Of a stretch of DNA of 53,375 bases, positions 1 through 53,375 are shown one piece after another. The notes below the pieces were generated by a model. It ran no database searches. It was given only the letters and a program-made list of their open reading frames with translations, and was not told where the DNA came from. How positions within the stretch are numbered: the stretch's first letter is position 1; each line of letters opens with the position of its first letter. Source of the stretch: Candidatus Nanopelagicales bacterium (GTDB lineage Bacteria; Actinomycetota; Actinomycetes; S36-B12; UBA5976). The stretch is from positions 1 through 53,375 of the forward strand of contig JAURFT010000005.1 of assembly GCA_030834185.1 (NCBI GenBank), given 5' to 3'. The translations under genes were made by a program, and so were the position numbers.

Positions 1-73
1 CAGTTGTTCCAAATAGCACACTGGCAATAACTACAAACAGAAAACCAGATTTAGCCGCATTGGACCTGGTCAT
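1..73 (-). CDS. Partial N-terminus of a membrane protein, possibly EamA/DMT-type transporter; runs off the window
   Basis: Minus-strand ATG at 73 overlaps the stop of the upstream hlyC-like gene (ATGA); reads [24 protein letters not shown]..., like the first TM segment of DMT permeases. Confidence 0.5.
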   Translation of the reverse strand, partial: MTRSNAAKSGFLFVVIASVLFGTT

Positions 74-1380
74 TGATCGGCTGCTGCTTCGCTCTCAGTT
101 GATACTTGGCGTTCAGCTAAAACAGTTGCCACTCGATTTCGACGTCCAACACCAGATTCTGCAGTAAGTCGCCAGCCATCAATAACAGTAATTGATCCAG
201 GAATTGCAACTCGCTCTAGCATCAACGCCATTAGTCCTGCAACGGTATCAACCGCTTTTTCATCCTCATTTGAAAGGTTTAGATCAATTAAATTTGTGAA
301 GTCTTCAATATTCATTCTTGAAGAAACTCGATAAGAATCTTCATTTAGTTGCACAACTTCTGGTGCGTTACTGTCAAATTCATCTGAAATTTCTCCAACA
401 ATTTCTTCAATGATGTCTTCAATTGTAATTATTCCAGCTGTACCGCCATATTCATCAACTGCAATAGCGAGGTGAATTCTGGCAACTTGTAGTTCCTTAA
501 GCAATTCGTCAACCAACTTACTGTCTGGCACGAAATATGGAGGACGCATCAAACTTTCAACGCGTTCAGTGCTCTCTGAATCACGATGTTCAAATATGCG
601 CTTAATTAAATCCTTAACATAAACAACGCCTACAACATCATCGCCATCTTCACCAATAACTGGGATGCGACTAAATCCTGATCTAAGCGCAAGAGAGATC
701 GCTTGTCTTAAAGTTTTATCGCGCTCAATCCAGACCATCTCAGTTCTGGGCACCATTACTTCTCGAACATGGGTTTCGCCAAGATCAAAAACAGAGTGCA
801 GCATCTGAGCCTCATCATCTTCAATAACCTGATCTAATTCAGCGATATCTAGCAAGTCACGCAGATGAGATGTTGAAGCAAACGGACCTTGCCTAAATCC
901 TTTACCTGGCGTAATGGCATTGCCAAACAAAATAAGCACCGAGGTTAAAGGCGAAAGCACTTGTCCAAGCACTGCAATTGGTCTTGCAGATAGTAGTGAG
1001 ATTTTTTCTGCATGTTGTCTACCAAGAGTCGATGGAGCAACACCAATAAAGACATAACCAACAAATGTGAGCAGAATTACCACCCAGAACACACTTAAGG
1101 TCCTGTTTGTTTCAATCACTAGAGTTTCAGTAGCCAAAATTGTAGCTAGCACCGTAAGTGCTAATTGCAAGAAAACTAATCCATTTACAGCAGGTGCTGG
1201 TTTGCGAATTACTTTAACCAAGCGCTTTGCAGATTTGTTACCATCGTTAGCTTTATCTTCAATTAAGGTCAGTGAGGTTGAGTCAATTGCAGTGCGCAGC
1301 ATCGCTGCAACTCCGGCAAAGAAAAGCGTAATAACCACAGGGACAATTGAATATAGATTCATTAGCTGATAGCGCCCCAC
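70..1380 (-). CDS. HlyC/CorC family protein (DUF21 + CBS pair + CorC_HlyC domain)
   Basis: 436 aa ORF; N-terminal TM segments, [17 protein letters not shown]-like repeats, [28 protein letters not shown] motif. Confidence 0.92.
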
Positions 1381-1814
1381 TCGTCTAGGATTTTCTGCTG
1401 TAGGTCAAACATTTCTTTGTGCTCTATTTCGTCTGCATGATCAAACCCAAGCAGGTGCAATAAGCCATGAACCAATAATAAATCAATCTCTGCTATAACT
1501 GGCTTATTTGCCAAGCTTGCCTGTTCTAGCGCTACCTGTGGACAGATAACAATGTCTCCAAGCAGCGAGTCCGCAGCATTCTCTGAGTTATCACCAGGTC
1601 GCAGTTCATCCATTGGAAAACTCAGAACATCTGTTGGCCCTTCTTCACCCATCCAGCGTTTATTTAGTTCAGCAATTGAATCACGATCAACAAAAATAAT
1701 AGAGAGATCCGTTTGAGGATGAAGTTTCATTTTGGCAATAGTAAAAGCGGCTAAATTTGATATTTTCTCAATCGCCACATCAAAATCAGTTTCATTTAAA
1801 ACTTCAACTGTCAT
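1362..1814 (-). CDS. ybeY: Endoribonuclease YbeY (16S rRNA maturation)
   Basis: HGLLHLLGFDH zinc motif; adjacent to phoH. Confidence 0.95.
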   Translation of the reverse strand: MTVEVLNETDFDVAIEKISNLAAFTIAKMKLHPQTDLSIIFVDRDSIAELNKRWMGEEGPTDVLSFPMDELRPGDNSENAADSLLGDIVICPQVALEQASLANKPVIAEIDLLLVHGLLHLLGFDHADEIEHKEMFDLQQKILDEWGAIS

Positions 1815-1816
1815 GA

Positions 1817-2848
1817 TTAATTGCTGTCCTTGGGATTCAAATTGCGGCGCTCATCATATGCGCTGTAGGCATCAACAATTTTTGCAACTAATTTGTGTCT
1901 CACCACATCGGTAGATGAAAGATTGCAAAATGCCACATCGTCTACGCCTTGAAGTATTTGTTTAACTACCTGAAGTCCTGAGCTCGTACCACGAGGAAGA
2001 TCAACTTGAGTCACATCTCCTGTAATCACCATCGTAGATCCAAAACCTAATCGAGTTAAAAACATCTTCATTTGTTCAGGAGAGGTGTTTTGTGCTTCAT
2101 CTAAAATTATGAAGGCATCATTTAACGTTCGTCCACGCATGTAAGCAAGTGGCGCAACTTCGATAGTCCCAGAAGTCATTAATCGCGGAATTTTCTCCGG
2201 TTCAATCATGTCATGCAGCGCGTCGTAAAGTGGACGCAAATATGGATCGATTTTTTCGGACAAGGTGCCAGGTAGAAATCCCAATCGCTCTCCTGCCTCA
2301 ACCGCAGGACGGGTTAAAACTATTCGATTGATTCGTTTCTCTTGCAAAGCCTGAACAGCTTTTGCAACTGCTAAATATGTCTTGCCCGTTCCTGCAGGTC
2401 CTATTCCAAAAACAATAGTGTGCTGATCAATTGCATCTACATAGCGTTTTTGATTCAAGGTTTTTGCACGAATTGATTTGCCACGATTTGAAAGAATGTT
2501 TGCAGTTAAAACTTCATGAGGCCGCACATCTGATTTTTCTCGCAACCACGAAATAGACCGCTCAACAGCTTCAGGAGTTAGTCCTTGGCCAGTTCGAAGC
2601 ACTGTTAGCATTTCGCTAATCAAGTTTTCAATTAAGCCAATCGATTCAGCATCGCCGCTCAATTGAATTTCATTCCCACGAGCAGTTATTCGAGTTGTTG
2701 GAAATTGCTGTTCAATGACTTTAAGAAGTTCATCGCCAGCGCCAAGCACGCCAATCATCTGAAATGCTGGTGGTATCACAATCACCGATTTGATTGGTGC
2801 TATCGGTTCAGTTGCGCCCAGTTGGGCCTCCTTGTTGCTAGTAGCCAA
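1817..2848 (-). CDS. PhoH family ATPase
   Basis: Walker A GPAGTGKTYLAVAKAV, FIILDEAQNTSPEQMKMFLTRLG. Confidence 0.95.
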   Translation of the reverse strand: MATSNKEAQLGATEPIAPIKSVIVIPPAFQMIGVLGAGDELLKVIEQQFPTTRITARGNEIQLSGDAESIGLIENLISEMLTVLRTGQGLTPEAVERSISWLREKSDVRPHEVLTANILSNRGKSIRAKTLNQKRYVDAIDQHTIVFGIGPAGTGKTYLAVAKAVQALQEKRINRIVLTRPAVEAGERLGFLPGTLSEKIDPYLRPLYDALHDMIEPEKIPRLMTSGTIEVAPLAYMRGRTLNDAFIILDEAQNTSPEQMKMFLTRLGFGSTMVITGDVTQVDLPRGTSSGLQVVKQILQGVDDVAFCNLSSTDVVRHKLVAKIVDAYSAYDERRNLNPKDSN

Positions 2849-2857
2849 GGATACGGC

Positions 2858-3205
2858 CTAACCAGGTGGCCATTGCAGGGAACGCCCACCGAGTAGGTGG
2901 CCATGAGCGTGAAACACCGTTTGGCCAGCATCAGCCCCGGTGTTAAATACCAAGCGATATCCAGTGTCGCTGATCTTACTTAACTCGGCTGCTTGTCTTG
3001 CCAATTGCATGACAGCTTGCAGATCAGCTGCTGATGTGGCAAGTTCCCCTACATTTTCAAAGTGCTGCTTTGGGATAATCAAAAGGTGAATTGACGCTTG
3101 TGGATTAATGTCAGCAAAAGCAACTGCGCCATCGTTTTGGGCTATCAGCTCGACTTGGATCTCTCCGGTTGCAAACTTACAAAACAAGCAACTTGTTTCA
3201 GCCAT
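2858..3205 (-). CDS. Histidine triad (HIT) family protein
   Basis: CLFCKFATGEI N-terminus and HAHGHLLGGR HIT motif. Confidence 0.93.
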   Translation of the reverse strand: MAETSCLFCKFATGEIQVELIAQNDGAVAFADINPQASIHLLIIPKQHFENVGELATSAADLQAVMQLARQAAELSKISDTGYRLVFNTGADAGQTVFHAHGHLLGGRSLQWPPG

Positions 3206-3917
3206 TTCCCCACCTTCTCGATTTTGCTAATACCGCAGCTGCAGCTGCAATGCCAGCATGTCGGCTTCGCAAAATAGATTCTCCCATTCGAGCCTCAATC
3301 CCGCCAAGTTTTTGTAGCTGTTCTCGCTCGGAGTCAGTGATTGACCCCTCCGGGCCAATGACAATTAGGACATTTGCGGCGATCTGATTTGGTATTGCAG
3401 TTAGCGCCTCTTCATGCATCACAATTATTTGATCAAACTTGCCAGCAAGTTCAGAAACATCGTTAATTAGATCTTGAACTACTGGAAACCAAACTCGTCT
3501 TGCTTGGGCTGCAGCTGCATCAGCAGTTTGTTGCCACTTTTTCACACCTGTAATTTTTTTATCTTCATTCCAATTTGAAATGCATCTGGCTGCCTGCCAT
3601 GGATAAATCTCATCAACCCCAACTTCAACCATAAGCTCTACCGCATCTAAAGCGCGGTCACCTTTTGGCAAAGCTTGTAACACCGAGATCTTCGGTGTTG
3701 GTTGGGGGTGAAAGTTGTGATCATTTAATTCAAATTTGAGCTCAGATTTAGATACAACTTCACTCACAACGCCAATTGCTGAGTTGCCAACACCATCAGT
3801 AAAGCGAACTTGTTCGCCAACGCGCAAACGCAGCGCAGCTGCGGCATGTCGACCAGCATCCCCAGAAAGCGTCAAATTAGAAGCTGGAATTGAATCAACC
3901 TTAAATAAGTGGAGCAT
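3198..3917 (-). CDS. rsmE: 16S rRNA (uracil1498-N3)-methyltransferase RsmE
   Basis: VIGPEGSITDSE and LGESILRSRHAG-type C-terminus (MGESILRSRHAGIAAAAAVL). Confidence 0.93.
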   Translation of the reverse strand: MLHLFKVDSIPASNLTLSGDAGRHAAAALRLRVGEQVRFTDGVGNSAIGVVSEVVSKSELKFELNDHNFHPQPTPKISVLQALPKGDRALDAVELMVEVGVDEIYPWQAARCISNWNEDKKITGVKKWQQTADAAAAQARRVWFPVVQDLINDVSELAGKFDQIIVMHEEALTAIPNQIAANVLIVIGPEGSITDSEREQLQKLGGIEARMGESILRSRHAGIAAAAAVLAKSRRWGNG

Positions 3918-5035
3918 TACTTGCCGAACGCATCTTTCAATTTAGCAAAAAATCCATCGTTTTGTAAATCAGTAGTTACATTTGCCGTTGGCACTTCTTC
4001 GCCTCTAAGTTTTGCTAGTTCTTCAAGCAGTTTCTTTTGTTTTGCATCAACTTCTTTTGGCACCTCAACCATTACATGCACTAATAAATCTCCTCGGCCA
4101 GAACCACGAAGATGCGTTGAGCCAAGTGATTTAACCGAAAGCACAGTGCCTGGCTGAATTCCCGCTGGAACTTTTAAATTTTTATTGCCATCAAGAGTAG
4201 GAATAGAAACTGAGCATCCTAAAGTTGCAGCTGTAAATGCGATAGTGATTTGCAGGTGCAAATCATCTCCACTTCGCTTTAAAGATGTATGTTCATTAAC
4301 CACAATCTCAACATACAAATCTCCCGCTGGTCCGCCCCATGCGCCTACTTCACTTTGCGCTGCCAGCTTTAATCGCAGTCCAGTATCAACACCACCTGGC
4401 ACGATTACTTTTACATTTCGTCGTGTTCTAACTCGGCCTTCGCCAGAGCATTCAGTGCATGGATGTTCAATAACATTTCCAAAGCCAGCACATTGCGGAC
4501 ATGCCCGTGTGGTGCGGACATCACCTAAAAATGAGCGCTGCACAGAACTTACTTCACCGCGACCTTTACACATAGCGCATTGAACTAATTCTGATCCGCT
4601 CGCTGATCCAGTTGCATCACACGACTTACATGCAACTGCGGTATCAACTGTTATTTCTTTCTCAACTCCAAAAACTGCCTCAGATAAATCAATGCGCAAT
4701 CGAATAAGTGCATCTTGCCCACGAGTCATGCGAGCGCGTGGCCCGCGCTGATTGCCAGCACCGCCAAAAAAAGCATTTACAAAATCACCTAGATCAAACC
4801 CATTAGCGCCATAGCCACCAAACTCATCAGCACCACCACGATCATATTTTGCGCGCTGTTGGTCATCACTTAATACTTCATAAGCTGCAGTTACTTGTTT
4901 GAATCGCTCCTGCGCTGATTGATCAGGGTTCACGTCTGGATGCAGCTCACGAGCTAGCTTTCGATACGCTTTTTTGATCTCATCAGCAGTGGCTGTTTTC
5001 CCCACGCCAAGAACTCCATACAGATCAGTTGCCAT
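3917..5035 (-). CDS. dnaJ: Chaperone DnaJ
   Basis: J-domain with HPD; four CxxCxGxG-type zinc motifs. Confidence 0.96.
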   Translation of the reverse strand: MATDLYGVLGVGKTATADEIKKAYRKLARELHPDVNPDQSAQERFKQVTAAYEVLSDDQQRAKYDRGGADEFGGYGANGFDLGDFVNAFFGGAGNQRGPRARMTRGQDALIRLRIDLSEAVFGVEKEITVDTAVACKSCDATGSASGSELVQCAMCKGRGEVSSVQRSFLGDVRTTRACPQCAGFGNVIEHPCTECSGEGRVRTRRNVKVIVPGGVDTGLRLKLAAQSEVGAWGGPAGDLYVEIVVNEHTSLKRSGDDLHLQITIAFTAATLGCSVSIPTLDGNKNLKVPAGIQPGTVLSVKSLGSTHLRGSGRGDLLVHVMVEVPKEVDAKQKKLLEELAKLRGEEVPTANVTTDLQNDGFFAKLKDAFGK

Positions 5036-5043
5036 TTTTGCCT

Positions 5044-6057
5044 TTACTTCCCTGCCAATATTGAGCCAACATACGTTGAAACTGCCAGCACCGCACCCAT
5101 GGTGGTTGGGTAATCCATATGCGTGGGTCCAACCACACCTAATCGAGCAACGGTATTTTCACCAATTTGATAACCACTAGTTATAACTGACGCAGCTTCT
5201 AATCCACTTGGATTTTCAATTCCAATTTTTACAGTCATATCAGGCGCAACCGCTTCGCCTATTAGTCTAAGCAGCACAACTTGCTCTTCGAGTGCTTCTA
5301 ACATCGGCCGAATAGTCGATTGATATTCATTTGCGTATCTAGCCAGATTGGCAGTGCCGCCAATTACAACTCGCTCTTCTTCTTCGCGATCTGAAAGATC
5401 AACTAAGACATCCATGATTGTGTCTGCAAAATCTCGATTTGATTCTGAGAAATGAGCTGAGATATTTTGGCGTTGTTTTTGGAAGTCTGAAAGATAAACA
5501 CCAATTAATGCAGCATTCATTTTTTGTCTCATCTCTGAAATTTCTAGATCACTAATTTCAATCGGACAATCCAAGTAGCGTTGCTCAACTCTGCCTGATT
5601 CGGTCACTAAAACTAATAAAAGTTTGCGATCTGTTACTTTCACAATCTCCACATGGCGAATCGCAGCTTTGCTTAACGAGGGATACTGCACAATGGCTGC
5701 TTGTTTAGTTAGCTGAGATAAAACTTTGGTGGTTCTATTCATAACATCATCAAGGTCAGCAGCCCCGTCGAGGAAATTCATAATTGCACGCTGCTCAGCA
5801 TTTGATAGCGGCTTAACGGTGCTTAGTTGGTCAACAAATAATCGATAACCTAATGAAGTTGGAATTCTGCCAGCGCTGGTATGCGGCTGCTCCAAATATC
5901 CCTCATGCTCTAGCGCCGCCATATCGTTTCTAATTGTGGCCGGCGAAACACCCAGATCATGCCGCTCCGAAAGCACTCGGGATCCAACTGGCTCATGCGT
6001 AGCTATGTAATTTTCAATAATTGCCCGCAGCACCTGCAGTTTGCGATCATCTGACAT
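5044..6057 (-). CDS. hrcA: Heat-inducible transcription repressor HrcA
   Basis: N-terminal winged helix VGSRVLSERHDLGVSPATIRNDMAALE; next to dnaJ. Confidence 0.96.
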   Translation of the reverse strand: MSDDRKLQVLRAIIENYIATHEPVGSRVLSERHDLGVSPATIRNDMAALEHEGYLEQPHTSAGRIPTSLGYRLFVDQLSTVKPLSNAEQRAIMNFLDGAADLDDVMNRTTKVLSQLTKQAAIVQYPSLSKAAIRHVEIVKVTDRKLLLVLVTESGRVEQRYLDCPIEISDLEISEMRQKMNAALIGVYLSDFQKQRQNISAHFSESNRDFADTIMDVLVDLSDREEEERVVIGGTANLARYANEYQSTIRPMLEALEEQVVLLRLIGEAVAPDMTVKIGIENPSGLEAASVITSGYQIGENTVARLGVVGPTHMDYPTTMGAVLAVSTYVGSILAGK

Positions 6058-6071
6058 CGGACCCCCTTTCC

Positions 6072-6098
6072 TTAGCAGAATTGTAGGTCGAGTGCTAA
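6072..6098. promoter_or_regulatory. Degenerate CIRCE operator upstream of hrcA-dnaJ
   Basis: TTAGCAGAA-N9(TTGTAGGTC)-GAGTGCTAA; right half-site perfect, left half 6/9 to TTAGCACTC, spacer exactly 9; 15 bp upstream of the hrcA ATG. Confidence 0.82.
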
Positions 6099-6106
6099 AA
6101 ACCGGC

Positions 6107-7321
6107 TCATCGCAGAATTTCAGCCGTAACTCGGTCCGCCATCAGCCGCCCGGCAGTAGTGAGCACTAATTGCCCCTGCGCCAGCGCACTGGGCTCGATC
6201 CACCCTGCAGCCTGTAACTCAGCTAGATCTGTTGCTGCTGGCAGCAGCGAGACCGGCAGCCCCTTGCGCTGCCTGATCCCGAGCATCACCTGTTCATCAA
6301 ATTGCTGAGCAGTGCTAAGCAGCTCCTGGCCTGCTGCAGGTGAATGGCCTGCCGTTAACAACTGCGCCCAGGTCGCTGGATGCCTCTCATTCCACCACCT
6401 AAGGCCGCCAATATGACTATGCGCACCAGCGCCTGCGCCCCACCAGTTCGCGCTATCCCAATACAGCTGGTTGTGTCGGCAAGCGGCGCCAGCCACACCC
6501 CAGTTTGAAATTTCATACCAGTGAAAATTACGTTGGTTTAAAAATTCTTCTGCCTGTAAATATCTGGCAGCTGCAATGTCATCATCGGGCATTGGTATCT
6601 CACCGCGATTAACTTGGTTTGCAAATTTAGTGCCAGCTTCAACGATTAAGGCATAAGCTGAAATGTGGTTGATTGGTAAAGCAGTTGCAGTTGTTAGCGA
6701 ATCCAGCCAGTCTTGATCTAATTCTCCTGGTGTGCCATAAATTAAATCCAAACTAATATCTCGAAAACCAACTTCAGCAGCAGTTAGCACTGCAGAGCTC
6801 ACCGCGCTGGGATTATGGGTGCGATCTAATAGTTGTAACACTTTGGAAGCTGAGCTTTGCATGCCAAATGAGATTCGATTAATTCCAATATCTAAATACT
6901 GAGCTAATGAACTTTTGGTAACTGAATCTGGATTAGCTTCAATTGTAATTTCAATATCAGCTGCAAAATGATTTGATATGTTCCTAAATACTTTTTCAAA
7001 ATCAGCTGCTGGTAATAATGAAGGGGTGCCGCCGCCAATAAAAATTGTTTGAATCGTTGGAAATCCACCCAACACTTTTTTTGCAAGTTGTAGCTCAGTT
7101 GTGATTTGCGCTGACCAGTCAGATTGACTAAAGCCGCCTAGCTCGGTTGCGGTGTAGGTGTTAAAGTCGCAGTACCCGCAACGCTTTGCACAAAATGGCA
7201 CATGCAGATATAGCCCAAAGGTTTTTGAAGCTAAAGATTGCAGCGCAGTTGCCGGCAGCTCACCTGTCAAAGGCGGTTTAACTCCATCAGGTTGTTTTGG
7301 CACTCTCAGAGTAAATACCAT
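6107..7321 (-). CDS. hemW: Radical SAM protein HemW (coproporphyrinogen III oxidase-like)
   Basis: LYLHVPFCAKRCGYCDFNTYT motif, FIGGGTPSLL; ATG at 7321 preferred over the TTG at 7324 in the ORF track. Confidence 0.92.
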   Translation of the reverse strand: MVFTLRVPKQPDGVKPPLTGELPATALQSLASKTFGLYLHVPFCAKRCGYCDFNTYTATELGGFSQSDWSAQITTELQLAKKVLGGFPTIQTIFIGGGTPSLLPAADFEKVFRNISNHFAADIEITIEANPDSVTKSSLAQYLDIGINRISFGMQSSASKVLQLLDRTHNPSAVSSAVLTAAEVGFRDISLDLIYGTPGELDQDWLDSLTTATALPINHISAYALIVEAGTKFANQVNRGEIPMPDDDIAAARYLQAEEFLNQRNFHWYEISNWGVAGAACRHNQLYWDSANWWGAGAGAHSHIGGLRWWNERHPATWAQLLTAGHSPAAGQELLSTAQQFDEQVMLGIRQRKGLPVSLLPAATDLAELQAAGWIEPSALAQGQLVLTTAGRLMADRVTAEILR

Positions 7322-7436
7322 CAACTAGGTCTTGGTACTTCTGCATGACCCGGGAGCGTCGCAGTTTCAGGCTAGGAGTGAGTTCAGTTGCAGCAATAGC
7401 TAAATCATTTAGCAATACTCGGAATTGTTTGACCTG
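7287..7436 (-). pseudogene. C-terminal remnant of a long-chain acyl-CoA synthetase (AMP-binding/FadD-like)
   Basis: Open frame without start codon after an in-frame TAG: QVKQFRVLLNDLAIAATELTPSLKLRRSRVMQKYQDLVDGIYSESAKTT*; resembles the conserved FadD15-type C-terminus (..ELTPTLKLKR..V..KY..LI..lY). Confidence 0.72.
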
Positions 7437-7467
7437 CTACTTGAGATTTAGATCACCTGTGGCTTAA

Positions 7468-9348
7468 CTAATTTTTTGCAGTTTTTGCATCACCATTGCT
7501 TGTTGCTAACGCGGCGATAAAGGCCTCTTGGGGTACCTCGACTCGACCCACCATCTTCATGCGCTTCTTGCCCTCTTTTTGCTTTTCCAGCAATTTTCGC
7601 TTTCGAGTGATATCGCCGCCGTAGCATTTAGCAAGCACGTCCTTACGAATCGCACGAATTGTTTCGCGAGCAATAATGCGTGCGCCAATTGCAGCTTGAA
7701 TTGGCACTTCAAATTGTTGCCGAGGAATCAACTCTCGCAATTTGCTGGCCATCTGCACGCCGTAGGCGTAAGCCTTATCTTTATGCACAATTGCTGAGAA
7801 GGCATCAACTGGTTCACCATGTAGCAAAATATCAACTTTCACCAAATCAGCTGATTTCTCAGTTGTAAATTCATAATCCAGCGAGGCGTAACCTCGAGTT
7901 CTGGACTTTAGTGAATCAAAGAAATCAAATGCAATTTCAGCAAGTGGCAATTCGTAACGCATCTCGACACGATCTTCAGAAAGGTAATCCATTCCCAACA
8001 AATTGCCACGCCGAGATTGGCACAGCTCCATGATCGCCCCGATAAATTCAGAAGGAGAGATAACAGTTGCCCGAACCATAGGTTCAAACACCAAGCCAAC
8101 TTTGCCATTTGGATACTCGCTTGGATTTGTCACTATCAACTCGCTGCCATCGTCCATCTGAACTCGATAAATTACGTTTGGTGCAGTTGAGATTAAATCT
8201 AAATTGAACTCGCGCGATAACCGCTCACGCACAATTTCTAAGTGAAGCAAGCCCAAAAATCCGCACCGAAAACCAAATCCCAGTGCTGCTGAAGTTTCAG
8301 GTTCATAACCTAAAGCTGCATCATTTAATTTCAATCGATCCAGCGCATCGCGCAGAGCTGGGTAATCAGAACCATCCATTGGGTAAAGTCCAGAGAACAC
8401 CATTGGCTTAGGCTCTTGATAACCACCAAGTGAGTGAGTTGCAGGCTTGTTCAATAACGTAACCGTGTCGCCAACTTTTGATTGCCGGACATCTTTCACG
8501 CCAGTAATTAGATAGCCCACCTCGCCTGCAACTAATCCTTCGGCGACAGTTGGCTCTGGTGATATCACTCCTACCTCTAGCAATTCATGGGCTTCATGAG
8601 TAGACATCATTAAAATACGTTCGCGCGATTTAATTGCGCCATCAACTACTCGAACATAAGTTACAACGCCGCGATAAATGTCATAAACTGAATCGAAAAT
8701 TAACGCGCGTGCTGGCGCATCTGGATCACCTTTAGGTGCTGGTACTAATTCCACAATTGAGTGCAATAAATCTGCAACACCTTCTCCAGTTTTTGCACTT
8801 ACACGCAGCACATCAGCTGGATCACAGCCAATAATTTTTGCTATCTCTTGTGCATATTTTTCAGGCTGCGCACTTGGTAGATCAATTTTATTCAGCACTG
8901 GAATTATCTGCATGTCATTTGCTAATGCTAAATACAAATTTGCCAGCGTCTGCGCTTCGATTCCTTGCGCTGCATCTACAAGTAATACCGCACCTTCGCA
9001 GGCAGCCAATGATCTTGAAACTTCATAAGTGAAATCCACATGTCCTGGCGTATCGATCATGTTCAACACATAATCCACGCCATCGCGACCAACCCATGGC
9101 AGTCGAACTGCTTGAGATTTAATAGTGATGCCGCGTTCGCGTTCAATATCCATTCGATCCAAATACTGCTCACGCATCTGCCGCGCTTCAACAACTCCAG
9201 TTAGCTGCAGCATCCGATCGGCCAGCGTGGACTTGCCATGGTCGATATGGGCGATGATGCTGAAATTGCGCAGCACCGCCTGCTTGGTCGCCCCTGGCTT
9301 TGGATTAGTCACGGGGCGAATATTGGCATGGATTGGCTTCAGATACAC
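7468..9348 (-). CDS. lepA: Elongation factor 4 LepA
   Basis: [40 protein letters not shown]-terminal [24 protein letters not shown]. Confidence 0.98.
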
Positions 9349-9356
9349 TGCGCCTT

Positions 9357-9396
9357 GGTTCTAGAAGGCTAGAACCGCCTATCGCCTAGCGGCGAT
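9357..9396 (+). other. Two tandem hairpins in the lepA/rpsT divergent intergenic region
   Basis: GGTTCTAG-aagg-CTAGAACC (9357-9376) and ATCGCC-tagc-GGCGAT (9381-9396). Confidence 0.5.
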
Positions 9397-9427
9397 CGGA
9401 CTTATCGACAAGCGAGCAGAGACACCA

Positions 9428-9694
9428 GTGGCAAACATCAAATCCCAGATTAAGCGAGTTAAGACCAACCGCGCTGCTGAAGAGCGCAACAAGCCAGTTC
9501 GCACTGGCCTGAAGTCAAAGATTCGTAAGTTCCGCGAAGTTGCAGCAACCGGTGACGTAGCGCAGGCTGAGGCCGCGTTTAAAGATGCCGCAAAAGCACT
9601 AGATAAAGCCGCATCAGCTGGTGTGATTCATCGAAATCAGGCAGCCAATCGCAAGTCAGCGATTGCTAACAAGCTTGCTTCGCTGAAAAAATAA
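9428..9694 (+). CDS. rpsT: 30S ribosomal protein S20 (GTG start)
   Basis: [21 protein letters not shown]...[22 protein letters not shown]. Confidence 0.97.
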
Positions 9695-10681
9695 TTACTT
9701 TCTAGCAATATCAACTAAGAACTTCTCAACAACAGCAGTACGAGCTGTTTCATCTAACCCAATTCCCTCTGCTCCACCTTTTAGCTGCGCATCAATTTCA
9801 GCTAACCGATTCGCAAAATGTGCTAACGCAGCAGGCTTCCAACCGCGCGCCACGGTTCGCAGTGCTCGAACTTTCCAGCCCATCTTCTCGCTCCAACCAA
9901 TTGATCGTGCAATTTCTTCATCACTTTGACCACCAGCTGCTCCCATAATTCGCACCATAGATCGCAGGTCAGTTGCGATGGCTGCGATCACTTGAATATT
10001 CGCTCCAGCGCCATCGTTAAGCACCATCCATCGAAACTTTTCTAATGCTTGAGCCAGATCGCCCGCCCATAATCGGTCCGAAACATGGTAGCCACGAATT
10101 TCAGCAATACCATCAAAATATTGCTCAACCATTTCTTGAGTCAGGTTACCCGTTGTAGCTGCAGTGATTTGATCTATTGCTGCTGCAAGTAATCTGATGT
10201 CATCACCAAGTGAGGTGCGAAGGGATTCAACTGCAGCAGGTGCAATTTTTCGCTTAAATTTGGCAGCTTCAGAACTAACAAAAGCTTCAACGTCGCGCTT
10301 ACCGGTTATCTTATCTGCTGTAACTAAATTACATACTGGCTTTAAAGCATCAATTAATTTCTTATTCTTACGTCCATCTTGATGCCGAATAATTATCCAT
10401 AATTCTGGATCATCAATCGCGGTAATCTCCAATAACTCTGCTGCCAGCTGCTCTGTTAACAGCTCAGAGCCAACAATTACAACCAGCCGGTTTCCTCCTA
10501 GCAGCGTGGCTGAAGTTGCTGCAAATAAATCACCAGGCCTGGTGTCATCTGAAATTTCGCTGACCACAAAATCAAAATCACCAGCTTTTCGAAGCGTAGA
10601 TTTAATTTCAGATACAGCCCGTTCGGCTAAAAATTGTTCGGTACCAGTAATCAGAGTTAATCGGGCGCTGCTCACTGGCAC
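9695..10681 (-). CDS. holA: DNA polymerase III subunit delta
   Basis: HolA-like 328 aa protein next to comEC and rpsT; conserved actinobacterial context. Confidence 0.9.
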   Translation of the reverse strand: MPVSSARLTLITGTEQFLAERAVSEIKSTLRKAGDFDFVVSEISDDTRPGDLFAATSATLLGGNRLVVIVGSELLTEQLAAELLEITAIDDPELWIIIRHQDGRKNKKLIDALKPVCNLVTADKITGKRDVEAFVSSEAAKFKRKIAPAAVESLRTSLGDDIRLLAAAIDQITAATTGNLTQEMVEQYFDGIAEIRGYHVSDRLWAGDLAQALEKFRWMVLNDGAGANIQVIAAIATDLRSMVRIMGAAGGQSDEEIARSIGWSEKMGWKVRALRTVARGWKPAALAHFANRLAEIDAQLKGGAEGIGLDETARTAVVEKFLVDIARK

Positions 10682-10695
10682 AGCATGCCACGAAA

Positions 10696-12840
10696 CTAGC
10701 GACTAACTGCGCGCAAGCCACTTGGGCTGCGCAAAATCGCAATATCGCCTGCTAAATCGGTGCGCAGCACAACGGCTTGTTGCTCCCAGTTTTGCAGCGT
10801 CTCAGCCGCTGGGTGTCCAAAGCGGTTCTCACCTACTGAAATAATCCCAAATTCAGCACGTGTCCATGCCGCAAAATATTTAGCTTGAAACTTGGAACCA
10901 TGATGCGGCACTAGGGCAACATCAACATCAATATCCAGCAGCTGCATTAACGCCCCTTGGCCAGCAGGCTCTAGATCACCAGTAAATAGAAACTTAAAAT
11001 TTTCCCTCTCAACTAGCAGAATCAAGCTGGCATCATTTTCATTTGTCGATACTGCTGCTGCTTGCGGCCACAGGGTTGTTATTTTTAATTCAGCGAACTG
11101 TATTTGAGTGCCCGCAGTTAAAATTTTGGGCTCAATTCCCTTTTTTGCTGCTAGGAGCTTTACGCTCTCAAACTGATATTTTGGCTCTAAATTAGGCGAG
11201 ATAAATATTTGATCTACGCGGCGATCAGAGATTGCACCAGCAAGACCAGCGGCGTGATCTGCGTGAAAATGAGAGATATAGATTGCCAAAAGGTGGTTGA
11301 TTCCAGCTTTAGCTAAACATTGATTAATTGCAGCAGGATCACCTCCCACATCAAAAAGCACAGCGCTGCTGGGCATTACTGGCACAGCAACTGCAGTCCC
11401 CTGTCCAACATCGCAGGCAATTAGCGCTGCATTTTTTGGTGGCCACCCATCAAACTGTCGAAAACTCGCTACTGCAACAGGCCAAAGCAAGGCAAAGCCA
11501 AGCAGTAAATACAAAGTTATCTTGGCAGCTTGAAATTTAACAATCACTAACACCACTGCAACTATCACTAGAACTAAAACAACTCGATGACTGGGCTGGG
11601 TTAACTTAATTTGCGCACCTGGTAGCGATGAAGTTTTTAAAGCAATCTGAGCGATCAACTCAGCAGGCCAGCTAGTTAAAGCGCTTAGCGGCACTGCAAG
11701 TAATGGATTTATTAATGCCAACAGCGCGGCTATTAACCCTAATACCGTTGTTACAGCAACCAGCGGTGCTGCAATTAGATTAGCCAAAATGGTAACTACC
11801 GGAATAGTTGAGGTCATTACTGCCAGCAGCGGCGCAGTTAACCAAGATGCGGCAACTGTTGCAGCAATAAGTGCGCCAGCTAATTTAAGTGGTGCCCGCC
11901 ACGGAATTGCGCGCAAGATGGCAGGCGCAAACCAGATTAAGCCTGCAGTGGCGGTTGCGCTTAATAAAAACCCCCAATTTAAAAGCAGCCATGGATTAAA
12001 TATACTTAAAACATATATTGCGGCAATTAAAATTTTGCCTGTGCTAATTGCATTTTTAGAGACAAAAGCAAGCAGCGTGATGCTACCCATAGCTGCAGCT
12101 CGCATCACACTGGCATCAAAACCCACAGCTAGCACATAAATTCCAAGTGCGATAACCGCAATTATCACTAAATAATTTCGAGATAACCCAAATAGCGAAA
12201 ATATGGCAATAAATAAACCCAACACAATCGTTACATTGCCGCCGCTAACAGCAGTTAAATGAGCCAACCCAGAGCCGCGCATCGCCACTTCTAATTCAGT
12301 TGATTGGTTTGAGATATCCCCAAGCACCAGCCCTGGCACTAGCGCTGCGCCATTTGGTTGCGCATGGGTCATGGCTAGATGCAAATTGGCGCGAATTTTG
12401 GCAGCAAATTTAAATGCAAGATTGGCATCTGAAACTAGCTCTGGCGCTGATTTAATTTTTAATAAACAACAGCTCCGGTTTTTCTGGCTGGCCTCAATTA
12501 GCTCACCTGTTGCACGCAAAGTTTGGCCACGATAAAAATCAAACTCAGTAGTTTGAAAAGAAGCTGTCGCTGGCACACTTAGCTTGAGTTGATTTGCTGG
12601 TGTGGTGACCTTAATTAATTTAACTGCAACTGAGTGTTGGATTTGTTCTTGATCTGATGCAAAGCGAGCCAGATATTCGCGTGGTTCGCTGCGAAGTTGA
12701 AATTCAAATTCCGTTGGTTTAGTCTCTTGTAATGTTTGATTAACTTGCGCAAACCTCATTGTTTGAATCTGATATGAGGCATAAACAGTTGCAAGATAAA
12801 TTACAATAAAAACCAACCAGCGCAGTTTAGTGCTGGTCAT
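10696..12840 (-). CDS. comEC: ComEC/Rec2 family competence protein
   Basis: GSGLAHLTAVSGGNVTI competence domain plus metallo-beta-lactamase HFHADHAAG and LVPHHGSK motifs. Confidence 0.95.
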   Translation of the reverse strand: MTSTKLRWLVFIVIYLATVYASYQIQTMRFAQVNQTLQETKPTEFEFQLRSEPREYLARFASDQEQIQHSVAVKLIKVTTPANQLKLSVPATASFQTTEFDFYRGQTLRATGELIEASQKNRSCCLLKIKSAPELVSDANLAFKFAAKIRANLHLAMTHAQPNGAALVPGLVLGDISNQSTELEVAMRGSGLAHLTAVSGGNVTIVLGLFIAIFSLFGLSRNYLVIIAVIALGIYVLAVGFDASVMRAAAMGSITLLAFVSKNAISTGKILIAAIYVLSIFNPWLLLNWGFLLSATATAGLIWFAPAILRAIPWRAPLKLAGALIAATVAASWLTAPLLAVMTSTIPVVTILANLIAAPLVAVTTVLGLIAALLALINPLLAVPLSALTSWPAELIAQIALKTSSLPGAQIKLTQPSHRVVLVLVIVAVVLVIVKFQAAKITLYLLLGFALLWPVAVASFRQFDGWPPKNAALIACDVGQGTAVAVPVMPSSAVLFDVGGDPAAINQCLAKAGINHLLAIYISHFHADHAAGLAGAISDRRVDQIFISPNLEPKYQFESVKLLAAKKGIEPKILTAGTQIQFAELKITTLWPQAAAVSTNENDASLILLVERENFKFLFTGDLEPAGQGALMQLLDIDVDVALVPHHGSKFQAKYFAAWTRAEFGIISVGENRFGHPAAETLQNWEQQAVVLRTDLAGDIAILRSPSGLRAVSR

Positions 12841-13412
12841 GAAACAGAGATCTGATCTTTAATCTTGCTGTAGATCGTATTCCCTATGCCAGCTACTTGT
12901 TGAATGTCAGAGATCTGTCGAAATGGGCCATTTTCATCCCGGTGCTGCAAAATTCTGGCAGCAATAACTGGACCAATGCCAGGTAGCTGCTCTAACTGCG
13001 AGCTTGTTGCTAAATTTAAATTTACCTTACCCAATTGGCTCGAATAGTTAGGTTGTAGTTGATGATCGCCAATAATTATCTGCTCCCCATCAAAAAGCAC
13101 TCGAGCTAAGTTCAGATTGATTAGTTTTGCTGCCCGCAGCGGCCCACCTGCAGCGGCAATCGCATCAACAACTCGAGAGCCGGCAGCTAGTTCATAAACA
13201 CCGGCTTTCGCCACATCACCAACTACATGCACAAAAATTGTGGCTACCGGGCTTTGAACTTCAGTAACTACAACTTCAGCAGGCTGCAGCTCTAGCTCAA
13301 CTGGCCTGCCCTGCCACCACAGCACCAACCCAACAGCCACGCTAAGCAGCGAGATGGCAGCTGCATATCTAAATAATCGAGCATCTAGGTTTGGCAGATT
13401 TGGTATTGACAT
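12837..13412 (-). CDS. comEA: ComEA family helix-hairpin-helix DNA-binding protein
   Basis: SLBB-like domain VHVVGDVAKAGVYEL, HhH LNLATSSQLEQLPGIGPVIAARIL; overlaps comEC ATG. Confidence 0.93.
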   Translation of the reverse strand: MSIPNLPNLDARLFRYAAAISLLSVAVGLVLWWQGRPVELELQPAEVVVTEVQSPVATIFVHVVGDVAKAGVYELAAGSRVVDAIAAAGGPLRAAKLINLNLARVLFDGEQIIIGDHQLQPNYSSQLGKVNLNLATSSQLEQLPGIGPVIAARILQHRDENGPFRQISDIQQVAGIGNTIYSKIKDQISVS

Positions 13413-13484
13413 AAAGGCAATAGAGCATGCGGATTAGTGCTGAATTTTAAAATTTGCTTTGGTGTGGAAAACTAACTGGTGAGA

Positions 13485-15956
13485 CTAAATAACTATGTTC
13501 ACCAATTTAGGAGCTCGAACAATAATCTTTTTAATCTCAGCTCCAGCGAGCGAGCTTTGAATTGCAGCATCAGCTAGCGCCAGCTTCTCGAGCTGGGTAT
13601 CGGTGATATCTAGCGGCACATCGATTCGTGACCTTACTTTGCCGCTAACTTGCAGCACACAAACAACTGAATCTGCAATCAACAGCGCCGGATCTACCTG
13701 CAACCAACCTGCTAGCGCAACTGAAGGCTGATGGCCTAAGTTCTCCCACATCTCTTCAGCGGTATATGGCGCAAATAATGAGATTAAAACTGCAGTAGCT
13801 TCGGCGCATTCTCGAACTGCTGGATCAGCAGCGCCGCAGCCGGTATCTATGGCTTTTCGCCCGGCATTAACCAGCTCCATAGCTTTCGCAACTGCCACAT
13901 TGAATCTATAAGTTTCAACTGCTAGTTGCGCTTCGTTAATTAATTTATGAGTAATTTTGCGCAGCTCAAGATCTCCCGTTGCCAGGTCAACATTGGTTGC
14001 TGAACTTACATCTTTACTAAATCGCCAGGCGCGAGCGAGGAATTTTTTTGATCCATGCGGTGATACATCTGCCCAGTCAACATCATCTTCCGGTGGACCG
14101 GCAAAAACCATTGAGAGTCGGATTGCATCAACACCATGCTCATCTAACTCTTGCGATAATTTAACTAAATTACCTCGCGATTTACTCATCGCAGCACCAT
14201 CCATCAAAACCATACCTTGATTAAGCAATCTTGTGAATGGCTCTGTAACCGTCACCATGCCTAAGTCATACATAACTTTGGTAAAAAATCTGGAGTAAAG
14301 TAGATGCAAAATTGCATGCGTTACGCCACCCACATATTGCGCAACTGGCATCCAGGCTTTTGCCAGCTCTGGATCAAAAGGTGCAGTTTCTAAGTTTGGA
14401 TTTAAATAACGCAGAAAATACCAAGACGAATCCACAAATGTATCCATGGTGTCAGCATCTCGCTTAGCTGGCTGATTACATTTTGGGCAGTTGGTATTCA
14501 CCCAGTTTTCAGCAGCGCCAAGCGGGCTTGAGCCTTTTGGAGTTAGGTCTAATCCAGTTGGATCTGGTAGCTCAACGGGCAGCTGCGCTAGCGGCACCGG
14601 AACTTCCCCGCAGGAATTGCAATGCACAATTGGAATCGGGGTGCCCCAATATCGCTGCCGCGAGATTAACCAATCTCGCAGTCGGTAATTTACTGCCGAT
14701 TTACCCAGGCCTTGCGCTGTTAGCTGCTCAGTAATTTTTTCAATTGCAGCAGCTTTTGCCAGGCCGTTTAGATTTCCTGAATTTATTAACTTGCCATCAC
14801 CACTGGTGGCAATAAAAGTTTCAGCAGGATCTGCTTCGCCGGTATCAACTACAGTAATAATTGGCAGTTTAAAAGTTTTGGCGAAATCTAAATCGCGTTG
14901 ATCATGCGCTGGCACCGCCATAATCGCTCCAGTGCCATAATCAGCTAACACATAATCTGAAACATAAATAGGTAGCTTCTCGCCGTTTACTGGATTTATG
15001 GCAAACCGATTTAAAAATAATCCAGTTTTTTCGCGATCAGTTGCAAGTCGCTCAATCTCAGTTGCTTTTTTGGTTTTTTCCAAATACTGCTCAAACTCAG
15101 CAAAATGATCAGAGTCTTTAGCTAGCTCATAAGCTAAATCTGAATCTACTGCAACCACAAAAAATGTCGCACCAAATAACGTGTCAGGTCGAGTTGTGTA
15201 AATAACTACCGGATCAGTTTTGCCTTCAATTTTGAACTGCACTTCAGCGCCAACGCTGCGACCAATCCAATTTCGCTGCATTGTTAAAACTTTATCTGGC
15301 CAAGATCCACTTAGCTGGTCCATATCTGTTAATAATCGATCTGCGTAATCTGTAATTTTAAAATACCACTGCGTTAACTTCTTTTTTGTAACAGCAGAAT
15401 CACAGCGCTCACATAAACCAGCAACTACTTGTTCATTAGCGAGCACCGTCTGACAGCTATTACACCAATTAACATTGCTTGCCTTGCGATAAGCCAAGCC
15501 TTTTTCATACATCTGAAGAAAGAACCATTGATTCCATTTGTAGTACTGCGGGTCTGAGGTAACTAAAACTCGATCCCAATCAAATGAACAGGCATATCGT
15601 CGCATTGATGTTTTTTGGAGCTCGATATTTTCATAAGTCCAACTGCGTGGATTTAAACCACGTTTAATTGCCGCATTTTCAGCCGGCAGCCCAAATGAAT
15701 CCCAACCAATTGGATGCAGCACGTTATAGCCACGCTGCACCCAGTAACGCGCTAACACATCACCTAATGCATATGCCTCAGCATGTCCCATGTGTAAGTC
15801 ACCAGATGGATAAGGAAACATATCCAGCACATATTTTTTAGGTCGATCATCATCTGTACGACCGCTCTTAAACGGCGCTAGTTCATCCCATACTGGCAAC
15901 CACTTCTGCTGAAGTTGCTCTGGCGCTGGGAGCTGCGCGGTGCGGTCGTCGTTCAT
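13485..15956 (-). CDS. leuS: Leucyl-tRNA synthetase
   Basis: [16 protein letters not shown] (HIGH-like), MSKSRGN (KMSKS), large editing domain. Confidence 0.97.
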
Positions 15957-15993
15957 TTTGGCTAAACCCTAACCAATCAACTAGGCAATCGTT

Positions 15994-16013
15994 GGCTTCT
16001 GTTGAAGCCTTTT
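15994..16013 (+). terminator. Possible small hairpin with T-run between tRNA-Ala and leuS
   Basis: GGCTTC-TGTT-GAAGCC-TTTT on plus strand; short stem, orientation does not fit a plus-strand gene. Confidence 0.25.
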
Positions 16014-16021
16014 CGAGTTTG

Positions 16022-16094
16022 TGGAGCTAAGGGGATTTGAACCCCTGACCCCTTGCATGCCATGCAAGTGCTCTACCAGCTGAGCTATAGCCCC
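16022..16094 (-). tRNA. tRNA-Ala (anticodon GGC); 3' CCA not encoded
   Basis: Reverse complement GGGGCTATAGCTCAGCTGGTAGAGCACTTGCATGGCATGCAAGGGGTCAGGGGTTCAAATCCCCTTAGCTCCA folds as a cloverleaf; loop ATGGCAT. Confidence 0.95.
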
Positions 16095-16125
16095 GAAAAT
16101 GTGATTGAAGCGCCAATCTTAGTGC

Positions 16126-16800
16126 TTAGGCGTCATCGCCAATCGCTGGCTCAGGCAACGAGCCAGCGTTGTATTCGTCTAGTCGCCACTGTTGACCAGC
16201 ATCTAACTGCTCAGTGAGCACGCTCCAGGCGCAGTTAGATAACACACCTAACGCTCCCCAGTTTCCGCGCGGCAGCTGCAACAGCTCAGAGATTCCTGCA
16301 CGGGCAGCGCCACCATGCGTTACCACCAGCAAGGCCTGTCCTAATTGCAGCTCTGCTACATGGTTTTGCACTGATGCAACAAAGCGGTTAGCAACTTCAC
16401 TGCGAGTTTCACCATTGCCGCCAGGTCGAATATCTCCGCTAGTTGACCATGCCGCTAGCGTGAGTGGATCTTCAGCATGAATTTCCGGCCAGGTTCTGCC
16501 CTGCCAAGCGCCGCAATTTGTCTCGCGTAATCCAACATCTTCAGTAACTTGCTGTTTTGTTGACTGCGCAATCAAACTTGCCGTTACTTTTGCGCGCTGC
16601 AAATCACTTGCCACTATTTTGGCAAAATTGATGTTATTTAAAATTTCACCAGCTCGTTTTGCTTGCGCAATACCCACTGAATCTAGCGGTGGATCTTCTT
16701 GACCTTGAAATCTACGCTCAGCATTCCAAGTAGTTCGACCGTGTCGCAAAATCACCACTCGTCTCGTTAGCGGATCACGACGTGATTGAGTAAATACCAT
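16126..16800 (-). CDS. Histidine phosphatase family protein (phosphoglycerate mutase-like)
   Basis: VILRHGRTTWNAERRFQG, LVVTHGGAARAG. Confidence 0.92.
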   Translation of the reverse strand: MVFTQSRRDPLTRRVVILRHGRTTWNAERRFQGQEDPPLDSVGIAQAKRAGEILNNINFAKIVASDLQRAKVTASLIAQSTKQQVTEDVGLRETNCGAWQGRTWPEIHAEDPLTLAAWSTSGDIRPGGNGETRSEVANRFVASVQNHVAELQLGQALLVVTHGGAARAGISELLQLPRGNWGALGVLSNCAWSVLTEQLDAGQQWRLDEYNAGSLPEPAIGDDA

Positions 16801-16822
16801 TAGTTAGCCACCTAGATTTCTA

Positions 16823-17197
16823 TTAACGCTGATCAACTGCAACTAAATCCAGTTCAACTTCTGGACAGTCTCGCCAAAGTCGCTCAAGATCATAAAAAAT
16901 TCGCTCTTCAACATGCTGAATATGCACAATTACATCATTAAAATCAAGCAGCACCCAACGACCTTCAGCGATGCCTTCGGTTTGAACTGATTTAATATTT
17001 TCTTCAGCTAACTTTTCACTAATTGCATCTGCAATACTTCGAACTTGTCGATCATTTGCAGCAGTTACGATTAAGAAGATATCTGCTAACGGGAAAACAT
17101 CTGATACATCAATTGCCACAATCTGGGTGCCAAGCTTGTCGGCTGCTGCTTGACCGGCAAGTTGCGCTAATTTCAATGCGCTAATTGATGCACTCAC
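16823..17197 (-). CDS. rsfS: Ribosome silencing factor RsfS
   Basis: [37 protein letters not shown]. Confidence 0.95.
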
Positions 17198-17841
17198 AAA
17201 ATACCTGCTGATTGTGGATCTGGATTTTTATCTGCATCTAAATAGAGTCGATGTTTTTTGATGTAGAACGAAACGCCATCTGGCACGATGTAGCGAATAG
17301 GTTCACTCTTTGCTACCCGCGCGCGAACATCAGTTGAGGATATTGCTAGTGCTGGAATCTCCATTAACGTGATTGCTTCAGATGGCAACCCTGGATTCTG
17401 TAAATTATGGCCTGGTCTAGTAACTCCAATTAAATGTGCCATCTCAACAACTGCCTCATGATCTCGCCAAGTTAAAATTTTTGACAACGCATCAGCTCCA
17501 GTTATAAAAAATAGTTCTAACTCAGCACCAAACTGGAGACGCAGATCTTTAAGTGTATCTACTGTAAAAGTAGGTCCAGGTCGCTCAATATCTACTCGGC
17601 TAACTTCAAATCGAGCATCTGCTGCAGTTGCAATGACAGTCATTAAATACCGATGTTCCGCATCGGTCACATTGTGCTGCTCTTTTTGCCACGGTTGTCC
17701 AGTTGGCACAAAGAGCACCTGATCTAAATTGAAGCGGTGCGCAACCTCTGACGCTGCAACTAAGTGGCCATTATGGATTGGATCGAAAGTGCCGCCCATG
17801 ATTCCAAGGCGTTTGGTCCTTGGATCAAGCGAATAGGCCAT
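17194..17841 (-). CDS. nadD: Nicotinate-nucleotide adenylyltransferase
   Basis: [34 protein letters not shown]. Confidence 0.96.
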
Positions 17842-17978
17842 TAACGATCCTTATTCATTCGAGTGATAGCAATAGCTAAAGCTGAAAACACAACCATGGC
17901 TGCGATTCCGTATTGCAGCGGCGTCCAAGGCAGCTCATAAACAACTTTCTCACCTGAGCTCAGTATTAACTCTTTCAT
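17841..17978 (-). CDS. 45-aa single-pass membrane microprotein, coupled to nadD
   Basis: Not in the ORF track (below length cutoff): [55 protein letters not shown] upstream; TAATG overlap with the nadD start. Confidence 0.8.
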
Positions 17979-17999
17979 GCACTCTCCTTTTAGCTAATC

Positions 18000-19271
18000 T
18001 TAATTGCGAACTTGTCCAGTGCCAGTAACTACATACTTAATGGCTGTAAGTTCATTGAGCCCCATAGGTCCCCTGGCATGTAACTTCTGGGTTGAGATGC
18101 CAATCTCTGCGCCAAACCCAAACTCGCCGCCATCCACAAACCTGGTGGAGGCATTAATCACAATCGCAGCCGCATCAAGTTCATTTGCAAATCTGGCTGC
18201 GTTTTCAGCATTAGTAGTCACGATTGCTTCCGTATGCCCGGTGGAATACTTTTTAATATGCGCAATTGCATCATCAAATGAATCCACAATTCCTGCAGCC
18301 AGATCTAAGCTGTAATACTCCTGGTGCCAATCTGCTTCAGTTACATCTGAAAATTCAATTCCTGCAGGCTCTGCATATTTTTTAACTAAATCATCACCAT
18401 GAATTATGACTTTTTTGGCTTTAAGCGCAGCTAGTAATTTTGGCATTACGCTAGCTGCAGCAGCTTTATGAACTAAAAGTGTTTCAGCCGCATTACACAC
18501 ACTCACCCGCTGAGTTTTTGAATTTAAAACAATATCAATTGCCATCTCAACATCTAATTGTTCATCAAGATATACATGGCAATTTCCAACCCCTGTTTCA
18601 ATAACTGGCACAATTGAATTAGTTACCACCGATTCAATTAAGCCAGCACTGCCGCGAGGAATCACCACATCAACTAAACCGCGCGCTTGAATCAAATGCG
18701 TAACTGCTTCATGCGATTTACCTGGGACTTTGACAATGCAATCTGCTGGTAATTTTGCTGCAACTAAGGCATCTCGTAATACATTTACTAATACTTCATT
18801 TGTTCGATCCCCAGTAGAGCTACCTCGAAGCAGCGCAACATTTCCACTTTTCAAACAAAGCGCAGCAGCATCAACTGTGACATTTGGCCTGGCTTCATAA
18901 ATCATGGCAATCACGCCAAGCGGAACCCGACGTTGTTCAAACTTAAGCCCGTTTGGCATCTCCCAGGTTTTTAACACTACTCCGATTGGATCTGGCAATT
19001 CAATTAATTCCAGCACCGCAGCTGAGATTGCTGCAATTCGATCAGGAGTGAGGGTTAAGCGATCAATTAATGCTGGTGCAATTTTTTCAGTTTCTGCTTG
19101 CGCTATATCTAACTGATTTATCTTTACAATCTCATCAGTTCGATCAATCAAGGCCTTAGCAATTAGTTGTAGTGCCTGATTTTTCTGCGCAGTTGATGCG
19201 ATCGCCAACGCCCCGGCTGCAGCTTTCGCGGCAGTTGCAGCTTGCAGCACTGCAGCTTTAATCTCGCTCAT
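18000..19271 (-). CDS. proA: Glutamate-5-semialdehyde dehydrogenase
   Basis: YEARPNVTVDAAALCLKSGNVALLRG, VETGVGNCHVYLD; overlaps proB. Confidence 0.97.
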   Translation of the reverse strand: MSEIKAAVLQAATAAKAAAGALAIASTAQKNQALQLIAKALIDRTDEIVKINQLDIAQAETEKIAPALIDRLTLTPDRIAAISAAVLELIELPDPIGVVLKTWEMPNGLKFEQRRVPLGVIAMIYEARPNVTVDAAALCLKSGNVALLRGSSTGDRTNEVLVNVLRDALVAAKLPADCIVKVPGKSHEAVTHLIQARGLVDVVIPRGSAGLIESVVTNSIVPVIETGVGNCHVYLDEQLDVEMAIDIVLNSKTQRVSVCNAAETLLVHKAAAASVMPKLLAALKAKKVIIHGDDLVKKYAEPAGIEFSDVTEADWHQEYYSLDLAAGIVDSFDDAIAHIKKYSTGHTEAIVTTNAENAARFANELDAAAIVINASTRFVDGGEFGFGAEIGISTQKLHARGPMGLNELTAIKYVVTGTGQVRN

Positions 19272-20410
19272 GGCTTAAGGCTATTGGATGGGTCATCAAG
19301 CAGCACAAGATCATCTCGATGAACTGCAGGTCGAGCAAATTCTTCACCCATAACTTGAGCTAATTGCGCTGTGGATTTACCCATCATCTGCAATAAATCA
19401 TCACTGCCAAAACTTGCCAGCCCCCTAGCCACGCTGACCCCTTGCGCAGTAACTACATCAATGGGTTCACCAGCATCAAAAGCGCCAACAACTTCGGTTA
19501 CACCTGCAGCTAGCAGTGATGCGCCACGATCTTTAAGCGCCGCAACTGCGCCAGCATCAATTACAACTTTGCCACGAGCAACTGAGGCGTGCGCTAACCA
19601 AAGTGATCTTGCGCTGTTATTGATAGTGCTGGCATGAAATAACGTGCCAATTGATTCGCCAGCTAAAGCTGCAGCTAGCTGATCAACATGGCAGATTAAA
19701 GTTGGCACACCGCCAGAAGCTGCAATTGCTGCAGCCTCCAGCTTGCTTCGCATCCCACCGCTGCCAACTTTTGATCTTTGGTTGGTATCAATTCCAAGCG
19801 CTTCAAAATCAGCAAGTGACTCAAGTTCAGCAATTCGATTACTTGCAGGATCTGCAGGAGACCCATCCATAAGTCCGGCCACATCGGTTAAAATTAAAAA
19901 TGCATCTGCGTCAACTAAATGAGTTACTAGTGCTGCAATTCGATCATTGTCGCCATATTTCAGCTCGGCAGTAGCAACTACATCGTTCTCATTAACTATT
20001 GGCAGCACCTTAAGTTGCAACAGCGCTTCAAAAGTTTGTTTTGCATTTCGATAGTTGCTGCGTCTAGTGATGTCTTCTTGGGTCAACAGCACCTGACCTA
20101 CAGCAAAACCTTGCGCTGCAGCCGCTGCTGCATATTGCGCAATTAACAAACCTTGTCCAATGCTTGCAGCTGCTTGCTGCTGGGCTAAATCTGTTGGTCG
20201 AGTGGTTAATTTAAGCGCTGGCAAACCTGCTGCTACTGCGCCGCTGGAAACTAAAACTACCTGCACCGAGTTTGCCTGCGCTGCAGCAATGGCCGCAATG
20301 ATGCTTTGAACTCGTTCAATATTTAAGCCGCCACCAGCTGAAGTAAGTGAGGATGAACCAACTTTAATCACTAAGCGCTTAGCGCTTACTATTTCAGCTC
20401 GACTGCTCAT
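19268..20410 (-). CDS. proB: Glutamate 5-kinase
   Basis: [23 protein letters not shown]-terminal PUA domain; start set at MSSRAEIV overlapping the obg stop. Confidence 0.95.
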
Positions 20411-21788
20411 CAAAATCATCCTCAACTAGACCAAAATCAGCTTCGTCTAATCTTCTATCAGTGCCGCGCGGACCAGCGGTTGGCTCGCCGGCAACAATGC
20501 TTGGCACCCAATCAAAAATCACACCATCATCTTGGTTGCCAATAATTACTTCAGCTCCAGCTTTGGCACCAAGTTTGGTCAACTCAGATTCAACACCAAG
20601 CCGAGCTAATCGATCAGCTAAATAGCCAACTGCTTCTTCGTTGGTGAAATCTGTCTGTTTAACCCAGCGCTCTGGTCGCGCTCCAGTAACGACAAAACGA
20701 TCTCCAGATTTGCTTACCTTAAAGCCAGTGTCATCAACAGCAGCAGGTCGAATCACAATTCGAGTTCGCTCTGGAGCTGCTGTAGCTGCTTTTAATTGCA
20801 CCAACATCTCACCTAAGGTCAGTAACAATTCTCGCAAACCTGATTTTGTAACAGATGAAACTTTAAAAACTCGAAGTCCCAGCTGTTTGAAATGCGCTTC
20901 TACCATTTCAGCTAGCACTAGGCCGTCGGGAATATCTGTTTTATGAAGCACCACAACTCGAGGCTTATCAGTAAGGCCGCCATATGCTGCAAGTTCAGCT
21001 TCAATCACTTCATAATCTTTAATTGGATCGCGATCCATCTCAAGAGTGGCGGTATCAATGACATGCACCAACACAGCGCAGCGCTCAATATGTCGTAAAA
21101 ACTCCAGTCCCAGTCCTTTACCGCTGCTAGCGCCTGGAATTAACCCTGGCACATCTGCAATTGTGTATGAATATGAATCAATTCCAACTACACCAAGATT
21201 AGGAACTAACGTTGTAAAAGGGTAATCGGCAATTTTTGGGCGAGCAGCAGATGCCGATGCAATCAAACTAGATTTTCCAGCACTTGGAAATCCAACCAAG
21301 GCAGCATCCGCTACAGATTTAAGTTCCAGCACAAAATCACCAGTGCTACCTGGCTCACCTCGCAGTGCGAAGCCAGGTGCTTTACGGCGACTTGAAGACA
21401 GCGCAGCATTTCCCAATCCACCACGGCCACCTTGGAGCATCGCAAATCGAGTTCCATTGCCAACTAGATCAATAATAAATTCGCCAGCTTTAGTTGTAAC
21501 CACAGTGCCATCTGGAACTTTGAGAATTAAATCTTCGCCATCTGAACCATTTTTAAAATCACCTTGACCAGCTTTACCGTTGGTAGCTAAATAATGTGGT
21601 CGATGATGAAACTCAATCAGCGTATTTACTGAGTTATCGACAACTAAAATTACATCTCCGCCGCGACCGCCATTGCCACCATCAGGGCCTGCTAGTGGAC
21701 GGAATTTTTCTCTTTTTACTGATGAACAACCATCGCCACCTTTTCCAGCTGACACATGCAGCACAACGCGATCAACAAACGTTGTCAT
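20394..21788 (-). CDS. obg: GTPase Obg/CgtA
   Basis: [37 protein letters not shown]. Confidence 0.97.
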
Positions 21789-21807
21789 TGCTGCCTCCTA
21801 GCTAGAT

Positions 21808-21842
21808 AAAATAAAAACGGAGCGAGCCAAAGCCCGCTCCGT
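21808..21842 (-). terminator. Rho-independent terminator downstream of rpmA
   Basis: Minus strand ACGGAGCGGGC-TTTG-GCTCGCTCCGT followed by TTTTTATTTT; 11-bp stem with one G-U. Confidence 0.9.
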
Positions 21843-21865
21843 CGCGAAAATCGAAGTTGCTTAAA

Positions 21866-22114
21866 TTATGCAAGTACGTTGATAACTCGGCGACCACGTG
21901 CGGTGCCAAATTCAACTTTGCCTGCAGCTAAAGCAAACAAGGTGTCATCTTTTCCGCGACCAACATTTTGGCCCGGGTGAAAGTGAGTGCCGCGCTGACG
22001 AACCAAAATCTCGCCTGCGCCAACTTCTTGACCACCAAAACGCTTAACGCCAAGACGCTGAGCATTTGAGTCGCGACCGTTACGGGTGCTGGAAACGCCT
22101 TTTTTGGATGCCAT
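21866..22114 (-). CDS. rpmA: 50S ribosomal protein L27
   Basis: [28 protein letters not shown]. Confidence 0.98.
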
Positions 22115-22118
22115 TTGG

Positions 22119-22430
22119 TTACTTCCCTGCGCTAATTCCGGTAACTCGTAGTCGAGTTAGATCTTGACGATGACCTAGTCGACGGCGATAACCAGTTTTG
22201 TTCTTGTATTTTAAAATTATGATTTTCTTGCCACGCTCTTCAGCTAGTACTTCAGCTTTCACGCTAGCTTTTGCAGCAGCATCGCCGGTAACAACAGCAT
22301 CACCATCTACCAACATGATTACTGGCAGCTCAATAGAAGCGCCTGGCTTATCAGTTAGTCGGTTTACCAACAGCACGTCGCCAACTGCGACTTTCTCCTG
22401 GCGACCACTGGTCTTTACTACTGCGTACAT
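22119..22430 (-). CDS. rplU: 50S ribosomal protein L21
   Basis: [41 protein letters not shown]. Confidence 0.97.
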
Positions 22431-22496
22431 GATGTGTTTCCTGACTTCATTCAGCTGGCTATTGCACCAAGGCCGAAGGCGTAGATTACTTCATAC

Positions 22497-22511
22497 CCGC
22501 CCATGGGGCGG
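22497..22511 (-). other. GC-rich hairpin between rne and rplU
   Basis: CCGCCC-ATG-GGGCGG inverted repeat just after the rne stop. Confidence 0.5.
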
Positions 22512-22519
22512 AATCCCCC

Positions 22520-24676
22520 CTAGCTAGGCGGGCCAGCTGGCCTGCTAGCTGCCTTTCGATTTCGTCGCCCCGCTGGCTTAGCTGGCGCTTCCGCCTGTTC
22601 ACCACGAGGGGCAAAAGCTGGCGCAGCATCGCTTTGGGCTGCAGTTGCAATCAATTCTGGCTCCGCTTTGGCTGCTGCCTGCTGGCGGGATTGTGCTTTG
22701 GCCTGATCTGCTGACTTAGCTTTTGGTGCCTCAGCTGGTTGGGACTCGCGAGCTGGTTTCGCATTTTGGTGCTTAACCCCTGGGGCGTCCATTCTGACTT
22801 TAACGCCGCGACCATTGCAAATCTCGCATGGCTCAGAGAACATTTCAAGCAACCCTTGCCCGATACGCTTTCGAGTCATCTGCACTAATCCAAGCGAAGA
22901 CACCTCTGCTACTTGATGCTTTGTTCGATCGCGACCTAAACATTCAACTAATCGTCGAACCACTTTGTCGCGGTTAGCTTCAAGAACCATATCAATAAAG
23001 TCAATCACAATGATGCCACCGATATCGCGCAACCTAAGTTGGCGAACAATCTCTTCTGCTGCTTCAAGGTTATTTTGGGTAACAGTTTCTTCAAGATTTC
23101 CAGTGCTGCCAATAAAGCGGCCAGTATTTACATCCACAACTGTCATAGCTTCAGTTCGATCAATTACTAATGATCCACCCGAAGGTAGATAAACTTTTCG
23201 ATCCAAAGCTTTAGTTAGCTGCGCGTCGATATCAAAATTGCTAAACACATCCTCAGCTGCAGTCCACTTTTCAAGTCTTTCCAATAACTCTGGAGCTAGA
23301 TATCGCACATAATCTTCAATAGTGTTCCAAGCATCAGCACCAGCCACTGTGACCTTACTAAAATCTTCATTAAACACATCTCTTACAGTTCTAATTGCAA
23401 GATCAGGTTCGCTGTAAAGCAAAGTTGGTGGATCTACTTGCGCAAGCTTTTGCTGAATGTCTTCCCATTGGGCTTTTAAGCGAGCAACATCTTTTTCTAA
23501 CTCATCTTCAGCTGCACCTTCAGCTGCAGTTCGAACAATTACTCCTGCACCTTCTGGGATCACGTTACGCAAAATACGCTTTAATCTGATGCGTTCATTT
23601 TCTGGCAGTTTTCTTGAGATGCCAGTCATAGAACCATCTGGCACATAAACCAGATAGCGACCAGGTAGTGAGACCTGACTTGTTAAGCGAGCACCTTTTT
23701 GACCAATTGGATCTTTTGTTACCTGCACCAAAATTGGATCTCCAACTGAAAGTGCTAACTCAATTCGTTTTGGCTGTCCTTCAAGTCCAGCAAGATCCCA
23801 GTTAACTTCACCGGCGTATAAAACTGCATTTCGACCTTTGCCAATATCAATAAATGCCGCTTCCATGCCAGGCAATACGTTTTGTACTCGCCCTAAATAA
23901 ACGTTTCCAATTAATGATGAAGCTGATGATGAACCAACATAGTGTTCAACCAAAATCTTGTCTTCTAAAATTGCAACCTGGGTTTTATCTTGCACTTGTC
24001 GGATCACCATTTGGCGATCAACAGCTTCCCGGCGTGCTAAAAATTGGGCTTCAGTTATCAACGGTGAACGGCGACGATTCTCGCGAGGATCGCGTCGACG
24101 TTGTCGCTTCGCATTAATTCGAGTTGAGCTTCGATCATCAACTACAGCACTTGGCGCATCGGTTGATGTTGTGGTTGCCTCAGTTGTTGCAGAAGTTCTG
24201 CCACCGCGGCGACGGCGGCGGCGGCGATTTGCTGCATCTGCTGCCGATTCAACTGGCTTTGTGGTTGTGCTGGTTGCTGTTTCAGTTGCTGGCTTAACTG
24301 CAGTAGTTATTGCTTCAGCTGCAGGTTTAACTCCACCTCTGCCACGGCCACCTCGACGGCGACGTCGTCCGTTTCGATCATCTGCTTCTGCTACGGCAGC
24401 AGCTGCGCTCTTAGCGGGTGGCTTTGGTTTAGTTTTAGTTGACTTAGCTACAGTTTTTTTAGCTGCCACATCAGCTTTAACCGCAGCAGCTTTTGGAGCA
24501 GTTGTTGCTGGCGCCACAAATGCTGGCGCAAGTGCTGCTTTCTTTACAGCTTTTTTAACTGACTTCTCTGGCAGTGCTGCTTTAGTGCCTTTTTTAACAG
24601 CTTTTTTTACAGCTTTTTTGGCTGGTTTTTCAGCGCTGTTTTTATCAGCGCTGCCAGCACTCGATCGAGTACTCAC
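22520..24676 (-). CDS. Ribonuclease E/G family protein with a basic Lys/Ala/Arg-rich N-terminal extension
   Basis: S1-like YLGRVQNVLPGMEAAFIDIGKGRNAVLYAGEV, DFIDM, MTRKRIGQGL; GTG at 24676 (VSTRSSAG) with AGGAG SD preferred over the longer tracked start. Confidence 0.93.
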   Translation of the reverse strand: MSTRSSAGSADKNSAEKPAKKAVKKAVKKGTKAALPEKSVKKAVKKAALAPAFVAPATTAPKAAAVKADVAAKKTVAKSTKTKPKPPAKSAAAAVAEADDRNGRRRRRGGRGRGGVKPAAEAITTAVKPATETATSTTTKPVESAADAANRRRRRRRGGRTSATTEATTTSTDAPSAVVDDRSSTRINAKRQRRRDPRENRRRSPLITEAQFLARREAVDRQMVIRQVQDKTQVAILEDKILVEHYVGSSSASSLIGNVYLGRVQNVLPGMEAAFIDIGKGRNAVLYAGEVNWDLAGLEGQPKRIELALSVGDPILVQVTKDPIGQKGARLTSQVSLPGRYLVYVPDGSMTGISRKLPENERIRLKRILRNVIPEGAGVIVRTAAEGAAEDELEKDVARLKAQWEDIQQKLAQVDPPTLLYSEPDLAIRTVRDVFNEDFSKVTVAGADAWNTIEDYVRYLAPELLERLEKWTAAEDVFSNFDIDAQLTKALDRKVYLPSGGSLVIDRTEAMTVVDVNTGRFIGSTGNLEETVTQNNLEAAEEIVRQLRLRDIGGIIVIDFIDMVLEANRDKVVRRLVECLGRDRTKHQVAEVSSLGLVQMTRKRIGQGLLEMFSEPCEICNGRGVKVRMDAPGVKHQNAKPARESQPAEAPKAKSADQAKAQSRQQAAAKAEPELIATAAQSDAAPAFAPRGEQAEAPAKPAGRRNRKAASRPAGPPS

Positions 24677-24866
24677 AAAAAACTCCTGTAACCCCAATGG
24701 GCCTAAGTAAGACGCTTGGCTGCGGCGCAACTAAGCGTGAAGCTTGTGGTGGGGCTGCTACCTAGGTAGGTCTGCGTGAGGGGTTCCTCAGCGACACGGC
24801 CTGGCGGTGCCTCCAATACGGGCGATATTGCTACCGCTTGCCCGAAGTATCGCACACTACCTGTGG
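24677..24866 (-). other. Structured untranslated leader upstream of RNase E/G
   Basis: ~190 nt GC-rich gap; TGAGG-AACC-CCTCA hairpin, CTACCTAGGTAG 12-nt palindrome, further inverted repeats; no credible ORF. Confidence 0.5.
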
Positions 24867-26033
24867 TTAATAGCTCCGCTTGGTCGAATCCAGGTTCAAA
24901 ATGATCCCAATCCCCAGCCATAACGCCATCATTGAGGAGCCGCCATAGGACACAAAAGGCAACGGCACCCCAGTTACTGGCAGCAGCTCTAAATTCATTC
25001 CAATGTTTTGAAAGCCCTGAATAGCGATCCAGGCTGCCATTCCAACGGCGACAAGTCGACCAAATAGATCTTCAGCACGAGCTGCAATTCGAAGTAGTCG
25101 CCAAGTGATAAAAAGCATTAATAGCAAAATGATTGCGGAGCCAATAAAACCCAGCTCTTCGCCTGCAACTGAAAATATAAAATCTGTTCGTTGCTCCGGC
25201 ACAAACTGTCCTGCCGTTTGAGAACCTTGAAACAGGCCATTACCAAATAGCCCACCACTGCCAATTGCAATTTCAGCTTGGCGTACGTTGTAGCTAACGC
25301 CAAGTGGATCTGAATTGGGATTTAAAAACGCGGTAAACCGATCAATTTGGTATTGCGCAAGCACGCCTGCAGCAAGAATAATTCCAACTGCTGTACCAGC
25401 TGCAGCAACAAGTCCAATTAACCAATATCGACTTACGCCAGAAACCGCCAAAATTGCAAACAGCGTAGCTAAAATCATTAAAACAGTTCCTAGATCAGGC
25501 TGTAATAAAATCAATACGACTGGAATTGCAGCAACAGCTAGTGCTGCCACCACAATTAAATGCAGCGGTTGATTTTCAGCATCGCGCTTTTCTGCCAGCA
25601 GCGTTGCTGAAATAACAATAATTGAAACTTTTACAAATTCCGCTGGCTGCACCGTGAAGCCAGCCACTGCGATCCAAGACTTTGCACCATTAACTACAGT
25701 GCCAACAAGCAGCACTGCAACAAGACCAACAAGCGACAATACATAAACCGCTGGTGCATATGCCTGCACTAAGCGGTGACTTACCTGGGAGGCGATTAAG
25801 CACAAAATTAATCCCAGCAGGAGATTTAACAAATGCCGCTTCAGGAAAAATATTGGATCACCAGATTCGCCAGCTGTGATTCGGGTTGATGACCAAATCA
25901 ATAATCCACCCAGTAGTGATAGTGATAGCGCTGCCAAAACTAGCGGGAAGTCATAATGTCGGTATTTTCTAATTTGTGAAACTCCCGCAACTTTGCGCCA
26001 AATCGCAGAAGCATCTCTAATTGAGTTACTCAT
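24867..26033 (-). CDS. rodA: Rod shape-determining protein RodA (SEDS)
   Basis: SEDS membrane protein; QSxxAxGSGG-like IAIGSGGLFGNG, TGVPLPFVSYGGSSMMA. Confidence 0.95.
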   Translation of the reverse strand: MSNSIRDASAIWRKVAGVSQIRKYRHYDFPLVLAALSLSLLGGLLIWSSTRITAGESGDPIFFLKRHLLNLLLGLILCLIASQVSHRLVQAYAPAVYVLSLVGLVAVLLVGTVVNGAKSWIAVAGFTVQPAEFVKVSIIVISATLLAEKRDAENQPLHLIVVAALAVAAIPVVLILLQPDLGTVLMILATLFAILAVSGVSRYWLIGLVAAAGTAVGIILAAGVLAQYQIDRFTAFLNPNSDPLGVSYNVRQAEIAIGSGGLFGNGLFQGSQTAGQFVPEQRTDFIFSVAGEELGFIGSAIILLLMLFITWRLLRIAARAEDLFGRLVAVGMAAWIAIQGFQNIGMNLELLPVTGVPLPFVSYGGSSMMALWLGIGIILNLDSTKRSY

Positions 26034-28150
26034 CTGCTTGCCCTAACTGCTGGTTGATTTAACTCAATCGGCGAACCACTTGGATCAATAGCGGGCAGCT
26101 CGCGATTTGGTCTTCCAGTTGGAAAAATTGCATTTGCTGGATTGATTGTGCTTCCTTGCACGCCAAAAATTGCTTCGTAGATTCGGCGAACGCTAGGTCC
26201 GCCTGTGCCAGAGCCAGTTCCACCTTGCGAAACCATCATCACTACTGCATAACGGGGTTTATCTGCTGGTGCAAAAGTTGCTAGCCAGGATGTGCTTTGT
26301 TTATTAAACACCTGTCCGGTGCCAGTCTTACTTGCAATCGGAATCTGCTCTAACGGAAAGCCATTAAACACCCATGCAGTGGTGCCAGAAATCGCTGTGC
26401 CAGTGAGTGCCGTTCTAATGTAATCCAGCACATTTTTTGAGGTATTTATTTTTCCAACAATTTTTGGTGTCATGGCTTGAACAACATTGCCTTTGGTATC
26501 GATGATTGCTTTGGCTATTTGTGGTTGAAACACCGTGCCGCCATTTGCAATTGCTGCATAAGAAACTGCAACCTGTAATGGAGTAACAACCGTATCCCCT
26601 TGGCCAATTGCGATATTTACAGCATCACCTGCTCGGAATAAATAACCATCAGCGCAATTTTCGACAGCGTATTGGCGTAACGTTTCAGCCCAAACTGGGT
26701 CACGTTTAGCAGTTTCTGGGTATCCAGTTTTTGCTCGCTTGCACCACACTTCTTGATTGCGCTCCCAGTTTTCACGCTTCCAAGCTCTGCCACCAATTCG
26801 ACCTGCATACTCACTTGGTAGATCAATTCCAGTTATCTGCCCTAGCCCAAATGATCGCGCCATCTGATCAATTGGATCGCGGCCAGTTTTGATTTGATCT
26901 TTTCCACTTCTATCCCATAGATCATTTGCGATTCGATAAAAAACTGTATTACATGAAACCTCTAAGGCGCGAGATAACGAAATAGGTCCATATGACCTAC
27001 TTTCATAGTTACGAAAAATTCTTGATGAGATAGTCACATCAGGTGAGCAGTTGTAGTTGCCTTTAAGCGGCATGCCAGCCTTCTCGGCAGCGGCTGTCAT
27101 TACAACTTTAAAAGTTGATGCTGGCGCATAAAGCCCCTGAGTTGGTCGATACAGCAACGGCACACCGTTCGCTTCTGAAATTAGTGATTTGTATTCACTA
27201 TTAGTTAAGCCATCCAACCAGATCTCTGGGTCATATTCTGGATAGGACGCCATCGCTAGCACTTGACCATTTCGTACATCAAGCACAACGACCGCGCCAC
27301 TATCCGCTTTAAAATTATTCGATCTGGCGCGATTTATAGCATTTTGGAGCTCAGTTTCAACCACTGCTTGCAGGTTGGCATCGATAGATGTGACTAAATA
27401 ATTGCCAGGCGTGGAAGCAGATTCGCCAATTTGACCTACTACATTTCCAGCTCGATCAACGGTAAATTGTTTTTTGCCATCTGTACCACGTAAAGCTAAG
27501 TCGTATTGCTTTTCTAATCCAGCACGACCAACCACACTGGTGCGCTTGTAGCCAGAATTAGGTTCAGCTGCCGCAAGTTCATCAGCACTTATTGGTCCGA
27601 TATATCCAAGCAAATGTGCAGCATTAGCACCAAAGGGTGCTGGATAAACACGCTCTGCCGCAACTTCGGCATTAACTCCTGGAAATCGCAATGAGTTTTC
27701 CATAATGCGCAGCGCCAATTTTGAATCTACATCTCTCGCTACTGGAATTGGTTGAATTGGAGATCCATTCCAACAAATCGGTGGTGGCGCACTCCCAGTA
27801 GCGCCGCATGGCGTAATGCGATCTCGGATATCCTGCACTGTCATTTTTAACTGAGTTGCCAACCGACTTAAAACATCTTCGCCTTGATCGGGTAACTTAC
27901 GAAGTACTTCTCGATCAATCGTAACTACAAGTGAAGTTCGATTAGCTACCAATGCTCTGCCAGCTTGATCAACAATTAATCCTCGCACCGCCTGAGTTGA
28001 AGCCTCTCTAATGCGATTGTTATCTGCAAGCGCTGCAAAATCTTCGCCTGTTAACACTTGGATAAAAAATAATCTGGCTAGCAAAGTTACCAGAAGTGCT
28101 GTAGTGAACCACTTAAACACCTGCAGTCGTAGCATTGACTGATCCCTCAT
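26030..28150 (-). CDS. mrdA: Penicillin-binding protein 2 (transpeptidase)
   Basis: STFK, SCN, KTGT motifs; single N-terminal TM; between mreD and rodA. Confidence 0.95.
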   Translation of the reverse strand: MRDQSMLRLQVFKWFTTALLVTLLARLFFIQVLTGEDFAALADNNRIREASTQAVRGLIVDQAGRALVANRTSLVVTIDREVLRKLPDQGEDVLSRLATQLKMTVQDIRDRITPCGATGSAPPPICWNGSPIQPIPVARDVDSKLALRIMENSLRFPGVNAEVAAERVYPAPFGANAAHLLGYIGPISADELAAAEPNSGYKRTSVVGRAGLEKQYDLALRGTDGKKQFTVDRAGNVVGQIGESASTPGNYLVTSIDANLQAVVETELQNAINRARSNNFKADSGAVVVLDVRNGQVLAMASYPEYDPEIWLDGLTNSEYKSLISEANGVPLLYRPTQGLYAPASTFKVVMTAAAEKAGMPLKGNYNCSPDVTISSRIFRNYESRSYGPISLSRALEVSCNTVFYRIANDLWDRSGKDQIKTGRDPIDQMARSFGLGQITGIDLPSEYAGRIGGRAWKRENWERNQEVWCKRAKTGYPETAKRDPVWAETLRQYAVENCADGYLFRAGDAVNIAIGQGDTVVTPLQVAVSYAAIANGGTVFQPQIAKAIIDTKGNVVQAMTPKIVGKINTSKNVLDYIRTALTGTAISGTTAWVFNGFPLEQIPIASKTGTGQVFNKQSTSWLATFAPADKPRYAVVMMVSQGGTGSGTGGPSVRRIYEAIFGVQGSTINPANAIFPTGRPNRELPAIDPSGSPIELNQPAVRASR

Positions 28151-28662
28151 GACCGCACCCTTAGCGGAAGTGAATCTCGATAAAGTGGTTTATCAATCAA
28201 ATCAATTATTGGCACCAAGAATGTTGCAAAAATTGCGCCAGTAATTAACTGCCAACCAATAAACGCTGGTAGCTGAGAAAGTGAAATAGACTGCATCGTT
28301 AGCAGTAGCACTACTGCTCGCACAATTACAGCAGCAACTGGAGCTAAAGCAGCAGATAACACAGGTTTCCATGCTGAATTATGAGGTGCTACAACATATC
28401 GATTTACAAAAAGTGCAATTAATAAATAGCTGATGCTTGAAACTCCAAAAATACCCGTTGCAGGTGAAGCAAGATCAACCACGATGCCTGCAGATATGGC
28501 AATGACAGCGCTTAGTCGCATTGAGCGGGTGAATGATTGCGCTGCCACAATAACTGCAACTATGTCAGGCATATAAATCGTTATCCCTAAACTAAATAAC
28601 AAGCTAGGTTGCAGCACCGCAAAGGCAATGATTAAAAATGAGATGTATCCAAATTTGCGCAT
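28147..28662 (-). CDS. mreD: Rod shape-determining protein MreD
   Basis: Small multi-TM protein in mreBCD context. Confidence 0.88.
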   Translation of the reverse strand: MRKFGYISFLIIAFAVLQPSLLFSLGITIYMPDIVAVIVAAQSFTRSMRLSAVIAISAGIVVDLASPATGIFGVSSISYLLIALFVNRYVVAPHNSAWKPVLSAALAPVAAVIVRAVVLLLTMQSISLSQLPAFIGWQLITGAIFATFLVPIIDLIDKPLYRDSLPLRVRS

Positions 28663-28664
28663 AA

Positions 28665-29531
28665 TTAATCGCCCTGTGGCTTAAGTGGATCGCGCAACAC
28701 ATCTCGCTTGGCTGAAAGCACCAAACCAACTATCTCAAGGTTGGAGATATCAGCACTTGGAATAACAGTTGCTGTGCGATTTAACTGTCCAGCTGATCCT
28801 TCAACCGAAGCTATTCGACCAATCGCTAGCCCTGGCATATAGGGCTTTCCAGTATCTGATCCCCACGAAATAACTCTGGCTCCAATTGGCATCTTGGCGT
28901 ACGGATCAAACAGCTGCAGTGACAACTTATCTATCGCCCCAGTTCCTGAGATAAATCCAATCTCAGCTGATCCCTCCAGCCGAACTCCAACTTTTACATT
29001 TGGGTCAATCAATAATGATGCAATTGAGTAGTTGTCATTCACCTGAACAATTCGACCAACAAGTCCGGTGCCTGAAACAACTGTGGTATTTAACGTAACA
29101 CCATCTATGGAACCTGCATCAACTGTGATGGTCCATCGGAAATCTCCAGTATTGCCAATCGCTGTTACTTGTGCTGGAATCACTTTGTAATTTTGCGGTG
29201 GCACGATTCGAAGTAATTGATCTAGTGCAACTGCTTTTCGGCGTAGATCTGCAGATTGTGAGAGCTTGAACTTTAATTCTTCATTTTCAACCTGTAATGC
29301 TTTTAGCTGGTCATCACGTGAGGTAACTCTTGATAAATTTTCTGCCACAACTCTAAAAGTTTCCCCGAGTGAAGTTGCTCCACTTTGAACTGGACCGGTA
29401 ATTTGCAAAGTTGAAGACCGAAGCGCAGAAATCAACCCAGCTTCGCCAGACCTAATACCGATTGCCAGAAGCGATATCGAAACTAAAAATAGCAGCGCTA
29501 AAACCAAGCGCAGTCGCCCGGAATCGCGCAT
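28665..29531 (-). CDS. mreC: Rod shape-determining protein MreC
   Basis: N-terminal TM, coiled coil and beta domain, TVVSGTGLVGRIVQV. Confidence 0.94.
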   Translation of the reverse strand: MRDSGRLRLVLALLFLVSISLLAIGIRSGEAGLISALRSSTLQITGPVQSGATSLGETFRVVAENLSRVTSRDDQLKALQVENEELKFKLSQSADLRRKAVALDQLLRIVPPQNYKVIPAQVTAIGNTGDFRWTITVDAGSIDGVTLNTTVVSGTGLVGRIVQVNDNYSIASLLIDPNVKVGVRLEGSAEIGFISGTGAIDKLSLQLFDPYAKMPIGARVISWGSDTGKPYMPGLAIGRIASVEGSAGQLNRTATVIPSADISNLEIVGLVLSAKRDVLRDPLKPQGD

Positions 29532-29537
29532 TACAAA

Positions 29538-30563
29538 CTAACCTCGAGGGTTTGAAACCAAAACGCGGTTAAGCGCTTCGAATTCTTCGACAGTTCGGCC
29601 AGATCCAAGCACTACGCAGTTCAGTGGATTCTCAGCAATTACAACTGGCATTCCAGTTTCGTGCCGCAATCTCTCATCAAGGCCGCGTAGCAGCGCGCCG
29701 CCACCAGTGAGCATGATGCCGCGATCCATAATGTCGCCAGATAGCTCAGGTGGCGTGCGATCTAGGGTGCTTTTAACTGCATCAACAATTGCTTGAATTG
29801 GCTCTTCTAGTGCTTTGCGAATTTCTTCTGCTGGCAAAATCACAGTTCGAGGTAGGCCGGTAATTAAATCGCGACCACGCAGCTCAGCCTCAGGTTCATT
29901 TGGAAGCGGGAATGCCGATCCAACTCGCATCTTGATATCTTCAGCAGTTCGCTCACCTAGTAATAGTGAATATTCGCGCTTTACATAGGCAATGATTGCT
30001 TCATCAAGTTCGTCGCCACCAACTCGAATTGAAACTGAAACCACAATTCCACCAAGCGAAATGACCGCAATCTCAGTTGTACCGCCACCAATATCAACAA
30101 CCATGTTTCCGGTTGGCTCGTGGATTGGCATTCCAGAACCAATTGCAGCAGCCATTGGTTCTTCAATTATAAATACTTTTCGGGCGCCAGCTTTATAACC
30201 AGCTTCTTCAACTGCACGACGCTCAACACCAGTAATGCCACTTGGCACACAAATTACTAATCGTGGTTTTGCTAAAAATCGTCGCTTATGTACTTTTTGA
30301 ATAAAGTAACGAAGCATGCGCTCTGTGGTGTCAAAGTCAGCAATCACACCATCTCTAAGGGGTCTAACTGCAACAATGTTTCCAGGGGTTCTGCCAATCA
30401 TTCGTTTGGCTTCAGTACCAACAGCCAAGATGCTGCCATTATCTGAATTGATTGCCACAACTGAGGGCTCATTCAACACAATTCCAGCACCGCGCACATA
30501 TACCAATGTGTTAGCAGTTCCAAGATCAACTGCCATATCTCGTCCAATGAAGCTATTACCCAT
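29538..30563 (-). CDS. mreB: Rod shape-determining protein MreB
   Basis: [43 protein letters not shown]. Confidence 0.97.
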
Positions 30564-30587
30564 TACGTGCCTTTCAGTTACGTGCTG

Positions 30588-30998
30588 TTACTTGTTTAAG
30601 TTTGGAAAAAATAAAGAAATTTCACGTGCTGCACTTTCCTCAGAATCAGATCCGTGCGTCACATTAAATTGAGTTTCAGTTGCAAGATCAAATCTAATTG
30701 TGCCAGGTGCGGCATTAGCTGGATTTGTTGCGCCCATCATGGTGCGCCAGCTTGCTATGACATCAGAGCCTTCAACAACAGCAGCAACTAGCGGAGAGGA
30801 GGTGATGAAATCAACCAAGGGTGCAAAAAATGGTTTGTCTTTATGTTCGGCGTAATGAGCTTCTGCGGTTGCTTTATCTAAGGTTCGCAGCTCAAGTGCG
30901 ACTAGCTGCCACCCTTTAGTTTCAATCCGAGAAAGAATTTCACCTACCAAGCCACGAGCTACCCCATCAGGCTTGATTAAAACCAATGTCCGTTGCAC
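30588..30998 (-). CDS. ndk: Nucleoside diphosphate kinase
   Basis: [32 protein letters not shown]. Confidence 0.97.
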
Positions 30999-31034
30999 AA
31001 ATATCTCCTGTTCGTGGGCAAGAGTAGTGGACTC

Positions 31035-31379
31035 TTACTGTGGCCCGAACCGCTGATTGCGAATTTGGTCAGCCCGTCGCACCAAAAACAGCCCACCGGC
31101 CCATAGCCCGGCAAAAAGTCCCCCAATAAACAGCATCTCAATTACCCAAAAGGCCGTTACCAGCACAAATGGTTGCAAAACTGAGCCAGCTATCACCGCC
31201 CAGCCACGGCGAAATCCTGCTGGAATTAAAACTGCCAGCACCCCAAGGGTGCCGCCAACTGCAATTGCGATGGTTGGATCAATATTGTGATTTTGAATTG
31301 CAACTGGAATTGCAAGCCAGATTGCAATAGCTTCAAAAATTAAAACACTAGAGCCAATTATGCGTTGACCTTTATTCAT
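31035..31379 (-). CDS. DUF4233 family membrane protein
   Basis: Small 3-4 TM protein between folC and ndk, conserved actinobacterial position; ATG at 31379 overlaps the folC end. Confidence 0.8.
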   Translation of the reverse strand: MNKGQRIIGSSVLIFEAIAIWLAIPVAIQNHNIDPTIAIAVGGTLGVLAVLIPAGFRRGWAVIAGSVLQPFVLVTAFWVIEMLFIGGLFAGLWAGGLFLVRRADQIRNQRFGPQ

Positions 31380-32691
31380 TGCTGCTCGCAAACTTTGCCC
31401 TAGCAGCTCCAGCCACAGTTGCAGAGCCAGTTATTAAAACACCGCTACCTGCACCATATGAATCTGCATTTGCAATTGCCACTTCAAACGCCGCGCCAAG
31501 GTTAGGTTCTAACTGTACGCGCTGCGAACCAACAACTGCGGCAACCTCAAGTGCTAACTCAGCAGCGGCGATTGCGCGCTCGCTTGGTGCTGTTGTAACA
31601 ATCCAATTGTCAACTAGCGGCGCTAGCGCTGTCACAATTCCAGCTGCATCTTTATCATCCAGCGCTCCAAACACACAAGTTAAATTATTAAAGTTCATAG
31701 CTGAAGCAAGTCCGGTTGCCAACACTTGGGCACCTGCTGGATTATGGGCAATGTCGATTACAACAGTTGGTGAGCGATGCACCACTTCTAGCCTGCCGGG
31801 CATTCTAAAATTCTCCAGCGCATATCCAATTGCCGCAGGATTTAGTGGATCATCATCACCAAGTAGATTTTCAACGGCAACAAGCGCAGTTGCCGCATTA
31901 ACTGCCTGATGCGCACCATGCAAGCCAAGAAATAGATCCTGATAATGCTCTCGCGGAGTTTGGATATTAATTAATTGTCCACCCACTGCAGTTGTGCTGG
32001 TTACAGAAAAATCTCTACCTTCAAGCAGCATCGTTGCCTGCATCTGCGCTGCGGTTAGCTCGATTACCTCTAATGCATCTGGTAATTGTTTTTGCACAAC
32101 TGTAATTGCGCCTGGCTTGATAACACCAGCTTTGTTACCAGCAATAGAAGTAATGGTGTCGCCAAGCCAATATTGGTGATCAAAATCAATAGATGTAATG
32201 GCAGTTACTGCTGCATCAACCACATTTACAGCATCCCAAGTTCCACCAATGCCAATCTCAAGTGCTGCCATATGAATTGGAGTTGCAGCAAATTCACTTA
32301 ATGCTAAAACTGTTATTAGCTCAAATCCAGTTAGCTTTTCACCAATTCGCTCTTCCATCATCAAAATAATTGGAAAGATCTCATTTAAAGCAGCCACCAT
32401 TCGTTCGTCTGCAATTGGTAAGCCATCAATCAAAATTCGTTCAGTAACGCTGACTAAATGCGGCGAGGTGTAAGCGCCAGATCTGATGCCATGAGTTCGG
32501 GCAATTGCATCAGCCATTTTGGTGGTTGAGCTTTTGCCGTTGGTGCCGGCAATCACAATTGATGGGAACATTCCCTGTGGGTCGCCTAACGCATCAAGCA
32601 CCGCTCGAACTCGGTCCAGCGAGGGGTTGATGCGGTGTTCGGAAGCCCGTTGCGCAAACGTGGCAGTGATGTCAGCAAGATCTTTGAGCAC
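31372..32691 (-). CDS. folC: Bifunctional folylpolyglutamate/dihydrofolate synthase
   Basis: IAGTNGKSSTTKMADAI, TSPHLVSVTERI, DIAHNPAG. Confidence 0.95.
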   Translation of the reverse strand: MLKDLADITATFAQRASEHRINPSLDRVRAVLDALGDPQGMFPSIVIAGTNGKSSTTKMADAIARTHGIRSGAYTSPHLVSVTERILIDGLPIADERMVAALNEIFPIILMMEERIGEKLTGFELITVLALSEFAATPIHMAALEIGIGGTWDAVNVVDAAVTAITSIDFDHQYWLGDTITSIAGNKAGVIKPGAITVVQKQLPDALEVIELTAAQMQATMLLEGRDFSVTSTTAVGGQLINIQTPREHYQDLFLGLHGAHQAVNAATALVAVENLLGDDDPLNPAAIGYALENFRMPGRLEVVHRSPTVVIDIAHNPAGAQVLATGLASAMNFNNLTCVFGALDDKDAAGIVTALAPLVDNWIVTTAPSERAIAAAELALEVAAVVGSQRVQLEPNLGAAFEVAIANADSYGAGSGVLITGSATVAGAARAKFASSNE

Positions 32692-32732
32692 GTGCCGCAG
32701 TGTAGAGAAGGTTCCTGTTTAGGATCTGACCT

Positions 32733-35279
32733 GTGACCCTCGAATCTAAGTATCCGCTGCTGCCAGCCAAGCCCGGCCTTGATGGCCTTGAGCTGCGCTG
32801 GGACCAAGCCTGGGAAGCGGCAGGGCTTTATAAATTTGATGTCAATCACTCTCGCGACCAGGTCTTCTCCATTGATACCCCTCCACCAACCGCAAGTGGA
32901 TCGCTGCATATTGGGCATGTGTTTTCGTACACCCACACCGATTGTGTGGCTCGCTATAAACGGATGGCTGGTTATGAAGTTTTTTATCCAATGGGCTGGG
33001 ATGACAATGGCTTACCAACTGAACGCCGAGTGCAGAACTACTACGGCATCAAATGCGATCCAAGTTTGCCCTATGACCCACACTTTGAACCACCAGCGGA
33101 ACCAGGAAAAGATCAAATTGCAGTTTCTAGACGAAATTTTGTTGAACTGTGTTTGAAGTTAACCACCGAAGATGAACGCGCCTTTGAATCAACTTGGCGC
33201 TTTTTGGGTTTATCAGTTGATTGGTCACTGACTTATCAAACAATTGATGACAACTGTCGCGCACTTTCACAGCGAGCGTTTTTAAAGAATTTAGAACGCG
33301 GTGAGGCATATCAATCTGAAGCACCAACGCTATGGGATGTCACATTTCAAACTGCAGTTGCACAAGCAGAGCTTGAAGACCGAGAACGCCCTGGCGCATA
33401 TCACCGCGTTTCATTTAAAAAATTAGATGGCAGCGATATATTTATTGAAACTACTCGGCCAGAATTAATTGTTGCCTGTGTAGCGTTAGTAGCGCATCCT
33501 GATGATGAGCGTTATCAGGAATTATTTGGCACAAACGTTGTCAGCCCGATTTTTGGTGTAACAGTTCCAGTGGTTGCGCATCCGCTTGCTGATCCTGAAA
33601 AAGGATCTGGCGCTGCGATGGTTTGTACATTTGGTGATCTAACCGACGTAATCTGGTGGCGGGAATTGCAGCTAGAAACTCGACCAGTAATTGGTTGGGA
33701 TGGCAGGTTCACGCAAACCACACCAGCATGGCTAACTGAATCAACTGCAGCCCAACGCTATGACCGATTAGCTGGCAAAACCGTTCATACTGCGCGTGAG
33801 CAAACTGTGGAAATGTTAATTGAAACGGGTAATTTGCATGGCGAACCAAAACCAATTACGCACCCTGTTAAATTCTTCGAAAAAGGCGATAAGCCATTAG
33901 AAATTGTTACCACCAGACAGTGGTATATCAAAAATGGTGGTCGCGATTTGCAGCTGCGAGATGCGCTGATAAAACTTGGTGACGACATTAATTGGCATCC
34001 AGAATTTATGCAGGCCCGCTACAGCGATTGGGTGGCTGGGCTAAATGGCGATTGGTTAATTTCTCGCCAGCGATATTTTGGAGTGCCGATTCCACTTTGG
34101 TATGGCATCTCTGAAACTGGCGAACTTAATTATGACAACATCTTGGTGCCAGCTGCAGCAGCGCTGCCGGTAGATCCAAGCGTGGACTGCCCACCTGGCT
34201 ACACACCAGATCAACGAAATCAACCAAATGGTTTTGCGGCAGATCCAGATGTAATGGACACCTGGGCAACTTCATCGCTAACGCCACAAATTGTTAGTGG
34301 TTGGAGCAGTGATGAAGATTTGTTCAGCAAAATTTTTCCCATGGATCTTCGTCCACAAGGACATGACATTATTCGCACCTGGCTATTTGCCACCATGGTT
34401 CGCTCGTATTTGGAATTTGGAGTCGCGCCATGGCGAAATGCAGCGCTATCAGGTTGGATCTTGGATCCAGATCGCAAAAAAATGTCAAAATCAAAAGGTA
34501 ATGTCGTAACACCAATTGCGTTATTTGAGGAGCATGGCAGCGATGCGGTGCGTTATTGGGCAGCTAGTGGTCGGCCAGGCACTGACACTGCTTTTGATGT
34601 TGGTCAGATGAAAATAGGACGACGCTTAGCCATCAAGCTGCTCAATGCTTCTAAATTTGTGCTTGGACTTGGTGCTGCACCTGATAAAACTAAAATCACA
34701 GAGCCATTAGATAAAGCTATGTTGGCAGCGCTGAGCGATGTTATTGCAGCTGCTACTAAGGCTTATGAAGATTTCAACTACACCAAGGCATTAGAAGTGA
34801 CAGAGCAGTTCTTCTGGACTTTTACTGATGATTATGTGGAATTGGTTAAAGAACGTGCTTATCGCGAGAATGATCCAACTGCAGAATCAGCCAAAGCTGC
34901 ACTTGCGGAAGCATTAATGATTATGTTGCGGCTATTTGCGCCAGTTATGCCGTTTGTAACTGAAGAAGTTTGGTCCTGGTGGCAGAGCGGATCTGTGCAT
35001 GCCCAAAGCTGGCCTACAACTGCCGAGTTAACAACAGTTGCAACTGCTGCCCAGCTACATGTCGAGATGGGCAGCGTGATTGCCGATCTGCGCCGAGTGA
35101 AAACTGATGCCAAGCAATCTATGAAAGCGCGAATTGCCCTTGCAACTATTTTTGCTCCAGCTGATGTGCTAACTCGACTGCAAAGCGCTCAAGCTGATTT
35201 AATCTCAGCTGGCGGCATTGATCAGATCAGCTGGGAAATTAGTGACATCGTAAAAGTTGAAGCAAAACTAGCTGAATAA
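32733..35279 (+). CDS. valS: Valyl-tRNA synthetase (GTG start)
   Basis: SGSLHIGHVFSYTHTD (HIGH), KKMSKSKGNVVTP (KMSKS). Confidence 0.97.
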   Translation: MTLESKYPLLPAKPGLDGLELRWDQAWEAAGLYKFDVNHSRDQVFSIDTPPPTASGSLHIGHVFSYTHTDCVARYKRMAGYEVFYPMGWDDNGLPTERRVQNYYGIKCDPSLPYDPHFEPPAEPGKDQIAVSRRNFVELCLKLTTEDERAFESTWRFLGLSVDWSLTYQTIDDNCRALSQRAFLKNLERGEAYQSEAPTLWDVTFQTAVAQAELEDRERPGAYHRVSFKKLDGSDIFIETTRPELIVACVALVAHPDDERYQELFGTNVVSPIFGVTVPVVAHPLADPEKGSGAAMVCTFGDLTDVIWWRELQLETRPVIGWDGRFTQTTPAWLTESTAAQRYDRLAGKTVHTAREQTVEMLIETGNLHGEPKPITHPVKFFEKGDKPLEIVTTRQWYIKNGGRDLQLRDALIKLGDDINWHPEFMQARYSDWVAGLNGDWLISRQRYFGVPIPLWYGISETGELNYDNILVPAAAALPVDPSVDCPPGYTPDQRNQPNGFAADPDVMDTWATSSLTPQIVSGWSSDEDLFSKIFPMDLRPQGHDIIRTWLFATMVRSYLEFGVAPWRNAALSGWILDPDRKKMSKSKGNVVTPIALFEEHGSDAVRYWAASGRPGTDTAFDVGQMKIGRRLAIKLLNASKFVLGLGAAPDKTKITEPLDKAMLAALSDVIAAATKAYEDFNYTKALEVTEQFFWTFTDDYVELVKERAYRENDPTAESAKAALAEALMIMLRLFAPVMPFVTEEVWSWWQSGSVHAQSWPTTAELTTVATAAQLHVEMGSVIADLRRVKTDAKQSMKARIALATIFAPADVLTRLQSAQADLISAGGIDQISWEISDIVKVEAKLAE

Positions 35280-35326
35280 CAAAAGTTACTATTTCTGCTA
35301 AATCTAAATTGATCTAGCAGCACCGT

Positions 35327-36601
35327 TTAAGCAGAGCGTTCTTTTGATCCTGCGCCACCGCGATGGACAACTTTTGGTGGCTGCGAATGAGTAACGGTTG
35401 CGCTTTCAATAATAATTTTCTCGATATCAGTTCGACTTGGCATCTCATACATCACATCAAGCAGCACACCTTCTAATATCGAGCGCAGACCACGAGCTCC
35501 AGTACCGCGAGCAAGAGCTAAATCAGCAATCGCATCAACAGCGCCTGGTCCAAATTCCAGCTGCACCTCATCAAGTTCAAACAGTCGCTCAAATTGCCGC
35601 ACTAACGCATTTCGCGGTTCAGTAAGCACTCGAACTAACGATTCACGAGTTAACCCAGCTACTGAAGTCACAATTGGTAATCGACCAACAAATTCTGGGA
35701 TCATGCCAAACTTCAGCAGATCTTCTGGCAGCACATGGGAGAAAATTGTGGCTGGATCTGTTTCTTGGCGAGCTTCAATTAAATCTGAAGTAAAGCCCAA
35801 ACTAGATCGACCAACTCGTTGCTCAATGATGGAATCTAAACCAGCGAAAGCACCACCAACAATAAATAACACATTAGTGGTATCGATTTGTAAGAATTCT
35901 TGATGCGGGTGCTTGCGGCCACCTTGTGGTGGCACTGAAGCTGTGGTGCCTTCTAAAATTTTTAACAGTGCTTGCTGCACACCTTCGCCAGAGACATCGC
36001 GAGTAATTGAGGTGTTCTCGCTTTTTCGAGCGATTTTATCAATCTCATCAATATAAATAATTCCCTGCTCAGCACGCTTAACATCAAAATCAGCAGCTTG
36101 AATAAGTTTTAATAAAATGTTCTCAACATCTTCGCCAACATAGCCTGCTTCAGTTAGCGCGGTAGCATCTGCGATTGCAAATGGCACATTAAGCATTCGA
36201 GCTAAAGTTTGAGCGAGCAAAGTTTTGCCAGAGCCAGTTGGTCCAAGCAATAAAATATTTGATTTAGCTAATTCAACTAAGTCTTCGCTGCGACGCAGTT
36301 GCTCCCCTGATCGAACTCGTTTGTAATGGTTATACACCGCAACTGAAAGTGTTTTTTTGGCTAGCTCTTGACCGATAACATAGTTATCCAGAAACGCATA
36401 AATTTCATTTGGTTTTGGCAGTTCGGCCATGCTAGTTGAGCTAGTTTCGATCTGCTCTTCTTCAATGATCTCGTTACAAAGCTCGATACATTCGTCACAG
36501 ATATAAACACCTGGGCCGGCAATTAGTTTTTTAACCTGCTTCTGGCTTTTGCCGCAGAAAGAGCATTTAAGTAAATCTGTGCCATCGCCAAGCCGAGCCA
36601 T
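35327..36601 (-). CDS. clpX: ATP-dependent Clp protease ATP-binding subunit ClpX
   Basis: N-terminal zinc finger [45 protein letters not shown]. Confidence 0.98.
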
Positions 36602-36678
36602 CGAGGTTCCTCTCGTAGGGGAAGAGTGAGCGCAACATTAAGCGCTGCCCCCCACAGCTGAGCTCATATTTGCCAGGC

Positions 36679-36692
36679 GTTCGCCCAGAGCG
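36679..36692. promoter_or_regulatory. ClgR-like operator upstream of clpX
   Basis: GTTCGCCCAGAGCG; core CGC-C-CAG-A-GCG matches CGCYNANRGCG. Confidence 0.55.
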
Positions 36693-36735
36693 CAATTCCC
36701 ACACCCGGAGCTAGCCAATCCATGCGAACGGACCG

Positions 36736-36785
36736 CTAAACCAACAGATCCCTTAACCAATTGGTCGAGGGATCTGTTGGTTTAG
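36736..36785. repeat. 50-nt near-perfect palindrome (hairpin/cruciform) between yceI and clpX
   Basis: CTAAACCAACAGATCCCT-ta-ACCAATTGGT-cg-AGGGATCTGTTGGTTTAG; 18-bp perfect arms and central 10-nt palindrome share one dyad axis. Confidence 0.9.
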
Positions 36786-36796
36786 TAATTTGAAAT

Positions 36797-37339
36797 TTAT
36801 GCCTGGACGATCGCGGAGATCTCAAATTCCAACTTGATCTTGTCTGAAACTAAAACGCCGCCAGTTTCAAGCACGGCATTCCATACCAACCCAAAATCAG
36901 TGCGGTTAATCTCTGCTTCACCTTCAAGGCCTACACGCTTATTTCCAAATGGGTCAGTTGCAGCACCGGTGTATTCAAACTCAATAGTTAGCGGCTTGGT
37001 TACATCTTTAATGGTTAGCTCACCAGTAACGGCAAATTCATCGGCTCCAGTTTGAGTAACTGAGGTCGAGACAAACTTCAGCTGCGGGAAAGCAGCTGCA
37101 TTAAAGAAGTCTTCGCTTTTTAGGTGCGCATCGCGATCAGCTTGGCGAGTATCGATTGAATCAGCTTGCATAACTACTTCAAGCGAAACCTGACCATCGG
37201 CAATACTGCCCGTTCCGGCAAAGTCATTAAATGAACCACGAACTTTGGTGATCACAGCATGACGAGCTGAGAAGCCAATTCGGGAGTGCGTTGGATCAAT
37301 AACATAGCTCCCAGCAGGGATGGCTGTTACTGCAGACAT
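36797..37339 (-). CDS. YceI family protein
   Basis: AGSYVIDPTHSRIGFSARHAVITKVRGSF; ATG at 37339 with GGAG SD preferred over TTG at 37369. Confidence 0.93.
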   Translation of the reverse strand: MSAVTAIPAGSYVIDPTHSRIGFSARHAVITKVRGSFNDFAGTGSIADGQVSLEVVMQADSIDTRQADRDAHLKSEDFFNAAAFPQLKFVSTSVTQTGADEFAVTGELTIKDVTKPLTIEFEYTGAATDPFGNKRVGLEGEAEINRTDFGLVWNAVLETGGVLVSDKIKLEFEISAIVQA

Positions 37340-37354
37340 GAGTCTCCTTAGATT

Positions 37355-37372
37355 TAGTTGAATTTTCAACTA
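37355..37372. promoter_or_regulatory. Palindromic operator (MarR-like) upstream of yceI
   Basis: TAGTTGAA-TT-TTCAACTA perfect 8-bp arms, flanked by CCTTAGAT/ATCTAAGG; 15 bp from the yceI ATG. Confidence 0.65.
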
Positions 37373-37415
37373 TCTAAGGTTAGCAGCAGTAGCAAGGAGC
37401 TTAGGTATGGGGCAG

Positions 37416-38039
37416 TTAGGTTACTTTTCCTAGCACTTTTCGAGATGCAATTACCTGATCCACAATGCCGTATTCCTTAGCCATATCGGCGGTTAGAATT
37501 TTGTCACGCTCAATATCCTCGCGAACCTGTTCTAGCGTTCTGCCGGTATGCAGCGACAAAATCCCTTCCATCTCTTCGCGCATGCGCAAAATTTCATTAG
37601 CCTGAATCTCAATATCTGAGCCCTGACCGCCGCCTTCGCTGTATGGCTGGTGAATCAAGATGCGCGAATGCGGCAGCGCAAAGCGCTTACCTGGCGCTCC
37701 TGCAGCTAGCAGCAACGCTGCTGCTGATGCAGCTTGTCCCAAGCAGATAGTTTGTACTTCTGGCTTAACAAATTGCATCGTGTCGTAAATTGCAGTCATC
37801 GCGGTGTATGAACCACCTGGTGAGTTAATGTAAATTGAGATATCACGCTCAGGATCAAGGGATTCGAGCACCAACAACTGCGCCATTACGTCATCAGCTG
37901 ATGCATCATCAATTTGCACGCCAAGAAAAATAATACGCTCTTCAAAAAGTTTGGTGTATGGATTATGAACTCTCTCACCAGCTGCAGTGCGCTCTCTAAA
38001 TTCTGGCAGGATGTATCTAGCCTGTGGTTGGAATGTCAT
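37416..38039 (-). CDS. clpP: ATP-dependent Clp protease proteolytic subunit (second paralogue)
   Basis: [45 protein letters not shown]. Confidence 0.97.
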
Positions 38040-38725
38040 TATTTGCCACCCTTTCCACTTGTACCGCCGCTACCTGTGACATCAGATGCGCGAGTTACCA
38101 CATGATCAATAAAGCCGTATGTTTTTGCTTCAGCTGAGCTGTACCACTTATCGCGATCAGAATCTTCTTTAATCTGAGTCACGCTCTGACCGGTGTGCTT
38201 AGCAATTAACTCTGCCATCTGGTTTTTCACAAACAGCATTTGTTCAGCTTGAATTCGAATATCAGATGCGGTACCACCAATTCCACCTGATGGCTGATGC
38301 ATCATGATCCGAGCATGCGGTAGCGCATAGCGCTTTCCTGGTTCACCAGCAGTAAGCAAGAACTGCCCCATTGATGCGGCAAGCCCCATTGCAACTGTGG
38401 CAACATCATTTTGCACATATTGCATAGTGTCATAAATAGCCATACCTGCAGAAATAGATCCACCGGGGGAGTTGATATACAAATAGATGTCGCGGTTTGG
38501 ATCTTCAGCAGCTAGCAGCAAAATCTGACCGCAGATCAGATTAGCAATCTGATCATCTACTCCTGAGCCTAGAAAAACAATTCGCTCGCGCAATAAGCGC
38601 TGAAATACATCCTCAGCTCCAGGCAGGCCGCCTGCTGCAGCTCGCATGGCTGGCGTTGTTAACTCGCTCACCGAATTTCCCTTCGTTTGATGAACAGACT
38701 TTAGCGCGGCTTTAGGTTTTCGCAC
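38039..38725 (-). CDS. clpP: ATP-dependent Clp protease proteolytic subunit (first paralogue)
   Basis: [45 protein letters not shown]; start near 38725 or a downstream start. Confidence 0.96.
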
Positions 38726-38732
38726 CTCTCCT

Positions 38733-38749
38733 GTTCGCCGCAGGCGAAA
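38733..38749. promoter_or_regulatory. ClgR-like operator upstream of clpP1P2
   Basis: GTTCGCC-GCA-GGCGAAA; perfect TTCGCC/GGCGAA dyad between the tig stop and clpP start. Confidence 0.6.
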
Positions 38750-40021
38750 TTAGGACGGTTCGGCACCAATAAATTCAGATAAATCCACAACTTCGCCGCT
38801 AGCAGTCTTAACACTGGCTTTTCCGACAACCACGCTTAAGGCTTTACCGCGGCGAACTTCATTTAGAGCAAGCCCCAACGAATCGTTCTTTACTAACTGA
38901 TCAGCTAGCTGCTCTGGGGTAACGCCATACCGAGGAGCTGAACGAATCAGCCATTCAGATAGCTCAGCTTCATTAACCTGAATTTTCTCGTTGTCAGCAA
39001 TTTTATCCAAAATCAACTGGCTCTTTAAATTCTTAGCTGTCTCTGCAATAAATTCTTCGCGATGCGCATCATCACCATGTCCATCCATAAAATGCGATTC
39101 AACCTCACGGTTGATCACATTTTCAGGTAGATCAATGCTTATGCTTTCTAGTAATACGTCAAATATTTTTTCGCGAGCACCAATGGCCTGTTCGGCAACG
39201 CGCACTCGTCGAATTCGCTCAGCAAGATCAGCTTTTAGTTCAGCAACTGTGTCAAACTCAGAAGCCATCTGGGCAAATTCATCATTTGCCGCTGGCAGTT
39301 CGCGCTCGCGAACACCGGTGCAAGTAAAAGTTACCTTTACCTTCTTGCCTTGATGTGGTCCATCGCTTGGTTCAAATTCAATCTCACGTGATTGATCAAT
39401 CCCAATACCAGCAAGTGCTTCGTCTGCCCCAGGAACTAAACCATCAGTGCCCAGCTCGTAATTTAAAGCAGTTGCGGTGTAATCATCTGACTCTTCACCA
39501 GCAACAGTGCCAATCGCATCTAAAATTATTACATCATTAATTGTGCTAGCTCGCTCTACAACTTTTAGTGTTGCAAATCGCTTGCGTAGCAGCTCAAACT
39601 GCTCAGCGACAAATTCTTCATTGATCTCAATGGCATCAACAACAGCTTCTAGTTTAGAAAACTCTGGTAGCTCAAATTCTGGACGAATATCAACTTCAGC
39701 TGTGAAAGTAATGGATTCGCCATCTTTAAGTTCAGCCACATTTACCTCTGGTGGGCCAAATGGATCAACATCATGCTCTTTTATTGACTCGGCATAGGTG
39801 CGAGGGAGCACTGAGTTCACAACTTCTTCTAACACTGCTGCACGACCAACACGCTGATCAATGATTGCAGTTGGGACTTTGCCTTTACGAAATCCTGGAA
39901 TTGCGATCGAATTAGCAATTGCCTTGTAGGCAGTTTTAAAATCAGGTTGAAGTTCTTCAAACGGAACATGAATTGTTAACTTGATTCGGGTTGGGGTTAA
40001 AACTTCCTTCTCGGATTTCAC
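38750..40021 (-). CDS. tig: Trigger factor
   Basis: LTIHVPFEELQPDFKTAYKAIANSIAIPGFRKGKVP; PPIase domain; adjacent to clpP. Confidence 0.96.
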   Translation of the reverse strand: MKSEKEVLTPTRIKLTIHVPFEELQPDFKTAYKAIANSIAIPGFRKGKVPTAIIDQRVGRAAVLEEVVNSVLPRTYAESIKEHDVDPFGPPEVNVAELKDGESITFTAEVDIRPEFELPEFSKLEAVVDAIEINEEFVAEQFELLRKRFATLKVVERASTINDVIILDAIGTVAGEESDDYTATALNYELGTDGLVPGADEALAGIGIDQSREIEFEPSDGPHQGKKVKVTFTCTGVRERELPAANDEFAQMASEFDTVAELKADLAERIRRVRVAEQAIGAREKIFDVLLESISIDLPENVINREVESHFMDGHGDDAHREEFIAETAKNLKSQLILDKIADNEKIQVNEAELSEWLIRSAPRYGVTPEQLADQLVKNDSLGLALNEVRRGKALSVVVGKASVKTASGEVVDLSEFIGAEPS

Positions 40022-40042
40022 GCATGCTCCTAAAATTTGGAT

Positions 40043-40118
40043 TGGTCGGGGCGGGGAGATTCGAACTCCCGATCTCCTGCTCCCAAAGCAGGCGCGCTAG
40101 CCACTACGCTACGCCCCG
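40043..40118 (-). tRNA. tRNA-Pro (anticodon TGG), CCA encoded
   Basis: Reverse complement CGGGGCGTAGCG...CCTGCTTTGGGAGCAGG...CGCCCCGACCA. Confidence 0.95.
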
Positions 40119-40184
40119 ATGACTTAATAAATCGTCAAATCGGTTCCAAGACCGCGTAATCGTAGTCTGCGAAGCCGGCAGGTC

Positions 40185-40213
40185 GTGACTGGGATCAGCC
40201 TCACGGATACGAC
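40185..40213 (+). promoter_or_regulatory. Putative sigma70-type promoter of tRNA-Gly
   Basis: GTGACT-N17-TACGAC about 20 nt upstream of the tRNA. Confidence 0.4.
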
Positions 40214-40233
40214 CTAGTAGATTTCGCACCAAT

Positions 40234-40307
40234 GCGGGTGTAGCTCAATGGTAGAGTTCTAGCCTTCCAAGCTAGCTGTGCGGGTTCGATTCCCGTCACC
40301 CGCTCCA
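40234..40307 (+). tRNA. tRNA-Gly (anticodon TCC), CCA encoded
   Basis: GCGGGTGTAGCTCAATGGTAGAGTTCTAGCCTTCCAAGCTAGCTGTGCGGGTTCGATTCCCGTCACCCGCTCCA. Confidence 0.96.
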
Positions 40308-40322
40308 ATTTTTCAATTCGTG

Positions 40323-40766
40323 CTAATTGCTTTCATATTCTGAAATCTGACCAATTCGGCGCAGATGTCGCTCATCTGCTGGAAATTTAGTTTCAACAAA
40401 TGCCGTTGCAATAGTTTTTAGCGCTGATTCATCGTGCATTCGAGCCCCAATACCAACCACATTGGCGTTGTTATGCTCTCGAGCTAACTGGGCAGTTTCA
40501 ACTGACCATGCCAACGCCGCCCGAATTCCCTTAACCTTGTTTGCCGCTATCTGCTCGCCATTTCCAGAGCCCCCCAGCACAATGCCAATTGAGCTGGGAT
40601 CAGCTGCTACGGCAGTTGCCGCTGCAATACAAAAAGCCGGATAGTCAGCTGAAGCTTCCGAGTTGGTGCCATGATCTATTAATTCATGGCCAAGCAATGA
40701 CAGGTGCTCAACTAATATTTGCTTTGCCAGAAAGCCGGCATGATCTGATGCAATGTGTATTTTCAT
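40323..40766 (-). CDS. rpiB: Ribose 5-phosphate isomerase B
   Basis: IASDHAGFLAKQ, DHGTNSEASADYP, GIVLGGSGNGEQIAANKVKGIRAAL. Confidence 0.95.
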   Translation of the reverse strand: MKIHIASDHAGFLAKQILVEHLSLLGHELIDHGTNSEASADYPAFCIAAATAVAADPSSIGIVLGGSGNGEQIAANKVKGIRAALAWSVETAQLAREHNNANVVGIGARMHDESALKTIATAFVETKFPADERHLRRIGQISEYESN

Positions 40767-40774
40767 TTCTCCAC

Positions 40775-41371
40775 CTAGTCAAAAATAGGGCCAACGGTTC
40801 GAGATCGCTTTAACTCAAAAAATCCAGGATATTGCGCGCAAGCAAGAACGCCATCCCATAACTTTCCAGCAGCTTCACCTTTTGGCGCTGGTGAAATTAC
40901 CGGTCCAAAAAATGCCGCACCTGCAACTGCAATCACCGGAGTGCCAACATCTTTTCCAACTTGATCCATCCCAGCATGATGACTTAACTTCACCGCTTCA
41001 TCCCAAGCCGTATCAGTTGCTGCAGTGGCAAGCTCGGCTGGTAATCCAACTTGGGCTAAAACTAATTTATGTAGTTCAGCTGAGATCTCATTTTTTTGTA
41101 AATGAATTAAATCGCCATACGCGTTATACAGCGGCAGCACCACGCTATCGCCGTGTGCTGCTTTAGCTGCGCAAATAATTCGAACCGGTCCCCAGGCTGC
41201 AAGCAGTTTGGCTTTGTATTGCTCTGAAACTTCCTTATTGGAATTTAAATATGCCAAACTCATTATCTGCCACGAAACCTGCACGTCGCGCACCTGCTCA
41301 ACTTCTAAGATCCAGCGCGAAGTAAGCCAAGCCCAAGGGCACGCTGGATCAAACCAGAAATCTGCCTGCAT
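40775..41371 (-). CDS. DsbA family protein, mycothiol-dependent nitroreductase (Rv2466c)-like
   Basis: DFWFDPACPWAWLTSRWILEVEQVRDVQVSWQIMSLAYLN. Confidence 0.88.
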   Translation of the reverse strand: MQADFWFDPACPWAWLTSRWILEVEQVRDVQVSWQIMSLAYLNSNKEVSEQYKAKLLAAWGPVRIICAAKAAHGDSVVLPLYNAYGDLIHLQKNEISAELHKLVLAQVGLPAELATAATDTAWDEAVKLSHHAGMDQVGKDVGTPVIAVAGAAFFGPVISPAPKGEAAGKLWDGVLACAQYPGFFELKRSRTVGPIFD

Positions 41372-41446
41372 AAGTTTCCTCTCGATACCAGTACACCCTA
41401 AGGTTTATGCCACAACAGATGCGACTTGAACCAGGAAGGACTTTTG

Positions 41447-43987
41447 GTGACTCTAGCGAACTTCACGCAAGCCCAAGCCCAAGCCCGCGCCGCTTTGATT
41501 AAAAATGTGAACTACCAAATTGAGCTAGACCTGCTAGATCATCAGGCAACCCAATTTGGCAGCAAAACCACAGTTGAATTCAGCGCAGCAGCTGGAGCTA
41601 GCACCTGGATAGATCTAATCGCACCAGCGGTTAGCTCAATTGAGCTAAATGGTGAGGCTGTATTGGCTACGGCATTTAATGGATTTCGCATTGAGCTTAC
41701 AAATCTAAAGGCTGAAAATAAACTGGTCATAACTGCTAACTGCGCATACTCAACTACCGGTGAAGGACTGCACCGATTTATTGATCCAGTTGATAATGAA
41801 CGCTACCTATACAGCCAATTTGAAACTGCAGATGCAAGACGCGCATATGCCTGCTTTGATCAACCAGATATTAAAGCTCGCTATTTATTCACCATGAAAG
41901 CACCAAAGCATTGGGTGGTGCTTTCAAACACTGCAACTGAGCCAACCGATGCTGGTGAATTTAACCTCTGGCGGTTTCCAAAAACTGAGATCATCTCTAC
42001 TTATATCACCGCAATTGTGGCGGGTAACTATCACCAAACTCATGACAACTATGTTGGTGAGTTTGGTTCATACCCGCTTCGCGTGCTATGCCGGCAATCA
42101 TTAAAAGATCATCTGAATTACAAGTTTATGTTTGAGACCGTTAAGCATGGCTTTAAAGTTTTTGAGCGCGATTTCAATGTTGGTTATCCGTTTGGAAAAT
42201 ATGACCAAATCTTTGTGCCAGAATTTAATGCTGGTGCAATGGAGAATGCCGGCTGCGTAACGTTCCGCGATGACTACATCTGGCGGGGCAAAGTAACTGC
42301 ATTTGAACATCACTGGCTATCAAATGTAGTGCTGCACGAATTAGCCCATATGTGGTTTGGCAATTATGTAACGATGCAATGGTGGAATGATTTATGGCTT
42401 AATGAGTCATTTGCTGAATGGGCTGCCTACCATGCCCAGCAAGAGCAGCCTGGCTTTAGTGATGCCTGGGTTAATTTCTTAACCACCAGAAAAAGCTGGG
42501 GCTACCGGCAGACGCAGCTGCCATCAACTCATCCAATTGCAACAGATGTATCTGATTTGGAATCGGTCTGGGATAACTTCGATGGCATCTCTTATGCGAT
42601 GGGAGCGTCAGTGCTGCGACAGTTAACTGTGGCAGTGGGTATTGATAAATTCCTTAAGGGATTGCAAATTTATTTTTCTCGTCACGCTTTAGGCAATGCG
42701 AAATTTGAAGATCTGTTGGCTGCAGTTGGGCAAGCTGCTGGAACTGACTTAACGAATTGGGCTGAGGTTTGGATTCGCAAAGCTGGCGTCACCACACTTC
42801 GCACCAGCGCTGAACTTGATGGCGATAACTACAAATCAGTTACCATCAATCAAGAACCACCTGCAGCACCAGCTGGGCTTGAGCCGGTGCTGCGTCCGCA
42901 TAGATTTGCAATTGGTCACTATGACCTAATAAATGGCAAATTGATTCGCACCAAGCAGGAAATGATTGATCTAGCTGGCAGCAGCACAAAAATTGAATCG
43001 CTTACTGCAAGCAAAGTACCAAGCGTGCTGCTGCTTAATGATGATGACTTCACTTTCGCCAAAATTCGCTTAGATCAAAATTCTTGGCGCAATGTAATTG
43101 AGCATTTTGGCAAACTAGAAGACACGTTAGCTCGCGGTTTAATCTGGGATGCAGCGTGGGATGTCACCCGTGATGCTGAAGGCAGCGCGAGCGATTATGT
43201 CTCACTTGCGCTAAATGGTATGGCAAGTGAACCGGATTCCTCAACTATTGCCATAGCTGTTAGAAATTTAAAAACTGCAGTTGATCTGTATGCAAAACCA
43301 GCAAACCAAAATAAATACCGACAACAAATCGCTGGAACATTATTGGAATACGCATTAACAGCACCAGCAAGTTCAGATCACCAGTTGGCATTTGTGCGCG
43401 GACTATGCGCTTTTGCCTCACCAGGCTATGGGCTTGAAGAGCTGATTAATTGGTATCACGGCAGCAGCATTCCAGCTGGATTACAAGTGGATACTGACCT
43501 GCGTTGGACGCTGCTAAATCGAATGGTGCGCCAAGGTGTTGCGGCCCTAAATGAAATTGCAGCTGAGCTAGAAATTGATAACTCCTCTAAAGGGCATGAA
43601 GAATCTGTTCGACTAAAAGCTGCTATTCCAACTGCAACGGCTAAAGCTGAAGCATGGGATTCAATTGTTAATAAATCAGATGCCTCTAACGCAATTGTTG
43701 AGAACACTATTGCTGGCTTTAATGATTATGAGAATCCAGATCTACACGCTGAGTTCATTGCTAAGTACTTTGAAATGTTGCCAACGCTATGGCAAGGAGA
43801 TCGCGGTTATCATGTCGCACAGAACATCACAATTGGGCTTTATCCAATGCCACTGGTTAATAATGAATTAGTAACGGCAACGCAGGCGTTTTTGGCGCAA
43901 GCTGATATTGAGCCAAGTGCGAGAAGATTTGTTAGCGAACAGTTAGCGAATTTAAATCGCGCAATTGCTGCTAGAGCGATTGATTAA
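41447..43987 (+). CDS. pepN: Aminopeptidase N (M1 family)
   Basis: NAGAMENAGCVTFRD, HELAHMWFGNYVTMQWWNDLWLNESFAEW; GTG at 41447 with AGGAAGGA SD preferred over TTG at 41426. Confidence 0.96.
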   Translation: MTLANFTQAQAQARAALIKNVNYQIELDLLDHQATQFGSKTTVEFSAAAGASTWIDLIAPAVSSIELNGEAVLATAFNGFRIELTNLKAENKLVITANCAYSTTGEGLHRFIDPVDNERYLYSQFETADARRAYACFDQPDIKARYLFTMKAPKHWVVLSNTATEPTDAGEFNLWRFPKTEIISTYITAIVAGNYHQTHDNYVGEFGSYPLRVLCRQSLKDHLNYKFMFETVKHGFKVFERDFNVGYPFGKYDQIFVPEFNAGAMENAGCVTFRDDYIWRGKVTAFEHHWLSNVVLHELAHMWFGNYVTMQWWNDLWLNESFAEWAAYHAQQEQPGFSDAWVNFLTTRKSWGYRQTQLPSTHPIATDVSDLESVWDNFDGISYAMGASVLRQLTVAVGIDKFLKGLQIYFSRHALGNAKFEDLLAAVGQAAGTDLTNWAEVWIRKAGVTTLRTSAELDGDNYKSVTINQEPPAAPAGLEPVLRPHRFAIGHYDLINGKLIRTKQEMIDLAGSSTKIESLTASKVPSVLLLNDDDFTFAKIRLDQNSWRNVIEHFGKLEDTLARGLIWDAAWDVTRDAEGSASDYVSLALNGMASEPDSSTIAIAVRNLKTAVDLYAKPANQNKYRQQIAGTLLEYALTAPASSDHQLAFVRGLCAFASPGYGLEELINWYHGSSIPAGLQVDTDLRWTLLNRMVRQGVAALNEIAAELEIDNSSKGHEESVRLKAAIPTATAKAEAWDSIVNKSDASNAIVENTIAGFNDYENPDLHAEFIAKYFEMLPTLWQGDRGYHVAQNITIGLYPMPLVNNELVTATQAFLAQADIEPSARRFVSEQLANLNRAIAARAID

Positions 43988-44061
43988 TCAGAATTGATAA
44001 ATCAAAACTAAAAGTAGCTGAGTTATTGCTGCCGCATCATTTAACGATAAAAGCAGCAGGT

Positions 44062-44313
44062 TTAGTAATTGCTGATCTGAGTTGATTTGCTGCGACCTCG
44101 ACTTGGCGCCCAGATCAAAATCATCAACAGCAACGAGACTGCAAGAGGAATACCACCAAAAATAAGGGCAGCATCACCAATACTCATCACCGTGCCAGGC
44201 TCATCGCCGTCATCACGCTTTGTTGCAGCCGCTGCAGCAGCAAGGTTCAACCAGCTAACACCAAGCGTGGCAGCTAGGTAAATAAAAGCTTTAAGGGATG
44301 TATTCACTCGCAA
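44062..44313 (-). CDS. Small membrane protein of unknown function
   Basis: 83 aa, two hydrophobic segments separated by a KRDDGDEPG linker, basic C-terminus. Confidence 0.7.
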   Translation of the reverse strand: MRVNTSLKAFIYLAATLGVSWLNLAAAAAATKRDDGDEPGTVMSIGDAALIFGGIPLAVSLLLMILIWAPSRGRSKSTQISNY

Positions 44314-44375
44314 AGCCTACCAAGCCTGCTGCAATTTGCTCTACGATTACCTAACAAATAGCAAACGAGGCGAAG

Positions 44376-45269
44376 ATGACCGATTTCATCGATCAGATTA
44401 TCGAAAGCACGCCGCTGCAATTATTAATTTTGCTAATCAGCGCAATTGTGCTTGATCTTGTAATTCGGCGAGTGGTTCGTCGCGCTGTTAAGCGAGCTGT
44501 TGCAAAAGCCGATGCGCGCCGAGATGACGTGCAGCCGGTTGCTACCTCTACCGCTGCGCTTTCGGTGCTTCGAATTAGCGAACGCACTAAACAGCGAGCT
44601 GCGGCAATTGGATCGCTGTTTACTGGAATTACCTCGTTGGTGATCTGGATTGCAACTGTTGTGCTTGGACTGCAGATCATGGGATTTGATCTTCTGCCGC
44701 TAATTGCCTCAGCTGGATTTATTGGTGCGGCAATTTCCTTTGGTGCGCAGCACTCAATACGCGATGTATTAAGTGGTGTTTCCATTATTTTAGAAGATGA
44801 GTTTGGTGTTGGTGACTTTGTTGATGTTGGTCCAGCAATTGGCACAGTGCTAGAAATTGGGCTGCGCACAACCAGATTGCGCGATGCCGCAGGGGTTATC
44901 TGGCATGTTCGAAATGGTGAGATCACTCGCGTAGCGAATCGCTCGCAAGGCTGGATGCTGGCAACAGTTGATCTACCAGTTGTAATTGATACTGATCTAG
45001 CCCAATTGCGCGACGTGGTTGAGATTGTGGCTGCCAAAATGTCAACTGATACCCAGATCAGTAATTGGTTGCTTGGCAGCGTGAAATACGCTGGTGTGGA
45101 ATCTGTAACAGCTGAGACGATTGTGGTGCGAATCTCGGTTAGAACAGTGCCCGATGGCACAGCTGCGGTTTCCCGTGCCCTGCGCGAAGAGCTAACTCGA
45201 GCACTGCTGAAAAGCGGAATTCGGCTATCTCATGGCGGTAGCACTGAGTCATATCCTTCACCGTCTTAA
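44376..45269 (+). CDS. MscS family mechanosensitive ion channel
   Basis: MscS core: GAAISFGAQHSIRDVLSGVSIILEDEFGVGDFVDVG. Confidence 0.93.
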   Translation: MTDFIDQIIESTPLQLLILLISAIVLDLVIRRVVRRAVKRAVAKADARRDDVQPVATSTAALSVLRISERTKQRAAAIGSLFTGITSLVIWIATVVLGLQIMGFDLLPLIASAGFIGAAISFGAQHSIRDVLSGVSIILEDEFGVGDFVDVGPAIGTVLEIGLRTTRLRDAAGVIWHVRNGEITRVANRSQGWMLATVDLPVVIDTDLAQLRDVVEIVAAKMSTDTQISNWLLGSVKYAGVESVTAETIVVRISVRTVPDGTAAVSRALREELTRALLKSGIRLSHGGSTESYPSPS

Positions 45270-45309
45270 CCAATTCGCGCTTTAGCGCAATTAGCTGCAA
45301 ACTTAAGCC

Positions 45310-46839
45310 ATGCGAACTCCATGTGCGGCCGATCTGCCGGTGCTAAAAACTGCCGCTGGTGAGCCAGCGCTTTGTCTAGTAACTGGTGCTACTGGCTATA
45401 TCGGTGGGCGCTTAATTCGCGAGCTGCTGCTAAGTGGCTATCGAGTGCGAGTGCTAGCTCGTGGCGCAGAGCGATTGCGTGATCATGAGTGGATTAACTC
45501 AGTTGAAGTTATAGATGGCGATGCTCGAGATCCCAAGGCATTAGCAGCTGCGCTAGCTGGTGTTGATGTTGCTTACTACTTGCTGCATGCGTTAATGAGC
45601 TCTACTAATTTTGAACAAGAAGAAAACCTCACGGCAGAATTATTTGCAGCTGCTGCAAAATCAAATAACGTTAAACGCATTGTGTATTTAGGTGGATTGG
45701 CTCCAGCACATCAAGAGCTTTCAGATCATTTGCGCTCACGCGTTGAAACTGGACGAATACTGCGTGATTCTGGAGTGCCAACAATTGAGCTGCGTGCTGG
45801 AGTTGTAATTGGTTCAGGCTCAGCATCGTTTGAGATGCTGCGTTATCTAACCGAGCGCTTGCCTGCGATGATCACACCAAAATGGGTTAACACTCGAATC
45901 CAACCAATTGCAGTAAGAGATGTGCTGCGTTATTTAGTTGGGTCAGCAGCAATTGATAGCAGCATCAGTGATGCCTATGACATTGGCGGACCAGACGTAT
46001 TTACTTATGTCCAGATGATGCAGGCATACGCCAAAGCTGCCGGGTTACGAAAACGTATCATTGTGCCAGTGCCAGTGCTAACCCCAAATCTTTCCTCGGG
46101 CTGGGTTGGGCTGGTTACTCCAGTGCCGTTAACGCTAGCTCGACGATTAGTTGAGAGCTTAAAGAACGAAGTTATCTGTAAAGATGATCGAATTCGCAGT
46201 TTAATTCCCGATCCACCACAGGGGCTTACAAATTTTCATGACGCAGTTGAGTTAGCGCTAACTCGAATTAAAGAAGCTGATGTCGCAACCAGATGGACTA
46301 ACGCATCTACCCCAGGCGCCCCATCTGAAGCGTTACCAACAGATCCCGATTGGGCTGGCGGCACGCTTTATTCAGATATCCGAGAAGTGCAATCCAGCGC
46401 AACGCCAGCGCAGCTATGGAAATTTGTGGAAAGTATCGGCGGCGAGCATGGTTATTACACCGCCACATTTGCCTGGGAACTACGCGGCTTTTTAGATCGA
46501 ATTGTTGGCGGTGCTGGGCTGCGTCGTGGCCGCCGCGATGCAGAGCATCTACGCGAAGGTGATGCGCTGGATTTTTGGCGAGTAGAAGCGCTGGAGCGAC
46601 CAAAACTGCTGCGACTTCGAGCTGAGATGAAACTGCCAGGGCTGGCTTGGTTGGAGTTTGTAATTGAGCCCACAGAAACTGGTAGTAAATTAATTCAGCG
46701 CGCGCTGTTTGTACCAAAAGGATTGTTTGGGCATGCGTATTGGTGGAGCATCTCGCCACTTCATGGTTTTGTTTTCCCTGGCATGGCAAAGCACCTAGTT
46801 CAAGCAGCTGAAAAAGCTGCAGCAACAACTACCGTTTAA
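45310..46839 (+). CDS. SDR family NAD(P)-binding protein with C-terminal DUF2867
   Basis: CLVTGATGYIGGRLIRELL Rossmann motif; C-terminal LDFWRVEALERPKLLRLRAEMKLPGLAWLEF. Confidence 0.9.
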   Translation: MRTPCAADLPVLKTAAGEPALCLVTGATGYIGGRLIRELLLSGYRVRVLARGAERLRDHEWINSVEVIDGDARDPKALAAALAGVDVAYYLLHALMSSTNFEQEENLTAELFAAAAKSNNVKRIVYLGGLAPAHQELSDHLRSRVETGRILRDSGVPTIELRAGVVIGSGSASFEMLRYLTERLPAMITPKWVNTRIQPIAVRDVLRYLVGSAAIDSSISDAYDIGGPDVFTYVQMMQAYAKAAGLRKRIIVPVPVLTPNLSSGWVGLVTPVPLTLARRLVESLKNEVICKDDRIRSLIPDPPQGLTNFHDAVELALTRIKEADVATRWTNASTPGAPSEALPTDPDWAGGTLYSDIREVQSSATPAQLWKFVESIGGEHGYYTATFAWELRGFLDRIVGGAGLRRGRRDAEHLREGDALDFWRVEALERPKLLRLRAEMKLPGLAWLEFVIEPTETGSKLIQRALFVPKGLFGHAYWWSISPLHGFVFPGMAKHLVQAAEKAAATTTV

Positions 46840-46848
46840 ACTAAAGCT

Positions 46849-47229
46849 ATGAGCGAGATCAGTGTGCATGAATATCTGGGCTCTGATTTCTTTTATCAAT
46901 TAGCTGAAAAATTTTATGATCGAGTTCAGTTAGATCCAGAACTTAAAGCGCTGTATCCAGAAGCAGATCTAAAACCAGCACAGCAGCGACTTGCGTTGTT
47001 TTTAATTCAATATTGGGGCGGACCCGATACCTATTCAGAGCAACGCGGCCACCCAAGATTGCGTATGCGCCATGAGCCTTATCCAATTAATCACAATATG
47101 CGCGAAAAATGGTTGCACTGCATGCTCGGTGCGTTAGATGAACTGGCACCAGCAGATCCACCTGGTGCAATGATGCGAAAATATTTTGAGCAAGCAGCCC
47201 TAGCTATGGTTAATACGCATATCGAATAA
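46849..47229 (+). CDS. Truncated hemoglobin (group II, GlbO-like)
   Basis: LAEKFYDRVQLDPELKALYPEADL, YWGGPDTYSEQRGHPRLRMRH. Confidence 0.93.
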   Translation: MSEISVHEYLGSDFFYQLAEKFYDRVQLDPELKALYPEADLKPAQQRLALFLIQYWGGPDTYSEQRGHPRLRMRHEPYPINHNMREKWLHCMLGALDELAPADPPGAMMRKYFEQAALAMVNTHIE

Positions 47230-47237
47230 CTTTAAAT

Positions 47238-47900
47238 TTAACGAACTACAGATAGCGGCAATCTTGGACCAGAGTCACCAGGGCGCACATAAAGCGTGCC
47301 ACCAGGAGCTTGCATTCGCTTCCAGCCAGCACAAGTGCCAGTTGTTAGCTGCGCCATTGGCACTGACAGAAAGCCAAGCAAATAGGCAGCATGCAGCACC
47401 CGCAGATTTAGCCCGCCCCAGCCCGCACGCTCCCAGATCTCATTGGCAACGCTCTCGGAAACTTCGCGGCTGGGATTTGCGCCTAGCGATTGCATTTTCA
47501 ATTTAAATTCGGCAATTGCAGTTTGCACTTTTGGAGCTAAATCGCCAGCAATGCCGCGCTCCCCTTGCTGCCATGGTCCCTCTGGCGGTTTAGCGCCTAA
47601 GCCAAATGGTTCAAAGTCCGCAATCAACGGCACCTTTACTGGTTCAGCTTGACTTAATAACTGCGTTAATAACTCATCAACTCGCATCACGTTATCAATT
47701 AACGGAGTAACTGCAAAAGCTGGAAACAAGAAATGCGCAATCACTTTAAACGGCGGCTCAACATAAAAACCAATCGCATCATCTTTAGTGATAACTCGGG
47801 TATAGGCATTTTGATCCCAACGCATGATGCGCTTTAGCAGCGCAACTAACCGCGTGCCATCGCTTGGCTCAAGCTGCGCGATTGTTGGGTAGTTAGCCAC
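47238..47900 (-). CDS. Conserved hypothetical protein
   Basis: 220 aa ORF, good coding character, overlaps the ettA end; no family I can name. Confidence 0.82.
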   Translation of the reverse strand: MANYPTIAQLEPSDGTRLVALLKRIMRWDQNAYTRVITKDDAIGFYVEPPFKVIAHFLFPAFAVTPLIDNVMRVDELLTQLLSQAEPVKVPLIADFEPFGLGAKPPEGPWQQGERGIAGDLAPKVQTAIAEFKLKMQSLGANPSREVSESVANEIWERAGWGGLNLRVLHAAYLLGFLSVPMAQLTTGTCAGWKRMQAPGGTLYVRPGDSGPRLPLSVVR

Positions 47901-49563
47901 GCGTTAACTTTCGATAAGTTGCACGATGTGGTCGAGCAGCTTCAGCACCTAAGCGTTCGATTTTATTTTTTTCATAGCCTTCAAAGTTTCCTTCAAACCA
48001 GAACCATTGCGAATCGCCTTCGTAGGCCAAAATGTGGGTTGCAACTTTGTCCAAGAACCAGCGATCGTGACTGATGACCACAGCGCAGCCTGGAAATTCC
48101 AGCAGCGCATTTTCTAAACTTCCTAAAGTTTCCACATCAAGATCATTAGTTGGCTCATCGAGCAGCAATAGATTTCCGCCCAGCTTTAAAGTTAACGCAA
48201 GATTTAAACGGTTTCGCTCACCACCAGATAAGACCCCTGCTGCTTTTTGTTGATCTGGGCCTTTAAAACCAAATGCGCCAACGTATGCACGCGATGGCAT
48301 CTCAACTTGGCCAACCTTGATGTAGTCAAGGCCATCTGAAACTACTTCCCAAACTGATTTAGCAGCATCAATACCGGCGCGATTTTGATCTACATAGGCA
48401 ATTGAAACTGTCTCGCCAACTTTTATCTCACCGGTATCTGGAGTTTCATTGCCAGTGATCATTTTGAACAGCGTAGTTTTTCCAACACCGTTTGGACCAA
48501 TAACTCCAACAATGCCATTTCTAGGCAGCGAGAAACTCAGCTCATCGATCAGGATTCGCTCACCAAAGCCCTTAGTTAATTTATCAACTTCAACAACTAT
48601 TGATCCCAGTCGCGGACCTGGTGGAATCTGAATTTCTTCAAAATCAAGTTTGCGGAATTTGTCAGCTTCAGCTGCCATCTCTTCGTATTTTGCTAAGCGA
48701 GCTTTACTTTTTGATTGTCGCGCCTTAGGAGAAGAGCGAACCCAATCGAGCTCATCTTGTAATCTTTTGCGCAACTTGACATCTTTTGCACCTTCGACTT
48801 TTAATCGATTCTGTTTGGCTTCAAGATATGTTGAGTAATTACCTTCATATGGATAACAGCGGCCGCGGTCAAGTTCCAAAATCCATTGCGCAACGTTATC
48901 TAGGAAATATCTATCGTGAGTAATGGCAATTACTGTTCCTGGATATTTTTCTAGATGTTGCTCAAGCCATAACACGCTCTCAGCATCTAAATGGTTAGTT
49001 GGCTCATCAAGTAGTAATAGATCAGGTTGTTTTAAAAGTAGCTGACACAGCGCAACTCGGCGCTTCTCGCCACCAGAAAGCACGCTGACATCTGCATCAC
49101 CTGGTGGGCAGCGCAGCGCATCCATGGCTTGCTCAATCTGGGAATCTAAATCCCAAGCATTTCGGTGATCTAGCGCTTCTTGTAATTTGCCCATCTCAGC
49201 TAACAACGTTTCGTAATCAGCTTCCGGATCTGCCAGCGCGGCTGAGATCTCATTGAATCGATCCAGCATCTGCTTGGTCTCACCCATGCCCAGCTCAACG
49301 TTCTCAAGCACAGTTTTAGTTTCATCAAGTTTTGGCTCTTGCTCCAAAATTCCAACCGAGTAGCCAGGAGTTAAAAACGCTTCACCATTAGAGACAGTTT
49401 CAGTGCCAGCCATGATTCGCAGCAGCGTTGATTTACCAGATCCGTTCGGACCCACCACGCCAATTTTGGCGCCAGGTAAAAATGCCAGCGTCACGTTATC
49501 AAGCACAACTTTGTCGCCATGTGCTTTTCGAGCTTTTTGTAGGGTATAAATGTATTCAGCCAT
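47893..49563 (-). CDS. ettA: Energy-dependent translational throttle protein EttA (ABC-F)
   Basis: Two ABC modules GPNGSGKSTLLRIMAG and GPNGVGKTTLFKMITG; LSGGEKRRVAL / LSGGERNRLNLA. Confidence 0.96.
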   Translation of the reverse strand: MAEYIYTLQKARKAHGDKVVLDNVTLAFLPGAKIGVVGPNGSGKSTLLRIMAGTETVSNGEAFLTPGYSVGILEQEPKLDETKTVLENVELGMGETKQMLDRFNEISAALADPEADYETLLAEMGKLQEALDHRNAWDLDSQIEQAMDALRCPPGDADVSVLSGGEKRRVALCQLLLKQPDLLLLDEPTNHLDAESVLWLEQHLEKYPGTVIAITHDRYFLDNVAQWILELDRGRCYPYEGNYSTYLEAKQNRLKVEGAKDVKLRKRLQDELDWVRSSPKARQSKSKARLAKYEEMAAEADKFRKLDFEEIQIPPGPRLGSIVVEVDKLTKGFGERILIDELSFSLPRNGIVGVIGPNGVGKTTLFKMITGNETPDTGEIKVGETVSIAYVDQNRAGIDAAKSVWEVVSDGLDYIKVGQVEMPSRAYVGAFGFKGPDQQKAAGVLSGGERNRLNLALTLKLGGNLLLLDEPTNDLDVETLGSLENALLEFPGCAVVISHDRWFLDKVATHILAYEGDSQWFWFEGNFEGYEKNKIERLGAEAARPHRATYRKLTRG

Positions 49564-49586
49564 ATCCCTAATCCTACCTGAGCGAG

Positions 49587-50024
49587 CTATGCGGCTGATG
49601 AACTCTGTTCAACGCTCCAATAATCCAGCCCAGCCAGCGGTTCTTGATTTAACTCATCAGTGCTGCGCCGGGTGCGCGTAAAGCTGGCTGTGCCACGCGT
49701 TAAATCATGACCCACGCTAATTGCATCAATCTCAACCGTGGTCCCTTGCCGATCCCCGTTCTCCCAGCGACGAATTCGCATTCGGCCGAACACCAAAATT
49801 GGATCACCTTTGGCGATGCTCAAACTGGCATTTGTCGCAAGTGATCGCCAGCAAGTTACGTTAACAAACATCGCCTCGCCATCAACCCATCTTGCGCTGC
49901 TGCGATCGTATCTGCGCGGATTAACTGCTAGCCGAAAATTAGTAACTAAGGCACCGCTTTCAAGTTCGCGCTGCTGCGGATCTGAAACCACATTTCCTGC
50001 TAGTGAAACTGTTACATCATTCAT
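49587..50024 (-). CDS. ssb: Single-stranded DNA-binding protein
   Basis: MNDVTVSLAGNVVSDPQQRELESGALVTNFRLAVNPRRYD...MFVNVTCWRSLA OB-fold; start set at MNDV. Confidence 0.9.
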   Translation of the reverse strand: MNDVTVSLAGNVVSDPQQRELESGALVTNFRLAVNPRRYDRSSARWVDGEAMFVNVTCWRSLATNASLSIAKGDPILVFGRMRIRRWENGDRQGTTVEIDAISVGHDLTRGTASFTRTRRSTDELNQEPLAGLDYWSVEQSSSAA

Positions 50025-50129
50025 TGCTCCCCCTTGTTGGCTAAGCATGAACCCCGCGGCATCTCAGCGAATGGGTAATTACTAGGTTGTGGATTACTAG
50101 CTGCTGAGGGTTACGGCAGAATACGCCTA

Positions 50130-50205
50130 CCGCTCGTAGCTCAATGGATAGAGCATCCGGTTTCTACCCGGACGGTTGGGGGTTCGAGTCCCTCCGAGCG
50201 GGCCA
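50130..50205 (+). tRNA. tRNA-Arg (anticodon TCT), CCA encoded
   Basis: CCGCTCGTAGCTCAATGGATAGAGCATCCGGTTTCTACCCGGACGGTTGGGGGTTCGAGTCCCTCCGAGCGGGCCA. Confidence 0.95.
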
Positions 50206-50207
50206 AG

Positions 50208-50903
50208 TTATTTTTTTGGCCCAGGTTGCTTTGCGATTGAAATTGTAAAATCGGCAGCATCATTGACTAATTGAATTGAAAAGTCATGATTAATATTGAC
50301 AAACTGCCACTTACCACAAGTTGTTGATCGAGGACCTGATTGATAAATCACTAAATTTGCACCTCGATTAACTAACTGCACTCGGTAATCTGCATCGTAA
50401 GTTACAACTTTAACTCTACCTACTAAGTATTTTCCATTGTATAAACATTTAGACCAATCAGTTTTTGCAACTGCTGCGCTATCAGTAGCTCCAAGGGCAG
50501 CTTCGCGCTCTGCTTGAGATTTGAAAACTGTAACTGTAAATAGCTTTGGCATCTGCCCTAATCCAACAGTGCGCATTAACATTTTGGTGTATTTGGCAGC
50601 TGGTTCAACAGATTGATAGCCGGCAGGAACTTTAAATTTATAACTATGCTTAAAGGGCAAATTTCGATCTTTGCAATATGAACTATCTCTAACTACTGAA
50701 CTAGTAGCTAACCAAACCCAGAATCTATCCATCCGATAAGAAAGCCTTGCGCCACGATTTGCTCTTGAGCACTCAGTTAACTCAACCCGCTCTCCCACTA
50801 CCATGATTAAGTTATCTGATCCACGAATAGGTTCAGCATGTGCAGCTGCGTTGCCTAGGAAAATAAAAGCGCCAATTAAAATTGAGGTCAGAGTTTTACT
50901 CAT
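50208..50903 (-). CDS. Secreted protein of unknown function
   Basis: Signal peptide MSKTLTSILIGAFIFLGNAAAHA; five cysteines after it; 8-nt overlap with the histidine kinase gene. Confidence 0.8.
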   Translation of the reverse strand: MSKTLTSILIGAFIFLGNAAAHAEPIRGSDNLIMVVGERVELTECSRANRGARLSYRMDRFWVWLATSSVVRDSSYCKDRNLPFKHSYKFKVPAGYQSVEPAAKYTKMLMRTVGLGQMPKLFTVTVFKSQAEREAALGATDSAAVAKTDWSKCLYNGKYLVGRVKVVTYDADYRVQLVNRGANLVIYQSGPRSTTCGKWQFVNINHDFSIQLVNDAADFTISIAKQPGPKK

Positions 50904-52275
50904 CTAGTTGCACTCCCAGCGGCAAGGTAATTTCAATGCGTAAACCACCAGTAGGGGCTGCTGCTAAGCGAACTTCACCTGCGTGCGATTTAACAATTGC
51001 TAATAAAATTGCAAGTCCAAGTCCAAAGCCACCAGTTTCTCGAGTTCGAGATTCATCTAATCGATGAAAGCGTTGAAAGACGCTTTGACGTTCACTTGCT
51101 GAAATACCGCTACCAAAATCATCAATCAAAATTCGAAGTGATGCGGCAGTTGGCTCTAAGGTGATTCGGGCGCCGCCTGTGGTGTGTTGTTTAACGTTAG
51201 AGAGCGCATTTAGCAGCACCTGAGTTAGCTGCTGTTTATCTGCATTAATCAATATTTGAGCTGGCGAAACAATCTCAACGTTGCGATCTGGATTTGCAAC
51301 TTCAAAATCACCTAGAACTGCAGTTGTTAACTCCACAAAATCAAAAATTTCAGGGGTAGCTAATTTACCTTCATCAAGTTTGGCTAGATTTAACAGATCA
51401 AGCACTAGCCGCTCCATTCGAGCACTCTCGGCAGCAATTCGCTGCGCTGCTCGCTGTCGCTGGTCTGCGGTTGTTGTTGCATCGCTGTTCAAAATTTCAG
51501 CGTAACCTCGAATCACAGTTAACGGCGTGCGCAGCTCATGCGATGCATCTCCTAAAAATCTGCGCATCTGCTGCTCTGATTCGGCTCGCTGCGAAACCGA
51601 GTACTGCAGCGAGCTAATCATGCGGTTTAACGCAGATGCTAGAACTCCAATTTCTGAGCCAGGTTCAGTCTGCGGCACTCGCCGGTTTAAATCCCCACCG
51701 GCGATTGCATCTGCTGTAGAGACCATCTCGGATACTGGAGCTAGATTCGTGGAAACAAACCACCAAACTAAAACACCTGCAATGATTGAGATGAAAATTA
51801 CGGCTAGCGCAGTTCGCCACAGCAATAAGTTAATTTGCTCTTGCACTGAGCTCAGCGGAGCTGCTGCAATTAGATCAACACCAGGGCCGCCTTCGGCAAC
51901 TAAAACTCGATAATTTGGGCTAGAGCTAAGCACCGTAATTGGCTTACTTTGGGCTTCACCTAGCTGCGTAGTTGTAAGTTCTGGAAACGGCAGTGGTTCA
52001 TATACAGATCCTGCTGCTCGAACTACTGCAATTGAACCATCATTAAGCACCACGCCAAGTGCGACCGGCACAATTACATCATCAGCAAAAAAATTTAGCG
52101 CACCTTTGGCGAATAGCACTTCATCGCGAGGTGCAGCGAGCACTTGTCGCAGCCCAGCATCGATCTCGGTAATGGAGTTTTGATAGGCGGTAGTCACGCT
52201 AAAGGTACCAATCAACCCACTTGCAACTGTAATTACTGCAGTAACAGTTGCTACTAACCGAGTGCGTAACTTCAT
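50896..52275 (-). CDS. Sensor histidine kinase (HAMP, HisKA, HATPase)
   Basis: Two TMs, FLGDASHELRTPLTVIRGYAEIL H-box, DDFGSGIS, GGFGLGLAI. Confidence 0.95.
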   Translation of the reverse strand: MKLRTRLVATVTAVITVASGLIGTFSVTTAYQNSITEIDAGLRQVLAAPRDEVLFAKGALNFFADDVIVPVALGVVLNDGSIAVVRAAGSVYEPLPFPELTTTQLGEAQSKPITVLSSSPNYRVLVAEGGPGVDLIAAAPLSSVQEQINLLLWRTALAVIFISIIAGVLVWWFVSTNLAPVSEMVSTADAIAGGDLNRRVPQTEPGSEIGVLASALNRMISSLQYSVSQRAESEQQMRRFLGDASHELRTPLTVIRGYAEILNSDATTTADQRQRAAQRIAAESARMERLVLDLLNLAKLDEGKLATPEIFDFVELTTAVLGDFEVANPDRNVEIVSPAQILINADKQQLTQVLLNALSNVKQHTTGGARITLEPTAASLRILIDDFGSGISASERQSVFQRFHRLDESRTRETGGFGLGLAILLAIVKSHAGEVRLAAAPTGGLRIEITLPLGVQLDE

Positions 52276-52973
52276 GCTGCGCTCTTAGGATCCTTAAATT
52301 GAAATCCAACTCCGCGAACAGTTTTAATCAAACCAAGCCCTTGCGAGTCAATTTTTTTACGCAGGTAAGAAATATAAGTGTCGAGCACTGTGGTTTCAGA
52401 TTCGTAATTAATTCCCCAAACATTGCTTAGCAACTGCTGTTTGGTTAAAACCCGATTTTTATTCTGGATCAAATAGCTAAGCAGCTTAAATTCAGTTGGT
52501 GACAAATTAACCTCTTTGCCATCCAGTGTTACTTGGTGATTTTGAAAATCTATCTCAATTGGGCCAGCGGCAAGAATGTTTACGGTTTCAGGCTCTCGTT
52601 GAGTGCGGCGTAAAACTGCTTGCACGCGCAGAATTAATTCATCAACTCCAAATGGTTTTGTGACATAGTCATCAGCTCCAAGCTGTAAGCCATGTAATTC
52701 ATCATCGCGATCATCTCTTGCTGTTAAAAACAAAACTGGAGTGTCATTTCCGCGCTCACGTAATCGCTCTAATACTTCAAAGCCATTCATTAACGGCATA
52801 TTGATATCTAAAAGCAATAAGTCAGGTGACTTCTCGCGAACCAGGCGCAGCGCTTCCATGCCATTGGCTGCCCGAAGCGTTTGATATCCGCCTAGCGTTA
52901 AGGCATCTTCAAGTAAGTCTGCGACCGCGACCTCGTCGTCAACGACCAGAACAAGCTGTTGTTCTAGTTGCAT
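52272..52973 (-). CDS. OmpR/PhoB-family response regulator
   Basis: VVDDEVAVADLLEDAL, LLLDINMPLMNGFEVL, C-terminal winged helix GIN..ETTVLDTYISYLRKKID. Confidence 0.96.
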   Translation of the reverse strand: MQLEQQLVLVVDDEVAVADLLEDALTLGGYQTLRAANGMEALRLVREKSPDLLLLDINMPLMNGFEVLERLRERGNDTPVLFLTARDDRDDELHGLQLGADDYVTKPFGVDELILRVQAVLRRTQREPETVNILAAGPIEIDFQNHQVTLDGKEVNLSPTEFKLLSYLIQNKNRVLTKQQLLSNVWGINYESETTVLDTYISYLRKKIDSQGLGLIKTVRGVGFQFKDPKSAA

Positions 52974-53014
52974 GCTTACCCCTTTCGTTCCTATTCTCCC
53001 TTAAATCTGGCAAC

Positions 53015-53052
53015 CGGGTGGATCTGCGCTGTTAAAACATCAGATCCACCCG
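53015..53052. repeat. 12-bp inverted repeat between the response regulator and the upstream gene
   Basis: CGGGTGGATCTG-N14-CAGATCCACCCG. Confidence 0.8.
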
Positions 53053-53083
53053 ATCTAGCCAGCGTGAATTGGCCCTTAGTTCG

Positions 53084-53375
53084 CTAAGAGCGCATTGCTT
53101 TGCGACCTTCGCCTTTAAAGCCATGCCCAGCCCCAGCGTTGCTAGCTCTGCCATGGCTTGATTTCATTCCAGGTCTTTTTGACTTATGTGCTTCAGCTTT
53201 TGCTGCTATCGCAGCATTAATAGCTTCAGCTTTAACAGTTGTAAGTTTGCCATCAGCAACTAATTTTGCTGTAACTGTTGCAACAACATTTTTCATTACA
53301 CCTGCAGCAGGGCGATCAGCAATCATCGCTGCTCTAACGGCAGCTAGCTGCGCATAGGTCACAGTTCCAGCTTGC
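53084..53375 (-). CDS. C-terminal part of an Ala/Lys-rich small protein (runs off the window)
   Basis: Frame stays open upstream of the tracked GTG (…QAGTVTYAQLAAV…); MVADGKLT-type helical repeat then basic GHGFKGEGRKAMRS tail. Confidence 0.65.
   Translation of the reverse strand, partial: QAGTVTYAQLAAVRAAMIADRPAAGVMKNVVATVTAKLVADGKLTTVKAEAINAAIAAKAEAHKSKRPGMKSSHGRASNAGAGHGFKGEGRKAMRS

Follow-up and report, generated by a model that had tools for sequence, protein, structure and literature searches.

The spacer between lepA and hemW in the window, by which we mean the whole 53,375-nt stretch of Candidatus Nanopelagicales DNA analysed here (GCA_030834185.1, contig JAURFT010000005.1), is, as we hold with high confidence, the residue of a largely deleted acyl-CoA ligase gene. 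A FadD15/FadD11-like long-chain fatty-acid-CoA ligase gene would once have stood between its neighbours lepA and hemW. Once the window's lineage had separated from that of its sister species, two or more deletions would have removed this gene, one of about 68 nt that took the start codon, the ribosome-binding site and most of the lepA-ligase spacer, and another of about 1647 nt (549 codons) that took the ligase interior. Roughly 7 N-terminal and 49 C-terminal codons, together some 170 bases, would be left over (Table 1). Gene loss of this ordinary kind is unusually legible here, and it makes a clean, polarised case of gene shedding by a small genome, in which both gene ends can be read and the loss can be placed on a tree. 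The original prediction had proposed the tail of such a ligase at this place; both ends of the gene, the two deletions, the late timing, the repeated losses and a possible substitute go beyond it. For annotation, the consequence is that a spacer of about 150 nt that would pass as "intergenic" is a pseudogene and not a regulatory region.

On the minus strand, a frame between the two genes runs from CAG at 7436 to TGA at 7289-7287 and reads QVKQFRVLLNDLAIAATELTPSLKLRRSRVMQKYQDLVDGIYSESAKTT*; directly upstream of this 49-codon frame stand the codons TGDLNLK and then a TAG. The frame was thus found where it had been predicted, well beyond chance, and its resemblance to the end of FadD15-type ligases was likewise borne out: the NCBIfam FadD11 model (NF038343) matches the 49-codon peptide at E=2.8e-5 over profile positions 540-584 of 585, its very end, and in two genomes of the same genus, G002 and G001, the peptide matches the ends of open frames of about 610 aa (full lengths 612 and 629 aa) at E=4.5e-22 (88% identical) and E=3.8e-16 (65%), respectively. 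These intact ligases end in QVKQFRVL...SESAKTA (G002) and QIKQYRIL...YSASA (G001). Pfam alone is weak on the peptide (E=0.18), and a PDB sequence search with the 49 residues, too short for this purpose, gave no match. The tail contains TPSLKLRR, of which T, P, S, K, and the second R are invariant in 48 of 48 intact relatives. Judged by these matches, positions 7290-7436 are the C-terminus of a FadD15/FadD11-type long-chain acyl-CoA ligase. The frame had also been described as missing from the list of open reading frames; a 42-aa ORF from the in-frame TTG at 7415 is in fact listed on the minus strand, though as a purely mechanical call.

Compared with the FadD15/FadD11 ligases (NF038343; PF00501 plus PF23562), the remnant shares the last 45 profile positions, the motif TPSLK(L/V)RR, and the lepA/hemW neighbourhood; it differs in that some 90% of the protein is gone, the entire AMP-binding domain among it, as are a start codon and a ribosome-binding site. 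Neither PF00501 nor its YTSGTTGKPKG loop is present in the remnant, and 549 codons are missing relative to G002. It is therefore derived from a FadD15/FadD11-type ligase without itself being a member, since the AMP-binding domain is gone, and it would be dead as an enzyme, lacking both that domain and a start signal. About 56 of 610 codons are left (below 80% of the length), start codon and ribosome-binding site are gone, and an intact ortholog stands at the same locus in the close relatives G002 and G001. Pseudogene remnants are a kind already known; this instance is new.

Table 1. Features of the lepA-hemW spacer and of the neighbouring genes (positions in the window)
Feature	Position	Strand	Evidence or remark
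hrcA, next downstream gene, keeps synteny	5044..6057	(-)	81% aa identity to G002 hrcA
hemW, intact downstream neighbour	6107..7321	(-)	TIGR00539 HemW, E=4.7e-80
Overlap of ligase frame and hemW start, hemW ATG 7319-7321	7287..7321	(-)	ATGGTATTTACTC and overlap conserved in G002 and G001
Ligase C-terminal 49 codons	7290..7436, stop TGA 7287-7289	(-)	88% / 65% aa identity to full-ligase ends in G002 / G001; NCBIfam FadD11 E=2.8e-5; alignment
AAGTACCAAGAC, same in all three genus genomes, just upstream of hemW ATG	7329..7340	(-)	possible part of hemW initiation region; chance about 0.04, weak
TAG at internal-deletion seam, 1647 nt missing vs G002	7437..7439	(-)	alignments to both ends of intact gene
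N-terminal remnant of ligase, codons TGDLNLK (ancestral TGDLNAK)	7440..7461	(-)	17/22 nt identical to G001, 16/22 nt to G002 ligase start
Last of lepA-ligase spacer; 68 nt missing vs G002, including AGGAGG and ligase ATG	7462..7467	(-)	
lepA, intact upstream neighbour	7468..9348, stop 7470-7468	(-)	93% aa identity to G002 lepA

In both other genomes of the genus, a full ligase of about 610 aa lies in a lepA-ligase-hemW-hrcA arrangement, and its end overlaps the start of hemW (loci L035 and L036). The order lepA-ligase-hemW recurs in G025, G013, and G007 of a second genus and in G008 of a third, and in other families of the order the ligase again adjoins hemW. Moreover, 29 of the 80 named actinobacterial loci fetched with hemW, mostly from Streptomyces, show lepA, ligase, and hemW in this order, so the statement in the original prediction that related actinobacteria keep a ligase beside these genes was sound. 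Since this gene order is found in the genus, the family, and named actinobacteria, and the ligase adjoins hemW in other families too, the ligase is ancestral at this slot. In the window's own genome (a 1.34-Mb assembly in 142 contigs, 86.6% complete, and the sole representative of its species), the only matches to the ligase are the tail and part of a paralog with 38% identity, and no ortholog was found elsewhere in the assembly. A literature search returned nothing specific to this locus.

From the lepA stop to the hemW ATG there are 146 nt in the window versus 1861 nt in G002. Within the 31 nt that separate the lepA stop from the tail, CACAGGTGATCTAAATCTCAAG resembles the beginning of the ligase gene (ITGDLNAK), sharing 17 of 22 bases with G001 and 16 of 22 with G002; the match is short, and its scores were reached by shuffled sequences in 0.06% (G001) and 0.5% (G002) of trials. 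The differences from the sisters within TGDLN are all synonymous, and the piece lies in the right place, order, and frame. With the caution due to a short match, the remnant thus holds both ends of the ligase gene; the original prediction had put TGDLNLK in brackets, overlooking that it is the ligase N-terminus (MTITGDLNAK in relatives). Given this N-terminal match, the 1715 missing bases split into 68 nt and 1647 nt. The TAG had been taken for a GAG altered by one base, and it is indeed one base away; as it lies exactly on the deletion seam, it may equally be a product of the junction. No repeat longer than about 6 nt was found at the seam. A microhomology-mediated internal deletion was considered, TTTAAA occurring near both ends of the G002 ligase, and is less favoured, as the bases at the seam, AAG included, are better explained as N-terminal sequence.

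The removal of a gene of about 600 codons had been called recent, which is apt only relative to the genus: dS between the window and G002 is about 1.5-2 in lepA, hemW, and hrcA, so that synonymous sites are near saturation. Codons 1-38 of the tail differ from G002 by 20.5 changes at 29 synonymous sites and by 8.5 at 85 nonsynonymous sites, and the overall pN/pS of the tail is 0.14. The residues L9, N10, A15, and T17 of the window are seen in none of 48 intact ligases, and at three of these four positions the intact proteins carry only P or D, only E or D, and only G, D, or E. Mostly synonymous change combined with four never-seen residues fits a ligase that purifying selection maintained through most of the period since the split and that was relaxed or inactivated late. 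In a tree of HemW and HrcA, the window groups with G002 and G001 falls outside, so that the loss belongs to the branch leading to the window.

The slot has been emptied elsewhere as well. In G018, G021, and G027 of the second genus, lepA is followed directly by hemW, with neither a ligase nor a recognisable tail. Because these three do not form one clade relative to the ligase-bearing G007, G013, and G025 in the HemW and HrcA tree, there were apparently three losses besides that of the window, unless the gene was regained; such independent losses at one slot allow comparison. In more distant genera, a MOSC-like protein or an MFS-like transporter, identified by eye from the sequence, occupies the slot, whose content by genus (L051, L055, L067, L057, L061, L077) is an acyl-CoA ligase, an MFS-like transporter, a MOSC-like protein, or nothing.

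It might be objected that the living organism has an intact ligase and that about 1.7 kb were dropped between lepA and hemW in assembly. The assembly is fragmented, a dropped 1.7-kb piece might have gone unbinned, and the species is known from one genome; yet two separate losses within 40 nt, of 68 nt and 1647 nt, would both need to be errors, the seam offers no repeat long enough to mislead an assembler, the four residues absent from 48 intact ligases point to real relaxation, and relatives show the same slot without a ligase on unbroken contigs. We consider such an artefact very improbable.

Compared with G002, the tail shows 3 differences in its last 59 nt (95% identical) versus 27 in its first 91 (p=1.4e-4), and the G002-G001 pair has no such contrast (p=0.46). 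The three genomes share, without a single difference, the 12 bases that immediately precede the hemW ATG (p about 0.04), which might be a weak sign of a hemW initiation region. The overlap of the frame with hemW, predicted at about 35 bp, does measure 35 nt, with the hemW start better placed at ATG 7321-7319 than at TTG 7324. It had been proposed that the tail is kept through this overlap; that is plausible only for the last 60 nt or so, which would persist as the holder of the hemW start and initiation region, while the first 90 nt or so look like leftovers simply not yet removed, and three relatives lost ligase and tail alike. As for the proposed role of the tail as hemW 5' UTR, the position agrees, and a scan of the spacer found no promoter-like site, no terminator, no Rfam match, and no unusual folding (z-score 0.02).

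The same results bear on the idea that the spacer owes its retention mainly to serving hemW, as a leader with a regulatory role or as a structured RNA. Its place directly upstream of hemW and the near-identity of its last 59 nt to G002 would suit a leader, but the scan found none of the expected elements, the overlap with hemW and the ligase frame of former times account for the conservation, and ligase-less relatives have hemW spacers of about 10-110 nt without the window's spacer sequence, so that we consider this idea very improbable. Slighter still is the chance that translation of the 49 codons, for example from TTG 7415, yields a small protein with a function: the frame is open, pN/pS is low, and the motif TPSLK(L)RR is intact, but no start with a recognisable ribosome-binding site is seen in the sequence, selection that preceded the loss accounts for the low pN/pS, other residues stand in place of P9, E/D15, and G/D/E17, which 45-48 of 48 ligases conserve, and G018, G021, and G027 do without the tail. 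An isolated end of a ligase C-terminal domain is not known to have any activity.

A remnant of two deletions, untranslated as we would expect, invites comparison with decaying spacers in Buchnera, where pieces that serve a neighbouring gene, such as Shine-Dalgarno regions, stay conserved, and where most of the pseudogenes described arise from homopolymer frameshifts (PMC3164680). The window's spacer is likewise made of a gene remnant; its ligase, unlike these pseudogenes, was lost mainly by two large deletions, and its host is, as far as can be told, probably not a symbiont. Translational coupling has been described for overlapping gene pairs of the same direction (PMC10666635), and ligase and hemW in the sisters are such a pair, overlapping by tens of bases. 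Since this overlap is of the kind with described coupling, loss of the ligase may have changed hemW translation; in the window, unlike in coupled pairs (PMC10666635), the upstream partner is gone, and any putative coupling must have been replaced. hemW itself (6107-7321) diverges much faster than its neighbours, with 63% aa identity to G002 versus 93% for lepA and 81% for hrcA, and it evolves fast also between G002 and G001, the two ligase keepers. The case raises the questions of whether the presence of a second, unrelated ligase makes such a loss possible and of what becomes of hemW once the overlapping gene is gone.

A candidate for such a ligase exists. The window's genome encodes an E. 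coli-type FadD (NCBIfam FadD, E=6e-181) together with a BASS symporter on contig C66, and the loss was probably tolerable in the presence of this other acyl-CoA ligase. The FadD-BASS pair also occurs in G018 and G021 (in the latter, FadD is truncated where the contig ends), neither of which has the lepA-linked ligase, and it was not found in G001, G007, G013, and G025, all of which keep that ligase. G002 keeps the lepA-linked ligase, has no FadD match, and carries a BASS gene cut down to residues 101-323 (89% identical), close to the sua5-like gene that in the window's genome, too, stands beside the pair. Across the two genera, three genomes have FadD only, five have the lepA-linked ligase only, and none has both (p=0.018, in incomplete assemblies of related genomes). 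Because the loss coincides with the second ligase in these genera, redundancy between the two ligases would be the reason for the loss that the distribution suggests and that we prefer. G059, of another genus, carries a FadD15-like ligase plus the FadD-BASS pair; having one ligase therefore does not force the loss of the other. Going further, the non-orthologous lepA-linked FadD15-type ligase and FadD-BASS pair may be alternatives within the family, lost reciprocally and repeatedly, with the remnant in the window and the truncated BASS gene in G002 as matching scars of an ancestor that had both, a scenario we offer tentatively and with rather less than even confidence.

FadD and the BASS-family symporter form a two-gene unit (G000:C66:44572-47279, equivalent to L203:6573-9280; also in L205, L204, and L208). 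Its surroundings differ among the four genomes of the family that have it, as would suit a pair that is mobile or has been transferred repeatedly. In G002 (contig C7, L207:4402-5584), the truncated BASS gene meets a C-terminal fragment of a helicase gene in head-to-head orientation, with the palindrome CCAGCTGG at the junction, which is either a rearrangement or a misassembly.
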